DNA of 64,000 bases, taken from contig CAMDYX010000005.1 in assembly GCA_945910395.1 (NCBI GenBank), positions 1 through 64,000 of the forward strand. The letters are read 5' to 3'. The notes under the pieces are model-generated. The model was not told the origin of the DNA, did not search any database, and saw nothing but the letters and a program-made list of their open reading frames with translations. Source of the stretch: an uncultured Agathobacter sp. (lineage in GTDB: Bacteria > Bacillota > Clostridia > Lachnospirales > Lachnospiraceae). The translations under genes and the position numbers were made by a program. This document shows, piece after piece, positions 1 through 64,000 of this stretch (position 1 is its first letter; each line of letters begins with the position of its first letter).

Positions 1-43
1 CGTGTCGGGATGCGGTACGCAGGGGAAGCAATAACCTTAACTA

Positions 44-835
44 TGGGAGTCCGGGGAGAGCTTTCCGGATGTTGGCGTACTGGAGACACTGGCAAATTGT
101 CTGGATTTAAAAATCGAAGATATTGTGCTGGGGAAACTTGCAGAAGAACCAAAAAGCGAAGCGCTAAGTGAAATTGTCCGGGCGGCAAAAATCCAGGAAA
201 GGCAAAGGAGCCGGGAATACCGGGAAAAAGGGACGGATATGGGACTCATCCTTTATCTTACCTTTTTATGCGGTAACGGAGCCTTTGGAAATCATTTTTT
301 GCTTCTGAACAGAAGCCATTTGCTTTATATGGGGTCTTTGATTCTTTTGTTTGCAATCTTTCTTTTTAGAAGTGCAAACAGAACATGTAATGGCTGGGGC
401 GAAGGAGGCAGGATGCTAAAGCTTGTTGGTTTTCTGCCGGTGATCTTAAGTGCTTACATAGGCACGCTATATATGTTATCCATGATATTAGCATCGCAGG
501 GAAAAAGTATTTTTGGGATGGCGCTGGAAAAACTCGGTCCATTTTTAAATAATCAGCTGATGCTTATCTGCTTTGTATGTCTGGGGATAACCATATTCCT
601 TCTGTATCGGGAATACAAATATGAAGAGCAAACAGGAGTGCGCCTGTTTGTTGCAGTAGCTGCGATGCACCTGTGCTTACTATACAGCAACTTACTTTAC
701 CAGTTGGAATCCTTTGACTTTGCATGCCGAATCTTTGCAACATATACCGGATACGTTGTGGGTGTAACAGTTTTGACCATCCTTGGTTTGAATGTATATA
801 GACATGTTCATTCTGCAAAAAGCATATCTTTTTAG
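44..835 (+). pseudogene. XRE-type HTH/membrane regulator, 5' end broken or cut
   Basis: From about base 44 the frame reads as the end of an XRE/Cro helix-turn-helix (WESGESFPDVGVLETLANCL), followed by a charged linker and about six hydrophobic segments. That matches the HTH-plus-membrane regulators common in Lachnospiraceae. TAA stops at 32-34 and 38-40 lie in this frame, while bases 28-39 of another frame still encode an HTH-like AITL. Small indels have therefore probably broken the HTH. The GTG at 125 gives an open 236-residue product without an HTH, but I see no convincing ribosome site for it. The window edge hides the true start, so truncation by the edge and decay cannot be separated. 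Target genes are unknown. Confidence 0.5.
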
Positions 836-862
836 CACTATTTTAGTTTTATACTTCCCAAA

Positions 863-992
863 AATGAATTCTGCTATTCGAATCAGAACGTTTAAAAAGC
901 GTCGGTACTTAATGAGCAATGTATTGCGAATTTAGTACCGTTACGCTTTTTACAAGCGCAAGCGGGTTCTGACTCGAATATGCAGATTCATT
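863..992 (+). repeat. Palindromic repeat A, copy 1 (core)
   Basis: This is an imperfect inverted repeat of about 130 bp, beginning AATGAATTCTGCTATTCGAA and ending TCGAATATGCAGATTCATT. The centre carries the family core AAAAAGCGTCGG...TTAATGAGCAAT / ATTGCGAATTTAGTACCG...CGCTTTTTACAA. Orientation is forward. The outer CCCATTTCGG-type ends seen in other copies are barely recognisable here. It fills most of the gap upstream of the response regulator gene. Confidence 0.9.
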
Positions 993-1022
993 TTTTTTAG
1001 TAGAAAAATGTAAAATCCCAAT

Positions 1023-1080
1023 TCTTAATCAAATCTTAAACATTTCCCACCTTGGAACTTCATATTAAGTTCGTTACAAT
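1023..1080 (+). promoter_or_regulatory. Sigma-A promoter of the two-component operon, with CTTAA direct repeats
   Basis: The -35 TTGGAA (1052-1057) and -10 TACAAT (1075-1080) are separated by 17 bp. Just upstream, CTTAATC and CTTAAAC form a direct repeat with a spacing typical of OmpR/PhoB-family sites, so autoregulation by the downstream response regulator is plausible. The promoter is read from the sequence; the regulation is inferred. Confidence 0.6.
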
Positions 1081-1134
1081 AAGAACATGATCACAAAGCG
1101 TAAGGGAATGCGCTTTTCCTTAAGGAGAATGAAA

Positions 1135-1824
1135 ATGTACAAGATATTAGTATGTGATGATGAAAAGGATATTGTTTCGGCTCTTCGCATTTATTTGACA
1201 GCAGAGGGATATGAGGTTTTTGAAGCCTTTCATGGAAAGGAAGCCATCGAGGTGTTGCAGAAGCAGGAAATACATCTGGTTCTTATGGATATCATGATGC
1301 CTGTGCTGGATGGAATTTCGGCGATGGTAGAAATTCGAAAGACCAGCAATGTTCCGGTGATTCTTCTTACCGCAAAAAGTGAGGATATGGATAAGGTCTT
1401 AGGTCTCAACGTAGGGGCGGATGATTATATCACAAAGCCCTTTAATCCGGTAGAGCTTCAGGCAAGGGTAAAATCCCAGCTTCGCAGATATATGCTGCTG
1501 GGGGGCGGAAATGTCAAAAAGGATGTGTTATCCATCGGTGGAATTGAATTAAACGATCGAACGAAGGAAGTAACCTTGGACGGAGAGGACGTCTCTCTAA
1601 CAAGAACGGAGTTTGATATTTTAAAGCTTCTGATGGAGCATCCAGGACAGGTTTTTTCACCGAATCAGATTTATGAGCATGTATGGCAGGATAATCCCTA
1701 TGGAACAGAAAATACAGTTGCCGTCCATATCCGACATCTAAGAGAAAAAATTGAGTATAATCCGGCAGAACCAAGATTCTTAAAAATGGTCTGGGGACGC
1801 GGATACAAGATGGAAGGAGATTAG
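1135..1824 (+). CDS. OmpR/PhoB-family response regulator
   Basis: This is a DNA-binding response regulator of 229 residues. The receiver domain has the acidic pair near residues 9-10, the phospho-acceptor Asp in LVLMDIMMPVLDG, and the conserved Lys in TKPFNPVEL. The C-terminal winged helix ends HIRHLREKIE...VWGRGYKMEGD, as in OmpR/PhoB/VanR proteins. An in-frame ATG exists at 1087, but AAGGAG at 1122-1127 lies 7 bases before the ATG at 1135, which is therefore the likely start. The gene is followed after one base by its histidine kinase, so the two are co-transcribed. The genes it controls cannot be read from this window. Confidence 0.93.
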   Translation: MYKILVCDDEKDIVSALRIYLTAEGYEVFEAFHGKEAIEVLQKQEIHLVLMDIMMPVLDGISAMVEIRKTSNVPVILLTAKSEDMDKVLGLNVGADDYITKPFNPVELQARVKSQLRRYMLLGGGNVKKDVLSIGGIELNDRTKEVTLDGEDVSLTRTEFDILKLLMEHPGQVFSPNQIYEHVWQDNPYGTENTVAVHIRHLREKIEYNPAEPRFLKMVWGRGYKMEGD

Positions 1825-1825
1825 A

Positions 1826-4264
1826 ATGGAAAAACTGACTCACTTTTTGTGGACGAAAATAGTTGCCATGATTCTGTGCGTTTTCTGTACCTTCGGAGCA
1901 GTCGGGGTACTGTTTATCTTTGCGGCTTCTGGAAATTTTAACGAAGGAGAGTTTTTAGATTCTTTGTATCAAAGTGCTGCGGATAATTATTCCGCAGCCA
2001 TTGTAGATCACTACGAAAGAGAGCCGCAGAAGTATAAGGATCAGGCTTTGTCCATGTTTTCAGATACCAGCCTTGCATATGCAGTTGTGGAAAGCAATAA
2101 GCAGATACTACCGGACTTAGATCCAGGGAACTGGGGAACCTACCTGTACGGAACACCGGAAATCGCAAAGGATTACAAGTATCATTTTGTGAGTGCAAGA
2201 TCGGATGCAAAGGGCCGCTATGAATACAATACCAGCTCGATTCTCTCCGGGATTGATGCGGGAGATTTTATCTATTATGAAGCAGCAGAAGCTATCGGAG
2301 TAGAAGAGGCAATCATTCAGGATGTTGTTTTTGTTAAAGATTCGGGGCTGTTCTATGTAGTAACCGATGAAATGTACCTGTTGGTTTATAATCTGGTCAT
2401 GGAATACAGTCAGGTAGAAGAAGAGGGAAATTATTATTCTTTTTCCTGCTTTTACCGGGATGATTTTGGTAAACCATATTATGTAGATAGTGAAAACCGG
2501 ATTGTTCAAATTGAGCCTAACCCGATAAGCCGAATATATTTAAGCGGATGCGATCAGCAGCTTCAATTTGCCAATGAAGTGACGGTATTGTCTGAGGAAA
2601 CCGAAAGTCTGCCCCAGGTATGGAATAATCGGGACATTCATGTGATAGAGACGCTGCCGGAGGAGGCAGTAGTGTATCCCTTGGAATACAATGAGATTCA
2701 AGGCTCAATTGTTTCTTACTACCTGATGGAGGATGAGGCGGGAGTCACGTATTATCATGTGCTTTCCTATGTACAGCCGGATGTGGTATGGAAAGGGGAT
2801 TTGTTCGATCAGGCAAGGCAGCTGAACAATATCATAAGCCTGATTATAAAATATGGTATTGCCTTCGAAGTCATTTTTGTAATACTTGCTATTGCTTCCT
2901 TTGCATTTTTAATGAATGCTGCGGGAAAACGAAGAGGGGATCAGGAGATACACCTTCATTTTTGGGATCGCCTGCCCCTTGAAATTTATACGATTTTTGT
3001 AGGCGCAGTAGAGGTTGTCCTTTTTCTGGCTGGATGCGCTTTTGCCAATGAGCTGGAGAATGATTTTCTGCTTATTCAATTAGTATTACTGCTTATACAG
3101 TGGGCAGCAGTTTTGGCAGGTATTGCGGTTTGGTATTGCATGGGTATAGCTGTGCGGATAAAGTCAAAGAATTTTTGGAATTATACGGTAATTTATCAAA
3201 TTATTCAGTGGTTTAAGAGAAGAATTAATCGGATTTTACTGAAATACCATGAGAATCCGTCTCTTTTGAAAAAGACGGTGCTCTTTCTTGGAGCATGGTT
3301 TATTCTGGAATTTATTTCCATGATTTTCTTTTATGGTTTTGCTCCAGTTTATACGGATGAACTGTTTTCGGTGGCTGTCTGGATGGTTCTAAGCTTTGGA
3401 ATCAAGGCGGGAATTCTTATCGCAGTCATTTTGCAGCTGGATCAGTTAAGACAGGGGGCAGAGCGCATTGCCAACGGAGATTTTGAGCATCCCATTGATA
3501 CCTCGAAAATGATGTGGGAGATGAAAAAGCACGGTGACAACTTAAATGCGGTGGGAGACGGCATTTCTCTTGCAGTTGCAAAGCAGATGAAGAGTGAGCA
3601 TTTTAAGACGGAGCTGATTACCAATGTTTCCCATGATATCAAGACCCCACTGACCTCCATTATCAATTATGTGGATCTGCTGGAAAAGGAAGAAATCGAT
3701 TCTGAGAAAGCGAAGGAATATATTGAGGTTTTAGACCGCCAGTCCAACCGGTTAAAGAAATTGATCGAGGATCTGATGGAAGCGTCAAAGGCCTCTACCG
3801 GAAATCTGGCTGTCAACCTAGAGAAGCTGGAAGCGGATGTATTCCTTGTCCAGACCGTTGGAGAATTTGAGGAAAAGGTAAAGGCTGCAGGGCTTGACCT
3901 CATCATAAAAAAGCCCGAGGAGTCCATTACAGTACTGGCAGACAGCAGACATTTCTGGCGTGTCATCGATAATCTGATGAGCAATATCTGCAAATATGCA
4001 CAGCCGGATACCAGAGTGTATATTGATTTGGAGAAGCGTGGAGAGAAGGTATACGTTACCTTTAAGAATACATCAAAAACCCAGCTGAATATTTCCAGCG
4101 AGGAGCTGATGGAGCGATTTGTAAGAGGAGATGAATCCAGAAATACAGAAGGAAACGGACTAGGACTGAACATCGCAAGAAGCTTAATGGAGCTTATGAA
4201 GGGGGAACTTGCGTTAGTAGTAGATGGAGATCTGTTCAAGGTAATTTTGACGTTTAACAGTTAA
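1826..4264 (+). CDS. Membrane sensor histidine kinase
   Basis: This 812-residue partner of the preceding regulator has an N-terminal transmembrane helix and about 300 extracytoplasmic residues rich in Tyr and acidic residues with no recognised fold. Several further transmembrane segments follow (roughly residues 340-535), then a HAMP-like linker (RIANGDFEHPIDTS). The dimerisation/phospho-acceptor helix carries NVSHDIKTPLTSI, with the His near residue 603. The ATPase domain has the N box (NLMSNICKYA) and G box (GNGLGLNIA). It would autophosphorylate and signal to the adjacent regulator. The extra membrane segments in the middle are more than a standard VanS-like kinase has. The stimulus is unknown. 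Confidence 0.9.
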   Translation: MEKLTHFLWTKIVAMILCVFCTFGAVGVLFIFAASGNFNEGEFLDSLYQSAADNYSAAIVDHYEREPQKYKDQALSMFSDTSLAYAVVESNKQILPDLDPGNWGTYLYGTPEIAKDYKYHFVSARSDAKGRYEYNTSSILSGIDAGDFIYYEAAEAIGVEEAIIQDVVFVKDSGLFYVVTDEMYLLVYNLVMEYSQVEEEGNYYSFSCFYRDDFGKPYYVDSENRIVQIEPNPISRIYLSGCDQQLQFANEVTVLSEETESLPQVWNNRDIHVIETLPEEAVVYPLEYNEIQGSIVSYYLMEDEAGVTYYHVLSYVQPDVVWKGDLFDQARQLNNIISLIIKYGIAFEVIFVILAIASFAFLMNAAGKRRGDQEIHLHFWDRLPLEIYTIFVGAVEVVLFLAGCAFANELENDFLLIQLVLLLIQWAAVLAGIAVWYCMGIAVRIKSKNFWNYTVIYQIIQWFKRRINRILLKYHENPSLLKKTVLFLGAWFILEFISMIFFYGFAPVYTDELFSVAVWMVLSFGIKAGILIAVILQLDQLRQGAERIANGDFEHPIDTSKMMWEMKKHGDNLNAVGDGISLAVAKQMKSEHFKTELITNVSHDIKTPLTSIINYVDLLEKEEIDSEKAKEYIEVLDRQSNRLKKLIEDLMEASKASTGNLAVNLEKLEADVFLVQTVGEFEEKVKAAGLDLIIKKPEESITVLADSRHFWRVIDNLMSNICKYAQPDTRVYIDLEKRGEKVYVTFKNTSKTQLNISSEELMERFVRGDESRNTEGNGLGLNIARSLMELMKGELALVVDGDLFKVILTFNS

Positions 4265-4311
4265 TAAATAGAAATAGTAATTATCCCATTTCGGAAAAGT
4301 GTTCTCGAATG

Positions 4312-4373
4312 AATTTGCATATTTGAAGAAGAACCCACTTTCGTTTGTAAAAAGCGAAAGTGGGTTCTTCTAC
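4312..4373 (+). repeat. Shortened palindromic repeat A derivative (hairpin)
   Basis: A perfect 16-bp stem, GAAGAACCCACTTTCG (4328-4343) with its complement at 4355-4370, encloses TTTGTAAAAAG. The loop and arm match the conserved right arm of repeat A (CGTTTGTAAAAAGCG, AGTGGGTTCT), and the left flank carries the CCCATTTCGGAAAAGTG end (from about 4285). It looks like an internally deleted copy. It lies just past the kinase gene and could end its transcript, although no U-run follows. Confidence 0.75.
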
Positions 4374-4407
4374 ATACTGGAATAGTAAATTGTATAATTT
4401 TTGTACT

Positions 4408-4523
4408 GTACCTAAGAAATTGCAAATATCTAGGTATACAGCGAAATTCAGTCTGCAAAATGATACAATCTGATCGAAAAAGGCGCAATTTGAAGCTGTT
4501 TTTCAAGGATTTTAGGTATACGA
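4408..4523 (+). repeat. Repeat B, copy 1
   Basis: This 116-bp block starts GTACCTAAGAAATTGCAAAT and ends near TTTTAGGTATACG. It contains two TAGGTATAC boxes (4431 and 4513, 82 bp apart) and the central string GCAATTTGAAGCTGTTTTTC. Its reverse complement recurs at 56667-56782 with the same box spacing. It has no coding capacity. Confidence 0.85.
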
Positions 4524-4571
4524 TGATGATTACACCGCAAATTTAGACAAACTCTATAAATCTAGAATAGC

Positions 4572-4760
4572 ATTCTCCCATTTCGGAATTGTGTTCCCGA
4601 GAATGAATTTTGCTATTTGAATCAGAACGTTTAAAAAGCGTCGGCACTTAATGAGCAATTTATTGCGAATTTAGTACCGCTACGCTTTTTACAAACGAGA
4701 GTGGGTTCTGATTCAAATACGCAAATTCATTCAGACACACAATTCCGAAATGGGAGTGAA
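4572..4760 (+). repeat. Palindromic repeat A, copy 2 (full length)
   Basis: This is the best-preserved copy, about 185 bp. The outer ends CTCCCATTTCGGAATTGTGT and ACACAATTCCGAAATGGGAG are inverted complements, and inside them lie the AATGAATTT...AAATTCATT arms and the central core. The right arm carries about ten extra bases (CCACTCTCGT region) that bulge out; the bulge is conserved in every copy. It lies between two convergent genes (kinase and trmB), where it could act as a two-way terminator. Confidence 0.92.
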
Positions 4761-4766
4761 TAAGGT

Positions 4767-5408
4767 TCATCGGGAAGTGATCAGCTTGCAGATCGGATTC
4801 CCTATAGACGAAAATTTTTCTTCATACTCGGTCATAATGTTTCCTTCATTTAGTACCGGATCATTGTGAAGATCTCTGGTGGAGGCATCTAACTTCCATA
4901 GAGGTGATTCTTCAATCTCCTGGAGGGAGAAGGTAAACAGATCCTGATTATCTGTCTTAAATTCTATGTGTCCGTCCTTTTTTAGGAACTGATCATATCT
5001 TGCTAAAAATTCACGTGAGGTTAATCTTCGCTTTGCATGGCGATCCTTTGGCCAGGGATCGGAAAAATTCAGGTAAATCAGGGAAACCTCGTCCTTATCG
5101 AAGATCTCAGGAAGGGTTGCCGCATCGATACAAAGAAAATGTATATTGGGCAGAGGCTGATCTTCCATTTTTTGTACGGCCCGAAGAAGGACACTGGTAT
5201 AGCGCTCGATGCCGATATAGTTGATGTCCGGATGAAGTGCGGCAAGCTCCATGATGAACCTTCCCTTTCCCATTCCAACCTCGATATGAATCGGATTTTC
5301 ATTTTCCAAGAAGCTATGCCATTTTCCCTTCCATTCGGTGGGATTCTGTATACAGTAAGGGCTGTTTGATACTACTTCCTCTGCACCCGGAATGTTTCGA
5401 AGTCTCAT
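4767..5408 (-). CDS. trmB: tRNA (guanine-N7-)-methyltransferase
   Basis: This 213-residue enzyme would transfer a methyl group from S-adenosylmethionine to N7 of G46 in tRNA. The Rossmann motif is IEVGMGKGRFI. The family signature LNFSDPWPKDRHAKRRL holds the catalytic region, and FKTDNQDLF follows. Length is normal for bacterial TrmB. On the minus strand AAAGGAG sits 7 bases before the ATG. The gene begins 13 bases after the end of the lysozyme gene on the same strand, so it may be read from that promoter as well as its own. Confidence 0.95.
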   Translation of the reverse strand: MRLRNIPGAEEVVSNSPYCIQNPTEWKGKWHSFLENENPIHIEVGMGKGRFIMELAALHPDINYIGIERYTSVLLRAVQKMEDQPLPNIHFLCIDAATLPEIFDKDEVSLIYLNFSDPWPKDRHAKRRLTSREFLARYDQFLKKDGHIEFKTDNQDLFTFSLQEIEESPLWKLDASTRDLHNDPVLNEGNIMTEYEEKFSSIGNPICKLITSR

Positions 5409-5421
5409 ATTCCGTTCTCCT

Positions 5422-6783
5422 TTAATCTATGGCAACACGGCCTTCTTTTTGACCGTTATTTATGTAGTGCTTAACGTAAGCCAGATTGTCATTTTCGCCG
5501 AAGGCAGCCACCAAATCCGGATTATGTGCAATATAAGAAGAAACATTAAAGTTTGCACATGCCGGTCGGCCTTCCTTGATACCACAGTTTACAAAGTGCT
5601 TGATAAGGGCGCTCTCATCGTAACCGTAAGCTGCCACAAGATCCGGATTATGGGCGGCGTAGTATCCCGGATTGTAAACTGCGGAATAGTCAACATCTTT
5701 ATAGGTTGTAAGTCCACCCAGCATATTATCCTCAAAACCGGTACCGACACGTCCTTCCCAGATTCCACCTGTCATGTAATGGGTGTAGTATGATTTCCAA
5801 TCTGTTTTGAAGGTTTTTCGAAGATCCGGATAGGCATTTCGGTAAGAAACCGGGTTAAACAGTGGGCTTCCGCATCTTCCCTGAGGCATTCCGATATTGA
5901 TAAAATGCTGAAGCATCGCAGAGATATTTCCTCCACAGGTGGCAGCAACATCCGGATAAAGTGCAGAGTAATAAATGGGATCAAAGACGCTGGAATAATC
6001 TTTTCCGTAGATAGTTCCGTTATCGTACCAGTAATCCAAATCCAGATAGGTGGAGGATGCACCGCAGGCGGTTCCGGAGGCCTTGCTGGTAAACTGCCAG
6101 AAATCATATAAGCCATTGTAATCGCTGGCTTCCGTATAGTGTGCAAGCCAGACACGGTTACCTGCTCCGGTAATTGCATCAGGGTTTAGATAATCGTTCA
6201 GCATGGTTTTGTTGGCATATACCATTGGAGTGTATCCGGCGGAGCGGATTCTGTCACAGAAGGAATTTACCACTGCAGTTCCGCTTTCCTTTGAAAGCGC
6301 TGCAGCCCGGAGGCGTCCCGGAGCATTGGTCGTGGGATCATTGCGGAACTCATAATCTATTACAATAGGAAGCGTAATATTGTAATTATAAATTCGGGAG
6401 ATTAAAAAATCCGCTTCCTCCACAGCCTCAGCAGGGGTGATTGCCTGGGAAAAAATATATACACCGACACGGATGCCATTATTTAAAGCCCCGGTAATAT
6501 TCTCCACATATCTGGTATCTTCCGTGATAACTCCTGTTTTGGAATTTCTTGTTCCTACACGGATCAGGGCAAATTCAATTCCGGAAGCTCTCATCTGGGC
6601 CCAGTTGATTTTTCCCTGAAACTGGGATACATCGCATCCAAGATGCAGGGTGTAAGCTCCTGATGGTGCAGCATTTACCTGTTCTGCATTCGAGCATGCG
6701 ATACCGGTAATCAGAAACGCAAAAATGAGCATAACAGAAAGGAAGCGTTTCACATGGTTCTCGTTCATTTGTTTTTTCTTCAT
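5422..6783 (-). CDS. Secreted GH25 lysozyme with four C-terminal repeats
   Basis: This 453-residue exported muramidase would cleave the beta-1,4 bond in peptidoglycan. A basic N-terminus and a hydrophobic stretch ending near ITGIACSNAEQVNA form a signal peptide. The GH25 domain (about residues 46-240) starts LGCDVSQFQGKINWAQ and has the acidic catalytic motif IVIDYEF. The tail has four repeats of about 42 residues, each with a pattern like YYAAHNPDLVAAYG...HFVNCGIKEGR, separated by one short linker; they probably bind the cell wall or mediate attachment. AAGGAG is 7 bases before the start codon. The role is inferred as wall remodelling or competition. Confidence 0.9.
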   Translation of the reverse strand: MKKKQMNENHVKRFLSVMLIFAFLITGIACSNAEQVNAAPSGAYTLHLGCDVSQFQGKINWAQMRASGIEFALIRVGTRNSKTGVITEDTRYVENITGALNNGIRVGVYIFSQAITPAEAVEEADFLISRIYNYNITLPIVIDYEFRNDPTTNAPGRLRAAALSKESGTAVVNSFCDRIRSAGYTPMVYANKTMLNDYLNPDAITGAGNRVWLAHYTEASDYNGLYDFWQFTSKASGTACGASSTYLDLDYWYDNGTIYGKDYSSVFDPIYYSALYPDVAATCGGNISAMLQHFINIGMPQGRCGSPLFNPVSYRNAYPDLRKTFKTDWKSYYTHYMTGGIWEGRVGTGFEDNMLGGLTTYKDVDYSAVYNPGYYAAHNPDLVAAYGYDESALIKHFVNCGIKEGRPACANFNVSSYIAHNPDLVAAFGENDNLAYVKHYINNGQKEGRVAID

Positions 6784-6813
6784 AAAAGTTCTCCTTAAGT
6801 AGTATTTTGGTAA

Positions 6814-6996
6814 GTCCCATTTTACATTTGTGTGTCTATGAATGAATTTGCGTATTTGAATCAGAACCCACTCTCGTTTGTAAAAAGCGTAGCGGTACTA
6901 AATTCGCAATAAATTGCTCATTAAGTGCCGACGCTTTTTAAACGTTCTGATTTCAAATAGCAAAATTCATTCACACACACAATTCCGAAAAGGGAC
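6814..6996 (-). repeat. Palindromic repeat A, copy 3 (reverse orientation)
   Basis: This full copy lies in reverse orientation, running from GTCCC at 6814 to GGGAC at 6996. The arms AATGAATTTGCGTATTTGAA and CAAATAGCAAAATTCATT flank the family core. It lies between divergent genes (lysozyme minus, dacA plus), so it cannot be only a terminator at this site. It takes up about half of the 340-bp gap. Confidence 0.9.
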
Positions 6997-7057
6997 AAGT
7001 GAAATTACTTATTATTATGAATGAAAATCAAAAAAAGTAAAGTACTTTTGCCCTATC

Positions 7058-7086
7058 TTGCGAAGAGCGGCAATTTTTGATATATA
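7058..7086 (+). promoter_or_regulatory. Probable sigma-A promoter of dacA
   Basis: TTGCGA (7058-7063) and TATATA (7081-7086) are 17 bp apart. The ribosome site AACAGGAG precedes the ATG at 7128. Nothing else recognisable lies between the repeat and the gene. Confidence 0.5.
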
Positions 7087-7127
7087 TATAAATAGCTTGT
7101 ATATGGATAAAAAACAGGAGTAAAAAA

Positions 7128-8528
7128 ATGAAGATACGTCAGTTGACAACAGCGCTAACCGCCTGTTTTCTGGGATTATCGGCTTGTTTTATCTCGACAC
7201 CGACACCGGTAAAAGCAGAAGCATATTGGCCCTCCATGCCGAATATTGAGGCGGAAAGTGCCATTGTAATGGAAATAAATACCGGTACTGTGCTATACGA
7301 AAAGAACAGTAGGGATACACACTATCCGGCCAGTATAACCAAAATCCTAACAACGCTTCTTGCAATCGAAAACAGCAGTCTGGATGAAACCGTCGTCTTT
7401 TCCTATGACGCGGTATATGGTGGAAATGAGGGAGACACCTCCCATATAGCCAGGGACTGGAAGGAAGAGCTTACCATGGAGCAGGTTCTTTACGCGGTCA
7501 TGTTAGAGTCTGCAAACGAATGTGCCTACGCAGCGGCAGAGCATGTGGGGGAGTCCAAGGGCGGGGATTATCAGACCTTTATTGACATGATGAATGAGCG
7601 GGTCAGAGAGCTTGGGTGCGTGAATACCCAGTTTAAAAACTGCAACGGACTTCCGGACCCGGAGCATTATACCTGTGCCTATGATATGGCGTTGATCGGA
7701 GCAGAGTGTTATAAAAATGAAACCTTCCGCACGATTGCAGGTGCGACCTCTTATAAGATTCCGGAGACAAATAAGCATGATGAACCCTATTACTGTCACA
7801 ATCATCATAAAATGATTTATCCCTGGAGGGGAGATGATGACCATCTATATGATTACTGCACCGGCGGAAAAACAGGATATACGGATGCTGCAAAAAATAC
7901 GTTAGTTACGTTTGCGGAAAAGGACGGTATGTCTTTAGTCTGTGTCGTGATGTATGCAAAGGCACCCATCCAATATACCACAACAAGAACGTTATTTGAT
8001 TATTGCTTTGACAATTTTCAGGCACTAAGTATTGCAGAAAATGAGACCAGTATTTCGGATGACGGCTTAAAAAATGCAGGAGTTTTAAATGGGAACCCGG
8101 CATTTATTTCCTTAGATAAGGAGGCTTATATCATTTTGCCAAAGACGGTGGAGTTTTCCGATGCCACCTTTACGCTTCAGACCAATGTGGAGGATACCAT
8201 CGCAAGACTGGTTTACAATTATGCGGGAAAAGAAGTGGGACAGGCAGATATCATTACGGCGAACGTAACAGCGGAGCCAACTCCTTTTGAGCGGGAGAGG
8301 ATTGTCGAGCCGGAAAAGAAGGTTGTGCAGATCAAACCGATTATGATTTTTGCTGTGGTTTTCATGATAGTGGCAATTGCTGCCAGTATCTATTTCGGGA
8401 AACGATTGTTTGATAATTTTTATGTAATACGACATAAGCTGTTGGCGAAAAAAGAACAAAAAGACCGCTTTAGGGAAATTAAGAAAAGAAAAATGAGAAG
8501 AAAGAGAAGACGGAATCGATTATTCTGA
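7128..8528 (+). CDS. dacA: D-alanyl-D-alanine carboxypeptidase (peptidase S11)
   Basis: This 466-residue low-molecular-weight penicillin-binding protein would trim the terminal D-Ala from peptidoglycan stem peptides. A signal peptide ends near TPVKAEA. The catalytic motifs are complete: SITK (in HYPASITKILT), SAN (in LESANECAYAA) and KTG (in GGKTGYT). A C-terminal transmembrane helix (IFAVVFMIVAIAASIYF) is followed by a strongly basic tail of about 45 residues, so the enzyme is anchored to the membrane. Many S11 enzymes use an amphipathic helix instead. A strong terminator follows. The symbol is given by family; a dacF-like assignment is also possible. Confidence 0.9.
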   Translation: MKIRQLTTALTACFLGLSACFISTPTPVKAEAYWPSMPNIEAESAIVMEINTGTVLYEKNSRDTHYPASITKILTTLLAIENSSLDETVVFSYDAVYGGNEGDTSHIARDWKEELTMEQVLYAVMLESANECAYAAAEHVGESKGGDYQTFIDMMNERVRELGCVNTQFKNCNGLPDPEHYTCAYDMALIGAECYKNETFRTIAGATSYKIPETNKHDEPYYCHNHHKMIYPWRGDDDHLYDYCTGGKTGYTDAAKNTLVTFAEKDGMSLVCVVMYAKAPIQYTTTRTLFDYCFDNFQALSIAENETSISDDGLKNAGVLNGNPAFISLDKEAYIILPKTVEFSDATFTLQTNVEDTIARLVYNYAGKEVGQADIITANVTAEPTPFERERIVEPEKKVVQIKPIMIFAVVFMIVAIAASIYFGKRLFDNFYVIRHKLLAKKEQKDRFREIKKRKMRRKRRRNRLF

Positions 8529-8577
8529 TAGGAAAGAACCTAAAACGACAAAAAGGACATATAGAAAGACAAAAATA

Positions 8578-8627
8578 AGGAAAACCGACAAAATCATTTG
8601 GGTTGATTTTGTCGGTTTTCCTTTTTT
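8578..8627. terminator. Bidirectional rho-independent terminator
   Basis: A perfect 19-bp stem, AGGAAAACCGACAAAATCA (8578-8596) pairing with 8604-8622, has a 7-base loop and is followed by a T-run. A-rich sequence on the left makes it work for the opposite strand too. It separates dacA from the convergent regulator gene. The stem contains one of the GACAAAA boxes discussed under findings. Confidence 0.93.
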
Positions 8628-8646
8628 CGACATACAACAAAAGGGG

Positions 8647-9153
8647 TTAAATTGTCAGACTATTTAACAGAATAAGCAGCTGGTTCTTGTTTTTAGTATA
8701 AATGATAAGGCCATTGGAGGCTTCGACTATGGTAAGAAACTTTCCTTTAAAGGTCTCTGATTTTTCTAAAGTATAAACCAGATAGGAGCGCATAGGAGCC
8801 TCTGCGGATAGAAAGACCGTCTCGTAATTCTCCATGGGTTCTACCGAGACATGGGCCTGTTCAAACAAACGGGAGATTTCTTTTTCCTGATCTAACTGCA
8901 GGGCTGTTTTATTTACAATGAAATAACCCTTTTCATCCTTCGGCATATTAAGCGATTTGATGGCACGCTGTACCTGCTTGGTCAATGCATCGGAAGCCGG
9001 ATAGAGAGATTCAAAATAGCTCATGAAATCAGAGGCATTACGAAAATGGGAATTGGTTCCGTTTTGTAAGACTTCTGTCATGAGAATTCGCTTGATTACA
9101 CCTTCGCAGGTTTCCCTGGATGGATTCTTTCGAATGGTAGTTGATTGATCCAT
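8647..9153 (-). CDS. Putative ArgR-like transcriptional regulator
   Basis: The product has 168 residues. Residues 10-75 look like a winged helix (ASDFMSYFESLYP...TKQVQRAIKSLNMPKDEKGYFIV), and the last 60 residues have a beta-alpha-beta pattern (ETVFLSAEAPMRSYLVYTL...LTIVEASNGLIIYTKNKNQ). This order resembles the arginine repressor ArgR, but the similarity is remote and based on pattern only. GGAGG just before the ATG at 9153 favours this start over one 9 codons upstream. Its promoter is flanked by GACAAAA boxes that could be its own operator. No ligand is proposed. Confidence 0.5.
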   Translation of the reverse strand: MDQSTTIRKNPSRETCEGVIKRILMTEVLQNGTNSHFRNASDFMSYFESLYPASDALTKQVQRAIKSLNMPKDEKGYFIVNKTALQLDQEKEISRLFEQAHVSVEPMENYETVFLSAEAPMRSYLVYTLEKSETFKGKFLTIVEASNGLIIYTKNKNQLLILLNSLTI

Positions 9154-9166
9154 ATTTCCTCCAAAA

Positions 9167-9254
9167 GACAAAAACGACAAAAATGTATGTCCTAATAAGC
9201 ATTATAAGACATATTAGATTCCTTTTCAACGACAAAATGACAATATTGACAAAA
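9167..9254 (-). promoter_or_regulatory. Promoter flanked by GACAAAA boxes
   Basis: On the minus strand TTGAAA (9229-9224) and TATAAT (9206-9201) are 17 bp apart. Boxes GACAAAA at 9167 and 9176 lie downstream of this promoter, and boxes at 9231, 9239 (GACAATA) and 9248 lie upstream. Spacing within each group is 8-9 bp. Such paired groups around a promoter suggest an operator, probably autoregulatory. Confidence 0.6.
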
Positions 9255-9312
9255 TATAAATCAGAAGTAAAATAGAAATAAATACCACTATTAATTTTAC
9301 GGAGCGGAAAAA

Positions 9313-9918
9313 ATGGCACAAAAGGATATTTTGGAAAAGGTCATAAATGAGATTGAGAAGCATGGCGGAATCGTAAAGAAGGAGCAGCTATCGGCACTGG
9401 GAATCGATTACCGCAGAATTCTTTCTTTCGTGGAATCCGGACAGCTTATTCGAATTAAGAACGGGTATTATACTGACCGAATGGACCGGTTTACGGAGGA
9501 GGAGCTGATTGCAAAGCTGTTTCCGGACGCAAAGCTGTGTATGGAAAGTGCGCTATATGCGTACGGGTATATTAAGGAGAAGCCCTTCGGATGGAGACTT
9601 GCGGTAGATAAAAATACGTCGAAATCCCGGTTTTCCATGGATTATCCAAAGGTCATCCCCTATTATACGGAACCGGATGCTCTTGAAATCGGGGCAACCA
9701 AAATCATCCTCGATGGAAATGAATTCGGAATTTATGAGAAGGAGCGTATGATCTGTGACTGCCTGAAATATGAGAGCAAGATGGAGCGGGAGACCTTTCA
9801 GGCTGCAATTCAGGCTTACATCAAGGATGAGGAAAAGGATATTTCCCTTTTGCTGGAGTATGCAAGGGAACGGAAAGTAGTTGGAAAAGTGCAGAGCCTG
9901 ATAGGAGTATGGTTATAA
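9313..9918 (+). CDS. AbiEi-like antitoxin/transcriptional regulator
   Basis: The 201-residue product has an N-terminal winged helix (ILEKVINEIEKHGGIVKKEQLSALGIDYRRILSFVESGQLIRIKNGYY), as in AbiEi-type antitoxins of type IV toxin-antitoxin systems. The C-terminal domain (CMESALYAYGYI...GIYEKERMICDCLKYE) matches the AbiEi pattern. AbiEi proteins repress their own operon and counter the AbiEii nucleotidyltransferase. The next gene overlaps by one base (TAATG), so translation is coupled. No separate promoter was identified with confidence. Confidence 0.7.
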   Translation: MAQKDILEKVINEIEKHGGIVKKEQLSALGIDYRRILSFVESGQLIRIKNGYYTDRMDRFTEEELIAKLFPDAKLCMESALYAYGYIKEKPFGWRLAVDKNTSKSRFSMDYPKVIPYYTEPDALEIGATKIILDGNEFGIYEKERMICDCLKYESKMERETFQAAIQAYIKDEEKDISLLLEYARERKVVGKVQSLIGVWL

Positions 9919-10817
9919 TGAAGGTTGGGGTAAATACTGCAACAAAGCTCAAGGAAAAAAGCATAGAGCTTTCTATTCCGTTTTCGAATCTTCTGTGGGG
10001 ATTTGTGCTGGAAGACCTGCTGGATCGTATTGCAAAGTCCTCCTATAAAGAGCATATCCTTCTTGCAGATCAAGGGATTATCGGAGTAGAGAATTATAAG
10101 CGACCGGCAGAGGGACGGCTTACTTTCTATTATAAAGAAAGCGAAAAGAAAATTGCCCCGGAAAAGCAGATTCCGGGACAGATACTTGCGGCTCCCCTTC
10201 TGGAGACCTTTTGCCGGGAAATATTGGAGGAAACGGAGGAGGTCCTGTGGAGATATTCCTATCAAATGCAGGAGGGGTATGCAGACCTGACATTATCCGC
10301 ATGGTATCATGAGATGAGCGTACCGCTTCAGATGCGGCTGGTTTGTGTAAAAGGGAATTCCTATCGAACAAAGGAGATTACCTTTTCGCGTTTTATGGAC
10401 CACAAACCGGTTTCCCTTCTTCTTTTTGCACCGGGAAATCAGCTGGGGGAATGCTTTTTTGAAATCATGAAGAAGCTGGAGCTGATTTTGGATATGTCCG
10501 CCTACGATGCGGTAAATGAAATCTTAAAGACCGAGTCCGTGAGCGGCCGCCATATCCTAGAAGAATTACATCGTCTTTGCGAAAAGGAACCAAGGGTTTG
10601 CCGACTCAGGCGTATGGAGCAGCTGGAAAGCTACTTAAATTATAAATACATGGAGAACCGCTGGGAGAAATATAGAAAGGCCCATCACAGAACGGACTCC
10701 TGGCAGGAGGTATTGGCCCGCCTGATCAGCTTTGGAAAACCTATCTGGACGGCACTTTGTGAGGATGAGATTTTCTTTGATGACTGGATGCCGGAGCTGG
10801 GAAGATATCTGGGTTAA
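9918..10817 (+). CDS. AbiEii-like protein with degenerate nucleotidyltransferase motifs
   Basis: The 299-residue partner of the preceding gene starts like AbiEii toxins (SIPFSNLLWGFVLEDLLDRIAKSSYKEHILL). Where active members have a KGG or GS motif followed by D-x-D, this protein reads LADQGIIGVENYKRPAEGRLTFYY. The expected catalytic Gly-Ser and Asp residues are missing, so nucleotidyl transfer is unlikely. The C-terminal half (CEKEPRVCRLRRM...) is unrecognised. An ATG at 9909 is in frame, but AGGAG at 9903-9907 fits the ATG at 9918 better. It may be an inactivated toxin kept for binding, or a different function on the same fold. Assignment is by pattern and neighbour. Confidence 0.55.
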   Translation: MKVGVNTATKLKEKSIELSIPFSNLLWGFVLEDLLDRIAKSSYKEHILLADQGIIGVENYKRPAEGRLTFYYKESEKKIAPEKQIPGQILAAPLLETFCREILEETEEVLWRYSYQMQEGYADLTLSAWYHEMSVPLQMRLVCVKGNSYRTKEITFSRFMDHKPVSLLLFAPGNQLGECFFEIMKKLELILDMSAYDAVNEILKTESVSGRHILEELHRLCEKEPRVCRLRRMEQLESYLNYKYMENRWEKYRKAHHRTDSWQEVLARLISFGKPIWTALCEDEIFFDDWMPELGRYLG

Positions 10818-10840
10818 GGGAAAATAAAGGTAGAAGATAG

Positions 10841-12274
10841 ATGGAACTGTTGGATGAGAAATTAAAAACCTATGCAAAATCGAATATTTATCCCTTTCAT
10901 ATGCCGGGACATAAGAGACGCAGGGTGGATGAAGTAAACCCATATTCCATAGATATCACAGAAATTGACGGCTTTGATAACCTGCACCATGCTACGGATA
11001 TTTTAAAAGAGGCGCAAATGCGAGCAGCCAATTTGTATCAGGCGAGGCAAAGCTATTATCTGGTAAACGGAAGCACCTGTGGACTTTTGGCCGCAATAAG
11101 TGCCAGCTGTCCGAAAAGATCGAGGATACTGGTGGCAAGAAACTGCCACAAGGCCGTATATCACGCCATCGATCTGCAGGAATTGCAGGCAGATTATCTA
11201 TATCCAAATTTTACAAGCTGTGGTATCTGTGGTCAGATTACTCCACGGATGGTGGAGGAGGCCATCACAAAAGAGGTGGAGCAGAAAAATGGATGCCCCT
11301 ATAAAGCCGTGGTGATTACTTCCCCCACCTATGACGGTGTTGTTTCGGATATCGCAGGGATAGCAGCAGTTGCCCACCGCTATGGAATTCTGCTTATTGT
11401 GGACGAAGCCCACGGAGCGCATTTCGGATTGTCCAGATATTTTCCGAAAAGCGCGGTGACGGAGGGGGCAGACCTTGTGATCCAAAGTCTGCATAAGACC
11501 CTGCCGTCCTATACACAAACCGCACTTCTCCATGTTTGCAGCGAAAGAGTTCCCCTTTGCGAGATCGAAAGGCAGTTAGATATTTTTGAGACAAGCTCAC
11601 CCTCCTATGTACTGATGGCGGGAATGGAGCGCTGTATCCAACTGCTTTCCATGGAAAAGGAAGCACTTTTTGAAAGCTATTGGAAAAAACTGGAAGGCTT
11701 TTATGACCGGGTAAAGACCTTAAAGATGCTTCAGGTAATAGACGGGGAATGCTTTTTACAGGAGGAAGCCTTTGCCTTTGACCCATCGAAGCTGCTTATC
11801 GTTACAAAAAGCCTATCCGGAAAGGAGCTCTATGACTGCCTGTTACATAAGTATGGTCTTCAGATGGAAATGGTATCCAGGGACTACGTCCTTGGAATGA
11901 CAAGCATTATGGATACGGAGGAAGGCTTTGAGCGGTTATGGAAGGCGCTTCATGAGATAGACACCATGCCGGAAACAAACGCTTCTTCCGGAAAAGAGCA
12001 GACCGATATACCCTATGGAAATCTCTATGAGCCGACGGAGAGGGTAATGACAATCGCAAGGGCCCAGGAGCAGAAAAAGGAGCAGACACCGCTTTTGCAG
12101 GCATCCGGATGCGTAAGCGGAGATTACGTATATCTGTATCCTCCGGGAATCCCTCTTGTTGCACCGGGAGAACGGATTACGGATAAAATACTGTCCGATA
12201 TCGAAAGCTGCAGAAGGCTTGGGCTAAAGGTCCTCGGGGCTGCAGACGGAAAAATGTGTACCCTTGTATTTTAA
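10841..12274 (+). CDS. PLP-dependent Orn/Lys/Arg decarboxylase family protein (YaaO-like)
   Basis: This 477-residue fold-type I PLP enzyme has an N-terminal FHMPGHKRR motif and the substrate/cofactor segment YYLVNGSTCGLLAAI. The Asp that pairs with the pyridine ring is in LIVDEAHGAHFG, and the Schiff-base Lys is in QSLHKTLPSYTQTALLH. The small C-terminal domain ends with YLYPPGIPLVAPGERI. Members decarboxylate lysine, arginine or ornithine; the substrate cannot be chosen from sequence. In Bacillus subtilis the homologue yaaO begins the tmk-yaaQ-yaaR-holB cluster, and the same order holds here. Confidence 0.88.
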   Translation: MELLDEKLKTYAKSNIYPFHMPGHKRRRVDEVNPYSIDITEIDGFDNLHHATDILKEAQMRAANLYQARQSYYLVNGSTCGLLAAISASCPKRSRILVARNCHKAVYHAIDLQELQADYLYPNFTSCGICGQITPRMVEEAITKEVEQKNGCPYKAVVITSPTYDGVVSDIAGIAAVAHRYGILLIVDEAHGAHFGLSRYFPKSAVTEGADLVIQSLHKTLPSYTQTALLHVCSERVPLCEIERQLDIFETSSPSYVLMAGMERCIQLLSMEKEALFESYWKKLEGFYDRVKTLKMLQVIDGECFLQEEAFAFDPSKLLIVTKSLSGKELYDCLLHKYGLQMEMVSRDYVLGMTSIMDTEEGFERLWKALHEIDTMPETNASSGKEQTDIPYGNLYEPTERVMTIARAQEQKKEQTPLLQASGCVSGDYVYLYPPGIPLVAPGERITDKILSDIESCRRLGLKVLGAADGKMCTLVF

Positions 12275-12321
12275 GAGCATTTCATATTATAATAGGAAGG
12301 CAGAATTTGAGGAATTTTTAA

Positions 12322-12909
12322 ATGGGAAAAATCTTTTGTTTGATGGGAAAGAGCTCTACCGGAAAGGATTCCATTTATCATGAGCTTTTTTCAAGCAATA
12401 AACTGAATATAAAAAAGGTGATTCCATACACCACAAGACCGATACGGGAAGGAGAAGCAGACGGAAGAGAATACTTTTTCTGTTCCAAGGAGACCGCAGA
12501 ACAACTGGAGCAGGAGAAAAAGATCATCGAGCTTCGGGTGTATCATACCGTTTACGGAGACTGGAAGTATTTTACGGCGGACGATGGACAGATCAATCTA
12601 TCCGAGAATAATTATCTTTTGATCGGAACCCTGGAAGCATATTTGAAAATCCGCGACTACTTCGGGGAGGAAGCAGTCGTTCCGATTTATGTTGAGGTGG
12701 AGGATGGAGAGCGTCTGATCCGGGCCATTGAGCGGGAGCGCACACAGAGTGTGCCGAAGTATGAAGAGATGTGCAGGCGGTTTTTGGCAGATGCAGCAGA
12801 TTTTTCCGAAGAAAACCTGCAAAAGGCAGGAATTAAGAAGCGCTTTGTGAATGAACATCTGGATAAAACCATAGAAGAAATTACAGAATTTATTGAGCAG
12901 AGGATCTAA
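12322..12909 (+). CDS. Guanylate-kinase-like P-loop protein
   Basis: This 195-residue nucleoside monophosphate kinase-like protein has the P-loop MGKSSTGKDS, which matches guanylate kinase more than thymidylate kinase. VIPYTTRPIREGEADGREYFF matches the GMP-binding segment (TTRxxRxGExxGxxYFF). It lies where tmk stands in the Bacillus cluster. It may be a second or divergent GMP kinase, not the essential Gmk, because the lid region is short and the context is unusual. Seen: motif and position. Inferred: substrate. Confidence 0.8.
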   Translation: MGKIFCLMGKSSTGKDSIYHELFSSNKLNIKKVIPYTTRPIREGEADGREYFFCSKETAEQLEQEKKIIELRVYHTVYGDWKYFTADDGQINLSENNYLLIGTLEAYLKIRDYFGEEAVVPIYVEVEDGERLIRAIERERTQSVPKYEEMCRRFLADAADFSEENLQKAGIKKRFVNEHLDKTIEEITEFIEQRI

Positions 12910-12930
12910 ACGAGGAAAGGGGGATGTCAA

Positions 12931-13371
12931 ATGGCAATCAAGGTAAATGATGTAAATGCAGTAACATCCCTGCCGGATACGGCAAAGTCGGTTGCCACAG
13001 ATGGCTCCTTTAAGTTTACGCTGGCAAGTGCAATTACCGATGCAGATCTGCAGGCGAAGGTGGATGCTCTCTTAAATGACATCACGGCACAGGGAAACCG
13101 TATTGCACAGCATATGGATATCCGGGACATGAAGGCATACCGCGGCATGATCAAAGACTTTTTGAATGAGGTGGTATACCGCTCCCACAAATTTTCCAGA
13201 GAAAATTTCCTGGACCGAAAAGGACGTCACAGAGTCTATGGCATTATTCGACTCATTGACAGCAATCTGGATGAGCTTGCAACAGAGCTTGTAAAGGACG
13301 AGAAGGACCACATTGATATATTGGCACGAATCGGAGAGATCCGTGGACTGCTGCTGGACATTATTACGTAG
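12931..13371 (+). CDS. yaaR: YaaR family protein (DUF327)
   Basis: This 146-residue protein fits the YaaR family. The conserved core [45 protein letters not shown] is mostly helical and its function is unknown. It is preceded by GGAAAGGGGG and lies 12 bases before holB, the same neighbour as in Bacillus subtilis and many Clostridia. No catalytic motif is visible. Confidence 0.88.
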
Positions 13372-13383
13372 AAGGAGTAGTAA

Positions 13384-14373
13384 ATGGCTGGGTTTAAGGA
13401 TATTATAGGACATGAACAGATCATAGAGCATTTGAAAAATGCCATTGCCATGGATAAGGTTTCCCATGCCTACATTCTAAACGGACCGAAGGAATCCGGG
13501 AAAAAGATGCTGGCGGAAGCTTTTGCAATGGCACTCCAATGTGAAAAGGGTGGTGCAGAACCCTGCCTGGAATGCCGCTCCTGTCATCAGGCCATAGATC
13601 ATAATCAACCGGATATTATTTACGTGACCCATGAAAAGCCAAACACGATCTCGGTAGATGACGTCCGCACGCAGCTCAATAATGATATTGCAATTAAGCC
13701 CTACAGCAGCAAATATAAAATATATATCATTGACGAAGCGGAGAAAATGAACCCTCAGGCTCAGAATGCACTTCTTAAGACCATAGAGGAGCCGCCTTCC
13801 TATGGAATTATTCTGCTCCTTACCACGAATGCGGACGCCTTTTTACAGACGATTCGCTCCAGATGCATTATTCTGGACATCAAAGCGGTAAAAAACGAGG
13901 TAATCCGGCAGCATTTAATGAAAAATTATCAGATCCCGGACTATCAGGCAGATGTATGTACGGCATTTGCCCAGGGAAATGTGGGAAAAGCCATACAGCT
14001 TGCTTCCTCCGATGATTTTAATGAGCTAAAGGCTTCTGCCCTTCAGCTGGTAAAGCGGCTGGATGATATTGACACCTATGAGCTTGGGGGTGCCATCAAG
14101 CAGATTGGCGAGTACAAGCTATTGATTGCGGATTATTTTGACCTGATTATGATCTGGTTTCGGGATGTGCTGATGTATAAAGCTACAGGTGACGTAAACG
14201 GATTGATTTTTAAGGATGAGGTCTACGATATCCGAAGACAGTCGGAAAAGCATTCCTATAATGGAATTGAAAATATACTGGAGGCTTTGGAAAAAGCAAA
14301 GCTTCGGGTAAATGTTAATGTAAATTTCGACCTGGTAATAGAACTATTACTTTTGGTCATCAAGGAGAACTAG
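13384..14373 (+). CDS. holB: DNA polymerase III subunit delta'
   Basis: This 329-residue clamp-loader subunit helps open the sliding clamp during replication. It has the P-loop-like GPKESGKKM, a zinc module with Cys residues in CEKGGAEPCLECRSC, the Walker B region YIIDEAEKMNPQAQNALLKTIEEPP, and the sensor-1 stretch LLLTTNADAFLQTIRSRC (SRC motif). The C-terminal collar domain (TYELGGAIKQIGEYKLL...) follows. The start is preceded by GAAGGAG. The stop is directly followed by ricT. Confidence 0.93.
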   Translation: MAGFKDIIGHEQIIEHLKNAIAMDKVSHAYILNGPKESGKKMLAEAFAMALQCEKGGAEPCLECRSCHQAIDHNQPDIIYVTHEKPNTISVDDVRTQLNNDIAIKPYSSKYKIYIIDEAEKMNPQAQNALLKTIEEPPSYGIILLLTTNADAFLQTIRSRCIILDIKAVKNEVIRQHLMKNYQIPDYQADVCTAFAQGNVGKAIQLASSDDFNELKASALQLVKRLDDIDTYELGGAIKQIGEYKLLIADYFDLIMIWFRDVLMYKATGDVNGLIFKDEVYDIRRQSEKHSYNGIENILEALEKAKLRVNVNVNFDLVIELLLLVIKEN

Positions 14374-14374
14374 T

Positions 14375-15415
14375 ATGGTAAAGGTAGTTGGTGTTCGCTT
14401 TCGACAGGCGGGCAAAATTTATTATTTTGATCCGGCAGATTTTGAGCTGGAGGTAAGTAACCACGTGATCGTTGAAACCGCTCGTGGTGTAGAGATGGGA
14501 ACGGTGCTTATCGCTCCAAAGGAAGTGGAGGACGAACAGGTGGTTTCGCCTCTTAAGCCGGTAATCCGGATTGCGACCGAGGAAGATGAAGCGGTGGTGG
14601 AAAAGAACCGGGAAAAGGAAAAGGAAGCATTTGCTATCTGCAAGGAAAAAATCCTAAAGCATGAGCTTGATATGAAGCTTGTAGGTGCAGAATATACCTT
14701 TGACGGAAATAAGCTGTTATTCTATTTTACCGCAGACGGAAGAATTGACTTCCGTGAATTGGTAAAAGACTTAGCAGCAGTATTCCGCACAAGAATCGAG
14801 CTTCGCCAGATCGGTGTCCGTGATGAGACCAAGATTTTAGGGGGCGTGGGTATTTGCGGTCGTCCGCTTTGCTGTGCCACCTATTTATCGGATTTTGTTC
14901 CGGTTTCCATCAAAATGGCAAAGGAACAGAATTTATCCTTAAATCCAACCAAGATTTCCGGCGTCTGCGGAAGACTCATGTGCTGTCTGAAAAATGAGCA
15001 GGAAACCTACGAATACTTAAATGGCAGAATGCCGTCTGTAGGCGAGACAGTAACTGCCGCTGACGGTACAAAGGGAGAAGTAAGCAGCATCAATGTCCTG
15101 CGTCAGCTGGTTAAGGTCGTTGTAGATATCGGAGATGAGAAAGAGCTTCGGGAGTATTCCGTAGATGATCTTCGCTTCCGCCCGCGCAGAAGGAAGGATG
15201 TAAAGCTCACGGATGAAGAGCTAAAGGAGCTTGGTGAGCTGGCAGAGGACGGAACCCTTGAGGAGAAGCCACAGCAGCAGGGCAACAAGGAGCGGGAAAA
15301 CCAAGGGGAAAGAGCAGAACGCGGGGAGCGAAGTGCCCGTGAGAATCGCCGTAACAGGAATCGCAACCGTAACAATGACAATCGAGGAAAAGAACATCGT
15401 GGAGACAATGAATAA
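14375..15415 (+). CDS. ricT: RicT/PSP1 domain protein, stage 0 sporulation protein YaaT
   Basis: The 346-residue PSP1-domain protein carries iron-sulfur ligand cysteines in GICGRPLCCATYL and GVCGRLMCCLKNEQETY. In Bacillus RicT forms the Y-complex with RicA and RicF, which affects RNase Y-dependent mRNA maturation and sporulation, competence and biofilm. The last 60 residues (RERENQGERAERGERSARENRRNRNRNRN region) are a charged disordered extension not found in the shorter Bacillus protein (about 275 residues). It follows holB by one base and overlaps the next gene by 8 bases. Confidence 0.92.
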   Translation: MVKVVGVRFRQAGKIYYFDPADFELEVSNHVIVETARGVEMGTVLIAPKEVEDEQVVSPLKPVIRIATEEDEAVVEKNREKEKEAFAICKEKILKHELDMKLVGAEYTFDGNKLLFYFTADGRIDFRELVKDLAAVFRTRIELRQIGVRDETKILGGVGICGRPLCCATYLSDFVPVSIKMAKEQNLSLNPTKISGVCGRLMCCLKNEQETYEYLNGRMPSVGETVTAADGTKGEVSSINVLRQLVKVVVDIGDEKELREYSVDDLRFRPRRRKDVKLTDEELKELGELAEDGTLEEKPQQQGNKERENQGERAERGERSARENRRNRNRNRNNDNRGKEHRGDNE

Positions 15416-16145
15416 TCTGGTTCATGAGCATGAACGAGTGGATGAATTGCAGCGAAACGGATATGGAATCATACAGGATCCCGGGAGATTTTGCTTTGGA
15501 ATGGATGCCGTTCTTCTTTCCGGCTTTGCAAGGGTAAAGAAAGGGGAGCGGGCTTTAGATCTTGGAACCGGAACCGGAATCATTCCAATCCTTTTAGAAG
15601 CAAAAACAGAAGGGGAGCACTTTGTCGGCCTTGAAATTCAGCCGGAAAGTGCAGATATGGCAGCAAGAAGCGTTCGATACAATCATCTGGAGACAAAGAT
15701 TGACATTGTAACAGGAGATATTAAGGAGGCTTCCGACTTGTTTGGAGCCTCCTCTTTTGATGTGGTAACAACCAATCCACCTTATATGATCGGGCAGCAC
15801 GGAATCGCAAATCCCGAAGATGCCAAGGCAATTGCAAGGCATGAAATTTTGTGCAATCTGGATGACATTTTAAGGGAAAGTGCAAAGCTCTTAAAGCCCC
15901 AGGGAAGATTTTATATGGTGCACCGGCCGTTCCGTCTGGCAGAAATCTTTTGCAGGATGGTGGAATACCATATTGAACCGAAGCGCATGCAGCTGGTATA
16001 TCCCTATGTGGACAAGGAGCCGAACATGGTGCTGATTGAAGGGCTTCGGGGAGGAAAATCAAGGCTTACCGTGGAAAAACCCCTGATCGTATATAAAGAG
16101 CAGGGGGTATATACAGAAGAAATCTATGATTTGTATGGGTATTAG
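15408..16145 (+). CDS. tRNA1(Val) (adenine37-N6)-methyltransferase family (YabB/TrmN6)
   Basis: The predicted N6-adenine methyltransferase has about 245 residues. The SAM motif is LDLGTGTGIIPILLEAK, followed by VGLEIQPESADMAARSV and the catalytic NPPY motif in DVVTTNPPYMIG. The open frame extends upstream to 15231 inside ricT, but that part is a shadow of the charged ricT tail. The ATG at 15408, preceded by GGAG, gives a normal-sized protein (N-terminus MNNLVHEHERVDELQRNGYG) and an 8-base overlap with ricT. yabB occupies the same place in Bacillus. Confidence 0.88.
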   Translation: MNNLVHEHERVDELQRNGYGIIQDPGRFCFGMDAVLLSGFARVKKGERALDLGTGTGIIPILLEAKTEGEHFVGLEIQPESADMAARSVRYNHLETKIDIVTGDIKEASDLFGASSFDVVTTNPPYMIGQHGIANPEDAKAIARHEILCNLDDILRESAKLLKPQGRFYMVHRPFRLAEIFCRMVEYHIEPKRMQLVYPYVDKEPNMVLIEGLRGGKSRLTVEKPLIVYKEQGVYTEEIYDLYGY

Positions 16146-16169
16146 TGGTTTTGTAAAAATGGAGGGCTT

Positions 16170-17348
16170 ATGAATTATCGGAAGGACAAGTACGGAAATG
16201 ATATTTCGATTTTAGGATATGGCTGTATGCGTTTTACACAGACAGCAGGAAAAATTGATTTGGATAAGGCAGAAAAGGAAATCATGACTGCTTATCATGC
16301 CGGTGTCAATTACTATGATACCGCCTATGTCTATCCGGGAAGCGAGGCAGCGCTTGGAGAGATTTTAGAGCGAAATCAGATTCGTGACAAGGTCTACATT
16401 GCGTCCAAGCTGCCGCATTACCTGATTAAAACGGCAGACAGCATGGAAAGACATTTTGCAGAGCAGCTACACAGACTCCGTACCGATCATATTGATTACT
16501 ATCTGATGCATATGCTGACGGATGTTGCAACCTGGGAACGCTTAAAAAATCTGGGCATTATAGAGTGGCTCAAGGAAAAGCAGGAAAGCGGAGCAATTCG
16601 GCAGGTGGGATTTTCCTATCATGGAAATGCGGATATGTTCTGCCAGTTAATTGATGCTTATGATTGGGATTTTTGTCAGATTCAGTATAATTATATGGAT
16701 GAGCATTCACAGGCGGGAAGACGAGGATTAAAATATGCTAACGAGAAGGGGCTTCCGGTGATTATCATGGAACCGCTTCGCGGAGGAAAGCTTGTAAGCC
16801 GCCTTCCGGAGGAGGCAAAGAAGATTTTTGAAGAGTACCCAACAAAGCATACTCCAGTACAGTGGGCTCTTCGCTGGCTGTGGAATCAGCCGGAGGTAAC
16901 CTGTGTATTATCGGGAATGAACTCTGTAGAGATGGTTGTGGATAACACAAATACTGCTGCAAGTGTTGCTGTGGGAGAGCTTGGTGCTGCAGAGGAAGAA
17001 ATGCTTAAGAATGTGGTAAAAGCGATTAATTCGAAAATGAAGGTTGGATGTACCGGATGCGGATATTGCATGCCGTGCCCAAGGGGAGTGGATATCCCGG
17101 GAACCTTTGCAGCATATAATCGCAGGTATTCCGAGGGCAAGCGTGCAGCACTTACAGAATATTTTATGTGTACAGCAATGCGTAAGAATTCTTCCGCAGC
17201 ATCGAACTGTATCGAATGCGGAAAGTGCGAAAAGCATTGTCCACAGCACATCGAGATCCGAAAAGAATTAAAGAATGCCAAAAAGGAATTGGAAGGACCT
17301 CTTTACAACATCGGACGGAAAATTGTAACGCTTTTAAAAGTGTACTAA
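16170..17348 (+). CDS. Aldo/keto reductase with C-terminal 4Fe-4S domain
   Basis: The 392-residue protein has an aldo/keto reductase barrel (residues 1-285) with the catalytic Tyr in NYYDTAYVYPGSE, the Lys in YIASKL, and the cofactor region VIIMEPLRGGKL. A C-terminal ferredoxin-like module has cysteines in GCTGCGYCMPCPRGVDIP and SNCIECGKCEKHCPQHI. This architecture is common in anaerobes and suggests an NAD(P)H or flavin/iron-sulfur linked oxidoreductase. The substrate is unknown. It interrupts the yabB-rsmI order seen in Bacillus, where a GIY-YIG gene (yazA) stands. Confidence 0.9.
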   Translation: MNYRKDKYGNDISILGYGCMRFTQTAGKIDLDKAEKEIMTAYHAGVNYYDTAYVYPGSEAALGEILERNQIRDKVYIASKLPHYLIKTADSMERHFAEQLHRLRTDHIDYYLMHMLTDVATWERLKNLGIIEWLKEKQESGAIRQVGFSYHGNADMFCQLIDAYDWDFCQIQYNYMDEHSQAGRRGLKYANEKGLPVIIMEPLRGGKLVSRLPEEAKKIFEEYPTKHTPVQWALRWLWNQPEVTCVLSGMNSVEMVVDNTNTAASVAVGELGAAEEEMLKNVVKAINSKMKVGCTGCGYCMPCPRGVDIPGTFAAYNRRYSEGKRAALTEYFMCTAMRKNSSAASNCIECGKCEKHCPQHIEIRKELKNAKKELEGPLYNIGRKIVTLLKVY

Positions 17349-17373
17349 TTATGGATGGGAGTGAGGAAAATTC

Positions 17374-18210
17374 ATGTCAGGAACCTTATATTTGTGTGCA
17401 ACGCCCATTGGAAACCTGGAGGATATCACCTACCGTGTGCTTCGCACCTTAAAGGAGGTAGACCTTATCGCGGCAGAGGATACGAGAAATTCCATCAAGC
17501 TTTTGAATCATTTTGACATCCACACGCCAATGACCAGCTACCATGAGTTTAATAAAATAGAAAAAGCCTATCAGCTTGTAGCAAAGCTAAAAGAGGGACA
17601 GAATATTGCCCTGATCACAGACGCCGGAACTCCCGGAATCTCAGATCCGGGAGAAGACATCGTCCGCATCTGCTACGAGGAGGGAGTGCCGGTGACCTCA
17701 CTTCCGGGTGCCGCTGCATGCATTACCGCCCTTACCATGTCAGGCCGGCCCACCAGAAGGTTTGCCTTTGAAGCCTTTTTGCCGAGGGAGAAAAAGGAGC
17801 GGGCAGCAGTATTAGAAGAATTAAAAGGCGAAACCCGCACCATGATTATCTATGAGGCACCCCATCATCTGATAAAAACCATAACGGAGTTATACGAGGT
17901 CTTAGGAGACCGGCAGCTTACGGTATGCCGTGAGCTTACAAAAAAGCATGAGGAAAAGCTGCAGACTACCTTTTCCTCCTTCTTAGCCTTTTGTGAAACA
18001 AACGAGCCCCGGGGGGAATATGTGCTCATCATCTGCGGAAAGAGCCGTGATGAGATTACAAAGGAAAAACAATCCTCCTGGGAAGCCATGACCATCGAAG
18101 AGCATATGGAACATTACGAATCCCAGGGGATAGATCACAAGGAGGCCATGAAGCTTGTGGCAAAGGACCGGGGTGTAAGCAAGCGGGATATTTACCAGGC
18201 CCTGCTGTAG
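17374..18210 (+). CDS. rsmI: 16S rRNA (cytidine1402-2'-O)-methyltransferase
   Basis: The 278-residue RsmI methylates the ribose of C1402 in 16S rRNA. It belongs to the tetrapyrrole methylase fold: it begins SGTLYLCATPIGNLEDITYR and carries AAEDTRNS, LITDAGTPGISDPG and the GAAACITALTMSG stretch. The C-terminal region KDRGVSKRDIYQALL is typical. It ends the housekeeping run on the plus strand; the next gene is convergent and begins 17 bases beyond. Confidence 0.95.
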   Translation: MSGTLYLCATPIGNLEDITYRVLRTLKEVDLIAAEDTRNSIKLLNHFDIHTPMTSYHEFNKIEKAYQLVAKLKEGQNIALITDAGTPGISDPGEDIVRICYEEGVPVTSLPGAAACITALTMSGRPTRRFAFEAFLPREKKERAAVLEELKGETRTMIIYEAPHHLIKTITELYEVLGDRQLTVCRELTKKHEEKLQTTFSSFLAFCETNEPRGEYVLIICGKSRDEITKEKQSSWEAMTIEEHMEHYESQGIDHKEAMKLVAKDRGVSKRDIYQALL

Positions 18211-18226
18211 GAAACCTAGCTTCGGA

Positions 18227-19966
18227 TTACTTTGCGAAGAGGGAATAGTATTCTTTCAAATGATCCCGTAATACCGAAAATGGTGCAGGACCCATGCGAA
18301 GGATCGCTTCATGGAATGCAGAAAGGGAAAAATCTTCTCCGTAAGTTGCCATCAGGTCATCCTTTAAGCCTTCAAATTCCAGATAACCAACATAATATTT
18401 TAAATAATTGCCCGGCTCAGATAAGATGAGCTGGGTAATTTCATTTATGACATTTTCGTCTGTAATGCCATACTCTGCCCAGAACTTTTGCATATCTTCC
18501 GTTTTCCAGCCATAGTAATGAATGCCGATATCTGAGGTGGCATACAAGCTTAAGGTTGTGGTCTGATTCAGACGAAGCGCCAAAGCAACATTTTCATCCA
18601 GACCGGCATAGTCATATGCCATCATTTCCACATAGGTCGCCCATCCTTCCGTATATCCCGGAAAATCCAGACAAAAACGCATAGGAGATAACCCATAATC
18701 ATAGGACATGGTGGTCTGGTATAAATGGCCCGGAAAGCCTTCATGGGCCAGGGTCGTAAAGTAAGAAATGCTGGGATAGGTCTTTGCGGTATTCACAAAG
18801 ATTCGGTTTTCCATATAGTTATCATAAGGAGCCGTGATATAAAATGCAGGAGCAAGGTAGGGCTGCAGGCACTCCTCCACAAAGGAAAGAGAATAGTCTG
18901 TGGTGACCGGCTCCGGAAAGTCTGCCTGCATGGAAGCAAGTAAGGTGGAAATCATGGAATCCTCATCGATATCTTCCCAATTTTTATCCGACAAACGCTC
19001 CAAAAGTGTAGAATCGGATTCGAAAAGGGAACGGTATTCTAAGAGATCTTCCTCTCTTGCTGCGGCGATGGCATCAAACAATTCCTCCATCGTCCTATCA
19101 CTTCCTGTGTAAGCGGTGGAAAGAAGTGCATAGTATTCGGCGCCTTTTTCAAAATTGCAGAGCCCGTAGTCATTTCTACCGCATCCAAGCATTGAAGTAA
19201 GCCGGTGGATCATATTCTCATAGGCGGGAAAGACATGATCCCAGAGAGCTTCGCTGTTGCATTTTACATAGGAAGCGATTTCGTCATCCGTCAAACCCTC
19301 CACCTGCTCCAACCGATCGGAGAAGGTAGAGAAAAGGAAATTTTTCTCCCGGTTTTCCAGAAAGCTCTCACAGCTTTCGATGACCTGCACGCAATTCTCA
19401 TCGGACATAAAAAGTCCAGCCTGGATCTTTTCCTCTTCAAAGGATAGGATCTGTTCCAAATAGCAATCCACATTACCCAGCAAGGTCAGATAGTTTTCCA
19501 CATCCTCCTTATCATAGAAGGTATATTCTGCTAAAAGGATGGGAAGCTGGGCCTGAATACCGTTATTGGGAGAGAGCGGCTCCGCGTAAAGCTCATATTT
19601 GTATAGATTATCCTGGAGATTTAAATAGAAGGATAAGGTGTCATAATCCAGACGGTCCTCGGAAGAAAGGGATTTTGCCCGGATGGAGGAAAGGTCCTTT
19701 ATAAAGGCTTCCAACTGAGAATGATCCTCTTTTCGGGCTTTCCTTGAGAGATCTCCGAAGGAAGCTTCACAGCATATCCCATATTTGCCAGGGTTTGAAA
19801 GACAATAGTGCAGGGTAAGGGCATTATCCGACATTTCTTCTACAAAATAGTCCTTGGAGAGGGACTCAAATCGGGAATCGGCAGATGTCTTTCCACGGCT
19901 GCAAAGAGGAAGAACTAAAATGAAAATGAAAACAGAAACGACGAGAGATTTAAGGCGAAATTTCAT
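18227..19966 (-). CDS. Exported DUF885 family protein (putative metallopeptidase)
   Basis: The product has about 579 residues. A signal peptide or N-anchor (KFRLKSLVVSVFIFILVLPLCSRG) is followed by a long helical protein of the DUF885 family. The likely metal site is HEGFPGH in TLAHEGFPGHLYQTTMSY, a gluzincin-type HExxGH variant, with downstream acidic residues in GYTEGWATYVEMM. Members are predicted zinc peptidases. The open frame extends 31 codons further upstream, but the ATG at 19966 starts directly at the basic/hydrophobic leader. Its promoter faces spmA. The substrate is unknown. Confidence 0.82.
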   Translation of the reverse strand: MKFRLKSLVVSVFIFILVLPLCSRGKTSADSRFESLSKDYFVEEMSDNALTLHYCLSNPGKYGICCEASFGDLSRKARKEDHSQLEAFIKDLSSIRAKSLSSEDRLDYDTLSFYLNLQDNLYKYELYAEPLSPNNGIQAQLPILLAEYTFYDKEDVENYLTLLGNVDCYLEQILSFEEEKIQAGLFMSDENCVQVIESCESFLENREKNFLFSTFSDRLEQVEGLTDDEIASYVKCNSEALWDHVFPAYENMIHRLTSMLGCGRNDYGLCNFEKGAEYYALLSTAYTGSDRTMEELFDAIAAAREEDLLEYRSLFESDSTLLERLSDKNWEDIDEDSMISTLLASMQADFPEPVTTDYSLSFVEECLQPYLAPAFYITAPYDNYMENRIFVNTAKTYPSISYFTTLAHEGFPGHLYQTTMSYDYGLSPMRFCLDFPGYTEGWATYVEMMAYDYAGLDENVALALRLNQTTTLSLYATSDIGIHYYGWKTEDMQKFWAEYGITDENVINEITQLILSEPGNYLKYYVGYLEFEGLKDDLMATYGEDFSLSAFHEAILRMGPAPFSVLRDHLKEYYSLFAK

Positions 19967-20089
19967 AATTAATAACCTAATAGAAGTATCTGTATATATT
20001 ATGAGGGTGTTTTTGGGATTATGATTGAAACAAAAGAAAGGGGACGAGGCAACGGGCATATCATAAGAAAAAAGCCAAAGAGGCAGGAT

Positions 20090-20704
20090 ATGAATTATCT
20101 ATGGGGATTAATGATACTGATCGGCGTGATTTATGGCGCCTTTACCGGAAATCTGGCCGCGGTGACGGAGGCAGCGCTTTCTTCTGCAAAAGAGGCAGTA
20201 ACCCTTTGTATTACCATGACAGGAGTCATGGCATTCTGGGTGGGGATTATGCAGATCGCAGAACAGGCAAGCATTTTGGACTGTGCGGCAAAGGCATTAA
20301 GTCCGATACTGCGATTCCTTTTTCCAAGAATACCAAAAGGGCATAGGGCTTATAAGTACATAGCGACCAACATGGTTGCAAACATATTTGGGTTGGGCTG
20401 GGCCGCAACTCCAGCAGGACTTTCTGCAATGAAGGAGCTAGATGAACTGGCAATCGAAAATAAAAACCAGCCATCCAAAAAAGCAAGCCGGGAAATGTGT
20501 ACGTTTTTAATTATCAACATCTCCTCGCTGCAGATCATACCGGTAAATATCATCGCTTATCGAAGCCAGTACGGATCGGTGAATCCATCCTACATCGTCG
20601 GGCCCGCCCTGATGGCCACGGCAATCAGTACGCTGGCCGGAGTTGCCTTCTGTAAAGCCGCAGAAGGGATTGATGTGATCAAGGAAAGGAGAAGAAAACC
20701 ATGA
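20090..20704 (+). CDS. spmA: Spore maturation protein A
   Basis: This 204-residue membrane protein of the nucleoside-recognition (Gate) family matches SpmA in length (about 196 in Bacillus) and has NYLWGLMILIGVIYGAFTG, KYIATNMVANIFGLGWAATPAGL and FLIINISSLQIIPVN. SpmA and SpmB are needed for spore core dehydration. The frame is open from 20021, but GAGGCAGG just before the ATG at 20090 and the family N-terminus favour this start. It overlaps spmB by 4 bases (ATGA). Confidence 0.92.
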   Translation: MNYLWGLMILIGVIYGAFTGNLAAVTEAALSSAKEAVTLCITMTGVMAFWVGIMQIAEQASILDCAAKALSPILRFLFPRIPKGHRAYKYIATNMVANIFGLGWAATPAGLSAMKELDELAIENKNQPSKKASREMCTFLIINISSLQIIPVNIIAYRSQYGSVNPSYIVGPALMATAISTLAGVAFCKAAEGIDVIKERRRKP

Positions 20705-21225
20705 AGTTCATTCTTTTCCTTTCAGAAGCAATTGTACCATTGCTTCTATTCTATATTGTAGGAACGGCGCTGGTACAAAAGAAAAATGTATATGAGGATT
20801 TTCTTGTGGGGGCAAAGAAGGGTGTAAAAACCGTTGTGGAGATCATGCCGACCTTAATCGGTCTTCTGGTAGCGGTGGGAGTCCTTCGGGCCTCCGGTTT
20901 TTTAGATCTGGTAGGGAACCTGCTAAAAGAGGCGCTTTCAGGAACGAATTTCCCGGGAGAGCTGATACCCCTTAGTCTGGTCAAAATGTTTTCTTCCTCC
21001 GCAGCAACGGGACTACTTCTGGATATTTATAAGCAGCATGGGACGGATTCCTTTCTGGGGTTTGCTTCCTCTCTGCTGCTTAGTAGTACAGAGACGATTT
21101 TTTACACGATGTCTATTTACTTTATGTCGGTCAAGGTTAAAAAAACCGGATATACATTTGCCGGAGCACTTTTTGCATCGCTAGCGGGACTGTTTGCCAG
21201 TGTCTGGATTGCAGGAAAAATATAA
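20701..21225 (+). CDS. spmB: Spore maturation protein B
   Basis: This 174-residue membrane protein (Bacillus SpmB has 178) carries the family segments FLVGAKKGVKTVVEIMPTLIGL, PLSLVKMFSSSAATGLLLD and SLLLSSTETIFYTMSIYF. It is translated from an ATG overlapping the spmA stop, so the pair is coupled. Together they indicate that the host can sporulate or recently could. Confidence 0.92.
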   Translation: MKFILFLSEAIVPLLLFYIVGTALVQKKNVYEDFLVGAKKGVKTVVEIMPTLIGLLVAVGVLRASGFLDLVGNLLKEALSGTNFPGELIPLSLVKMFSSSAATGLLLDIYKQHGTDSFLGFASSLLLSSTETIFYTMSIYFMSVKVKKTGYTFAGALFASLAGLFASVWIAGKI

Positions 21226-21290
21226 GTAAAATCCATGGATAAGTCTTTTCCTTGAGAGAAAATACAGGTATAATGCAAGAAAAGGTAACT

Positions 21291-21465
21291 CACATTTTAC
21301 AATTGTGTTTGAAAGAAGTTTGCATATTTGAATCAGAACCCACTTTCGTTTGTAAAAAGCGTAGCGGTACTAAATTCGCAAGGAATTGCTCATTAAGTAC
21401 CGACGCTTTTTAAACGTTCTGATATAAATAGCAAACTTCATTCTCGACACAATCTCTGAAATGGG
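21291..21465 (-). repeat. Palindromic repeat A, copy 4 (reverse orientation)
   Basis: This full-length copy lies in reverse orientation. The arms AAGTTTGCATATTTGAATC and TAGCAAACTTCATT are inverted complements and carry compensating changes (AAGTTTG with CAAACTT, where other copies have AATTTTG or AATTTGC), so pairing is kept. The right end is CAATCTCTGAAATGGG. It ends 24 bases before the sirtuin start codon, next to its ribosome site. Confidence 0.9.
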
Positions 21466-21488
21466 ATATATAAAAAGGAGATGGCATT

Positions 21489-22226
21489 TTGGAAGAGAAG
21501 AACTTAAGCGCAATAGAGACTTTTTTACAAATGGTAAAGGAATCCGACAATATTGTCTTTTTTGGCGGGGCAGGGGTATCCACGGAAAGCGGAATCCCGG
21601 ACTTTCGCAGCGTAGACGGATTGTACAACCAAAAGTATGATTATCCGCCGGAGACCATATTGAGCCATACCTTTTACCGGAGAAATCCTAAGGAGTTTTA
21701 CCGCTTTTACCGGGATAAAATGCTTTGTCTGGATGCGCAGCCGAATATCACACATAGTAAGCTGGCGGAGCTGGAAAAAGCGGGAAAGCTGAAGGCTGTG
21801 GTAACACAGAATATCGATGGTCTCCATCAGAAGGCAGGAAGCAAGCATGTGATGGAGCTCCATGGCAGCGTGCTCCGCAATTACTGTGAGCGCTGCGGCG
21901 AATTTATGTCTGCTGAAGAAATCCTGCACTCCGAGGGAGTTCCAAAATGCCCCCGCTGTGGCGGTCCGGTAAAACCGGATGTTGTCCTCTACGAAGAGGG
22001 ACTGGATCAAAAGACCATAGAGGATGCCGTCTACTATATCAGCCATGCAGATATGCTGATTATCGGAGGAACCTCCCTTGCGGTATATCCGGCGGCAGGG
22101 CTCATCGATTATTACAGAGGAAATAAGCTTGTACTGATCAATAAATCTACTACGCCAATGGATAACAAAGCAGATCTGTTGATTCAGGCAGGACTGGGTG
22201 AAGTGTTTGGAAAGGTTGAGATATAA
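21489..22226 (+). CDS. NAD-dependent protein deacylase (sirtuin)
   Basis: The 245-residue Sir2 enzyme removes acyl groups from lysine using NAD. It has the NAD motif GAGVSTESGIPDFRS, the catalytic region TQNIDGLHQKAG with His in MELHGS, and a zinc ribbon (CERCGEF ... CPRCGG). GTSLAVYPAAGL completes the NAD pocket. It starts at a TTG codon placed 8 bases after AAGGAG. Palindromic repeat copy 4 lies in its leader. DUF951 follows by two bases. Confidence 0.93.
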   Translation: MEEKNLSAIETFLQMVKESDNIVFFGGAGVSTESGIPDFRSVDGLYNQKYDYPPETILSHTFYRRNPKEFYRFYRDKMLCLDAQPNITHSKLAELEKAGKLKAVVTQNIDGLHQKAGSKHVMELHGSVLRNYCERCGEFMSAEEILHSEGVPKCPRCGGPVKPDVVLYEEGLDQKTIEDAVYYISHADMLIIGGTSLAVYPAAGLIDYYRGNKLVLINKSTTPMDNKADLLIQAGLGEVFGKVEI

Positions 22227-22228
22227 GA

Positions 22229-22423
22229 ATGGATAAATATGCAGTAGGAGATATCGTAAAATTAAAGAAGCCCCATCCATGTGGCAGCAGTGAGTGGGAA
22301 ATCCTTCGTGTTGGAGCGGACTTCCGGTTAAAATGCATGGGATGCGGGCATCAGGTCATGGTAAAAAGAACCCTTGTGGAAAAAAATGATCGTGGACTTA
22401 CAAAGAAAGAAGCGCTCTCGTAG
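22229..22423 (+). CDS. DUF951 family protein
   Basis: This 64-residue protein of the DUF951 family, common in Firmicutes, contains VGDIVKLKKPHPCGSSEWEI and the pair KCMGCGHQVMV, with three cysteines that may bind metal. Its function is unknown. It is co-transcribed with the sirtuin. Its stop codon lies inside the terminator hairpin. Confidence 0.9.
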   Translation: MDKYAVGDIVKLKKPHPCGSSEWEILRVGADFRLKCMGCGHQVMVKRTLVEKNDRGLTKKEALS

Positions 22424-22436
22424 CGCTTCTTTCTCT
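22405..22436 (+). terminator. Hairpin terminator overlapping the DUF951 stop
   Basis: The stem GAAAGAAGCGCT (22405-22416) pairs with AGCGCTTCTTTC (22422-22433) around a CTCGT loop. The TAG stop is in the stem-loop. The following T-run is weak. Confidence 0.6.
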
Positions 22437-22469
22437 GCTTTATACGTAATTCTTTACATAAACACGAAA

Positions 22470-22500
22470 ACTTGACGATTGTCAAGTAAAATGATAAAAT
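22470..22500 (+). promoter_or_regulatory. Promoter with palindromic operator for the HipA-like pair
   Basis: The -35 TTGACG (22472-22477) and -10 TAAAAT (22495-22500) are 17 bp apart. The perfect palindrome ACTTGAC-GATT-GTCAAGT (22470-22487) covers the -35. A related half-palindrome, GTCAAATTTTGAC, lies at 22653 inside the first gene. The placement is that of a repressor operator, probably for the HTH partner. Confidence 0.7.
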
Positions 22501-22518
22501 CTGAAAAGGAGGATGCGT

Positions 22519-23340
22519 ATGAAGCAAATCGAAAAAGAACTACAGGATCTCAGATATCTGGAATGGACAAAAACGCGCCATTCCTCCGGTACTGCCGGCT
22601 CCTTTCTAAAATCATTTGAAAATAGCCGGGGGAAGAGAATATATTACAAATTGTCAAATTTTGACTCGATTCAGGGAATAGTAGGGCACGAGTGTATCAA
22701 CGAGATTCTTGCTGACCGGTTACTTACGATTTTAAATATAGAGCATGTACCATATCGACTAATCCATGCAAAGATACAGATTCGCGGAATAGAATACGAG
22801 ACATATTTATGTGCATCAGAGGATTTTAAAAAGAAAGGTGAAAGTAAAATTGCGCTGGATGCATTTTATGATATGGAGGCAGAGATTGGAGAAAGACCTT
22901 TGGACTTCTGTATACGGATGGGATGGGGAGATTATATCTGGGAAATGTTAACAATTGACTATCTGATACAAAACCGCGATAGGCATGGTGCAAATATTGA
23001 AGTTCTGCGGAGCAAAAAGGAAAAAACCATTCGATTGGCACCTCTATTTGATCATGGTCTTTCCTTTGTATTTTCCTGCTATAATGATGCCATGCTTGAA
23101 GAAGCCAGGTCTATGAAAGAATCAAAAATCCAATGCTTTGTGGGAACAAGCTCTGCAAAAGAAAACTTAAATCTGATTCCAATGGATAAATTAAAAAAAT
23201 TGCCGGTATTTGATGAAAAGATAAGGCAAATTCTGTTTGACGGATTTGAAGGAATCGTAACAGAAAAGTGGATGGATATCGTGTGGAGCCAGCTGACATC
23301 GAGGGTAAAAATATATGAAGATATATGCAATAATAGATGA
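22519..23340 (+). CDS. HipA-like kinase, short form
   Basis: The product has about 273 residues. It contains a Ser/Gly-rich loop and Lys (HSSGTAGSFLKSFE...RIYYKLS), the catalytic HipA-type motif YLIQNRDRHGANIEVL (Asp and Asn as in DxHxxN), and a metal-binding Asp in LAPLFDHGLSF. HipA kinases phosphorylate translation targets such as tRNA synthetases and cause dormancy. The usual N-terminal subdomain is absent, as in the short HipT kinases of HipBST systems. AAGGAGG lies 6 bases before the ATG at 22519. It overlaps the next gene by 26 bases. The toxin role is inferred. Confidence 0.7.
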   Translation: MKQIEKELQDLRYLEWTKTRHSSGTAGSFLKSFENSRGKRIYYKLSNFDSIQGIVGHECINEILADRLLTILNIEHVPYRLIHAKIQIRGIEYETYLCASEDFKKKGESKIALDAFYDMEAEIGERPLDFCIRMGWGDYIWEMLTIDYLIQNRDRHGANIEVLRSKKEKTIRLAPLFDHGLSFVFSCYNDAMLEEARSMKESKIQCFVGTSSAKENLNLIPMDKLKKLPVFDEKIRQILFDGFEGIVTEKWMDIVWSQLTSRVKIYEDICNNR

Positions 23341-24118
23341 TGATGAAAAAAAAGAACTCGCGTATTTTATCTACTATGAAAAGATAAACGAGTGCTATAT
23401 TGAAATTCGTGACGATGTGGATGTATGGGACTTACCTTTCATTCTGGAGCATTTTGTAAGAAACGGAAAGAGAACGGTAGACCCCTATCATACGTTATTA
23501 TGGCTTCGACAGCGTGTAGTCCCATCGGACAGGCAGAATATCGGCATGATTTTAAAAGAATGCGGACTGGAAACCTATGATGAAATTGCACTCTTTCTAA
23601 TAGCGGATGGACGATGCGCACAAGACTCATGTTATATAAAAAGGATAAAAAACCAGCAGCTGCCGCCGGAAATCGTTACAAGAATGAGCCATCGACTGGT
23701 ATCTGCCACCGGATATGGGCAGACGGATTATCTGATTACGTTTGCTGATGGAACAGTAGCAACTATTGAATTAAGTAAATATTGTGAAGATTTTCCATGG
23801 ATTAAAAGAATGATGGAGTATGCATATAACATTTCAGAGGCCAAGGTTGCATGTGGCGGAAGCTGCATCAGCTGGTCGGACAAATGGAAAATGCCATACG
23901 ATTTTTTCTACGCGCATGCACAGAGACTGCCGTTTTCCGAAAAGGTTTTGCATCAGTTTGCCAATCAAAGCAGAATGACAACTCAAGAGGTTATGTCGCT
24001 TTTAAAATGTACCCGTCAAAATGTAAATGATCTGGTAAACCGTGGAAAGCTGGTGCCGATTGATACAGCAGGTAAAAACTATCAGTTTTATCGCAAAGAT
24101 GTGGAAGCATTATTATAG
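23315..24118 (+). CDS. Partner protein with DUF2442-like and HTH domains
   Basis: The 267-residue product has three parts. Residues 1-115 (MKIYAIIDDDEKKELAYFIY ... GRCAQDSCYIKRI) are of uncertain type and could correspond to a HipS/HipA-N1-like segment. Residues 125-205 resemble DUF2442 (DYLITFADGTVATIELSKY ... GGSCISWSDKWKMPYDFFYAH). Residues 215-267 form a MerR/excisionase-like HTH (MTTQEVMSLLKCTRQNVNDL). It overlaps the kinase gene by 26 bases, so the pair is coupled. A role as antitoxin and operon repressor is an inference from the HTH, the operator palindrome and the order. Confidence 0.6.
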   Translation: MKIYAIIDDDEKKELAYFIYYEKINECYIEIRDDVDVWDLPFILEHFVRNGKRTVDPYHTLLWLRQRVVPSDRQNIGMILKECGLETYDEIALFLIADGRCAQDSCYIKRIKNQQLPPEIVTRMSHRLVSATGYGQTDYLITFADGTVATIELSKYCEDFPWIKRMMEYAYNISEAKVACGGSCISWSDKWKMPYDFFYAHAQRLPFSEKVLHQFANQSRMTTQEVMSLLKCTRQNVNDLVNRGKLVPIDTAGKNYQFYRKDVEALL

Positions 24119-24154
24119 AAAGAATAAAAAAGTGGGAGAATCGGAAAAAAGTGC

Positions 24155-24183
24155 TTGAAAATGGTGGAAAACCATGTTATTAT
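24155..24183 (+). promoter_or_regulatory. Sigma-A promoter of rpsF-ssb-rpsR
   Basis: TTGAAA (24155-24160) and TATTAT (24178-24183) are 17 bp apart, giving a leader of about 65 nt. Confidence 0.8.
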
Positions 24184-24203
24184 CTATTCTCGTGGTATAT
24201 TAA

Positions 24204-24236
24204 ATTCCTTGCTCACGGAATGATCGTGGGCCAGAG
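24204..24236 (+). promoter_or_regulatory. Leader hairpin of rpsF, candidate S6:S18 binding site
   Basis: In the short leader GCTCACG (24211-24217) can pair with CGTGGGC (24225-24231). rpsF leaders in many bacteria contain a structure bound by the S6:S18 complex for feedback control. The position fits, but I cannot confirm the conserved bulge bases. Confidence 0.4.
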
Positions 24237-24256
24237 ACCAAAAGGAGGTAAATCGC

Positions 24257-24547
24257 ATGAACAAGTATGAATTAGCACTCGTTGTCAGTGCAAAGATCGA
24301 AGACGATGCGAGAACAGCAACCGTAGAGAAGGCAAAAGAGTATATTACTCGTGTCGGCGGTGTTGTAACTGAAGTTGAAGAGCAGGGTAAGAAGAAATTA
24401 GCATATGACATTCAGCATATGTCAGAAGGCTTCTACTACTTCATTCAGTTTGATGCAGAGTCCAATGTGCCAGCTCTTGTTGAGCAGGATGTTCGTATTA
24501 TGGACAATGTTCTTCGTTTCTTATGCGTGAGAAAAGACGAGGCATAA
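24257..24547 (+). CDS. rpsF: 30S ribosomal protein S6
   Basis: The 96-residue S6 of the small subunit platform has the family pattern NKYELALVVSAKIEDD ... YITRVGGVVTEVEEQGKKKLAYDIQHMSEGFYYFIQF, with length normal for Firmicutes. AAAGGAGG lies just upstream. It is the first gene of rpsF-ssb-rpsR. Confidence 0.97.
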   Translation: MNKYELALVVSAKIEDDARTATVEKAKEYITRVGGVVTEVEEQGKKKLAYDIQHMSEGFYYFIQFDAESNVPALVEQDVRIMDNVLRFLCVRKDEA

Positions 24548-24568
24548 GATTAGAACAAAGGAGATCGT

Positions 24569-25021
24569 ATGAATAAAGTACTACTGATGGGAAGATTGAC
24601 CAGAGACGCTGAAATCCGCTATTCTCAGGGGGACAATTCCATGGCAATCGCAAGATTTTCACTTGCGGTAGACCGTCGGGGCCGTAGAGATAGCAATAGC
24701 AGCGAAGAGCAGACAGCAGATTTTATTAACTGTGTTGCTTTCGGAAAAACAGCAGATTTTCTGGAGAGATTTGGCCGTAAGGGAACAAAATTTGTAGTAG
24801 AGGGACGCATCCAGACCGGTAGCTATACCAATAAGGATGGACAGCGTGTTTATACAACAGATGTTGTAGTTGAGAATCTGGAATTTGCAGAGAGCAAAAA
24901 TGCAGCAGGCGGTAATGATGGTGGATTTACACCGGCAGAGAGACCGGCACCAAGCGGTGCAGCTGGAGACGGATTCATGAACATCCCAGACGGAATTGAT
25001 GAAGAATTACCATTTAACTAA
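24569..25021 (+). CDS. ssb: Single-stranded DNA-binding protein
   Basis: The 150-residue SSB has an OB fold in residues 1-105 ([20 protein letters not shown] ... [21 protein letters not shown] ... [10 protein letters not shown]), a Gly/Pro-rich linker, and the acidic tip [10 protein letters not shown] that recruits replication partners. It lies between rpsF and rpsR, the usual Firmicutes order. Confidence 0.97.
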
Positions 25022-25038
25022 ACAAGGAGGTAACTATC

Positions 25039-25299
25039 ATGGCTTTCAATAAGGCAGCTGGCGATGGCGCTTCTATGAAGAGAAGACCAATGCGTAGAAG
25101 AAAAAAGGTTTGTGTATTCTGTGGCAAAGATAATGTCATTGATTATAAGGATGTAAACAAGTTAAAGAGATATATCTCTGAGAGAGGAAAGATTCTTCCT
25201 CGTCGTATCACAGGAAACTGTGCAAAGCATCAGAGAGCTCTTACTGTAGCTATTAAGAGAGCACGTCACTTAGCATTAATGCCATACGTACAGGATTAA
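25039..25299 (+). CDS. rpsR: 30S ribosomal protein S18
   Basis: The 86-residue S18 has the basic N-terminus [19 protein letters not shown] and core [31 protein letters not shown]. The CxxC with a third Cys and His (NCAKHQ) suggests a zinc-binding (C+) form. It is the last gene of the operon and is followed by a strong terminator. Confidence 0.97.
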
Positions 25300-25310
25300 T
25301 TCCAAAAAGT

Positions 25311-25346
25311 AACACCCTTCGGAGAAATTCGAAGGGTGTTTTTTTA
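25311..25346 (+). terminator. Rho-independent terminator of rpsF-ssb-rpsR
   Basis: AACACCCTTCG (25311-25321) pairs with CGAAGGGTGTT (25330-25340) around an 8-base loop, with a run of T to 25345. Confidence 0.93.
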
Positions 25347-25354
25347 TGAGAATT

Positions 25355-25446
25355 GAGCGCATAAAATGTGGGAATAATTAAAATACTCGCTCATAAAATG
25401 TGAAAAATACAATTGAAATGGCTCATTTTATGTGATAAGCTTCAAA
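25355..25446 (+). promoter_or_regulatory. Three CATAAAATG boxes upstream of the DUF4143 ATPase
   Basis: CATAAAATG lies at 25360 and 25392 in direct orientation, and its complement CATTTTATG at 25434. Extended matches are CTCATAAAATGTGA and CTCATTTTATGTGA. Spacings of 32 and 42 bp put the sites on about the same DNA face. They look like operator sites in the promoter region of the next gene; no clean -10 was found. Confidence 0.5.
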
Positions 25447-25464
25447 TAGAAGGAGGAATCCTAT

Positions 25465-26799
25465 ATGTATTTAAGAAGAAAAATAGACCAATTCCTAAAA
25501 CAATGGAAAGAAGACCCGGAGCATAAGCCTTTAATTGTAAAAGGCGCACGGCAGATAGGTAAAACAGAATCGATTTTACATTTTGCGAACGAAAACTATT
25601 CAAATGTGATATATATTAATTTTGCCCTTGAGAAAAAATACAGTTCGATTGTAGCGGATGGATATGATGTGGAAACGGTTATAAAAAATATTACACTTGT
25701 CAATCCATCCTTCCATTTTATAGAGAAGGAAACGCTCCTTATTTTTGATGAGATTCAGGAATACCCGGATGTTGCAACCACATTAAAGGCCTTTCGGCAG
25801 GACGGACGATTTGACGTGATCTGTAGCGGTTCCATGCTGGGAATTAATTATAAAAGGATTCACAGTAACAGCGTAGGGAATAAGACAGATTATGAAATGT
25901 ACTCCATGGACTTCGAGGAATTCCTGTGGGCAAAAGGATATCAGGAAAATCAGATTCGATCCATTTATGATCATATGGTAAAAAATGTACCATTTAGTGA
26001 TACTGAGTTATCTATTTTTAAGTCGCTGTTTCTGGACTACTGTGTATTGGGGGGGATGCCGGATGTTGTACAGGGATATATCAAAACAGGCACTTTTTCC
26101 GGTTCTCTGGAGATACAGGAGCAGATTCGATTAGACTATGAAGAAGATGTAAGAAAGTATGCGCAAGGTCTGGATCAGGCAAAAATCATTCAGATTTATC
26201 GCAGTATTCCTGCGCAGCTTGCAAAGGAAAACAAGAAGTTCCAATTTAATAAGCTGGATAAAAATGCACGTTCACGGGAATATACCGGTTGTATAGAATG
26301 GCTGATTGATGCAGGAGTTATTACGGAATGTAACTGTTTGCTTTACCCGGAATTGCCGCTGAAGGGAAATGTGGACGAGACAAAATACAAGCTGTATTAC
26401 CCGGATACCGGGTTGCTGGTTTCTTCGTTGGACGAGGAGGCACAGGAAGATCTTAGAGTAAATAAAAATTTGGGTGTTTATAAAGGTGCTTTGTATGAGA
26501 ACTTTGTTGCGGAAGCTTTTGTAAAACAGGGATTAGGCCTTTACTATTTTAAGAAAGAGAATTCTTCTCTGGAAGAGGACTTTTTCGTGCGATCCAAAAA
26601 TGAACTGATTCCGGTAGAAGTAAAATCCAATAATGACAGATCAAAATCATTGGCGGCGCTGATAAAAAATGAAAATTATAGTGATATCAAGCATGGAATA
26701 AAGCTGGGAGATTTTAATGTTGGTTGTTCAAATGGGATATATACGTTTCCCTATTTTTGTGCATTTATGATGAAGGAATATGTAAAGAGCTGGGACTAA
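25465..26799 (+). CDS. AAA ATPase with DUF4143 domain
   Basis: The 444-residue protein has a Walker A motif in VKGARQIGKTESIL and Walker B in LLIFDEIQEYPDVATTLKAF. An N-terminal AAA fold is followed by a C-terminal DUF4143/nuclease-like domain with ENFVAEAFVKQG...VEVKSNNDRSKSLAAL (a PD-(D/E)xK-like E-V-K pattern). Such proteins occur widely in anaerobes, often in mobile or accessory positions, and their role is unknown. It is a single-gene unit with its own terminator, between the ribosomal operon and the fructose operon. The nuclease reading is an inference. Confidence 0.85.
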   Translation: MYLRRKIDQFLKQWKEDPEHKPLIVKGARQIGKTESILHFANENYSNVIYINFALEKKYSSIVADGYDVETVIKNITLVNPSFHFIEKETLLIFDEIQEYPDVATTLKAFRQDGRFDVICSGSMLGINYKRIHSNSVGNKTDYEMYSMDFEEFLWAKGYQENQIRSIYDHMVKNVPFSDTELSIFKSLFLDYCVLGGMPDVVQGYIKTGTFSGSLEIQEQIRLDYEEDVRKYAQGLDQAKIIQIYRSIPAQLAKENKKFQFNKLDKNARSREYTGCIEWLIDAGVITECNCLLYPELPLKGNVDETKYKLYYPDTGLLVSSLDEEAQEDLRVNKNLGVYKGALYENFVAEAFVKQGLGLYYFKKENSSLEEDFFVRSKNELIPVEVKSNNDRSKSLAALIKNENYSDIKHGIKLGDFNVGCSNGIYTFPYFCAFMMKEYVKSWD

Positions 26800-26816
26800 G
26801 GAGAAGGAAAAGATAG

Positions 26817-26864
26817 GACTGATTCCAAATGGAAGAACATTCCATTTGGAATCAGTCTTTTTTT
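26817..26864 (+). terminator. Rho-independent terminator
   Basis: GACTGATTCCAAATGGAA (26817-26834) pairs perfectly with 26840-26857, followed by seven T. Confidence 0.95.
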
Positions 26865-26894
26865 GTACAAATCTTGCAAAAACTAATGATAAAA

Positions 26895-26986
26895 TTTGTG
26901 AGCATTTGTGATTGACTGTGACCGAATTTGAAAGTATAGTAAATTTATCAAGAACGAATTTGAATGTTTGTGAACGTTTTAGAAAG
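26895..26986 (+). promoter_or_regulatory. fru operon promoter with 10-bp direct repeats
   Basis: The sigma-A promoter TTGACT (26912-26917), 17 bp, TATAGT (26935-26940) is overlapped by repeats in exact 10-bp steps: TTTGTGAGCA (26895), TTTGTGATTG (26905), ACTGTGACCG (26915), AATTTGAAAG (26925). A second group follows the -10: AATTTGAATG (26957), TTTGTGAACG (26967), TTTTAGAAAG (26977). DeoR-type fructose regulators use direct repeats of this kind, so these are the likely sites for the regulator encoded at the operon's end. Confidence 0.75.
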
Positions 26987-27000
26987 AAAGGGGTGAAAAA

Positions 27001-27912
27001 ATGATCTATACGTTAACAGTAAATCCCTCCATTGATTACATCGTTGCAGTAGAGGATTTCAAGCTTGGACTTACAAACCGTACAAGCGCCGAGAAGCTTC
27101 TGCCCGGAGGAAAGGGAATCAATGTCTCCCAGGTGTTGAAGAATCTGGGGGTGGAAAATACCGCACTGGGATTTGTGGCAGGATTTACGGGAGATGCCCT
27201 TGTAAGAGAGCTGGAGCGCAGGGGAATCAAGCAGGAATTTATCCACATTAAAAACGGAATGACCAGAATCAATGTAAAGCTGACCTCCATTGACGGTACG
27301 GAGATCAACGGACAGGGACCGGATATTTCAAAAGAAGATATGGAATCTCTTTTCCTGCGGTTAGACCAGCTAGAGGACGGGGATGTCCTGTTTCTTGCCG
27401 GAAGCATACCGGGTTCGTTGCCTAGTGACCTGTATCAGAAGATTATGGTGCGATTAGAGAAAAAAGACATTTTGTTTGTTGTGGATGCCACAAGGGAGCT
27501 GCTTACCAAAGTCTTAGAGTACCATCCGTTTTTGATCAAGCCCAACAATCATGAGCTGGGCGAGATCTTTGGAGTGGAGCTTCGTACCAGAGAATCCGTG
27601 GTGCCATACGCGAAGAAGCTGCAGGAGATGGGAGCGCGCAATGTGCTGGTTTCCATGGCTGGCGAGGGATCGGTTCTTGTGGCAGAGGATGGAAGCATCG
27701 TTTCCCATGAGGCACCAAAAGGGGTTCTAGTCAATGGTGTCGGAGCGGGAGACTCTATGGTGGCAGGCTTTATGGCGGGATACATGAAAACGAAGGATTA
27801 TGCGTATGCTTACAGAATGGGAGCATCGGCAGGAAGTGCCAGCGCTTTTTCCGAGGACCTTGCTACCGAGCAGGAAATTAAAAAGGTTATGAGAGAAACA
27901 TTTGGAGAATAA
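27001..27912 (+). CDS. fruK: 1-phosphofructokinase
   Basis: This 303-residue PfkB-family kinase phosphorylates fructose-1-phosphate to fructose-1,6-bisphosphate with ATP. It has the sugar-binding start TVNPSIDYIVAVEDFKLGLTNR, the GGKGINVSQVLKNLG motif, and the anion-hole/catalytic signature NGVGAGDSMVAGF with the base Asp. It is followed by the fructose PTS permease, the usual pairing. Confidence 0.95.
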   Translation: MIYTLTVNPSIDYIVAVEDFKLGLTNRTSAEKLLPGGKGINVSQVLKNLGVENTALGFVAGFTGDALVRELERRGIKQEFIHIKNGMTRINVKLTSIDGTEINGQGPDISKEDMESLFLRLDQLEDGDVLFLAGSIPGSLPSDLYQKIMVRLEKKDILFVVDATRELLTKVLEYHPFLIKPNNHELGEIFGVELRTRESVVPYAKKLQEMGARNVLVSMAGEGSVLVAEDGSIVSHEAPKGVLVNGVGAGDSMVAGFMAGYMKTKDYAYAYRMGASAGSASAFSEDLATEQEIKKVMRETFGE

Positions 27913-27927
27913 GGAGAGGGACAGGAT

Positions 27928-29829
27928 ATGAGAATTACCGAATTATTATCGAGGGAAAGCATAGAGCTTAACGGAACTCCTAAGACCAAGGCAGAAGCGC
28001 TTGACCAGATGGTGGAGCTGATGGAAAAAAGCGGAAAGCTTTCCGATAAAGAAGCCTACAGAAAGCAGGTGTATGCGAGAGAAGAGGAAAGTACCACAGG
28101 TGTGGGAGAGGGAATTGCAATTCCCCATGGCAAGTGTGACGGCGTAAAGGCTCCGGGACTTGCCGCCATGGTGGTAAAGGATGGTGTGGATTTTGACGCT
28201 ATGGACGGAGATCCGGTATCGCTGATTTTCCTAATCGCCGCACCAAATACGAAGGATAACGTACATCTTGATGTGCTAAGCAAGCTGTCAGTGCTGCTTA
28301 TGAACGAGGACTTTACCGCTGCACTTAAAAATGCGAAGACGGTAGATGAGTTTATCCGCATTGTGGATGAGGCGGACGAGACAGAAAAGAGCATTGATGA
28401 GCGGTTAGAAAGTGCCACAACAGGAGCAGTGAAGCTGGTGGCAGTTACCTCCTGCCCAACCGGAATCGCCCACACCTATATGGCAGCGGAGGGACTTGAA
28501 AAGGCTGCAAGGGCAGCCGGGGCACAGATTAAGATTGAGACCAGAGGCTCTGGCGGTGCAAAAAATGTGCTGTCGGATGCGGATATTGAGGAAGCAGAGT
28601 GTGTGATCATTGCTGCGGATGCAAAGGTTCCAATGGAGCGGTTTTCCGGAAAGAAGCTCATTTCGGTTCCGGTATCCGATGGAATTAATAAGGCTGACCA
28701 GCTGATTGCAAAGGCAATGTCAGGGGACGCAAAGATTTATCAGGAAGAGAGCGGCCGAAAGGAAAGCCGTTCAGAGGTGAAGTCCGGTGGGGCTGCCCAC
28801 AGAATTTACACCCAGCTGATGAACGGAGTATCCCACATGCTTCCATTCGTTGTTGGCGGCGGTATTTTGATTGCAATTGCCTTTTTGATTGATGGTTTTG
28901 CTGTGGATATCAATTCTCTTACAGAGGCAGAGCGTGGAAATTTCGGTACCATCACACCTCTTGCAGCGATGTTTAAGAGTATTGGCGGTGTTGCCTTTGG
29001 CTTTATGCTTCCGGTGCTGGCAGGCTATATCGCCATGGCAATCGGTGACCGTCCGGCATTGGCCCTTGGCTTTGTGGGCGGAATGATTGCAGCAAACGGA
29101 AAATCCGGATTTTTGGGTGCCCTTGTGGCAGGATTTTTGGCAGGCTATGTGATTCTGCTTTTGAAGAAGCTGTGTGAGAAGCTTCCGGATGCCTTAGAAA
29201 AAATTGCACCTGTACTAATTTATCCACTATTTGGTATATTTATAGTGGGAGTTGCGATGATCTATGTTACAGAGCCGATTATGGGTGCAGTCAACATGGG
29301 ACTGAACAGCGGACTTGCCAGCATGGGAGATGCAAGCAAGGTGGTTCTCGGTCTTGTTCTTGCAGGAATGATGGCAGTAGATATGGGCGGCCCCTTCAAT
29401 AAGGCAGCTTATGTATTCGGAACAGCGTCCATTGCGGCAGGAAATTACGATATTATGGCAGCAGTTATGATTGGCGGCATGGTTCCACCATGTGCCATTG
29501 CACTTGCAACGCTCTTATTCAAGAACAAATTTACCAAGGAGGAGCGGGAATCCGGCCCTGTAAACTTTATCATGGGACTTGCATTCATTACAGAAGGCGC
29601 AATTCCGTATGCAGCAGCAGATCCACTTCGTGTACTTCCGTCCTGCATTGCAGGGTCTGCAGTAGCCGGGGCATTATCCATGGCATTTGGATGTACGCTG
29701 ATGGCACCTCACGGCGGAATCTTCGTATTCCCGGTTGTTGGCCATGCGATCATGTATGTGGTATCACTCCTTGTAGGAATTGCGGTTTCTACCATATTAC
29801 TTGGTGTATTAAAGAAAAAGGTTGCATAG
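27928..29829 (+). CDS. fruA: PTS fructose transporter subunit IIABC
   Basis: The 633-residue fusion permease has EIIA in residues 1-145 with the phospho-His in GIAIPHGKCDG, EIIB at about 168-265 with the phospho-Cys in VAVTSCPTGIAHTYMAAEGL, and the membrane EIIC from about 290 to the end (SHMLPFVVGGGILIAIAFLI ... GGPFNKAAYVFG). It imports fructose as fructose-1-phosphate for the preceding kinase. It has full length and no domain is broken. Confidence 0.95.
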   Translation: MRITELLSRESIELNGTPKTKAEALDQMVELMEKSGKLSDKEAYRKQVYAREEESTTGVGEGIAIPHGKCDGVKAPGLAAMVVKDGVDFDAMDGDPVSLIFLIAAPNTKDNVHLDVLSKLSVLLMNEDFTAALKNAKTVDEFIRIVDEADETEKSIDERLESATTGAVKLVAVTSCPTGIAHTYMAAEGLEKAARAAGAQIKIETRGSGGAKNVLSDADIEEAECVIIAADAKVPMERFSGKKLISVPVSDGINKADQLIAKAMSGDAKIYQEESGRKESRSEVKSGGAAHRIYTQLMNGVSHMLPFVVGGGILIAIAFLIDGFAVDINSLTEAERGNFGTITPLAAMFKSIGGVAFGFMLPVLAGYIAMAIGDRPALALGFVGGMIAANGKSGFLGALVAGFLAGYVILLLKKLCEKLPDALEKIAPVLIYPLFGIFIVGVAMIYVTEPIMGAVNMGLNSGLASMGDASKVVLGLVLAGMMAVDMGGPFNKAAYVFGTASIAAGNYDIMAAVMIGGMVPPCAIALATLLFKNKFTKEERESGPVNFIMGLAFITEGAIPYAAADPLRVLPSCIAGSAVAGALSMAFGCTLMAPHGGIFVFPVVGHAIMYVVSLLVGIAVSTILLGVLKKKVA

Positions 29830-29843
29830 AAAGGATAAAAATT

Positions 29844-30101
29844 ATGAAGACATTTGAATATATCATAAAGGATGAACAGGGTATTCATGCAAGACCGGCA
29901 GGAGAGCTGGTAAAGGTTGCAAAACAGTATACAAGTACCGTAATGATTGGAAAAGACGGAAACAGCGTAGACTGCAAAAAGATTTTTGGAATCATGGGAC
30001 TTGGAGTGAAAAAGGATCAGACAGTTACCTTTACCATTGAGGGTGAGGATGAGGAGCAGGCTTCCCACGCAATTCAAAGCTTTATGAGTGAAAATCTTTA
30101 A
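29844..30101 (+). CDS. ptsH: Phosphocarrier protein HPr, lacking Ser46
   Basis: The 85-residue HPr carries the His15-equivalent phosphorylation site in GIHARPAG. Aligned with Bacillus HPr, the regulatory Ser46 position (KSIMG) is Lys (KKIFG in VDCKKIFGIMGLG), so HPr kinase should not regulate it. AAAGGA precedes the ATG at 29844; the open frame continues upstream within fruA, but that part is a shadow. It lies between the fructose permease and enzyme I. Confidence 0.93.
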   Translation: MKTFEYIIKDEQGIHARPAGELVKVAKQYTSTVMIGKDGNSVDCKKIFGIMGLGVKKDQTVTFTIEGEDEEQASHAIQSFMSENL

Positions 30102-30118
30102 TTCGGAGGAAACGGCGC

Positions 30119-31771
30119 ATGAATCAGTATAATGGAAAAAGTGTGTTTGGCGGAATCGCAATCGGAAAAATAAAGGTCCTTGCAAAAGGAGACGCACCGG
30201 TAAAACGTATTCACATTGATAAACCCCAGGAGGAAATAGAAAGATATCATGCTGCGGTAGAGGAGGCAGACAGGGAGCTTTCTGCATTATACGAAAAGGC
30301 ATTAAAGGAAGTAGGGGAAGCAAATGCTGCAATCTTTGAGATTCACAAGATGATGCTTGAGGACGACGATTATAAGGATTCCGTGGAAGGAATCATCTTA
30401 AATCAGAGCGTCAATGCAGAATATGCGGTTGCTGCTACCAGTGAAAATTTTGCACGGATGTTTTCGGACATGGAGGATGAATACATGCGGGCAAGAGCTG
30501 CCGACGTAAAGGATATCTCAGAACGACTGATTCGTGTGCTGTCAGGAAAAGGGGAAGAGGATGAAGCCTCCGAGGAGCCGGAGATTATTGTGGCAAAGGA
30601 TCTGGCTCCCTCCGAAACGGTATCCCTGGATAAGGATAAGGTGCTGGCCTTTGTGACGATACAGGGCTCCATCAATTCCCACACGGCAATTCTTGCCAGA
30701 ACCATGGGGATTCCGGCGCTGGTAAGCACGAATATGGATGAACAGATGCTGGATTTGCTGGATGGAAAAATGGGCGTTGTGGACGGAACAAACGGCAGCT
30801 TTTACATCGAGCCGGAGGAGAAAATCTTAGAAGAGCTCCTTGCACAGCAGAAAAAGGAACAGGAACTCAAAGACCTGTATGAAACCTTAAAGGGAAAAGA
30901 AAATGTGACCTTAGACGGAAAAAAGATTATGGTGTATGCCAATATCGGCAATATCAAGGATCTGGCCCACGTCATCAAAAACGATGCCGGAGGAATCGGA
31001 TTGTTCCGAAGCGAATTCATTTTCCTTGAGAGAAATGATTTTCCGACGGAGGAGGAGCAGTTTGCGATTTACAAGACCGTTGCGGAGACTATGGCGGGAA
31101 AACGGGTAATCATTCGAACCTTGGACATCGGAGCCGACAAAAAATGTGACTATTTCCAGATGGATCCGGAGGAAAATCCTGCCATGGGCGTTCGGGCCAT
31201 CCGCATCTGCCTCACTAGACCGGAGATTTTTAAGACCCAGCTTCGGGCCCTGTTCCGGGCAAGTGCCTACGGAAATATCGCGGTGATGTATCCGATGATT
31301 ACCAGTATGAAGGAAATAAAGGCCATCAAGGCAATTGTGCAGGAGGTCTGCCAAAAGCTTAAGGAGGAAGGAATTCCTTACAAAATGCCCCAGCAGGGAA
31401 TCATGATCGAGACTCCGGCAGCCGTTATGATCAGTGATCTTTTAGCAAAAGAGGTGGATTTCTTCAGCATCGGAACTAACGACCTGACTCAGTATACGCT
31501 GGCCATTGACCGGCAGAATGAAAAGCTGGATGATTTTTACGATTCCCACCATCCTGCGGTACTCCGCATGATTCAGATGGTGGTGGACAATGCCCATGAG
31601 GCCGGAATCTGGGCCGGAATCTGCGGCGAGCTGGGAGCGGATACATCTCTTACGAAAGAATTCTTGAAAATGGGTGTGGACGAGTTGTCCGTTTCTCCTG
31701 CGAGAATACTTCCAATTCGTAAAATTATTCTTGAGACAAATGTGACAGAGTATGGTAGAATAAAAGAATAA
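30119..31771 (+). CDS. ptsI: PTS enzyme I (phosphoenolpyruvate-protein phosphotransferase)
   Basis: This 550-residue enzyme I passes phosphate from PEP to HPr. The active His is in QGSINSHTAILARTMGIPA. The C-terminal PEP-binding barrel has GIGLFRSEFIFLER, MYPMITSMKEI, GIMIETPAAV, DFFSIGTNDLTQY and the active Cys in AGICGELG. The start lies 9 bases after GGAGG. Together with ptsH it gives the operon a complete PTS chain. Confidence 0.95.
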   Translation: MNQYNGKSVFGGIAIGKIKVLAKGDAPVKRIHIDKPQEEIERYHAAVEEADRELSALYEKALKEVGEANAAIFEIHKMMLEDDDYKDSVEGIILNQSVNAEYAVAATSENFARMFSDMEDEYMRARAADVKDISERLIRVLSGKGEEDEASEEPEIIVAKDLAPSETVSLDKDKVLAFVTIQGSINSHTAILARTMGIPALVSTNMDEQMLDLLDGKMGVVDGTNGSFYIEPEEKILEELLAQQKKEQELKDLYETLKGKENVTLDGKKIMVYANIGNIKDLAHVIKNDAGGIGLFRSEFIFLERNDFPTEEEQFAIYKTVAETMAGKRVIIRTLDIGADKKCDYFQMDPEENPAMGVRAIRICLTRPEIFKTQLRALFRASAYGNIAVMYPMITSMKEIKAIKAIVQEVCQKLKEEGIPYKMPQQGIMIETPAAVMISDLLAKEVDFFSIGTNDLTQYTLAIDRQNEKLDDFYDSHHPAVLRMIQMVVDNAHEAGIWAGICGELGADTSLTKEFLKMGVDELSVSPARILPIRKIILETNVTEYGRIKE

Positions 31772-31811
31772 ACCATGCCCGACATGTCGCAGGGATCATG
31801 AGGTGGAAGCT

Positions 31812-32561
31812 ATGCTGGCAGAGCAGAGATACAAAATTATACTGGATTTACTGGAAAAAAATAAAAGTGTAACCGTGACAGAGATTCGGGAGGCGCTCCA
31901 TGCCTCCGAATCTACCGTCCGACGGGATATTACAGCCTTGCACAATGCCTCAAAACTGATAAAGGTATTTGGCGGGGCTGTTTCTATTGATGAAAACAGT
32001 TTTTCGGCAAACGAGCCCACGGTAGCCCAGAAGGTGGACTTAAATAAGGATGAAAAAAGGAAAATCGGAAAATATGCCGCAGCCCTGATTAAAACAGAAG
32101 AGTTCGTCTATATAGATGCGGGAACGTCGACGGCCAGCATGCTGGAATTTATCGATGTAAGCAAGGTGACCTTTGTCACCAATGCGGTTGCCCATGCCCA
32201 GGCTCTTTCGGCAAGAGGAGCAAAGGTCTATCTGCTTGGGGGAGAGCTGAAGGGCTCCACCGAGGCAATTGTAGGAAATACGGCAGTCCGTTTACTGCAG
32301 GGCTACCATTTTACAAAGGGATTTTTTGGCACGAACGGAGTCAGTAAAAGGGAAGGCTTTACCACACCGGATGCGGACGAGGCCATCATAAAGGAAACGG
32401 CTATGGCACAATGTCAGAAGGCATATGTGCTGGCTGACTCCTCCAAATTCCACAAGGTATCCTCTGTGACCTTCGGAGAGTTTAAGGGGGCCACCATCAT
32501 TACAGATGTGATCCTGCCGGGCTATGAGCAGTTTGATAACGTGGTTTTGGCGAAAGAATGA
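31812..32561 (+). CDS. fruR: DeoR-family transcriptional regulator of the fru operon
   Basis: The product has about 249 residues. The N-terminal DeoR helix-turn-helix is VTEIREALHASESTVRRDITAL. The C-terminal sugar-phosphate sensor domain has YIDAGTSTASMLEF, FVTNAVAHAQALS and a K/ADSSKFHKVS region, as in FruR/DeoR proteins that bind fructose-1-phosphate. AGGTGG 6 bases before the ATG at 31812 fits better than the GTG at 31803. It is the last gene of the fructose unit. The likely targets are the 10-bp repeats at 26895-26986. Confidence 0.88.
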   Translation: MLAEQRYKIILDLLEKNKSVTVTEIREALHASESTVRRDITALHNASKLIKVFGGAVSIDENSFSANEPTVAQKVDLNKDEKRKIGKYAAALIKTEEFVYIDAGTSTASMLEFIDVSKVTFVTNAVAHAQALSARGAKVYLLGGELKGSTEAIVGNTAVRLLQGYHFTKGFFGTNGVSKREGFTTPDADEAIIKETAMAQCQKAYVLADSSKFHKVSSVTFGEFKGATIITDVILPGYEQFDNVVLAKE

Positions 32562-32576
32562 CGACTGGGGAATAGG

Positions 32577-33038
32577 ATGAGAAACACTACACTTTGTTAT
32601 ATCGAAAAAGATGACTGTTATCTTATGCTGCTTCGAAACAAAAAGGAAGTGGATGAGAACAAAGGGAAATGGATTGGTATTGGCGGAAAGTTTGAAGAGG
32701 GAGAAAGCCCGGAGGAGTGCCTGCTTCGGGAAACAAAGGAAGAAACCGGACTTACGCTTTTAGATTATCGCTTCCGGGGAATTGTAACCTTTTTGTCCGA
32801 TGAGTGGGGCTGTGAATATATGCATCTGTTTACCGCTGATCGATTTGAAGGGGAAGTAACCGCGTGCAGTGAAGGAGAGCTGAAATGGATTCCAAAAAGC
32901 AAGATTCTGGATTTAAATCTCTGGGAGGGTGACCGCCCGTTTCTAAAGCTGCTTTTTGAGGACAGTCCCTTTTTTACCATGAAGCTGTCCTATAAGGGAG
33001 ATACGCTTACAGATATACAGACGAAGATTTACCGGTGA
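32577..33038 (+). CDS. Nudix hydrolase (MutT-like)
   Basis: This 153-residue Nudix protein has the box GGKFEEGESPEECLLRETKEETGL, matching GX5EX7REUXEEXGU. The family cleaves nucleoside diphosphate linkages; an 8-oxo-dGTP or related substrate is possible but unproved. It follows the regulator by 15 bases and precedes the large fusion gene closely, so it may be read with the fru operon. Confidence 0.9.
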   Translation: MRNTTLCYIEKDDCYLMLLRNKKEVDENKGKWIGIGGKFEEGESPEECLLRETKEETGLTLLDYRFRGIVTFLSDEWGCEYMHLFTADRFEGEVTACSEGELKWIPKSKILDLNLWEGDRPFLKLLFEDSPFFTMKLSYKGDTLTDIQTKIYR

Positions 33039-33064
33039 TTATACAAAGGAGGAGGAACGGGGAT

Positions 33065-36000
33065 TTGAGAAGAGTTTTACTTATTTCAGACGGCTGGAAA
33101 CGATTGGTTACCTACGCCTGGGTTGACGGAATCATGCATGGGGCAAAGGAGCTTGGGGAAGAAATCTGCTTGTATCAGTTTAATACAAACGGAAACTGGA
33201 GCCGTGATAAAAAATACAATAATGGCGAATATAATCTGTTTACGCTCCCGAATTTCGAGGACTACGACGGGGTTATTTTTGACGGAACAAATATCACAGA
33301 CCAAAGACAGCTCAATGCAATTGTAAAAAAATTAAAGGATCTGGATATTCCGGTGGTAAGCATCTGCTATGCGGTAGAAGGCTGCTATTATGTGGGAAAT
33401 GATAATTATAAGCTGTTTCGGGAGCTGATTGACCATCTGTATCAAAAGCATGGATGTCGGGATTTTGTTTTTGCGGGAGGACCGGATTACAACTACGAAA
33501 ATCAGATTCGTTATAAGTCCTTCTGCGACGCGATGGAAGAATACCACTTACCATGCGATGAAAGCCGTTGCCTGTTTGGAGATTTTGATTTTGGAACTGG
33601 GGTCAGGTACTTTAACGAGTGGGTGGAGCAAAAGAAGCCCCTGCCGGGAGCCTTCGTCTGTGCAAATGACAATATTGCAGCCGGGATTTGTTCCGCGGCC
33701 GAACGCCATGGATTTAAGATCCCCAGGGATTTTCTGGTTACAGGCTTTGACAATCTGGATAAAGCTGCATACTTCAATCCCCAGATTACAACGGTAGAGC
33801 ATAACCGTGGAAATATCGGAAAAACCGCCTTAAGAATTCTTTCCCAGAAATGGAAAGGGGAAGAGGTGGACGCGTTCCAATATCTGGAATCGGAATGCAT
33901 TTTCGGAGAGAGCTGCGGCTGCCCGAACAGCGGAAGGGTGGACTACCGGAATTACATCAAGTGGCAGATCGAGTATTCGGTGAAAAAGGAGTGCGAAGAT
34001 GAGGCGGTCATGGTGCTGGAAAACCAGATTGCCGAATGCAACGATTACAGAAGTCTGTTTCAGGGATTTGCCAGCTATATTGAATCCCTTTCTTGCGATG
34101 GAGTATACTTCGTCGTGGATAGAAAGCTCTTAGATGCACGGCTGGACACAGCATTTTCCAATAAGGGCTATCGAAACAGGCATGAGCTTGAGGTAGGTTA
34201 TGCAATTGAGCACGGAAAAGAGCTGCAGTTTGCAGGAGAGCAGGCGCTAAGCCGATATCTGGACGAAAACGGTGCGAACAACGCATATATGTTTTCTGCA
34301 ATTCATTTCCGGGATCAGAATGTAGGCTTTACGATTTTGAAGAACCCTACCTTTTTGTATGAAAATCCTTCTTATTATGATGTACATTCCGTTTTTGTTA
34401 CAAAGCTGGAAAATCTGTTTAAGCAGACACAGCTTAAAAATGTATACAACAGAGATGCTTTGACCGGACTATACAACCGTGTGGCTTACAATGAAATGAT
34501 CGTACCGAGATTTGACAGATATACCCGTCAGAATATTTCCTGTGCAATGGTCTTCTTCGATGTGGATAATTTTAAGCAGATGAATGATACCTATGGACAT
34601 AAATTCGGGGATGAGGTACTGAAAACGATTGCAAAAACCCTGGAGAGGGAAAAGCCAAAGAACAGCTTTTCATATCGATTTGGCGGAGATGAGTTTGTGG
34701 TCTTTCTGGCAGATGCGACAGAAGAGAATATAGCTGCATTTGTGAGCCGTGTAAATAAGATTCTGTCGGAGCGGAAGATCAAGTTGAGCCATGGCGTAAT
34801 CGTTACGGACCCAAAGAGTGGGAAAACCCTGGATGAATATTTAGTGATGGCGGATAAGAAAATGTATGAAGTAAAAGCAGCGAGAAAGAGAAATGCAAAA
34901 ATGAATTTTTTGAAGGGTGTGGATATTTCCTCCCTCCCGGAGCACTTGGATGGTGGGGAGAAATTTTATCTGGCAGACGGAAGATGCGTGGATGCATTTG
35001 AACTGCTTGCCGAAAATCATATCAATTCCGTTCGCCTTCGTATCTGGAATGAGCCGAATCTGGTGTCGGAGGCAAAAGGCTACTGTGACCTTGCCCACAC
35101 CATTGAAATGGCAAAAAAAATAAAAGCCCATGGAATGCATTTTTTGCTTGACTTCCATTACTCCGATTATTGGGCAGATCCGGGTCAGCAGAGAAAGCCC
35201 AAGGCCTGGGAAAATCTTTCCTTTGAAGAGCTGAAGGAGGCCGTATATCAATATACAAAAGAGGTTCTTGACGCATTGGAGGAAGCCGGCGCTCTTCCGG
35301 ACATGGTTCAGGTAGGAAACGAGATTCGAAGCGGCATGCTTTTCCCGGATGGAGCAGTTCCGGCGTATGACAATCTGGCGGCCCTCATCAATGCGGGAAT
35401 CCGGGCAGTAAGAGAAAAATCGTCGGATATTTCGGTTATGATACATTTAGACCAGGGAGGCCGATTCTTCTACTTAAAGGAGTGGTTCGATGCAGTATTT
35501 GCAGCAGGAATGGAACCCATCGATGCCATCGGAATATCCTTCTACTCCTTCTGGCATGGAACCTTTATGGATTTAAAGAATTCCATGGAACAGCTGATTG
35601 AGCGCTATCATGTTCCGGTGTATGTGGTAGAAACCGCACATCCCTGGCGACACTGCAAGGCGGAGCATGTTTCTGTTGACCTTATGAAAACGGCGGGACT
35701 TCCGGCAGGGGAAGAAGAGCAGAAGAAATCCCTCGCCCTTGTGATGCAGATCGCGGCAGCTGTGTCAAAGGATCTGCCAACCGGAGTATACTATTGGGAG
35801 CCTCTCTGCATACCGGGAAAAACCTATGGAAGCTGGGATGAGAACATGGGAATGCTGGATGAAAACGGAAAAGCACTCCCATCCTTTGAGATGTACCGCG
35901 ACTTTGATCCGAAGAACCCTCCGATTGAGAATTTGGAGGAATATATCGAATCCTTATATGCGGTGGATGAATCACAGCTGGCACCGGCAGGGACAAATCT

Positions 36001-36418
36001 GGTTCCAAACGGAGATTTTTCGGAAGGGGTAAAGGGATGGTGGATCACAAAGGACCCGGAGGAGGTCACCATTGAGGAAAAGGATAAAGAAGTCTATGTT
36101 TCCTGCAAGAGTAATTTTACCTTCGAGCTTTTCCGGGACGTTCATATTGATAAAGCCGGAACCTATTGTTTATCCGTGGAGTATCGTGGAACAAATACGA
36201 CGGGAGTGCAGGTAGAGCTATTCCTAAAAACCATTACCTGTAATGGACAGGAAGAGTACACAAAGACGATTTTTCCATCGGATGTGAGATTCGTTGTCCA
36301 TAGCATTGAGAATTTGAAGCTTTCTGCCGGACAGGTACAGCTTGGAATCCGGATGAATACACCTCCTGTATTTGGAAGAATCCGGAATATCTCTCTGGTT
36401 GAGATTGTCGAAGATTAG
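33065..36418 (+). CDS. LacI-type sensor/GAF-like/GGDEF/GH53 galactanase fusion
   Basis: The 1117-residue protein has, in order, a LacI/PBP1-type sugar-sensing domain without an HTH (residues 1-290), a GAF-like segment (about 300-455), a GGDEF domain (motif YRFGGDEF near 540), a GH53 domain (about 615-945) and a beta-rich carbohydrate-binding-like tail (from about 978). GH53 starts FLKGVDISSLPEH and has the acid/base Glu in VQVGNEI (near 753) and the nucleophile Glu in VVETAHPW (near 856). The diguanylate cyclase I-site RxxD is absent. No signal peptide or membrane segment is visible, so it should be cytoplasmic. A TTG at 33065, 9 bases after GGAGG, is preferred to the GTG at 33035. Its role in galactan or galactooligosaccharide sensing is inferred. 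Confidence 0.85.
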   Translation: MRRVLLISDGWKRLVTYAWVDGIMHGAKELGEEICLYQFNTNGNWSRDKKYNNGEYNLFTLPNFEDYDGVIFDGTNITDQRQLNAIVKKLKDLDIPVVSICYAVEGCYYVGNDNYKLFRELIDHLYQKHGCRDFVFAGGPDYNYENQIRYKSFCDAMEEYHLPCDESRCLFGDFDFGTGVRYFNEWVEQKKPLPGAFVCANDNIAAGICSAAERHGFKIPRDFLVTGFDNLDKAAYFNPQITTVEHNRGNIGKTALRILSQKWKGEEVDAFQYLESECIFGESCGCPNSGRVDYRNYIKWQIEYSVKKECEDEAVMVLENQIAECNDYRSLFQGFASYIESLSCDGVYFVVDRKLLDARLDTAFSNKGYRNRHELEVGYAIEHGKELQFAGEQALSRYLDENGANNAYMFSAIHFRDQNVGFTILKNPTFLYENPSYYDVHSVFVTKLENLFKQTQLKNVYNRDALTGLYNRVAYNEMIVPRFDRYTRQNISCAMVFFDVDNFKQMNDTYGHKFGDEVLKTIAKTLEREKPKNSFSYRFGGDEFVVFLADATEENIAAFVSRVNKILSERKIKLSHGVIVTDPKSGKTLDEYLVMADKKMYEVKAARKRNAKMNFLKGVDISSLPEHLDGGEKFYLADGRCVDAFELLAENHINSVRLRIWNEPNLVSEAKGYCDLAHTIEMAKKIKAHGMHFLLDFHYSDYWADPGQQRKPKAWENLSFEELKEAVYQYTKEVLDALEEAGALPDMVQVGNEIRSGMLFPDGAVPAYDNLAALINAGIRAVREKSSDISVMIHLDQGGRFFYLKEWFDAVFAAGMEPIDAIGISFYSFWHGTFMDLKNSMEQLIERYHVPVYVVETAHPWRHCKAEHVSVDLMKTAGLPAGEEEQKKSLALVMQIAAAVSKDLPTGVYYWEPLCIPGKTYGSWDENMGMLDENGKALPSFEMYRDFDPKNPPIENLEEYIESLYAVDESQLAPAGTNLVPNGDFSEGVKGWWITKDPEEVTIEEKDKEVYVSCKSNFTFELFRDVHIDKAGTYCLSVEYRGTNTTGVQVELFLKTITCNGQEEYTKTIFPSDVRFVVHSIENLKLSAGQVQLGIRMNTPPVFGRIRNISLVEIVED

Positions 36419-36533
36419 ATATATTTTATATTTCGCAGCGAAATAGGGTATTCTATTTTAGACCAAATCTGCTTGTGGTTTCTTGGGAAGTCGATTACAA
36501 TTTACTTAACTGAAGACGAAAGGGGGAAATCCT

Positions 36534-36986
36534 ATGGCACAAATTTTTGAGCTGGCAAACCCGTACATTATTACATGGCTGATACTTCTTATTGTATTCA
36601 TTGCAGTTGAGCTTTTCACGGTGGGGCTTACTTCTATATGGTTTGCTGCCGGAGCATTGGTTGCACTGATTATCGCAGCCTGCGGAGGCGGATTTGTATT
36701 TCAGCTGATGGCGTTTCTTGCAGTTGCGTTTGGAGCGCTTTTTGCCACAAGACCATGGGCAAAAAAATATATCAATTCCAGAACCCAGGCAACGAATGCG
36801 GACAGCGTAATCGGCACGGAAGTGAAGGTTACGGAACGCGTAAGTAACATAGATCAGACCGGTACCGTTGTTGCAAAGGGACAGGAGTGGACGGCCCGGG
36901 CAGAGAATGATACAATGATCTTTGAGCAGGGAGAACTTGCAAAGGTCGTCCGCATTGACGGAGTAAAATTAATATTGACAAAATAA
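36534..36986 (+). CDS. NfeD-family membrane protein
   Basis: The 150-residue protein has two or three transmembrane helices (YIITWLILLIVFIAVELFTVG, WFAAGALVALIIAACGG, FQLMAFLAVAFGALFA) and a C-terminal OB-like domain (SVIGTEVKVTERVSNIDQTGTVVAKGQEW). NfeD proteins partner with SPFH proteins in membrane microdomains, and that partner follows after 17 bases. Confidence 0.92.
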   Translation: MAQIFELANPYIITWLILLIVFIAVELFTVGLTSIWFAAGALVALIIAACGGGFVFQLMAFLAVAFGALFATRPWAKKYINSRTQATNADSVIGTEVKVTERVSNIDQTGTVVAKGQEWTARAENDTMIFEQGELAKVVRIDGVKLILTK

Positions 36987-37003
36987 TCTAGGAGGATTAA
37001 AAA

Positions 37004-37930
37004 ATGGGACCATTAATAGCATTTATTGTAATTGTAATTCTGGCGTTGTGCATCTTTGTAAGCTGTGTAAAGATTGTTCCACAGGCACATGCCATGGTAA
37101 TTGAGCGTTTGGGAGGATATCTTACGACCTGGCCGGTAGGAATTCACTTCAAAGTTCCTTTCATTGATCGAATTGCAAAGAACGTTTCTTTAAAGGAGCA
37201 GGTTGCAGATTTCCCGCCACAGCCGGTTATTACAAAGGATAACGTTACCATGCAGATCGATACTGTCGTATATTTCCAGATCACAGATCCAAAGCTTTAT
37301 GCATACGGTGTGGAAAACCCGATCATGGCGATTGAGAATTTAGCAGCAACTACACTTCGTAACGTCATCGGTGATCTCGAATTGGATGAGACACTTACTT
37401 CCCGTGAGACCATCAACGCTAAGATGCGTGCAACCCTTGATGTTGCAACCGACCCATGGGGAATCAAGGTAAACCGTGTTGAGCTTAAGAACATCATGCC
37501 TCCAAAGGCGATTCAGGATGCAATGGAGAAGCAGATGAAGGCAGAGCGTGAACGTCGTGAGGCAATTCTTCGTGCAGAAGGTGAAAAGAAATCCACCATT
37601 CTTGTTGCAGAAGGAAATAAGGAATCTGCCATTCTTGATGCTGAGGCTGAGAAACAGGCTGCAATCTTACGTGCAGAAGCAAAGAAAGAGGCAACTGTTA
37701 AGGAAGCAGAAGGTCAGGCAGAGGCCATCCTTAAGATTCAGCAGGCAAATGCAGACGGTCTTCGCATGTTAAAGGAAGCTGCTCCGGATGATGCAGTACT
37801 TCAGTTAAAGAGCTTAGAGGCTTTTGCAAAGGCTGCAGACGGAAAGGCTACCAAGATTATCATTCCTTCCGAAATACAGGGAATTGCCGGACTTACAAAA
37901 TCTATCGCAGAAATTGCAAAAGAACAGTAA
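37004..37930 (+). CDS. SPFH/band 7 (stomatin-like) protein
   Basis: The 308-residue protein has one N-terminal membrane segment (PLIAFIVIVILALCIFVSC), a band 7 core (VVPQAHAMVIERLGGYLTTW-like, VDTVVYFQITDPKLYAYG, LAATTLRNVIGDLELDETLTSR) and a long Ala/Glu-rich coiled coil. It is of the QmcA/YbbK type and acts with the NfeD neighbour in membrane domain organisation. A terminator follows. Confidence 0.93.
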   Translation: MGPLIAFIVIVILALCIFVSCVKIVPQAHAMVIERLGGYLTTWPVGIHFKVPFIDRIAKNVSLKEQVADFPPQPVITKDNVTMQIDTVVYFQITDPKLYAYGVENPIMAIENLAATTLRNVIGDLELDETLTSRETINAKMRATLDVATDPWGIKVNRVELKNIMPPKAIQDAMEKQMKAERERREAILRAEGEKKSTILVAEGNKESAILDAEAEKQAAILRAEAKKEATVKEAEGQAEAILKIQQANADGLRMLKEAAPDDAVLQLKSLEAFAKAADGKATKIIIPSEIQGIAGLTKSIAEIAKEQ

Positions 37931-37953
37931 TAGATATTGTGTCAGGACCAGGC

Positions 37954-37988
37954 AAAAGGCTACCCTATCTTGTGGGTAGCCTTTTTAT
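37954..37988 (+). terminator. Rho-independent terminator
   Basis: AAAAGGCTACCC (37954-37965) pairs with GGGTAGCCTTTT (37974-37985), followed by T-rich sequence. Confidence 0.9.
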
Positions 37989-38077
37989 TGTGCAAATGGT
38001 ATAATTAAGAATATATGCAATAATTGAAGTCATAGTGAATTGCTTGTCGGGTCAAGCTCTGTTTAGAGGAGAATTGA

Positions 38078-40126
38078 ATGAAGAGTAATATACGTTTTAA
38101 GGGAAAGCTAAAAGGCTATCTTAGTATGCCGTTATACCTTATGATATTATTTGTTGTACTTAATATATCCATGTACTTTTATGATGTAAGAAGCGGAGCA
38201 GTTATCAGCGTATTTCTTGCAATTTATGGGGTAGCAGAGGGAATTCTTTTTTGGGGAATGCATCAGAAAGTGGCAAACGAGATCGTCAATTATGCAACGA
38301 ACTACGCTACTGTACAGAAGCGTTTACTAAATGAGTTTGAAATACCCTATGCACTTTTGGATTACAGCGGGAAAATATTGTGGGTAAATGATCAATTTGC
38401 AGAGCTGGCAGATATTGACCCAAAGAAGTACCACAAGTCCATTACCACCATTTTCCCAACTATTACCAGAGAATTTTTGCAGAAAAGCGATCAGCCGCAG
38501 AATATCAATATTGAGAAAAATGACAGACGTTTCCGTATTTCCATCAACCGTATTTATTTTGATGCCATTGCATCTTCGGGAGAGCTTTTAGAAACAGATG
38601 ATGCAGAGGAGTTTTTGACGGCATTGTATCTGTTCGATGAGACAGAATTGAACCGGTATATGGTGGAGAATGAAGAGCAGAAGCAGGTGGCAGCCCTTGT
38701 TTATATTGATAATTATGAGGAAGCGCTAAACAGTATTGAAGATGTAAAACGCTCCCTGCTTGTGGCGTTAATCGACCGGCGGGTAAACCAGTATTTTGCA
38801 CAATATGATGCTCTTGTGCGAAAAACCGAGAAGGATAAATATTTTGTTGTTTTTAAATACAAATATCTGCAGCAGTTAGAAGAGGACAAGTTCAAGCTTC
38901 TTGAGGATGTAAAGTCGGTAAAAGTGGGAAACGAGATGGCGATTACCCTCAGCATCGGTGTCGGAATTCACCGCGACAGCTACAACCAGAGCTATGATTA
39001 TGCCCGGGCGGCCATCGATATTGCTTTGGGACGAGGCGGAGATCAGGTGGTTGTAAAGGACGGGGAAGAAGTCATTTACTTTGGAGGAAAGGCAAAGCAG
39101 ATTGAGCGCAATACCAGAGTAAAAGCAAGAGTGAAGGCCCAGGCGCTCCGTGAAATCTTAGAGACAAAAGAGAATGTACTGATTATGGGTCATGCTCTTA
39201 CTGACGTGGATGCCCTTGGCGCAGGTGTCGGCATCTACTGTGCATCACAGATTCTTGGGAAAAAAGCTCAGATCGTTGTAAACAATCCATCCAGCTCCAT
39301 CCGTCCGATTATGGAGTCCTTTTCAACGGATAAGGGATATGCACAGGATTTGTTTGTAACCAGTGAGCAGGCTCTTGAAATGATGGGAAGGAATACTGCT
39401 GTTGTGGTTGTGGATACGAACCGTCCAAGCTCCACCGAATGTCCGGAGCTGTTAAAGCGTACCGAATGCATCGTGGTATTTGACCATCACAGACAGGGAA
39501 ATGAGATTATTGAAAATCCGCTTCTCTCCTATATTGAACCCTATGCATCCAGTGCCTGTGAGATGGTGGCAGAGGTGCTGCAGTATTTCGATGAGAATCT
39601 GAAGCTGGAATCCTGCGAAGCAGACTGTATCTATGCGGGTATTCTGATTGATACCAATAACTTTATGACAAAGACCGGAGTCCGTACCTTTGAAGCGGCA
39701 GCTTATCTGAAGCGTTCCGGCGCTGAGGTAACCCGGGTGCGCAAGCTCCTGCGCAATGATATGGATGCCTACAAGGCAAGGGCGGAGGCTGTCCGGCATG
39801 CCGAGGTTTACCGTGGGGCCTTTGCGATATCCATCTGTCCGGGCGAAAATGTGGAAAGCCCAACCATCGTTGGCGCCCAGGCTGCCAATGAGCTTTTGAA
39901 CATTGTGGGAATAAAAGCATCCTTTGTCCTCACGGAGTATCAGGGAAAAATATATGTAAGCTCGCGTTCGATCGATGAGATCAATGTGCAGCTTATCATG
40001 GAACGGTTAGGCGGAGGCGGTCACTTTAATATGGCTGCAACGCAGTTAAAGGACTGCACCTTAATGCAGGCCAAGCAGATGATCCAGGAGACGCTGGATA
40101 AGATGATTGAGGAAGGAGATATCTAA
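38078..40126 (+). CDS. gdpP: Cyclic-di-AMP phosphodiesterase GdpP
   Basis: The 682-residue membrane protein has two N-terminal transmembrane segments, a PAS-like domain, a degenerate GGDEF domain (KDKYFVVF where GGDEF would be) and DHH/DHHA1 domains. Metal ligands appear in MGHALTDVDALGAG, VVDTNRP and VFDHHRQG, and the DHHA1 motif is GGGGHFNMAATQ. It would hydrolyse c-di-AMP to pApA. The gdpP-rplI-dnaB order matches yybT-rplI-dnaC of Bacillus. Confidence 0.95.
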   Translation: MKSNIRFKGKLKGYLSMPLYLMILFVVLNISMYFYDVRSGAVISVFLAIYGVAEGILFWGMHQKVANEIVNYATNYATVQKRLLNEFEIPYALLDYSGKILWVNDQFAELADIDPKKYHKSITTIFPTITREFLQKSDQPQNINIEKNDRRFRISINRIYFDAIASSGELLETDDAEEFLTALYLFDETELNRYMVENEEQKQVAALVYIDNYEEALNSIEDVKRSLLVALIDRRVNQYFAQYDALVRKTEKDKYFVVFKYKYLQQLEEDKFKLLEDVKSVKVGNEMAITLSIGVGIHRDSYNQSYDYARAAIDIALGRGGDQVVVKDGEEVIYFGGKAKQIERNTRVKARVKAQALREILETKENVLIMGHALTDVDALGAGVGIYCASQILGKKAQIVVNNPSSSIRPIMESFSTDKGYAQDLFVTSEQALEMMGRNTAVVVVDTNRPSSTECPELLKRTECIVVFDHHRQGNEIIENPLLSYIEPYASSACEMVAEVLQYFDENLKLESCEADCIYAGILIDTNNFMTKTGVRTFEAAAYLKRSGAEVTRVRKLLRNDMDAYKARAEAVRHAEVYRGAFAISICPGENVESPTIVGAQAANELLNIVGIKASFVLTEYQGKIYVSSRSIDEINVQLIMERLGGGGHFNMAATQLKDCTLMQAKQMIQETLDKMIEEGDI

Positions 40127-40129
40127 ACG

Positions 40130-40576
40130 GTGAAGATTATTTTATTAGAAGATGTAAAGACATTGGGAAAAAAAGGTGACATTGTAAATGTCAGCGACGG
40201 ATATGCAAGAAATGCCATTCTTCCAAAGAAATTGGGAGTGGAGGCAACCGCAAAGAATTTAAACGATTTAAAGCTTCAGAACCAGCATGCAGACAAGGTT
40301 GCGGCAGAGAATCTGGAGAAGGCAAAAGAGCTTGCAAGGGAAGTGGAACAGCAGAAGGTTGTTATAAAAATTAAGTCCGGTGATGGCGGAAAAATCTTCG
40401 GTTCTGTATCCACAAAGGAAATCGCCCAGGCAGCAAAGGAGCAGACCGGACTGGATCTGGACAAAAAGAAAATGCAGCTTACAGACCCCATCAAAGCCCT
40501 TGGAACCTATGAGGTTTTGGTAAAGCTTCACCCGCAGGTGACAACAAAGCTTACAGTACAGGTAGTTGAGGAATAA
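40130..40576 (+). CDS. rplI: 50S ribosomal protein L9
   Basis: The 148-residue L9 starts with a GTG ([32 protein letters not shown]). N-domain, long helix and C-domain are complete. The gene begins three bases after the gdpP stop. Confidence 0.97.
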
Positions 40577-40589
40577 GGAGGGAATCCTC

Positions 40590-41942
40590 TTGGATGAAAC
40601 GATCATAAAGCGTGTGATGCCAAATAGTCTAGAGGCGGAGCAATCGGTTATCGGTTCCATGATCATGGATAAGGATGCCATTGTAACGGCAATGGAAATG
40701 CTGCTGCGCGAGGATTTTTATCATCAGCAGTACGGAGTGTTATTCGAGACTATGGTGGAGCTGTATTCAGACGGGCAGCCGGTTGATCTTGTTACATTGC
40801 AGAACAAGCTAAAGGAAAAGGATGTTCCGAGGGAAGTATCCAGTTTAGAGTTTGTTCGTGATCTGGTTACTGCAGTTCCAACATCCGCAAACATAAAATA
40901 CTATGCCACAATCGTAAAAGAAAATTCCGTAAAGAGAAAACTGATTCATGTAACAGAAGGTATTGAGAATGACTGCTACGCAGGGAAAGACGCATTGGAG
41001 GTCGTTCTTGATAGGACTGAAAAAGAGGTGTTTGGTCTTCTTTCCAGCAGGACAAGCGGAGAATATGTTCCCATTCGTCAGGTGGTAATGAATGCCCTGG
41101 AGAAAATTGAGAAGGCTTCGAAGCAGTCGGGAAATGTAACCGGAATTCCTACCGGGTTTACGGATCTGGATTACCGGACTGCAGGACTTCAGCCTTCGGA
41201 TTTGATTCTTGTAGCGGCGCGTCCTTCCATGGGAAAAACCGCTTTTGTCCTTAACATTGCGCAGCATGTCGCATTTCATGAGCATATGTGTACCGCCATC
41301 TTTTCTCTTGAGATGTCAAAGGAGCAGCTGGTAAATCGTTTGTTCTCTCTGGAAGCAAAGGTAGATGCTCAGGCACTTCGAACCGGAAATCTTTCGGATG
41401 CAGACTGGGAGAAGCTGGTGGAGGGTGCGGGAATTATCGCAGATTCCGAGCTGATCATTGATGATACCCCGGGTATCAGTATTACAGAAATGCGCAGTAA
41501 GTGCAGAAAATACAAGCTGGAGCATGATTTAAAGCTGATAATCATTGACTATCTGCAGCTTATGAGTGGCAGTGGCGGAAAATCAAACGAGTCACGTCAG
41601 CAGGAAATTTCCGATATTTCCAGATCCTTAAAGGGCCTTGCAAGAGAGCTTTCGGTTCCTGTAATTGCACTGTCCCAGCTTTCACGAGCCGTAGAGCAGA
41701 GACCGGATCACAGACCGATGCTTTCGGACCTGCGAGAATCCGGAGCCATTGAGCAGGATGCCGATGTGGTAATGTTCATTTACCGGGATGATTACTACAA
41801 TCACGATACGGACAAGAAGGGTATTTCCGAGATTATTATTGCAAAACAAAGAAACGGCCCCATCGGGACCGTTAATCTGGCTTGGCTTGCACAGTATACA
41901 AAATTTGGAAATCTGGAGCATTCAGATTATACTGAGGAATAA
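40590..41942 (+). CDS. dnaB: Replicative DNA helicase
   Basis: The helicase has about 450 residues. The N-terminal domain (PNSLEAEQSVIGSMIMDKDAI) is followed by the RecA-type ATPase with Walker A in ARPSMGKTAFVLNIA, Walker B in LKLIIIDYLQLM, and the arginine finger region (SALSQLSRAVEQR-like, SDLRESGAIEQDADVVMF). A TTG at 40590 preceded by AAGGAGG is the likely start, although the frame is open from 40566 inside rplI. Its end overlaps the convergent azlD by 21 bases. Confidence 0.95.
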   Translation: MDETIIKRVMPNSLEAEQSVIGSMIMDKDAIVTAMEMLLREDFYHQQYGVLFETMVELYSDGQPVDLVTLQNKLKEKDVPREVSSLEFVRDLVTAVPTSANIKYYATIVKENSVKRKLIHVTEGIENDCYAGKDALEVVLDRTEKEVFGLLSSRTSGEYVPIRQVVMNALEKIEKASKQSGNVTGIPTGFTDLDYRTAGLQPSDLILVAARPSMGKTAFVLNIAQHVAFHEHMCTAIFSLEMSKEQLVNRLFSLEAKVDAQALRTGNLSDADWEKLVEGAGIIADSELIIDDTPGISITEMRSKCRKYKLEHDLKLIIIDYLQLMSGSGGKSNESRQQEISDISRSLKGLARELSVPVIALSQLSRAVEQRPDHRPMLSDLRESGAIEQDADVVMFIYRDDYYNHDTDKKGISEIIIAKQRNGPIGTVNLAWLAQYTKFGNLEHSDYTEE

Positions 41943-42248
41943 TTCTGTCACAAATACTGAGGCGCAGGCAGCAACTGCAACGGTGGTAAGCCCCTTCCCG
42001 CGATACGCGAAGAATACTGCCACCGCAAGTCCAACGATGGCGGAGACCAGAGAGCTTGTGGCATAGAGAATGGCAGGAATAGTCATAGCCGTAAGTACCG
42101 CATATGGAATATAGTATAAAAACGACCGGATGAAACGATTCTCTATTTTTCGCTTTACTGCCACAAGGGGCAGGGTACGGATCAGATAGGTAGAGCCTGC
42201 CATGATAAGCAGGTAGATAAAAAACGTAGAGGTATTTATCGTTGTCAT
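41922..42248 (-). CDS. azlD: Branched-chain amino acid export subunit AzlD
   Basis: The 108-residue AzlD-family membrane protein has about four hydrophobic segments (IYLLIMAGSTYLIRTLPLVAVKRKI, FLYYIPYAVLTAMTIPAILYAT, VSAIVGLAVAVFFAYRGKG). It works with AzlC in export of branched-chain amino acids and analogues. It overlaps azlC by 4 bases, so the two are coupled. Its 3' end runs into dnaB on the other strand. Confidence 0.92.
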   Translation of the reverse strand: MTTINTSTFFIYLLIMAGSTYLIRTLPLVAVKRKIENRFIRSFLYYIPYAVLTAMTIPAILYATSSLVSAIVGLAVAVFFAYRGKGLTTVAVAACASVFVTELFLSII

Positions 42249-42940
42249 ACTTCTTCCTCCTTAACCGGGAATAAAATTGCACCAATGATAGCAGCGGCGA
42301 TGGCACAGATACTGATGGACAGTCCGGAAGAAATGCCGGCCAGCAATGGTATATAGGTAAAGAAACAGCTGAGAAGCAGAGCGATTATTACAACAAAGAT
42401 AACCGCTTTGCTTTTTTTCATTTCCGGAACAACAATTGCCACAAACATGCCGTAGATTGCCACAGAAAGGGCACTCATCAGGCGGTCCGGAAGAACATTT
42501 CCAAGCAGGGCACCAAGCAGCGTTCCAAGGCTCCATCCCAGATATGGAAGCACGCAAAGTCCTGCAAAAAAGGAGCGGGTTACGTTTTCCTCCTGACTTG
42601 CTACGGCAAAAATTTCATCGGTCATCATAAAGCCAAACAGCAGACGGTAGACGCCTTTAAATTTTTCGTCAAGCTTCTGGGAAAGGGAAATGGACATAAA
42701 GGAGTAACGCACATTGATGGTCAGCTGGGAAATCAGCATGGAGACATACTGACCCGGCAGCAGCATGGTGGTTATTCCGGAAAACTGTCCCGCAGAGGTG
42801 ACGGTTGTCATAGAAATAATAAGTGCTTCCCACCAGGTAAATCCGTAGGAGACTGCCATAAGTCCAAAGGTAAAGGATACGGACAAATAGCCAAGCCCAA
42901 TAGGGAAACCGGCGCGAAAGCCTTTTTTAAATGAATTCAT
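42245..42940 (-). CDS. azlC: Branched-chain amino acid permease AzlC
   Basis: The 231-residue AzlC protein has the family N-terminus FRAGFPIGLGYLSVSFTFGLMAVSYGFTW, conserved TSAGQFSG, and NVRYSFMSISLSQK followed by MTDEIFAVA. The start follows GAGGA on the minus strand. The divergent MerR-type regulator upstream could control it; that is position only. Confidence 0.93.
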   Translation of the reverse strand: MNSFKKGFRAGFPIGLGYLSVSFTFGLMAVSYGFTWWEALIISMTTVTSAGQFSGITTMLLPGQYVSMLISQLTINVRYSFMSISLSQKLDEKFKGVYRLLFGFMMTDEIFAVASQEENVTRSFFAGLCVLPYLGWSLGTLLGALLGNVLPDRLMSALSVAIYGMFVAIVVPEMKKSKAVIFVVIIALLLSCFFTYIPLLAGISSGLSISICAIAAAIIGAILFPVKEEEV

Positions 42941-43063
42941 AATCTAGTCCTCTTCTTTTGGTATAAACTAACATTCTATTATACTAAAAGTTCAAAAAAA
43001 AGATAGTAGTAATTTTCATCCGAGGAAAATCATATTGTGTCGAAATAATACGATGACTTTTGT

Positions 43064-43092
43064 TTGAACCGGGATGTGACAAAGGCTATAAT
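43064..43092 (+). promoter_or_regulatory. Sigma-A promoter of the MerR-like gene
   Basis: TTGAAC (43064-43069) and TATAAT (43087-43092) are 17 bp apart. The leader contains the small palindrome GTCCATGTGGAC. Confidence 0.75.
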
Positions 43093-43149
43093 TTAAGAGA
43101 AGTAAAGCCATGTCCATGTGGACAAGTTCAAGTAAGGAGGGTACTCATC

Positions 43150-43776
43150 GTGGAAAAGGTGCGTTACATGATTTCCGACGCGGCAACGATTACCGGCGTG
43201 GAATCACATGTATTACGTTACTGGGAAGATGAACTCGAGCTTTCCATCCCGAGAAATGAGATGGGGCATCGATATTATACGCGGGAGAACATACAACAAT
43301 TTGAAAGGATAAAGGAGCTTAAGGAACAGGGCTATCAGCTAAAGTCTATCCGGATGATCCTGCATAATGAAAATGTGGATGTAAATTCTCCTTCATTTTC
43401 AGAAAAAAATGAGCTGGCAGCCCACGGGGCATCGGATCCGGTTCCGGCGAATGGGCAGATCGGCGCCGACGAACGCATGCAGCAGTTTCGGGAGCTGATG
43501 AGTGATATTGTGGGACGGGCAATCGCCCAGAACAATGAGGAACTGTCTCTTGTAATAGGAACAGAGGTGCAGGAGCGTGTGCTCAAGGAGATGGATTATC
43601 TGATGAGGGAACAGGATGCGGCCGCAGAAGAGCGATATAAAAAGTTAGATCAGGCCATTCGCGGGCATCTGCGTAAGAAAAAAACTCTGTTTTCAAAGAA
43701 GGAGTCTGTAGAGAAGGATGTAAAAGCTGTGCCTTTGAAGGAAAAGAAAATTTTATCCATTGAGCAGCCTACATAA
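43150..43776 (+). CDS. MerR-like HTH transcriptional regulator
   Basis: The 208-residue product has a MerR-type winged helix in residues 7-75 (MISDAATITGVESHVLRYWEDELELSIPRNEMGHRYYTRENIQQFERI), a linker, and a C-terminal coiled-coil/charged tail with no ligand pocket motif. AAGGAGG about 9 bases before the GTG at 43150 sets the start, although the frame is open from 43060. The C-terminal half is like DUF3967-type regulators found in Firmicutes, whose function is unknown. It is divergent from azlCD. Confidence 0.8.
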   Translation: MEKVRYMISDAATITGVESHVLRYWEDELELSIPRNEMGHRYYTRENIQQFERIKELKEQGYQLKSIRMILHNENVDVNSPSFSEKNELAAHGASDPVPANGQIGADERMQQFRELMSDIVGRAIAQNNEELSLVIGTEVQERVLKEMDYLMREQDAAAEERYKKLDQAIRGHLRKKKTLFSKKESVEKDVKAVPLKEKKILSIEQPT

Positions 43777-43845
43777 AAAGGGAGAATAAAAGTTCTTCTC
43801 TGTACGAAAATGGTACGGAGAAGAAGCTTTTTATTCTCCCTTTTT
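43775..43845. terminator. Long bidirectional terminator hairpin
   Basis: Stem arms AAAAAGGGAGAATAAAA (43775-43791) and TTTTTATTCTCCCTTTTT (43828-43845), with a further internal stem (TTCTTCTC with GAGAAGAA, GTAC with GTAC), form a long hairpin. A and T runs at both ends let it serve the MerR gene and the convergent ferredoxin gene. Confidence 0.92.
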
Positions 43846-43871
43846 GGATAGTCTGCAATTATGTATTGCGA

Positions 43872-44042
43872 TTAGCCTTCGTTAATTGCTCCTGTTGGGC
43901 AAACACCAGCACATGTTCCGCAGCTTACACAAGCATCTGCATCGATCTCGTACTGAGAAGCACCTGCACTGATTGCTCCTACTGGACACTCTCCAGCACA
44001 TGTTCCGCAGCTAACGCATGAATCAGTAATAACGTATGCCAT
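43872..44042 (-). CDS. 2[4Fe-4S] ferredoxin
   Basis: This 56-residue clostridial-type ferredoxin has two CxxCxxCxxxCP clusters: CVSCGTCAGECP and CVSCGTCAGVCP. It is a small electron carrier for pyruvate:ferredoxin oxidoreductase, hydrogenase or Rnf reactions. AAGGAGG lies just upstream of the ATG at 44042. The two halves (ACVSCGTCAG..CP.GAI) are clearly internal duplicates. Confidence 0.97.
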   Translation of the reverse strand: MAYVITDSCVSCGTCAGECPVGAISAGASQYEIDADACVSCGTCAGVCPTGAINEG

Positions 44043-44176
44043 GATAAATTCCTCCTTAAAAAATAATGATCATTATTCGCCACCATCGGCTTAGTTGGTA
44101 TTGTATTATAATTTCTTTTGAATTTCAAGTAAATCTATACATGTACTTAATTTGGCACAATTCTTATACTGCAAAG

Positions 44177-44204
44177 TTGCGATATTTGAGGGATATGGTA
44201 TAAT
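44177..44204 (+). promoter_or_regulatory. Promoter placing the start codon near +1 (leaderless)
   Basis: TTGCGA (44177-44182) and TATAAT (44199-44204) are 16 bp apart. Transcription should start near 44211, one base before the ATG at 44212, and no ribosome-binding site is present between. Confidence 0.6.
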
Positions 44205-44211
44205 AAAAGCT

Positions 44212-45264
44212 ATGGAAACAGAAATTTTATCAATAGACCCAAATCATATAGATGAGGAAAAAATACGCAGAGCCGGGGAGCTTATTGCAAAAGGAGAATT
44301 GGTTGCATTTCCCACAGAGACGGTTTACGGATTGGGAGGAGATGCATTAGACCCCAAGGCCGCCCAAAAGATCTATGGGGCAAAAGGAAGACCTTCGGAT
44401 AACCCGCTCATTGTGCATATAGCGGAATTTTCGGATCTAGAGCGCATCGCAAGGGAGGTGCCGCCACAGGCAAAGCGGTTAGCGGATGTATTCTGGCCGG
44501 GACCACTTACCATGATCGTATGGAAAAACGATCTTGTTCCATATGCCACCACGGGAGGGATGGAAACGGTGGCGGTTCGTATGCCCAATCATCCGGTTGC
44601 TCTTTCCCTTATCAAAAAAAGCGGAAGGTTAATTGCTGCGCCAAGTGCAAATACCTCAGGACGACCAAGCCCAACGGAGGCCTCCCACGTTGCAGAGGAT
44701 TTATCCGGCAGGATCGCCATGATTTTAGACGGTGGACCGGTAGGAATCGGGATTGAGTCTACCATCATCGACCTGACAGAAGAAAAGCCCATGGTGCTGC
44801 GCCCAGGCTATATCACACCACAGATGCTTTCGGAGGCGATGGGGGAAGAGGTAATCATAGATCCCGGAATCATTGCGGCAGATGATACCAAAAAGCCGAA
44901 GGCTCCCGGGATGAAATATAAGCACTATGCACCAAAGGCGGATATGGTAATCGTAGAAGGGGAAGAACAGGCGGTTATCGATAAGATTAACGCTTTAGTC
45001 CGGGAGAAGGAGAAAAGTGGAGTAGAGGTAGCGGTAATTGCCTGTGAGGAAACAAAAGATTTTTACCATGCGAAGAACGTTCTAAGCATGGGGAGACGTA
45101 CAAATGAGGAGGAGATTGCCAGGCATCTGTACCGCATTTTGAGGGAGTGCGATGAGCTTTCAGTTGCGGCAATTTATTCAGAGAGTTTTTCTACACCGAG
45201 AATCGGAAATGCAATTATGAACCGGCTGCTAAAGGCTGCCGGCCATCAGGTGATTCTGGTATAG
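44212..45264 (+). CDS. L-threonylcarbamoyladenylate synthase (Sua5/YwlC)
   Basis: The 350-residue Sua5-type enzyme makes threonylcarbamoyl-AMP from threonine, bicarbonate and ATP for the t6A37 tRNA modification. The YrdC domain has GELVAFPTETVYGLGGDAL, KGRPSDNPLIVHI, TVAVRMPNHPVAL and APSANTSGRPSPT. The C-terminal Sua5 domain follows PGMKYKHYAPKADM. The frame is open from 44152, but no ribosome site supports that start. The promoter indicates a leaderless transcript from the ATG at 44212. Confidence 0.93.
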   Translation: METEILSIDPNHIDEEKIRRAGELIAKGELVAFPTETVYGLGGDALDPKAAQKIYGAKGRPSDNPLIVHIAEFSDLERIAREVPPQAKRLADVFWPGPLTMIVWKNDLVPYATTGGMETVAVRMPNHPVALSLIKKSGRLIAAPSANTSGRPSPTEASHVAEDLSGRIAMILDGGPVGIGIESTIIDLTEEKPMVLRPGYITPQMLSEAMGEEVIIDPGIIAADDTKKPKAPGMKYKHYAPKADMVIVEGEEQAVIDKINALVREKEKSGVEVAVIACEETKDFYHAKNVLSMGRRTNEEEIARHLYRILRECDELSVAAIYSESFSTPRIGNAIMNRLLKAAGHQVILV

Positions 45265-45288
45265 AGAAAAGAGGAACAGATAAAAACT

Positions 45289-45747
45289 ATGAAGGAATAT
45301 AATCGTATTATTTTTGTGGGGCAGTCAGGGACTTCAAGAGAGCCCATGGCGAAAGGAATTTTAGAGGATTTTACATTGCATCATCCGGTGGAGGTATTGG
45401 CAAGAGGGCTGGTGGTGCTGTTTTCTGAGCCAATGAATCAAAAGGCAGAGGCGGTCTTAATCAGCAACGGGATCAATCTCGAAGGCTTTTCCTCCAAGGC
45501 ACTTTCCGAGGAGGAGATTACAGAGGACACCCTTGTTCTTACCATGGAGTATGCGCAAAGGGACAAGCTTTTTGAGCTTTTTCCGGATACGGATTCCGAA
45601 AATGTTCATGTACTGACAGAGTATGTGGGGGATGAGCTTGAAATCCTAGACCCTTACGGAGGAGCATTACCGTCTTACGGACTTTGTTATGAAACGCTTC
45701 GTAAGTCGATAAAAAAGTTAGTAAAAATTCTAAACGAAGGAGAATAA
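45289..45747 (+). CDS. LMW protein-tyrosine-phosphatase-like protein without catalytic Cys
   Basis: The 152-residue protein has the fold of low-molecular-weight phosphatases (YwlE/ArsC type), but the P-loop reads FVGQSGTSREPMA where active members have FVCTGNTCRSPMA. The nucleophile Cys is Gly and the second Cys is Ser. The Asp of the DPYGG motif (ILDPYGGALPSYG) is kept. In Bacillus the same place holds the active enzyme ywlE between ywlC and upp. It is either a pseudoenzyme with a binding or regulatory role, or a decaying gene; the frame is intact. Confidence 0.85.
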   Translation: MKEYNRIIFVGQSGTSREPMAKGILEDFTLHHPVEVLARGLVVLFSEPMNQKAEAVLISNGINLEGFSSKALSEEEITEDTLVLTMEYAQRDKLFELFPDTDSENVHVLTEYVGDELEILDPYGGALPSYGLCYETLRKSIKKLVKILNEGE

Positions 45748-45750
45748 AAA

Positions 45751-46380
45751 ATGGCAAAAGTTGTAGTTATGGATCATCCTTTGATTCAGCACAAAATTGG
45801 ACTTATGAGAAGATGCGAAACAGGCTCAAAGGATTTTCGTACCTTAGTGAGTGAGGTTGCGATGCTGGAGTGCTATGAGGCAACAAGAGACTTAGAGCTT
45901 ACCGATGTTGAGATCGAGACTCCAATCTGCAAGACCACCGTTAAGGAGCTGAAGGGAAAGAAGCTTGCGGTAGTTCCGATTCTTCGAGCAGGACTTGGAA
46001 TGGTGGATGGTATGCTTGAGATGATCCCGGCAGCTAAGGTGGGACATATCGGTTTGTACCGTGACCCGGAGACGGCGGAGCCGGTGGAATATTATTGTAA
46101 GCTTCCGGCAGATTGTGCCAACCGGGAGGTATTTGTGGTAGACCCGATGCTGGCAACCGGCGGATCCTCTGTTGCCGCAATCCAGATGCTAAAGGACAAG
46201 GGCGTAAAGAGTATTCATTTTATGTGCATCATTGCAGCTCCGGAGGGAGTAAAGCGCATGACGGAAGCACATCCGGATGTAGATCTTTATATCGGTGCAC
46301 TGGATGATCACTTAAATGAGCATAAGTATATTGTCCCCGGTCTTGGAGATGCGGGAGACCGTATCTTTGGAACAAAATAA
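45751..46380 (+). CDS. upp: Uracil phosphoribosyltransferase
   Basis: The 209-residue UPRTase makes UMP from uracil and PRPP. It begins [13 protein letters not shown] and has [28 protein letters not shown], the PRPP loop [15 protein letters not shown] and the uracil-binding tail [17 protein letters not shown]. Length is standard. It is near the atp operon, as in Bacillus. Confidence 0.97.
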
Positions 46381-46401
46381 ATACAATTTTAACTTCTAAT
46401 T

Positions 46402-46813
46402 TCGATGTAGTTCTCTTTTCTATGGGATTCGGGCGGTATGGTGCTGCGAGAATTTAAGGGAATTACATCGAATGTTTGCTTTCTTTTGTTTCTCGATGTA
46501 CATTTTGGATGCCAGATCTCATCAATTACATCGAGAAATCTGATATTTCTCTATTTTGTTGTGTAAAAAGCTATTGTCTGAATTGTAAAAACATCGAATA
46601 TTTAATAATCCCCCGAAATTGTTGTAAAAATTGAATAACGAAAAAATGAAAATACATCGATTTATTTGCTTTTTATAGAATCGATGCATTTTTGAAAATC
46701 GCAAAAGAGAAATTTGCATCGAAAAAATTGGGTTCGATCTTTTTCGATGTAAATGTAAAAAGTAAATCGTACAGACTACATCGAGAAGCATAAGAAATGT
46801 GCAAATCGATGAA
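46402..46813. repeat. Phased array of TACATCGA palindromic units
   Basis: Over 410 bp, TACATCGA (or TGCATCGA, AACATCGA) occurs at 46464, 46527, 46590, 46653, 46715 and 46777, a step of 62-63 bp. Its complement TCGATGTA (or TCGATGCA, TCGATGAA) occurs 28-29 bp after most of these, at 46493, 46681, 46744 and 46806; the partners at 46556 and 46619 are degraded. A further TCGATGTA at 46402 is out of this pairing. Each pair can form a hairpin of 36-37 nt. There is no gene in this AT-rich stretch. Confidence 0.85.
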
Positions 46814-46843
46814 AAAGGAATAAATTGAATGTGAGGATAGGAT

Positions 46844-46924
46844 ATGAGCAAAAAATTAAAATTATTACCGGCAAATCCGGAGATCAGCGATTTGCAGGAA
46901 AAAATAGATTGTTTTTTGAAGTAA
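46844..46924 (+). CDS. Possible small peptide of 26 residues
   Basis: An ATG with GAGGATAGGA upstream starts MSKKLKLLPANPEISDLQEK and stops after 26 codons. It could be a truncated remnant or a small leader peptide. No family is recognised and the evidence is weak. Confidence 0.2.
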   Translation: MSKKLKLLPANPEISDLQEKIDCFLK

Positions 46925-46947
46925 AAAAGAATATGTTATAATTTTTT

Positions 46948-46973
46948 TGTAACGTTTTTGGGGATGGGGTGTC
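46948..46973 (+). promoter_or_regulatory. Possible ECF-type promoter
   Basis: TGTAAC (46948-46953) is followed after 17 bases by GTC (46971-46973), a pattern like the -35/-10 of autoregulated ECF sigma genes. A TATAAT box at 46937 with a poor -35 is an alternative. Confidence 0.3.
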
Positions 46974-47005
46974 AAATAAACAGAACAAACAAAGGAGGTG
47001 TGGAA

Positions 47006-47484
47006 ATGGATAATTTTGACGAGATATATAAGCATTATTACAGACAGGTCTATTCTATATTCTGGATCTGTGTGGTAACAAGGATATCGCGGAAGAAATT
47101 ACTCAGGAAGCATTCTTTAAGGTTCTAAAGAAGATTGACACATTCCGGGGCGAGTGAAGCATCCATACATGGATTATCGAAATAGCAAAAAATACATATT
47201 TGAACTATTGCAAGAAGAAAAAGCACGAATCCCCATCCGAGAGTTTAGAGATGCTTTCGGATGAAAAAAGTCCGGAAGAGGCGCTTGCGAATAAGGAAAT
47301 GGCATTGGAGATTCATCAGGCGCTGCACAAGCTGCCACAACCCTATCGTGAAGTTTTCTGGATGCGAACTTTTGGAGAATTGTCATTCAAAGAAATAGGC
47401 AGAATTCTGGGAAAAACGGAAAGCTGGGCAAGAGTGACTTACCACCGGGCCAGGCTGATGATTAAGGAGGGTGTGTGCGAATGA
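47006..47484 (+). pseudogene. Broken ECF sigma-70 factor
   Basis: The ATG at 47006 starts a sigma-like N-terminus (MDNFDEIYKHYYRQVYSI). One base is then missing near 47058, shifting the frame; in the next frame it continues LDLCGNKDIAEEITQEAFFK. A TGA at 47156-47158 replaces a codon where related proteins have Cys (FRGE*SIHTWIIEIAK), after which region 4 continues intact (SFKEIGRILGKTESWARVTYHR) to 47484. With one frameshift and one nonsense change, a full product is not made; the downstream part could start internally. It overlaps the anti-sigma start (ATGA). Confidence 0.88.
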
Positions 47485-48341
47485 GATATTCATGTGACGT
47501 AATAAAAGATCTGCTGCCATTGTACTGCGACAAGGTCTGCACAAAGGATAGTGCAAAAATCATAGAAGAGCATTTGGCGGAATGTCCAAGCTGCAAAGCG
47601 CTGTATCAAAAGATGGTGGAGTCAACGAAGATCGAGGAAACCGTTGCAGAGGAGGAATACGAAAAGCAGCAGGTGGAATCCATAAAAAAAGTAAAAAAGA
47701 AGTGGAAAAAGGGAAAGGCAAAATTTTTAGCGATAGGGATTCCGGTAGGGATTGCGATCGCTTTTATACTGACTCGCCTATCTGCATTCGGAGCAATGGG
47801 AATGCTATTGGTATTAAATTCGGTTACCTCACGAATTGAAACCTACACGGATGTGGCAGAATATGAAACGTATATCGGGCCAAAAGCAATATCGCCGTAC
47901 TACCATGCCGGCACGGATATTTTTCCGGAGCACATTCCGGCGGATGCGACTGTAGTGGATTATCAGTATACCTATTACAATCCGTGGGATCCGCAGTATG
48001 TGGCGTATCTGACCTTAACTTATGAGGATGAGGAGTTTGCGCAGGAGATGGACCGGCTGGCGGAGTGCGGGATAGAGGATTATACCGGACGATATACGGT
48101 AACTGGTCCACCAAAGGGATATCGGATTGAGGCTATGGATTCCGACGAATATATGGGATTTGTCTATGCAATGACTTCAGAGAAGGAAAATACCGTTACC
48201 TATGTGATGATCCATTTCTGCAACTATTTTCTGGATTTGGATATTCACGAATATGTTCCAGATGAATATCTGTTGGAGGGATTTGATGCGACACAGGACA
48301 ATCCATATCGGGAACAGATTCATGCAGAAAAGCAGAAATGA
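47481..48341 (+). CDS. Anti-sigma factor with zinc-finger domain
   Basis: The 286-residue protein has an N-terminal zinc-finger (zf-HC2) motif, YSCDVIKDLLPLYCDKVCTKDSAKIIEEHLAECPSC. A basic coiled-coil linker precedes one membrane helix (FLAIGIPVGIAIAFILTRL), and the extracytoplasmic domain is about 180 residues. In ECF pairs such proteins hold the sigma factor at the membrane. Here the sigma gene is broken, so the protein has lost its partner unless another sigma serves. AAGGAGG 10 bases before the ATG at 47481 sets the start. Confidence 0.88.
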   Translation: MRYSCDVIKDLLPLYCDKVCTKDSAKIIEEHLAECPSCKALYQKMVESTKIEETVAEEEYEKQQVESIKKVKKKWKKGKAKFLAIGIPVGIAIAFILTRLSAFGAMGMLLVLNSVTSRIETYTDVAEYETYIGPKAISPYYHAGTDIFPEHIPADATVVDYQYTYYNPWDPQYVAYLTLTYEDEEFAQEMDRLAECGIEDYTGRYTVTGPPKGYRIEAMDSDEYMGFVYAMTSEKENTVTYVMIHFCNYFLDLDIHEYVPDEYLLEGFDATQDNPYREQIHAEKQK

Positions 48342-48440
48342 AGCAGATTTGACTTACATCTTTTCTTGTAGAATACGCGTTTTTGTGCTATTCTCGATAT
48401 AGAAAAAACACGCCGGACAGGCAGGAAAGGGGCTTGCGAT

Positions 48441-48923
48441 ATGTCAAGCAGTAAAAGAGAAGACTTTATTGGCTGGGATGAATATTTTATGGGTGTTGCG
48501 ATGCTTTCCGCAATGCGTTCAAAGGATCCAAATACACAGGTTGGTGCCTGCATTGTAAGTCCGGAGCATAAAATTCTCTCCATGGGGTACAACGGATTTC
48601 CCACAGGCTGCTCGGATGATGAGTTTACCTGGGAAAGAGATGGGGAAGATAATAAATATTTCTACTCTACGCACAGCGAGCTGAACGCAATTTTAAACTA
48701 TCGGGGAGGAAGTATCGAGGGCGCATCTATTTTTGTAACGCTCTTTCCCTGTAATGAATGTGCGAAAGCCATCATTCAATCCGGTATAAAAGAGGTGGTC
48801 TATGCAGATGATAAGTATAGCATGACTCCCGGTGTCATAGCTTCCAAGAAAATGCTAAATGCAGCAGGAATTAAGCTGCGGCGCTACGTACCGAAGGGAA
48901 GGCAGATTATATTAGATCTTTAA
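48441..48923 (+). CDS. Deoxycytidylate (dCMP) deaminase
   Basis: The 160-residue zinc deaminase converts dCMP to dUMP. The metal and catalytic residues are in HSELNAIL (His-x-Glu) and LFPCNECAKAI (PCxxC). It is similar to ComEB. Together with upp it adds to pyrimidine supply. The stop is followed after 21 bases by the atpZ-like gene. Confidence 0.9.
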   Translation: MSSSKREDFIGWDEYFMGVAMLSAMRSKDPNTQVGACIVSPEHKILSMGYNGFPTGCSDDEFTWERDGEDNKYFYSTHSELNAILNYRGGSIEGASIFVTLFPCNECAKAIIQSGIKEVVYADDKYSMTPGVIASKKMLNAAGIKLRRYVPKGRQIILDL

Positions 48924-48944
48924 TAGGAAAAGAGGAAGAAGACA

Positions 48945-49172
48945 TTGTCCCGGAAAAAGAAAAAAGAGGATTCCCGCATGGTATGGGATGCACTGGTTAT
49001 GGTGCTGCAGTTTGGAATCAATATGCTGGTGCCGATATTAGGCTGTACATTGTTAGGTGTATGGCTTGGGAATAAGCTTAATATCAACTGGCTTGCAATT
49101 CCGCTCTTTTTTGTAGGAGCGATTGCAGGCGGGCAGAATGTGTACCGGATGGCAAAAAAATTTATGAAGTAA
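48945..49172 (+). CDS. AtpZ/AtpI-family F1Fo accessory membrane protein
   Basis: The 75-residue protein starts at TTG and has a basic N-terminus and two transmembrane helices (LVMVLQFGINMLVPILGCTLLGVWLG, WLAIPLFFVGAIAGGQNVYRM). This fits AtpZ/AtpI-type small subunits that help assemble the F1Fo c-ring or carry Mg2+/Ca2+. It is separated from the atp operon by a terminator and repeat copy 5. Confidence 0.8.
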   Translation: MSRKKKKEDSRMVWDALVMVLQFGINMLVPILGCTLLGVWLGNKLNINWLAIPLFFVGAIAGGQNVYRMAKKFMK

Positions 49173-49184
49173 CACTGCGAAAGA

Positions 49185-49225
49185 AAACATCGAAGACGAT
49201 AAACAGATCGATTCGATGTTTTTTT
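49185..49225 (+). terminator. Rho-independent terminator
   Basis: AAACATCGAA (49185-49194) pairs with TTCGATGTTT (49212-49221), followed by T. The stem carries the same ACATCGA core as the array at 46402-46813. Confidence 0.8.
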
Positions 49226-49260
49226 ATGGCTTTTTTCGCAAATGAAAATACGCATTTCAG

Positions 49261-49446
49261 AAGTCCCTTTTCGGAATTATGTTTCTGAGAATGAATTTTG
49301 CTATTTGAACCAGAACGTTTAAAAAGCGTCGGCATTTAATGAGCAATTTATTGCGAATTTAGTACCGCTACGCTTTTTACAAACGAGAGTGGGTTCTGAT
49401 TCGAATATGCAAATTCATTCAGGAACACAATTTCGAAATGGGAGTT
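49261..49446 (+). repeat. Palindromic repeat A, copy 5
   Basis: This full copy lies in forward orientation, from AGTCCCTTTTCGGAATTATG to TTTCGAAATGGGAGTTTC. The core has the conserved CGTTTAAAAAGCGTCGGCAT and CGCTTTTTACAAACGAGAGT. It lies in the 420-bp gap before atpI and ends about 75 bp upstream of its promoter. Confidence 0.92.
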
Positions 49447-49520
49447 TCAAAATATCTGTATGGAAGAAATATACAATTTGACCAATCTGTCAAATAGGAG
49501 CGATTATTTTTTGGAATTTG

Positions 49521-49550
49521 TAGACAAATTTGAAGAAAAAGAGGTATAAT
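49521..49550 (+). promoter_or_regulatory. Promoter of the atp operon
   Basis: TAGACA (49521-49526) and TATAAT (49545-49550) are 18 bp apart. The leader of about 40 bases ends with GAGGAAG before the atpI ATG. Confidence 0.6.
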
Positions 49551-49595
49551 ACCAATAACTGTTTATTGAGAAAATAGACCCATAGAGGAAGTTGT

Positions 49596-50063
49596 ATGCT
49601 TAGAAGATTAAACGATGCATTACCGGGACTTGTTTTGGGAATTATCCTTTATGGAGTAATCTGCCAGATCGCCGGAGTGTGGTTTGTAGAAGATAAGATC
49701 GGGTATTCCATCGGTCTTTGGTACGGAATTGCGATTGCCGTTGGAATGGCGATAAATCTCGCTTCCGTAATCTATGATTCTGTCACATTGGGGGACAGTA
49801 AAGGTGCCAACCGCAGAATTATTGCAAAATCTTTATTGCGTTACATGGTTGTAGTGATTCTGTTTTTTATATTGGGTTGTTTTAAATTCGGCAATCTTTT
49901 TTCTGCTCTTCTTGGAGTGCTGGGGCTTAAGCTTTCTGCTTATGCACAGCCGCTTCTTACAAGAGTGGAAAACAGAATCCTTGGAAGAAGTGATGCGTCT
50001 TCTGAGGAGGAAGAGGATTCTTTTGCAGCAGAGGAAGCTGCTGCGCCGGATTTTGAAAAATAA
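49596..50063 (+). CDS. atpI: ATP synthase subunit I-like membrane protein
   Basis: The 155-residue protein has four transmembrane segments (ALPGLVLGIILYGVICQIAG, IGLWYGIAIAVGMAINLASV, LLRYMVVVILFFILGCFKF, FSALLGVLGLKLSAYAQPLL) and an acidic tail (DASSEEEEDS). It heads the operon in the position of AtpI, which assists c-ring assembly. The similarity is of position and topology. Confidence 0.8.
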   Translation: MLRRLNDALPGLVLGIILYGVICQIAGVWFVEDKIGYSIGLWYGIAIAVGMAINLASVIYDSVTLGDSKGANRRIIAKSLLRYMVVVILFFILGCFKFGNLFSALLGVLGLKLSAYAQPLLTRVENRILGRSDASSEEEEDSFAAEEAAAPDFEK

Positions 50064-50080
50064 ATAAAGGAGGTGACAAT

Positions 50081-51144
<1,064 letters not shown>

Positions 51145-51183
51145 TTGCCAAAAGGCCCATAAAACGGAAAGGAGAGTAGAAGG

Positions 51184-51717
51184 TTGCTATTAGCAGAAGA
51201 TTATACATTCTTATTTAATCTGGATGCCCAGCTGCTCTTCGATACAGCATTACTTGCTGCTGCTGTATTCTTACTTTTCCTTGGAATGTCATACCTGTTA
51301 TTCAATCCTGCAAGAAAATTGCTTGCAGACAGACAGGAAAGAATCGATAGCGATATCAATTCCGCAAAGGAAGATAAGGAAAGCGCTGCAGCCCTTAAGG
51401 CTGAATATGAAGCAAAGCTGAAGGAAGTCGATAAAGAAGTGGAAGTCATTCTTTCGGAAGCCAGACAAAAGGCAATGAAAAATGAGGCAAAGATTATCGG
51501 CGAGGCAAAGGAAGAAGCGTCCCGCATTGTAAGGAGAGCGCAGGAAGAAGCAGAGCTTGAGAAGAAGCATGCCATGGATGATATGAAGCAGGAAATGATT
51601 CAGATCGCATCCCTCATGGCGGAAAAAGTGGTTGCTGCTTCCATTGACACGAAGATTCAGGATACACTGGTAGAAGAAACGTTAAAGGAGATGGGTAACT
51701 CAACATGGCTAAGCTAG
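51184..51717 (+). CDS. atpF: ATP synthase Fo subunit b
   Basis: The 177-residue subunit starts at a TTG. It has one membrane anchor (LLFDTALLAAAVFLLFLGMSYLLF) and a long Ala/Glu/Lys-rich dimerisation helix. It connects a to F1. It overlaps atpH by 13 bases. Confidence 0.93.
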   Translation: MLLAEDYTFLFNLDAQLLFDTALLAAAVFLLFLGMSYLLFNPARKLLADRQERIDSDINSAKEDKESAAALKAEYEAKLKEVDKEVEVILSEARQKAMKNEAKIIGEAKEEASRIVRRAQEEAELEKKHAMDDMKQEMIQIASLMAEKVVAASIDTKIQDTLVEETLKEMGNSTWLS

Positions 51718-52250
51718 TCTCAAAGACATATGGTGATGCACTGTTTGAGTTGGCTCTTGAGGCAGACAAATTGGATCTTTTCCTAGAAGAGGTCAAGGCG
51801 GTTGCCGAAGCGATGGAACAAAACGAAGATCTGACCAGACTGATGAATCATCCAAAGATTGTCAAAGAAGAAAAAATGAAACTCATAGAAGACATTTTCA
51901 AAGGAAATGTATCCGATGAACTGGTCGGACTGATGCGTATGGTGGTAGAAAAAGGCCATTATAACGAACTTGGCAGCATCTTTTTGTATTTTATCAATCA
52001 GGTAAAGGAATACAAAAAAATCGGGACTGCTTATGTGACAGCTCCGCTTCCTCTTTCTGACGAGCAGAAAGCAGCAGTGGAAAAGCGTCTTTTAGAGACC
52101 ACAAAGTATGTAGAGTTCGAGATGCACTATGATGTAGATGTCGCACTTATTGGCGGCCTTGTAATCCGCATCGGGGACAGAGTTGTGGACAGCAGTGTAA
52201 AGAATAAGCTGACATCCTTAACCCGGGAACTGACGCAGATTACGATTTAA
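51705..52250 (+). CDS. atpH: ATP synthase F1 subunit delta
   Basis: The 181-residue delta subunit caps F1 and binds b. It starts AKLVSKTYGDALFELALEAD, has the middle helix bundle, and ends with IRIGDRVVDSSVKNKLTSLTREL, the conserved C-terminal motif. The start overlaps the end of atpF. Confidence 0.93.
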   Translation: MAKLVSKTYGDALFELALEADKLDLFLEEVKAVAEAMEQNEDLTRLMNHPKIVKEEKMKLIEDIFKGNVSDELVGLMRMVVEKGHYNELGSIFLYFINQVKEYKKIGTAYVTAPLPLSDEQKAAVEKRLLETTKYVEFEMHYDVDVALIGGLVIRIGDRVVDSSVKNKLTSLTRELTQITI

Positions 52251-52269
52251 AAAAATTGAAAGTAGGTGA

Positions 52270-53784
<1,515 letters not shown>

Positions 53785-53809
53785 AACGGTGGAAAGTAGG
53801 TGGTAAATA

Positions 53810-54664
53810 ATGGCCTCCATGCGAGACATTAAGCGAAGAAAACAGAGTATTTCAAGTACTCAGCAGATCACCAAAGCAATGAAGCTTGTTTCAACCGTTA
53901 AATTGCAGAAGGCAAAGACCAGAGCAGAAGCAACGGATCCGTATTTTCATTACATGTATAAGACGGTGAGCTCTATTCTTGCAAAGAGCAAAAACCTAAG
54001 TCATCCGTTCCTTACGGCGGGGGAGTCTACGAAAAAGGCCGTGGTAGTGATTACCAGTAATCGTGGACTTGCAGGCGGATACAACTCAAATGTTGTAAAG
54101 CTTGTCACCGGAGAAGATTGGGATAAGGAGGACGTTGATATCTACGCAATCGGTGGAAAGGGTGCGGAAGCCCTTGCACACAGAGGATATCATATAGCGG
54201 ATAATGCTTCTGAAATTATGGAGAATCCTACTTATTCGGACGCTGCAGCAATGTGCCAGAAGGTGCTGGATGCTTTTGTAAACGGAGAGGTGGGAGAGAT
54301 TTATCTGGCCTATACACATTTTAAGAATACGGTTTCCCATGAACCAGAGCTGATTAAGCTGCTCCCGGTAGAAATCGACGAGGAGGATCTTAATGAAGGA
54401 TCCGATATTCTGATGAACTATGAGCCAAATGAGGAAGAAGCTTTAAACATGATCATTCCCAAATATGTTACAAGTCTTTTCTACGGAGCTTTAGTAGAGG
54501 CTGTAGCAAGCGAGAATGGTGCGAGAATGCAGGCAATGGATTCCGCAACCAGCAACGCAGAGGAAATGATCAGTGATCTGACACTTAAATATAACCGTGC
54601 GCGCCAGGGCTCTATTACACAGGAGCTTACGGAAATCATTGCAGGCGCAAATGCGATTTCGTAA
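53810..54664 (+). CDS. atpG: ATP synthase F1 subunit gamma
   Basis: The 284-residue rotor shaft subunit begins ASMRDIKRRKQSISSTQQITKAMKLVSTVKL and ends DSATSNAEEMISDLTLKYNRARQGSITQELTEIIAGANAI, both typical. Full length. Confidence 0.95.
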   Translation: MASMRDIKRRKQSISSTQQITKAMKLVSTVKLQKAKTRAEATDPYFHYMYKTVSSILAKSKNLSHPFLTAGESTKKAVVVITSNRGLAGGYNSNVVKLVTGEDWDKEDVDIYAIGGKGAEALAHRGYHIADNASEIMENPTYSDAAAMCQKVLDAFVNGEVGEIYLAYTHFKNTVSHEPELIKLLPVEIDEEDLNEGSDILMNYEPNEEEALNMIIPKYVTSLFYGALVEAVASENGARMQAMDSATSNAEEMISDLTLKYNRARQGSITQELTEIIAGANAIS

Positions 54665-54692
54665 TTCTAGAATAATAATTAAGGAGAAATAG

Positions 54693-56087
<1,395 letters not shown>

Positions 56088-56098
56088 GGAGTGAGCGT

Positions 56099-56512
56099 AT
56101 GGCAGAAGCAAATCGTGTGTTTGAAATAGAAATCATTACACCGGATCGTGTGTTTTACACAGGAGAGGCAGATTTCCTGGAATTTACAACCGCAGACGGA
56201 GATGTGGGAATCTACAAGGATCACATACCGCTTACAACTGTGCTTGCACCCGGCATTGTAACCATTCATAATGGGGATGAGGTAAAGCAGGCAGCAGTAC
56301 ATGCAGGTTTTGCAGAAATCTTAGGAGACAAGGTGATACTTCTTGCAGAGCTTGCAGAGTGGCCGAATGAGATTGATGTAGAACGTGCGGAGGCGGCAAA
56401 GGCCCGCGCTGAGGAACGTCTGGCAAATCATACCGCAGATACCGATATTGTGCGTGCGGAGTTTGCGCTTCGCAAGGCATTGATCCGAATTGATGCGGCG
56501 AGATTAAAATAG
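56099..56512 (+). CDS. atpC: ATP synthase F1 subunit epsilon
   Basis: The 137-residue epsilon subunit has an N-terminal beta sandwich (FEIEIITPDRVFYTGEADFLEFTTADGDVGIYKDHIPL) and a C-terminal helical pair (EAAKARAEERLAN). It ends the operon; a terminator follows. Confidence 0.95.
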   Translation: MAEANRVFEIEIITPDRVFYTGEADFLEFTTADGDVGIYKDHIPLTTVLAPGIVTIHNGDEVKQAAVHAGFAEILGDKVILLAELAEWPNEIDVERAEAAKARAEERLANHTADTDIVRAEFALRKALIRIDAARLK

Positions 56513-56517
56513 TAAAT

Positions 56518-56556
56518 AAAATTGGGTGCATTCATGAGGATGCACCCAATTTCTTT
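56518..56556 (+). terminator. Rho-independent terminator of the atp operon
   Basis: AAATTGGGTGCAT pairs with ATGCACCCAATTT around TCATGAGG, followed by CTTTT. Confidence 0.93.
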
Positions 56557-56577
56557 TGAAAATCCAATTTTAGAACT

Positions 56578-56890
56578 CCCACTTCGGAAAAGTGGGTATA
56601 GGCTGGATGCAACGATTTTTCGGAGCGGAAGTGCGGGATTTGGAAAGATTTGAGGTGCTAGTACCGTCGTATACCTAAAAATCTTGAAAAACAGCTTCAA
56701 ATTGCGGCTTTTTCAAGCGAATTGTATTATTTAGAAGAGTGGATTTCGCTGTATACCTAGATATTTGCAATTTCTTAGGTACAGGCTAGAATTGAACCGG
56801 CGAAAAGTACAGTTTACTAATCAACCAGTGACATTATACAGTTTATCGATCAAGCCTGAAGCAGAATCCACTGTCGCTTGTAAAAAGTAA
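56578..56890. repeat. Remnants of palindromic repeat A around repeat B
   Basis: CTCCCACTTCGGAAAAGTGGG (56578-56598) matches the outer end of repeat A (also found at 4285). At about 56860-56890, AAGCAGAATCCACTGTCGCT and TTGTAAAAAGT match its right arm in reverse. The mid part contains repeat B copy 2. No gene is present in the 430 bp after atpC. Confidence 0.65.
56667..56782 (-). repeat. Repeat B, copy 2 (opposite orientation)
   Basis: This is the reverse complement of 4408-4523: GTATACCTA boxes at 56669 and 56751 (82 bp apart, as in copy 1), central GAAAAACAGCTTCAAATTGC, and TAGGTAC at the end (56776-56782). Beyond it, TTTACTA...CCAGT matches the box beside copy 1 in the same relative order. 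Confidence 0.85.
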
Positions 56891-56941
56891 AATAGGATAT
56901 AAACCAAGTAGGTATATAAAAGGAAAGAAAAGGGGATGGGC

Positions 56942-58288
56942 ATGAAAAGAAAATATCTGCTATGCAGTATCATCATTGTTTTCTGCATATTTGCTGGATG
57001 TGCACCGCAAAGTGGGAAGCCGGAAGATACGGAACAACCATTGGAACTCTATCAGGTGGATGAATCTGTTGTGGCGCCGGAATGGAAGGATTCTTTTCTG
57101 GCAGCTCCAAAAGAGGAGGGGGATCTTCGGATTATCCAGATATCAGATCCGCACTATTTTTCTATGTCTATAACAGATCAGGGAGTACTGTATCAGAATG
57201 CCATGGCAAAAGCCGCAGGGCGGGATGCACTCCATATCGGTGAAATATTGGACGCATTTTATGAGCAGGTGCAGGAGGAAGAACCGGATGTGCTGATTGT
57301 ATCTGGAGATCTTAGCATGAATGGAGAAAAGGCAAGTCATATGGATTTTTCCAATTATCTGCAAAAGTTCGAGGATATCGGTATTCCGGTACTTGTCATT
57401 CCGGGAAATCATGATATCAACAGTACCTCTGCAAGAGAGATTTACGATAGTGGGGCGATACCGGCAGAAAATGTGACCCCGGAGGAGTTTGAGGAAATCT
57501 ATCAGGAATTTGGATATAAGGATGCCATTTACCGGGATGCAGATACGCTAAGCTATGTGGCAGATATCGGGAACGATTGCTGGGTGATTATGCTAGATGC
57601 CAGTATTTATAGGGACGGAAGTATAAAAGCCAGTGGATATTTAAGTAAAGATACTAGACAGTGGGCTTATGATATTGTAGAAGAGGCTCACCAAAAAGGA
57701 ATTCGGATATTTACGGTCACTCATCAGAATCTGCTGGCACATAATGAAAACTTTGTGTCAAATTATACGATTACCGATGGTGCATCCATGGTGGAAAAGC
57801 TCATGGATGAGGGGGTGGTCATCAATCTTTCCGGACATATGCACAGTATGAACATTGCAGATCGTAGAGAACTTTTTTATGAGGTTGCAATGGGCTCCAT
57901 AAGCGTCTGGCCCAACCTATACGGACAGCTTGATATCCGGGAAGACGGAACCTATTCCTTTACTACCCATGCCACAGAGCATGAGGGAAACTCCTATGCA
58001 TATATGCTGGAATCCACAAGGCAGACCTTAGGAAAACGGATGCCGCAATTTGACCTGCAAAGTGAGCAGCTTACTATCATGCGGGATTTTATTGTGGAGA
58101 TGAATGTAGACTATTTCGCAGGAAAAACAAAGACTCTGGAAGAATATGAAAGCGAAGCCGGATATCAATTGTGGCAGGAGTATGGAAAAGGGACGATGAA
58201 CTTAGACTATATAAATTCCATCGCCCATCAAAAACGAAATGACCATACATTTATTGCGCCTTTTCGCTTGACAAAGCCTTGCTCCTAA
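56942..58288 (+). CDS. Lipoprotein metallophosphoesterase (calcineurin-like)
   Basis: The 448-residue exported phosphoesterase has a lipobox in CIFAGC (lipid Cys near residue 18). The metal-site motifs are in order: DPHYF, GDLSMNGEK, GNHD, TVTHQNLLAHN and GHMHSMN. Members hydrolyse phosphodiesters or monoesters outside the membrane; the substrate is unknown. AAGGGG fits the ATG at 56942; a frame start lies 6 bases earlier. Its 3' end contains the promoter of the next unit. Confidence 0.88.
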   Translation: MKRKYLLCSIIIVFCIFAGCAPQSGKPEDTEQPLELYQVDESVVAPEWKDSFLAAPKEEGDLRIIQISDPHYFSMSITDQGVLYQNAMAKAAGRDALHIGEILDAFYEQVQEEEPDVLIVSGDLSMNGEKASHMDFSNYLQKFEDIGIPVLVIPGNHDINSTSAREIYDSGAIPAENVTPEEFEEIYQEFGYKDAIYRDADTLSYVADIGNDCWVIMLDASIYRDGSIKASGYLSKDTRQWAYDIVEEAHQKGIRIFTVTHQNLLAHNENFVSNYTITDGASMVEKLMDEGVVINLSGHMHSMNIADRRELFYEVAMGSISVWPNLYGQLDIREDGTYSFTTHATEHEGNSYAYMLESTRQTLGKRMPQFDLQSEQLTIMRDFIVEMNVDYFAGKTKTLEEYESEAGYQLWQEYGKGTMNLDYINSIAHQKRNDHTFIAPFRLTKPCS

Positions 58289-58297
58289 GACTATAAT
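58268..58297 (+). promoter_or_regulatory. Promoter of tyrS T-box transcript
   Basis: TTGACA (58268-58273) and TATAAT (58292-58297) are 18 bp apart. The -35 lies in the end of the phosphoesterase gene. Confidence 0.85.
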
Positions 58298-58303
58298 ACA
58301 AGC

Positions 58304-58577
58304 TAATTGAAGCAGAAACAGCAATGATGGGAACAAGTACAGATTTGTGAAACATACAGAAAGCTACCGGTTGATGAGAGGTGCATGGGAAGCAGGTTTG
58401 GAATACATCCCGGAGCTTTGCACCGAACAATTTTTAGTAGGCTGCAACGGAGTGGCGCACGTTATAGAGGCTTAGGTCTTATCGGAGACTTACAGAGGCA
58501 GATTATGTGAGTAGTCTGCAAATTAAGGTGGTAACACGAGATATCCCCCTCGTCCTTAAATGGACGAGGGGATTTTT
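58304..58577 (+). promoter_or_regulatory. Tyrosine T-box riboswitch
   Basis: A long leader ends with the T-box sequence AAGGTGGTAACACGAG (58525-58540) and the terminator CCCCTCGTCC (58546-58555) / GGACGAGGGG (58562-58571) plus T-run. The likely specifier codon is UAC in GGAATACATCCCGG (stem I), which agrees with tyrS. Uncharged tRNA-Tyr would form the antiterminator and allow transcription. Confidence 0.92.
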
Positions 58578-58602
58578 ATTTTCGAGACAGGAGGACATCA
58601 AT

Positions 58603-59829
58603 ATGACAGTATATGATGAATTGGTTGCCCGTGGACTTATCGCACAGGTAACAGACGAGGCAGAAATCAAAGAACTTATTAACAATGGAAAGGCCGTATT
58701 CTACATCGGCTTCGACCCAACTGCAGACAGCCTTCATGTAGGCCATTTTATGGCACTTTGTTTAATGAAGCGTCTCCAGATGGCAGGAAATAAGCCAATC
58801 GCACTGATTGGTGGTGGTACCGCTATGATTGGAGACCCATCCGGACGTTCCGATATGCGTCAGATGATGACAAAAGAAACCATTCAGCACAATGTTGACT
58901 GCTTCAAGAAGCAGATGAGCCGCTTCATCGATTTTTCAGATGATAAGGCAATGCTTGTCAACAATGCGGACTGGCTGCTTGACCTGAACTATGTAGAAGT
59001 GCTCCGTGACATCGGACCTCACTTTTCCGTAAACCGTATGCTTACCGCCGAGTGCTATAAGCAGCGTATGGAAAAAGGTCTCAGCTTCTTAGAGTTTAAC
59101 TACATGATCATGCAAAGCTTCGACTTCTACACCTTATTCCAGAAGTACGGATGTAACATGCAGTTTGGTGGAGACGATCAGTGGAGCAACATGCTCGGCG
59201 GTACGGAGCTGATCCGCCGTAAGCTTGGAAAAGATGCCTATGCCATGACCATCAACCTTCTTTTAAATTCGGAGGGAAAGAAGATGGGAAAGACACAGTC
59301 CGGAGCTGTCTGGCTTGATCCAAACAAGACTTCTCCGTTTGAGTTCTTCCAGTACTGGAGAAACGTTGCTGATTCGGATGTTCTTAAGTGCATCCGCATG
59401 CTGACCTTCCTTCCTCTTGAGGAGATTGAGGCAATGGATTCCTGGGAAGGAGCGCAGCTAAATCAGGCAAAAGAGATCTTAGCCTTCGAGCTTACAAAGC
59501 TTGTTCACGGAGAGGAAGAGGCTGCGAAAGCAAGAGAAGCATCCCATGCTCTTTTCGCAGGGGGTGGAGATCACGCAAATATGCCGACGGTAGAGATTTC
59601 TGAAGAGGATCTGGTGGATGGAGCCATTGATATTATGGGACTTCTTGTAAAGACCGAGCTTTGTGAATCCCGCGGAGATGCCAGAAGAAATGTGCAGCAG
59701 GGTGGTGTAACCGTTGCGGATGAAAAAGTAACGGATATCACAACCAAGTACACGCTGGACGCCTTTGCAGGGGACGGACTTGTAGTTAAACGAGGCAAGA
59801 AAAAATTCGTAAAAGTAATCGCAAAATAA
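58603..59829 (+). CDS. tyrS: Tyrosyl-tRNA synthetase
   Basis: The 408-residue class I synthetase has the HIGH-like motif in [13 protein letters not shown], tyrosine-binding [16 protein letters not shown]-like [10 protein letters not shown], and a C-terminal S4-like domain ([16 protein letters not shown]). The frame is open from 58507, but the ATG at 58603 follows GGAGG and the T-box terminator. Full length. Confidence 0.96.
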
Positions 59830-60011
59830 AACTCCATTTTTGAATTTGTTTTTGAAAATGAATTTTGCTATTCGAATCAGAACGTTTAAAAAGCGTCGGC
59901 ACTTAATGAGCAATTCATTGCGAATTTAGTACCGCTACGCTTTTTACAAACGAGAGTGGGTTCTGATTCGAATATGCAAATTCATTTAGAAAACCAAATC
60001 CTAAATGGAGC
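59830..60011 (+). repeat. Palindromic repeat A, copy 6
   Basis: This full copy lies in forward orientation between convergent genes. The ends CTCCATTTTTGAATTTG and CAAATCCTAAATGGAG are diverged from other copies but still pair. The core and bulge are conserved. Confidence 0.92.
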
Positions 60012-60018
60012 TCTTTTT

Positions 60019-61767
60019 TTATCGATTCATAATTGCGATATCAATAGTTCTTGCAATGATTCCAAAGGCCATCATTTCATATTCAGACCATAGAGATCTG
60101 GAGTTTTTTCGCGCGAACATCAGATATCCGCTGGCGTTGGTCAGATGATAAAAGATAGCGGATTGTACATTCCGCTGCTTTAATTCTTTTGCTACTGCCG
60201 GACATTTTCCTTCAATTATGGTGTAGTTGTTCATAAAAAACATACCATTTTGGTCAAAGCATTTCACAAAATCATCATCCAGATAAAATGCATGAACCGC
60301 AGATATATCATAGCTGGTTCCTTCCGGAGTCCATTGTAAAACGAAAGCATTTTCTTCGGAAACGTATAAAATTTCCTGCAGTTCAAAGGCTAAGCCAATC
60401 TCTCGGAACATAACCTCATTGGTAACCACTTTCCGGATTAGATAGTCATCGATCATTCTCTGTAAAACACCGATTTTATTGTTTTTGAATTGTTCTGCAT
60501 CAATATCCTGTGGTTTGGCATGAAGGCAGTCCATTTCTTTTTGATTATCATGAAGACCCGGGGTGTAGATGACATATCGGTTTTTCCCCTTCTCTTTTGC
60601 AAGATAAAGCATTCGGTCAGATACCTCAAATACTTCTTCGAAGGTAGAGCCCTGATCCGGATAACAGGAGATACCGATAGAGCAGGTGGTGACGATATTG
60701 TCCCCTTTTCCTTTATATGCCCATTCTATATTGGTACGAATGGTCCGAAGTAAATTCCGAAGCTCCGTATAATCTGAAATCTGATCCACGACAATCATCA
60801 TTTCATCGCCGCCGATTCTTCCCAGCATACCGCGGTTGCCAAGGGCATTCTTGATAATCTCACCGGAAAGCTTTAATACTTCATCACCAAATAAATGGCC
60901 GTAAGTGTCATTTATGATTTTAAAATTGTCAAGATCGATAATTCCGATATAGACCTTTTGGTCTCCGGCAGCATGAATGGCTCTTTTCGCATACTCAGTA
61001 ATTGCCTTTTTATTTAATGCGTCTATTCCGACATCTTTTTCATAGGTCTCGCCAAGAAGTGCGGCACTGCCTTGTGCATGGGGAATGATACATCCCAGAA
61101 CAATCTGGGTTTGTCCATGAACCATATTGCATTTAAAGGTAAACAGACTTTCCTTGCCTTGTTCGGAAAACATATTGGTTAAGATGTCGTAGGTTCCGCT
61201 TCTTCCGGCCTCTAAATCATCGCTAAACTCGAAAAGAGCAGGAATATCCTGCTTGGAAACCCGGTTTTCCAGGCAAAATTGCTTCCACTTTGCGATGTTT
61301 CCGCTAAAAAAACTGATATGGTGATTATCCTGCTGCATGAATATGTCAAGATAATCCGCATTTCTGTCATAGCAGAGCAAAATTCCCTGAAGCATTTGCA
61401 AATATGCGTCATTGTAAGATACCTTTTCCAGCAACAGGTTCATGTAATCGGACTGAAGAAGCCAGTCCGAGAGAAGAAGCGTCATCATATTCTGCCCATT
61501 GACTTCAAAGTGCTCTTTTTCTGCAATGATCATGAACCACCGATAGGTGTTATCCTGACAGAGCATACGAATGGCAGAAGTATTGTTGTTGCCATCATTT
61601 TTTACAGAATTTAAGATTTCATTTAATCGTGGCAGATCATCTGCATGTACGCAGTCCGAAAGTGGTGCATACATATCCAGTTTTAAATGGTTATACAGTT
61701 CACAATCTTCCTTAAAAAGGTAAAGATTCTCATCAATGGTAATCTTTCCTTCAAAAAACTCACCCAT
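60019..61767 (-). CDS. GGDEF-domain protein with PAS-like and C-terminal sensor domains
   Basis: The 582-residue protein has an N-terminal PAS-like sensor region (residues 1-115), then a middle region, a GGDEF domain with the active-site motif RIGGDEMMIV (GGDEM in place of GGDEF) and nucleotide-binding DNFKIINDTYGHLFGDEVLK. A C-terminal domain of about 150 residues (VVTNEVMFREIGLAFELQEI ...) is probably GAF-like. No I-site RxxD and no membrane helix are visible. It probably makes c-di-GMP; the final Met could alter substrate or activity. AGAGGA precedes the ATG. Confidence 0.85.
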   Translation of the reverse strand: MGEFFEGKITIDENLYLFKEDCELYNHLKLDMYAPLSDCVHADDLPRLNEILNSVKNDGNNNTSAIRMLCQDNTYRWFMIIAEKEHFEVNGQNMMTLLLSDWLLQSDYMNLLLEKVSYNDAYLQMLQGILLCYDRNADYLDIFMQQDNHHISFFSGNIAKWKQFCLENRVSKQDIPALFEFSDDLEAGRSGTYDILTNMFSEQGKESLFTFKCNMVHGQTQIVLGCIIPHAQGSAALLGETYEKDVGIDALNKKAITEYAKRAIHAAGDQKVYIGIIDLDNFKIINDTYGHLFGDEVLKLSGEIIKNALGNRGMLGRIGGDEMMIVVDQISDYTELRNLLRTIRTNIEWAYKGKGDNIVTTCSIGISCYPDQGSTFEEVFEVSDRMLYLAKEKGKNRYVIYTPGLHDNQKEMDCLHAKPQDIDAEQFKNNKIGVLQRMIDDYLIRKVVTNEVMFREIGLAFELQEILYVSEENAFVLQWTPEGTSYDISAVHAFYLDDDFVKCFDQNGMFFMNNYTIIEGKCPAVAKELKQRNVQSAIFYHLTNASGYLMFARKNSRSLWSEYEMMAFGIIARTIDIAIMNR

Positions 61768-61872
61768 ATAAATTTCCTCTGTCGTTTTCCGGTCACAATA
61801 CCTTCCTAATAATTACATATTACCACGTGTGTGACATTTTTACTATCGAAACATTACAAAACTCGCAACACA

Positions 61873-61900
61873 TTGACAGGAGAGTGTGATATGATAAAAT
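61873..61900 (+). promoter_or_regulatory. Sigma-A promoter of the DUF5684 gene
   Basis: TTGACA (61873-61878) and TAAAAT (61895-61900) are 16 bp apart, 37 bases before the start codon. Confidence 0.65.
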
Positions 61901-61936
61901 AGAAAATATTTATTAATACAGAAAAAGGAGAAAAAG

Positions 61937-62782
61937 ATGGATTACGAAACATTTTATGAGGCATTTTCAACAGGGACATCTCTTGTTTCCTATGTGATAT
62001 CCCTTGCGATTTCCATTCTTACAATCATTGCGTTGTGGAAGATTTACGCAAAGGCAAATGAACCGGGATGGGCGGCATTGATACCATATTATAATCAGTA
62101 TGTTTTATACAAGATTTCCGGGAAAAAGAAATTATTCTGGGCATATCTTGGAATATCTATTGCAGTTATCATTCTCTATATCGTACTAATTGTAGCTTTA
62201 TTTGGATTTATTGGAATCGGTCTGACTCCCCATTACAACAATGATGAATTTGCAGGTTATGCTGTTGCGTTTGTCCTTTGTCTGATAGGCATTTTCGCAT
62301 GTGCAATTGCAGCTTTAATCCTTAAAATTTTTCAGTGCATCGGACTGGTAAAGAACTTTGGATTGAGTGGCGGATATACGGTCGGACTGATTTTTGTTCC
62401 GGTTATCTTTTACTGTATTATTGCCTTTAGCAATAAGATTCAGTATGTGGGAGAAGGAGGCTTCTACGGCGGGCCGAACGGATATGGACCAAACGGATAC
62501 GGACCAAACGGGCAGGTGCCATATGGTCAGCCACCGGTATATATGAACCCATATTCAGGTCAGCCTCAGCAGGGATATCCTCAGAATCCATACCAAGGTC
62601 AGCCCCAGAACTTCGGACAGAATCCATATGGAAACCAACCCCAGAACTTTGGACAGAACCCAAATGTAGGCCAGCCGCAGAGTCATGGGCAGAATCCATA
62701 TGAAATGCAGCAACAGAGCATGAACCAAAATTCTTATACGCCTCAGAATAACCAGGATGCTTGGCAGAATAAAGAACAATAA
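61937..62782 (+). CDS. DUF5684-type membrane protein with Pro/Gln/Gly-rich tail
   Basis: The 281-residue protein has four hydrophobic helices in residues 10-175 and the DUF5684 core (IIALWKIYAKANEPGWAALIPYYNQYVLYKISG). The last 100 residues are low complexity, with repeats such as GYGPNGYGPNG and QGQPQNFGQNPYGNQPQNFG, predicted to be disordered. Function unknown. An upstream promoter and AAAGGAG set the start. The next gene follows after 12 bases. Confidence 0.83.
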   Translation: MDYETFYEAFSTGTSLVSYVISLAISILTIIALWKIYAKANEPGWAALIPYYNQYVLYKISGKKKLFWAYLGISIAVIILYIVLIVALFGFIGIGLTPHYNNDEFAGYAVAFVLCLIGIFACAIAALILKIFQCIGLVKNFGLSGGYTVGLIFVPVIFYCIIAFSNKIQYVGEGGFYGGPNGYGPNGYGPNGQVPYGQPPVYMNPYSGQPQQGYPQNPYQGQPQNFGQNPYGNQPQNFGQNPNVGQPQSHGQNPYEMQQQSMNQNSYTPQNNQDAWQNKEQ

Positions 62783-62794
62783 TTAGAGGAAATA

Positions 62795-63823
62795 ATGATG
62801 TTATCATTTGTAAATGATTATTCGGAATGTGCATATGAAGCCATATTAAAGAAATTTTTAGAAATCAATCTGGAAAAAAATGCGGGATATGGATATGACA
62901 AGTATAGTATTTCCGCAGAAAAGAAAATTCAAAAAGCGATAGAATGCCCGGACGCAAAGGTGTTCTTTTTAGCAGGAGGAACCCAGACGAATCAGCTTGC
63001 AATAGACAGCTTAACAGATTCTTACGGTGGTGTAATAGCAGCAGATACCGGGCATATCAACGTGCATGAATCCGGTGCAGTTGAATTTACCGGACACAAG
63101 GTTCTTCCACTGCCAAATTATGATGGAAAAATAAAAGCAGAGGATGTATCTTCCTATATGAAGACCTTCTATGGGGATGAGACCTACGAGCACATGGTAA
63201 TTCCTCAGATGGTCTACATTACCCATCCCACGGAGGTGGGAACCTTGTATTCTCTTCAGGAATTAAAGGAAATTTATGAGGTTTGCAGGGAATATAAGCT
63301 GTCGCTGTATCTGGACGGAGCAAGACTTGGATATGGCTTAGGAGTGCCGGACTTTGATGTGACTTTACCGGATATTGCAAAATACACGGACGCATTTTAT
63401 ATCGGAGGAACAAAGGTTGGCGCATTATTTGGAGAGGCCCTTGTGTTTACGAAAGATAATACCCCCAGCCATTTTACAACGAGAATCAAGCAGCACGGAG
63501 ATCTTCTCGCAAAAGGATTTTTGGTGGGAATGCAGTTTGACGTACTTTTTACCGATGATCTGTATGTAAAAGGTGCAAGAAGGGCAATAGAGCTGTCTGA
63601 TTTCCTACGTGAAGAGCTTCGGAAAAAGAATTATGAGTTTTACAGTTCCTCTCCAACAAATCAGATTTTTATTATCATGGAGAATGAAAAGCTGGCTGAG
63701 CTTGAGGAGAAGGTGGGACTTAGCATTTGGGGAGCGGCAGACGAAAACCGCACCATTGTGCGTTTTGTCATCAGCTGGGCAACAACGAAGGAAGAAGTAG
63801 AGGCGTTGATTGACCTTATGTAA
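62795..63823 (+). CDS. ltaE: Low-specificity L-threonine aldolase
   Basis: The 342-residue fold-type I PLP enzyme cleaves threonine or allo-threonine to glycine and acetaldehyde. FLAGGTQTNQLAIDSL binds the cofactor, YLDGARLGYGLG has the Asp pair, and YIGGTKVGALFGEALV carries the Schiff-base Lys. It may start at either of two adjacent ATG codons. It may be co-transcribed with the DUF5684 gene. Confidence 0.9.
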   Translation: MMLSFVNDYSECAYEAILKKFLEINLEKNAGYGYDKYSISAEKKIQKAIECPDAKVFFLAGGTQTNQLAIDSLTDSYGGVIAADTGHINVHESGAVEFTGHKVLPLPNYDGKIKAEDVSSYMKTFYGDETYEHMVIPQMVYITHPTEVGTLYSLQELKEIYEVCREYKLSLYLDGARLGYGLGVPDFDVTLPDIAKYTDAFYIGGTKVGALFGEALVFTKDNTPSHFTTRIKQHGDLLAKGFLVGMQFDVLFTDDLYVKGARRAIELSDFLREELRKKNYEFYSSSPTNQIFIIMENEKLAELEEKVGLSIWGAADENRTIVRFVISWATTKEEVEALIDLM

Positions 63824-63853
63824 ATCTTTGCCAAATTGCGCGAAAAGTTAGCC

Positions 63854-63883
63854 TTGACTTACCAATGAGGACTTTGATATAGT
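63854..63883 (+). promoter_or_regulatory. Promoter of the riboswitch transcript
   Basis: TTGACT (63854-63859) and TATAGT (63878-63883) are 18 bp apart, just upstream of the riboswitch. Confidence 0.7.
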
Positions 63884-63895
63884 AATCACAACTTA

Positions 63896-64000
63896 AAAAC
63901 AAATCATCCGTGAGGGAGTAGTTCGCGTAAGATGCGTGATTTGTCAACAGTCCCGGTTCAATAAATGAATCTGGCAAATCTTAAAGAATGAGACTCATGT
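63896..64000 (+). promoter_or_regulatory. yybP-ykoY (Mn2+) riboswitch, cut by window end
   Basis: The leader has the conserved pieces of this class in order: GTGAGGGAGTAG, CAACAGTCCCGG, AATCTGGCAAATC and GAATGAGACTCATG. Such switches bind Mn2+ and usually control Mn2+ exporters or P-type ATPases; the controlled gene lies beyond base 64000. Confidence 0.85.

Follow-up and report, generated by a model that had tools for sequence, protein, structure and literature searches.

A conserved fusion of a LacI-type sugar sensor, a GGDEF domain and a GH53 domain in Lachnospiraceae

One cell-internal protein of rumen bacteria and their relatives appears, from its conserved fused domains, to combine the sensing of plant-galactan sugars, the synthesis of cyclic di-GMP (c-di-GMP) and the cutting of the same sugar. 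We describe it here from an uncultured Agathobacter sp., in a stretch of 64,000 nucleotides (contig CAMDYX010000005.1, positions 1 to 64,000, hereafter the window).

Architecture of the fused protein

The original prediction, made from the letters alone, had placed a LacI-type domain without a helix-turn-helix (HTH), a GGDEF domain and a GH53 domain in one frame. This reading is borne out by the open frame, which spans 33035-36418, and by Pfam, with matches to Peripla_BP_3 (4e-25), GGDEF (3e-32) and GH53 (8e-99) that all exceed the cut-offs (Table 1). The TTG start is correct, since it is preceded by a motif resembling a ribosome-binding site and lines up with the ATG of all 20 complete fused orthologues. 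As predicted, no signal peptide is visible; by hydropathy there is no membrane segment either, the highest Kyte-Doolittle mean over 19 residues being 1.22. The whole-protein model reached a pTM of 0.48, and the packing of the domains is not readable from it.

Table 1. Features of the fused gene, in positions of the window
Feature	Position	Strand	Remarks
Ribosome-binding-site-like AAAGGAGGAGG ahead of TTG	33045..33055	+	
Whole gene: LacI-type sensor / GAF-like / GGDEF / GH53 / CBM61-like	33065..36418	+	1117 aa, TTG start
LacI/GalR-type sugar-binding domain without HTH	33065..33922	+	residues 1-286
Linker helices and GAF-like alpha/beta segment	33974..34450	+	about residues 304-462; secondary structure of the model
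GGDEF diguanylate cyclase domain	34448..34888	+	RFGGDEF at 34676-34696; no RxxD inhibitory site
GGDEF-GH53 linker	34889..34912	+	ATG 34901 (M613) where free GH53 proteins begin
GH53 domain	34913..35893	+	acid/base E753 (35321-35323), nucleophile E856 (35630-35632)
C-terminal CBM61-like beta-sandwich	35990..36406	+	fold match of the model

The LacI/GalR-type domain has the two-lobed fold of periplasmic binding proteins. Its residues R149, N201 and D229 are conserved among relatives, and we take them to be the sugar-contacting Arg, Asn and Asp of LacI (R197, N246 and D274). Pfam found no HTH in the protein, whose chain opens directly with the sensor's first strand; because this domain is absent at the N terminus, the protein is not a LacI transcription factor. 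The model gives the GAF-like segment proposed earlier an alpha/beta structure, but no Pfam family matched it at E <= 1. Of 19 relatives, two gave a weak match to GAF or GAF_2, with best E-values of 0.01-0.04, so that GAF is a plausible but provisional label.

The GGDEF motif had been read as intact, and RFGGDEF, F(F/L)D(V/A)D and NDT(Y/F)GHxxGD are all present in the window protein and its 20 orthologues, with the GGDEF and the metal-binding Asp intact in every one of these 21 full-length fused proteins; the guanine-contacting N and D, assigned after PleD, are present too. The RxxD I-site, a product-inhibition site that is common in diguanylate cyclases and not required, is missing from all 21, which carry PxxS, PxxG or PxxA at that place. 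The genome of the window protein holds 30 GGDEF matches (29 above the cut-off), 11 EAL and 2 PilZ; a search of it for c-di-GMP-I riboswitches gave no match, but the control found none anywhere either.

Profile match and fold both identify the GH53 domain as an endo-beta-1,4-galactanase domain. When aligned with GH53 enzymes of solved structure (1r8l, 2gft), the glutamates of VQVGNEI and VVETAHPW, the motifs earlier read as catalytic, match the catalytic residues; that of the second motif coincides with an Ala of 2gft, whose title gives an E263A nucleophile mutant. Both glutamates are kept in 21/21 full-length fused proteins. The foreseen beta-rich tail is modelled as a sandwich whose nearest fold is the galactotriose-binding CBM61, tied with a hyaluronan-binding module. 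The premise that GH53 enzymes are normally exported fared less well, as at least nine loci (L002, L017, L020, L023-L026, L057 and L058) have a GH53 that by eye lacks a signal peptide. The genome of the window protein has three further GH53 genes, two of them with export signals by eye.

Conservation of the fusion

A search for the same domain order among relatives recovered, among 30 loci, 18 complete fused orthologues in Lachnospiraceae and 8 more at contig edges that span the junction. Two others were found in the genus of the window, one of them on a single-contig genome. Because the fusion is conserved across genomes, chance, a frameshift or an assembly join at the GGDEF-GH53 junction (near 34905) can be excluded; nor are the two halves separate in every homologue. 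An internal start at the linker ATG, which would yield a separate GH53, was likewise rejected: considering ATG, a linker Met occurs in just 4 of the 21 fused proteins, and it is therefore a non-conserved feature.

In six pairs, nonsynonymous change was far below synonymous change in each of the four parts of the protein, many of the synonymous values being saturated. A tree of the sensor half, which takes in the close unfused sequences L075, L076 and L078-L082, groups 22 fused sequences as one clade against 14 unfused ones (SH-aLRT 100, the sole support measure, with no bootstrap), several of the latter sitting on long branches. On plasmids, none of 102 matching records matched the query over 80% of its length at any one place. 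One match from that search, in L. plantarum over residues 452-990, is by Pfam a GH53 without GGDEF, its overlap with the cyclase being due to chance.

Unfused sensors and their gene context

Homologues of the sensor region (E <= 1e-20) were found in 121 of 397 genomes, and LacI-GGDEF versions of about 640 aa are widespread in Lachnospiraceae. GH53 was present in 16/17 genomes with a close unfused sensor (G341 being the one exception), in 24/97 with distant sensors only and in 38/276 with no sensor, counts that ignore relatedness and use a close/distant threshold set after the data were seen. This test on unselected genomes replaces an earlier count (25/45), which was biased because the sample had been picked by hits. 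From 1e-20 to 1e-75, the share of genomes with GH53 followed no trend with the E-value of the sensor (11/44, 9/30, 3/16, 1/7).

Two genomes, G330 and G344, have an unfused LacI-GGDEF gene directly after a cytoplasmic GH53 gene, within a galactan/galactose cluster. ABC transport genes and a GH42 lie alongside the pair of G344. In G330 the pair adjoins GalE, and the same contig carries GalK, GalT, GH42 and an extracellular GH53 at a greater distance. At one locus (L035) the fused gene itself adjoins two GH43 genes, a solute-binding protein and an extracellular GH53. A scan of the neighbourhoods of 19 close-sensor loci drew its queries from G330 and G344, which therefore match by construction; the other 17 gave one GH53 (G076, where the sensor gene is broken across two reading frames), one GalE (G196), one permease-only match (28% identity) and nothing in 14. 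Compared with 0/18 control loci, hand-picked for long contigs, this scarcely amounts to an excess. Around the fused gene described here lie fructose PTS, DeoR, NUDIX and NfeD genes, which give no pointer to galactan and share no cluster with the neighbours of the orthologues. The proposal that one protein could sense, signal and cleave is backed by co-occurrence and more weakly by gene context.

Fusions of other kinds also exist. From 14 fetched regions, seven long LacI-type open reading frames were scanned: six combine LacI with EAL (three of them also with GGDEF) and one, L085 of genome G002, is a LacI-GGDEF-GH3 protein. It follows the scheme of the window protein, but with GH3 for GH53, GGDEI in place of GGDEF, and as a single case: no other was found among 397 genomes, two candidates per genome being scored. 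In G160, genes homologous to either half of L085 lie side by side in convergent (tail-to-tail) orientation.

Known systems and possible explanations

The original interpretation as a whole is partly supported, and its claim of novelty has to be narrowed. A literature search, with thin coverage of subscription journals, returned no paper on a LacI-GGDEF-GH53 protein, but the pairing of a LacI-type sensor with GGDEF is known. In its accessible text, PMC8846402 lists Periplas_BP as a putative sensory domain of c-di-GMP proteins, without a validated role, and links sugars to c-di-GMP enzymes solely via the PTS. Such proteins share the N-terminal half of the window protein and, in the examples found here, mostly stop after GGDEF or run into EAL, whereas the window protein adds GH53 and a CBM61-like module. 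The view that GH53 is not joined to signalling domains elsewhere probably fails too. According to the available part of PMC5342196, ERE_21070 of Eubacterium rectale M104/1 (CBK94002) carries a GH53 domain and is the CAZy match of a 7TMR-DISM/GGDEF protein dissimilar to that domain; the domain order of the protein is not given there. From this match, CBK94002 very likely has a GGDEF as well, and CAZy probably already contains the GGDEF and GH53 architecture without its having been recognised. Extracellular galactanases (the TmCBM61 structure; the Roseburia gpPULs of PMC5320581) likewise join GH53 to a galactan-binding module, but are secreted and, in the accessible text of PMC5320581, have no reported signalling domains.

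We consider it probable, on the motifs and genomic associations above, that the protein is a soluble, cytoplasmic diguanylate cyclase that responds to galacto-oligosaccharides and also degrades its own signal sugar, within the beta-1,4-galactan (pectic type-I arabinogalactan) pathway. Secreted GH53 enzymes would cleave galactan and the oligosaccharides would be taken up; inside the cell, a galacto-oligosaccharide or galactose would bind the LacI-type domain and, through the GAF-like/helical segment, alter how the GGDEF domain dimerises and how active it is; with its motifs intact, c-di-GMP would then change. The GH53 domain, aided by the CBM61-like module, would hydrolyse the same oligosaccharides. 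In a single chain, sensing and removal of the sugar would be stoichiometric and the enzyme could, more speculatively, terminate its own signal, which would agree with the cyclase's lack of a product-inhibition site.

Alternatively, two working enzymes, an ordinary cytoplasmic galactanase and an independent LacI-GGDEF for galactan sugars, might be joined for co-expression only, with no allosteric or signal-ending coupling. Stand-alone cytoplasmic GH53 proteins with a C-terminal extension and no fused sensor cyclase (L017, L020, L023, L024, L057, L058, L078, L079) have the same GH53 domain, at 66-68% identity in L057/L058; by eye, L017, L023 and L024 have adjacent HTH-bearing LacI-type regulators instead. 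In L057, L058, L078 and L079 the C-terminal domain too is that of the fused protein, and these four nest within the fused clade (supports 83-91), from which it follows that the fused halves can separate again and GH53 can lose its partner. The adjoining free genes of G330 and G344 and a linker varying from 10 to 32 residues also agree with mere co-expression. Nevertheless, the sensor halves of the fused proteins fall into a single clade that spans several genera, a longer persistence than a neutral join might predict, and we regard this alternative as rather unlikely.

It is improbable that GH53 and the CBM61-like module serve chiefly as a second sensor, in which occupancy of the cleft by oligosaccharide, and not turnover, would set cyclase activity. 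In its favour, a cytoplasmic protein that already has a sugar sensor would, for catalysis alone, oddly combine a cleft for oligosaccharides with a module that binds glycans; against it, a pure sensor could lose the catalytic Glu, which all 21 full-length fused proteins keep. Least probable of all is a regulated galactanase whose GGDEF makes no c-di-GMP in vivo and has a GTP-binding or other allosteric role. For it speaks that some hydrolase-fused GGDEF domains are degenerate: the GH126-GGDEF protein of Bacillus velezensis, which likewise unites a glycoside hydrolase with GGDEF in a single polypeptide, has SAERF where GGEEF is expected, the reverse domain order and no LacI-type sensor reported in the accessible text of PMC7479077. 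Against it, the cyclase motifs here are intact in all 21 full-length fused proteins, and XBB2008-type loci have an HD-GYP-type gene downstream of the fused gene in 5/5 and EAL directly downstream in 2/5 (L040, L059; neighbours were assigned by clustering of sequences, and in L040 by Pfam as well).

A wider class of cytoplasmic proteins with at least GH53 and GH3 versions can be suggested tentatively, each uniting a LacI-type sensor cyclase with the hydrolase that acts on its ligand. Every molecule would answer an imported glycan with a c-di-GMP signal and stop that signal by consuming the glycan. GGDEF proteins have been mislabelled as GH53 in databases, perhaps because a fused protein was filed under GH53. 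A sugar ligand is known for few c-di-GMP enzymes; here the fused hydrolase points to the likely one, so that both the ligand and a link from plant fibre to c-di-GMP are directly testable on one purified protein. The unfused relatives hint that LacI-type cyclases in Lachnospiraceae may more generally report on the glycan whose hydrolase adjoins them or is fused to them. If the wider class exists, its members would act as nutrient switches that turn themselves off, set between a free and a fibre-attached life of the Lachnospiraceae in rumen and gut.

The fused protein and its conservation

The original prediction that a LacI-type sensor, a GGDEF domain and a GH53 domain with intact motifs follow in one frame proved correct. 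All three domains, the first being of the LacI-type/periplasmic-binding-protein kind, were over the Pfam cut-off in the window protein, a CBM_4_9 match was under it, and NCBIfam and PDB searches were concordant. Because the TTG start aligns with the ATG codons of complete fused orthologues, we set the protein length at 1117 residues. The window protein has no HTH and appears from its sequence to carry neither a signal peptide nor a membrane segment (top 19-residue hydropathy mean of 1.22). In the window protein and 20 complete fused orthologues (n = 21), RFGGDEF, the metal-binding aspartates, NDT(Y/F)GHxxGD and both GH53 glutamates are kept in 21/21, with ETAYPW replacing ETAHPW in one orthologue; the RxxD inhibitory site is found in 0/21. 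Three positions, which we take to be LacI sugar-contact positions, are also conserved among the fused proteins. The GH53 nucleophile glutamate of the window protein aligns with an alanine of 2gft, a structure whose title gives it as the nucleophile mutant E263A.

Homologues with the same domain order, for which the original prediction had proposed a search, were found. Among 30 loci retrieved from named genomes and judged by reading-frame analysis, 18 hold a complete single-frame fusion (L035, L038-L051, L053, L059, L061), and in eight others the junction is spanned and a contig end cuts the gene (L036, L037, L052, L054, L055, L056, L060, L062). L063, from the assembly that also holds L060, is an N-terminal half that stops where its contig ends; in L057 and L058 only the GH53 part is present, and L064 is an unrelated GGDEF protein. 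One complete fusion (L040) belongs to strain XBB2008 and lies on a contig of 404 kb with no MAG label in its title, and a rumen sample is named in 7 of the 30 locus titles. Two distinct fused genes, L046 and L053, occur in one MAG (RGIG7055), as paralogues or through mixed strains.

In the sample of 397 Lachnospiraceae genomes, the fusion was present in at least seven, from six genera, a lower bound with two candidates scored per genome; the G285 fusion consists of halves at contig ends, and those of G006 and G358 are cut at a contig end. Within the window's genus it was found in 4 of 60 genomes, the window's own counted, once on a single-contig 3.4-Mb genome; the G409 fusion is apparently in the same place as L051. 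Nonsynonymous change was far below synonymous change in all four protein parts (six pairs, with many synonymous values saturated). The fusion is real and conserved.

Coordinates of the features discussed
Feature	Location	Strand or orientation	Remarks
Open frame	window 33035-36418		1127 codons
TTG start	window 33065	+	preceded by AAAGGAGGAGG at 33045-33055; aligned with ATG of 20 complete fused orthologues
GdpP-like protein (by eye)	window 38078-40126		downstream of fused gene; membrane segments, degenerate GGDEF-like part, DHH-like part
LacI-GGDEF-GH3 protein	L085:1815-6131 (G002:C58)		1439 aa, one frame; GGDEI; complete GH3 (N and C domains)
Unfused neighbours in G160, homologous to L085 halves	L119:7550-10039 and 10201-12159	convergent	tail-to-tail, 161 bases apart
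LacI-type sensor + EAL	L084:1979-5329; L087:1906-5268; L090:925-4263
LacI-type sensor + EAL + GGDEF	L083:374-4180
Protein of ~630 aa	L068:1047-2936; L066:9208-11049		85% identity between both genomes
GH53 + C-terminal domain homologue	L118:5001-6521 (NZ_CP118628.1)		Lactococcus garvieae plasmid; 32% over residues 614-1114

Origin and genomic context

With a quick tree method (SH-aLRT support, no bootstrap), one branch with support of 100 separated 22 fused from 14 unfused rows in the tree of the N-terminal half, and a smaller tree gave the same split with 20 and 11 rows. In the GH53-half tree, the free GH53 proteins L057, L058, L078 and L079 were nested in the fused group, beside the window subclade (supports 83 and 91); the simplest explanation is that they lost their N-terminal half afterwards.

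The window's fused gene is neighboured by NUDIX, DeoR and NfeD genes and by genes that were assigned to a fructose PTS by eye; none of these neighbours is common to the other fused loci. In L035, genes for a solute-binding protein and two GH43 proteins precede the fused gene, and an extracellular GH53 gene with a broken frame follows. In five related loci (L038, L039, L040, L059, L061) the fused gene comes after glycosyltransferase-like and GH13-like genes (named by eye); sequence clusters place an HD-GYP-type gene in 5/5 and an EAL gene directly downstream of the fused gene in L040 and L059. Downstream in L040 are an EAL protein, a second LacI-GGDEF, one further gene and an HD-GYP protein. 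GGDEF matches number 30 in the window's genome (29 over the cut-off), alongside 11 EAL and 2 PilZ matches; of its three other GH53 genes, two were judged by eye to encode exported proteins and one a cytoplasmic protein.

Unfused sensors and galactan

Co-occurrence strongly links the sensor to galactan. Among the 397 genomes, GH53 was present in 16 of 17 with a close unfused sensor (E <= 1e-75; the exception is G341), in 24 of 97 with distant sensors only and in 38 of 276 without a sensor match, the seven fused genomes being excluded. The comparison of close sensors with all other unfused genomes gave a Fisher p of 2e-11, a statistic that ignores genome relatedness, at a threshold picked once the data had been seen. 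Within the 114 unfused-sensor genomes, p was 0.007 to 6e-8 at thresholds of 1e-50, 1e-60, 1e-70, 1e-80 and 1e-100, 0.02 at 1e-40, and 0.0006 in a rank test; sensors weaker than 1e-75 had no GH53 trend.

The neighbourhood of the sensors is no more than suggestive of this link. G344 has a row of ABC permease, a 630-aa gene, GH42, cytoplasmic GH53 and LacI-GGDEF, and G330 has, on one strand, a solute-binding protein, permeases, a homologue of the 630-aa gene, GH53, LacI-GGDEF and GalE; GH42, GalK, GalT and an extracellular GH53 lie at a greater distance on that contig. In G076, a LacI-GGDEF split over two frames adjoins an extracellular GH53. A scan reaching about 8 kb, or less where a contig ended, covered 19 close-sensor loci of 18 genomes; two of the loci are from G370, and one is a second LacI-GGDEF gene in the genome of the window itself. 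The query genes came from G330 and G344, which match by construction; the other 17 loci gave GH53 in G076, GalE in G196, a permease at 28% identity in G349 and no match in 14, and 0/18 hand-picked control loci matched.

In both galactan clusters seen, the ~630-aa gene has a sugar ABC permease gene on one side and GH42/GH53 on the other, and its L068 copy has no Pfam match. In L017, L023 and L024, cytoplasmic GH53 genes adjoin LacI regulators with an HTH (by eye), which is the conventional way of pairing a sensor with a hydrolase.

Related architectures and interpretation

In L085, which comes from another Lachnospiraceae genus, a LacI-type sensor and GGDEF are joined to GH3. Close homologues of its two halves, at 62% and about 60% identity, are separate genes in G160, and no further fusion of this kind was found in the 397 genomes, so that it is a single case and needs confirmation. 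Because two unrelated hydrolase families are joined to the same kind of module, these sequences argue for a functional link between sensor-cyclase and hydrolase.

Four other proteins combine a LacI-type sensor with EAL; the ~390 residues that follow have no Pfam match at E <= 1e-5, and their C-terminal ends are alike by eye. The plasmid homologue has lactose-PTS genes on one side and a gene of the aldose-1-epimerase family on the other, and the PLSDB table gives no gene there.

A review counts Periplas_BP/LacI-type domains with the putative sensors on c-di-GMP proteins and gives them no validated role (PMC8846402), and GH126 is described with a degenerate GGDEF domain (PMC7479077). In two other reports, a 7TMR-DISM/GGDEF query matched the GH53-bearing E. 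rectale CBK94002 in CAZy without similarity to its GH53 domain (PMC5342196), a CAZyme tool called a HAMP-GGDEF protein GH53 (PMC5457731), and both report measured glycosidase activity. CBK94002 is probably a GGDEF-GH53 fusion, which would explain the GH53 labels of GGDEF proteins in both; such GH53/glycosidase labels are possibly carried over through databases from the fused entry.

We found no description of a LacI-GGDEF-GH53 system in the literature searched. The idea that one protein senses a sugar, signals and cleaves it is mostly plausible. The analysis establishes the architecture, the intact motifs, the conservation, the sensor/GH53 co-occurrence and one parallel GH3 fusion; the ligand, cyclase activity, cytoplasmic hydrolysis and coupling are inferred. 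The fused protein belongs with the known PBP-type sensor cyclases, and its testability is unusual.
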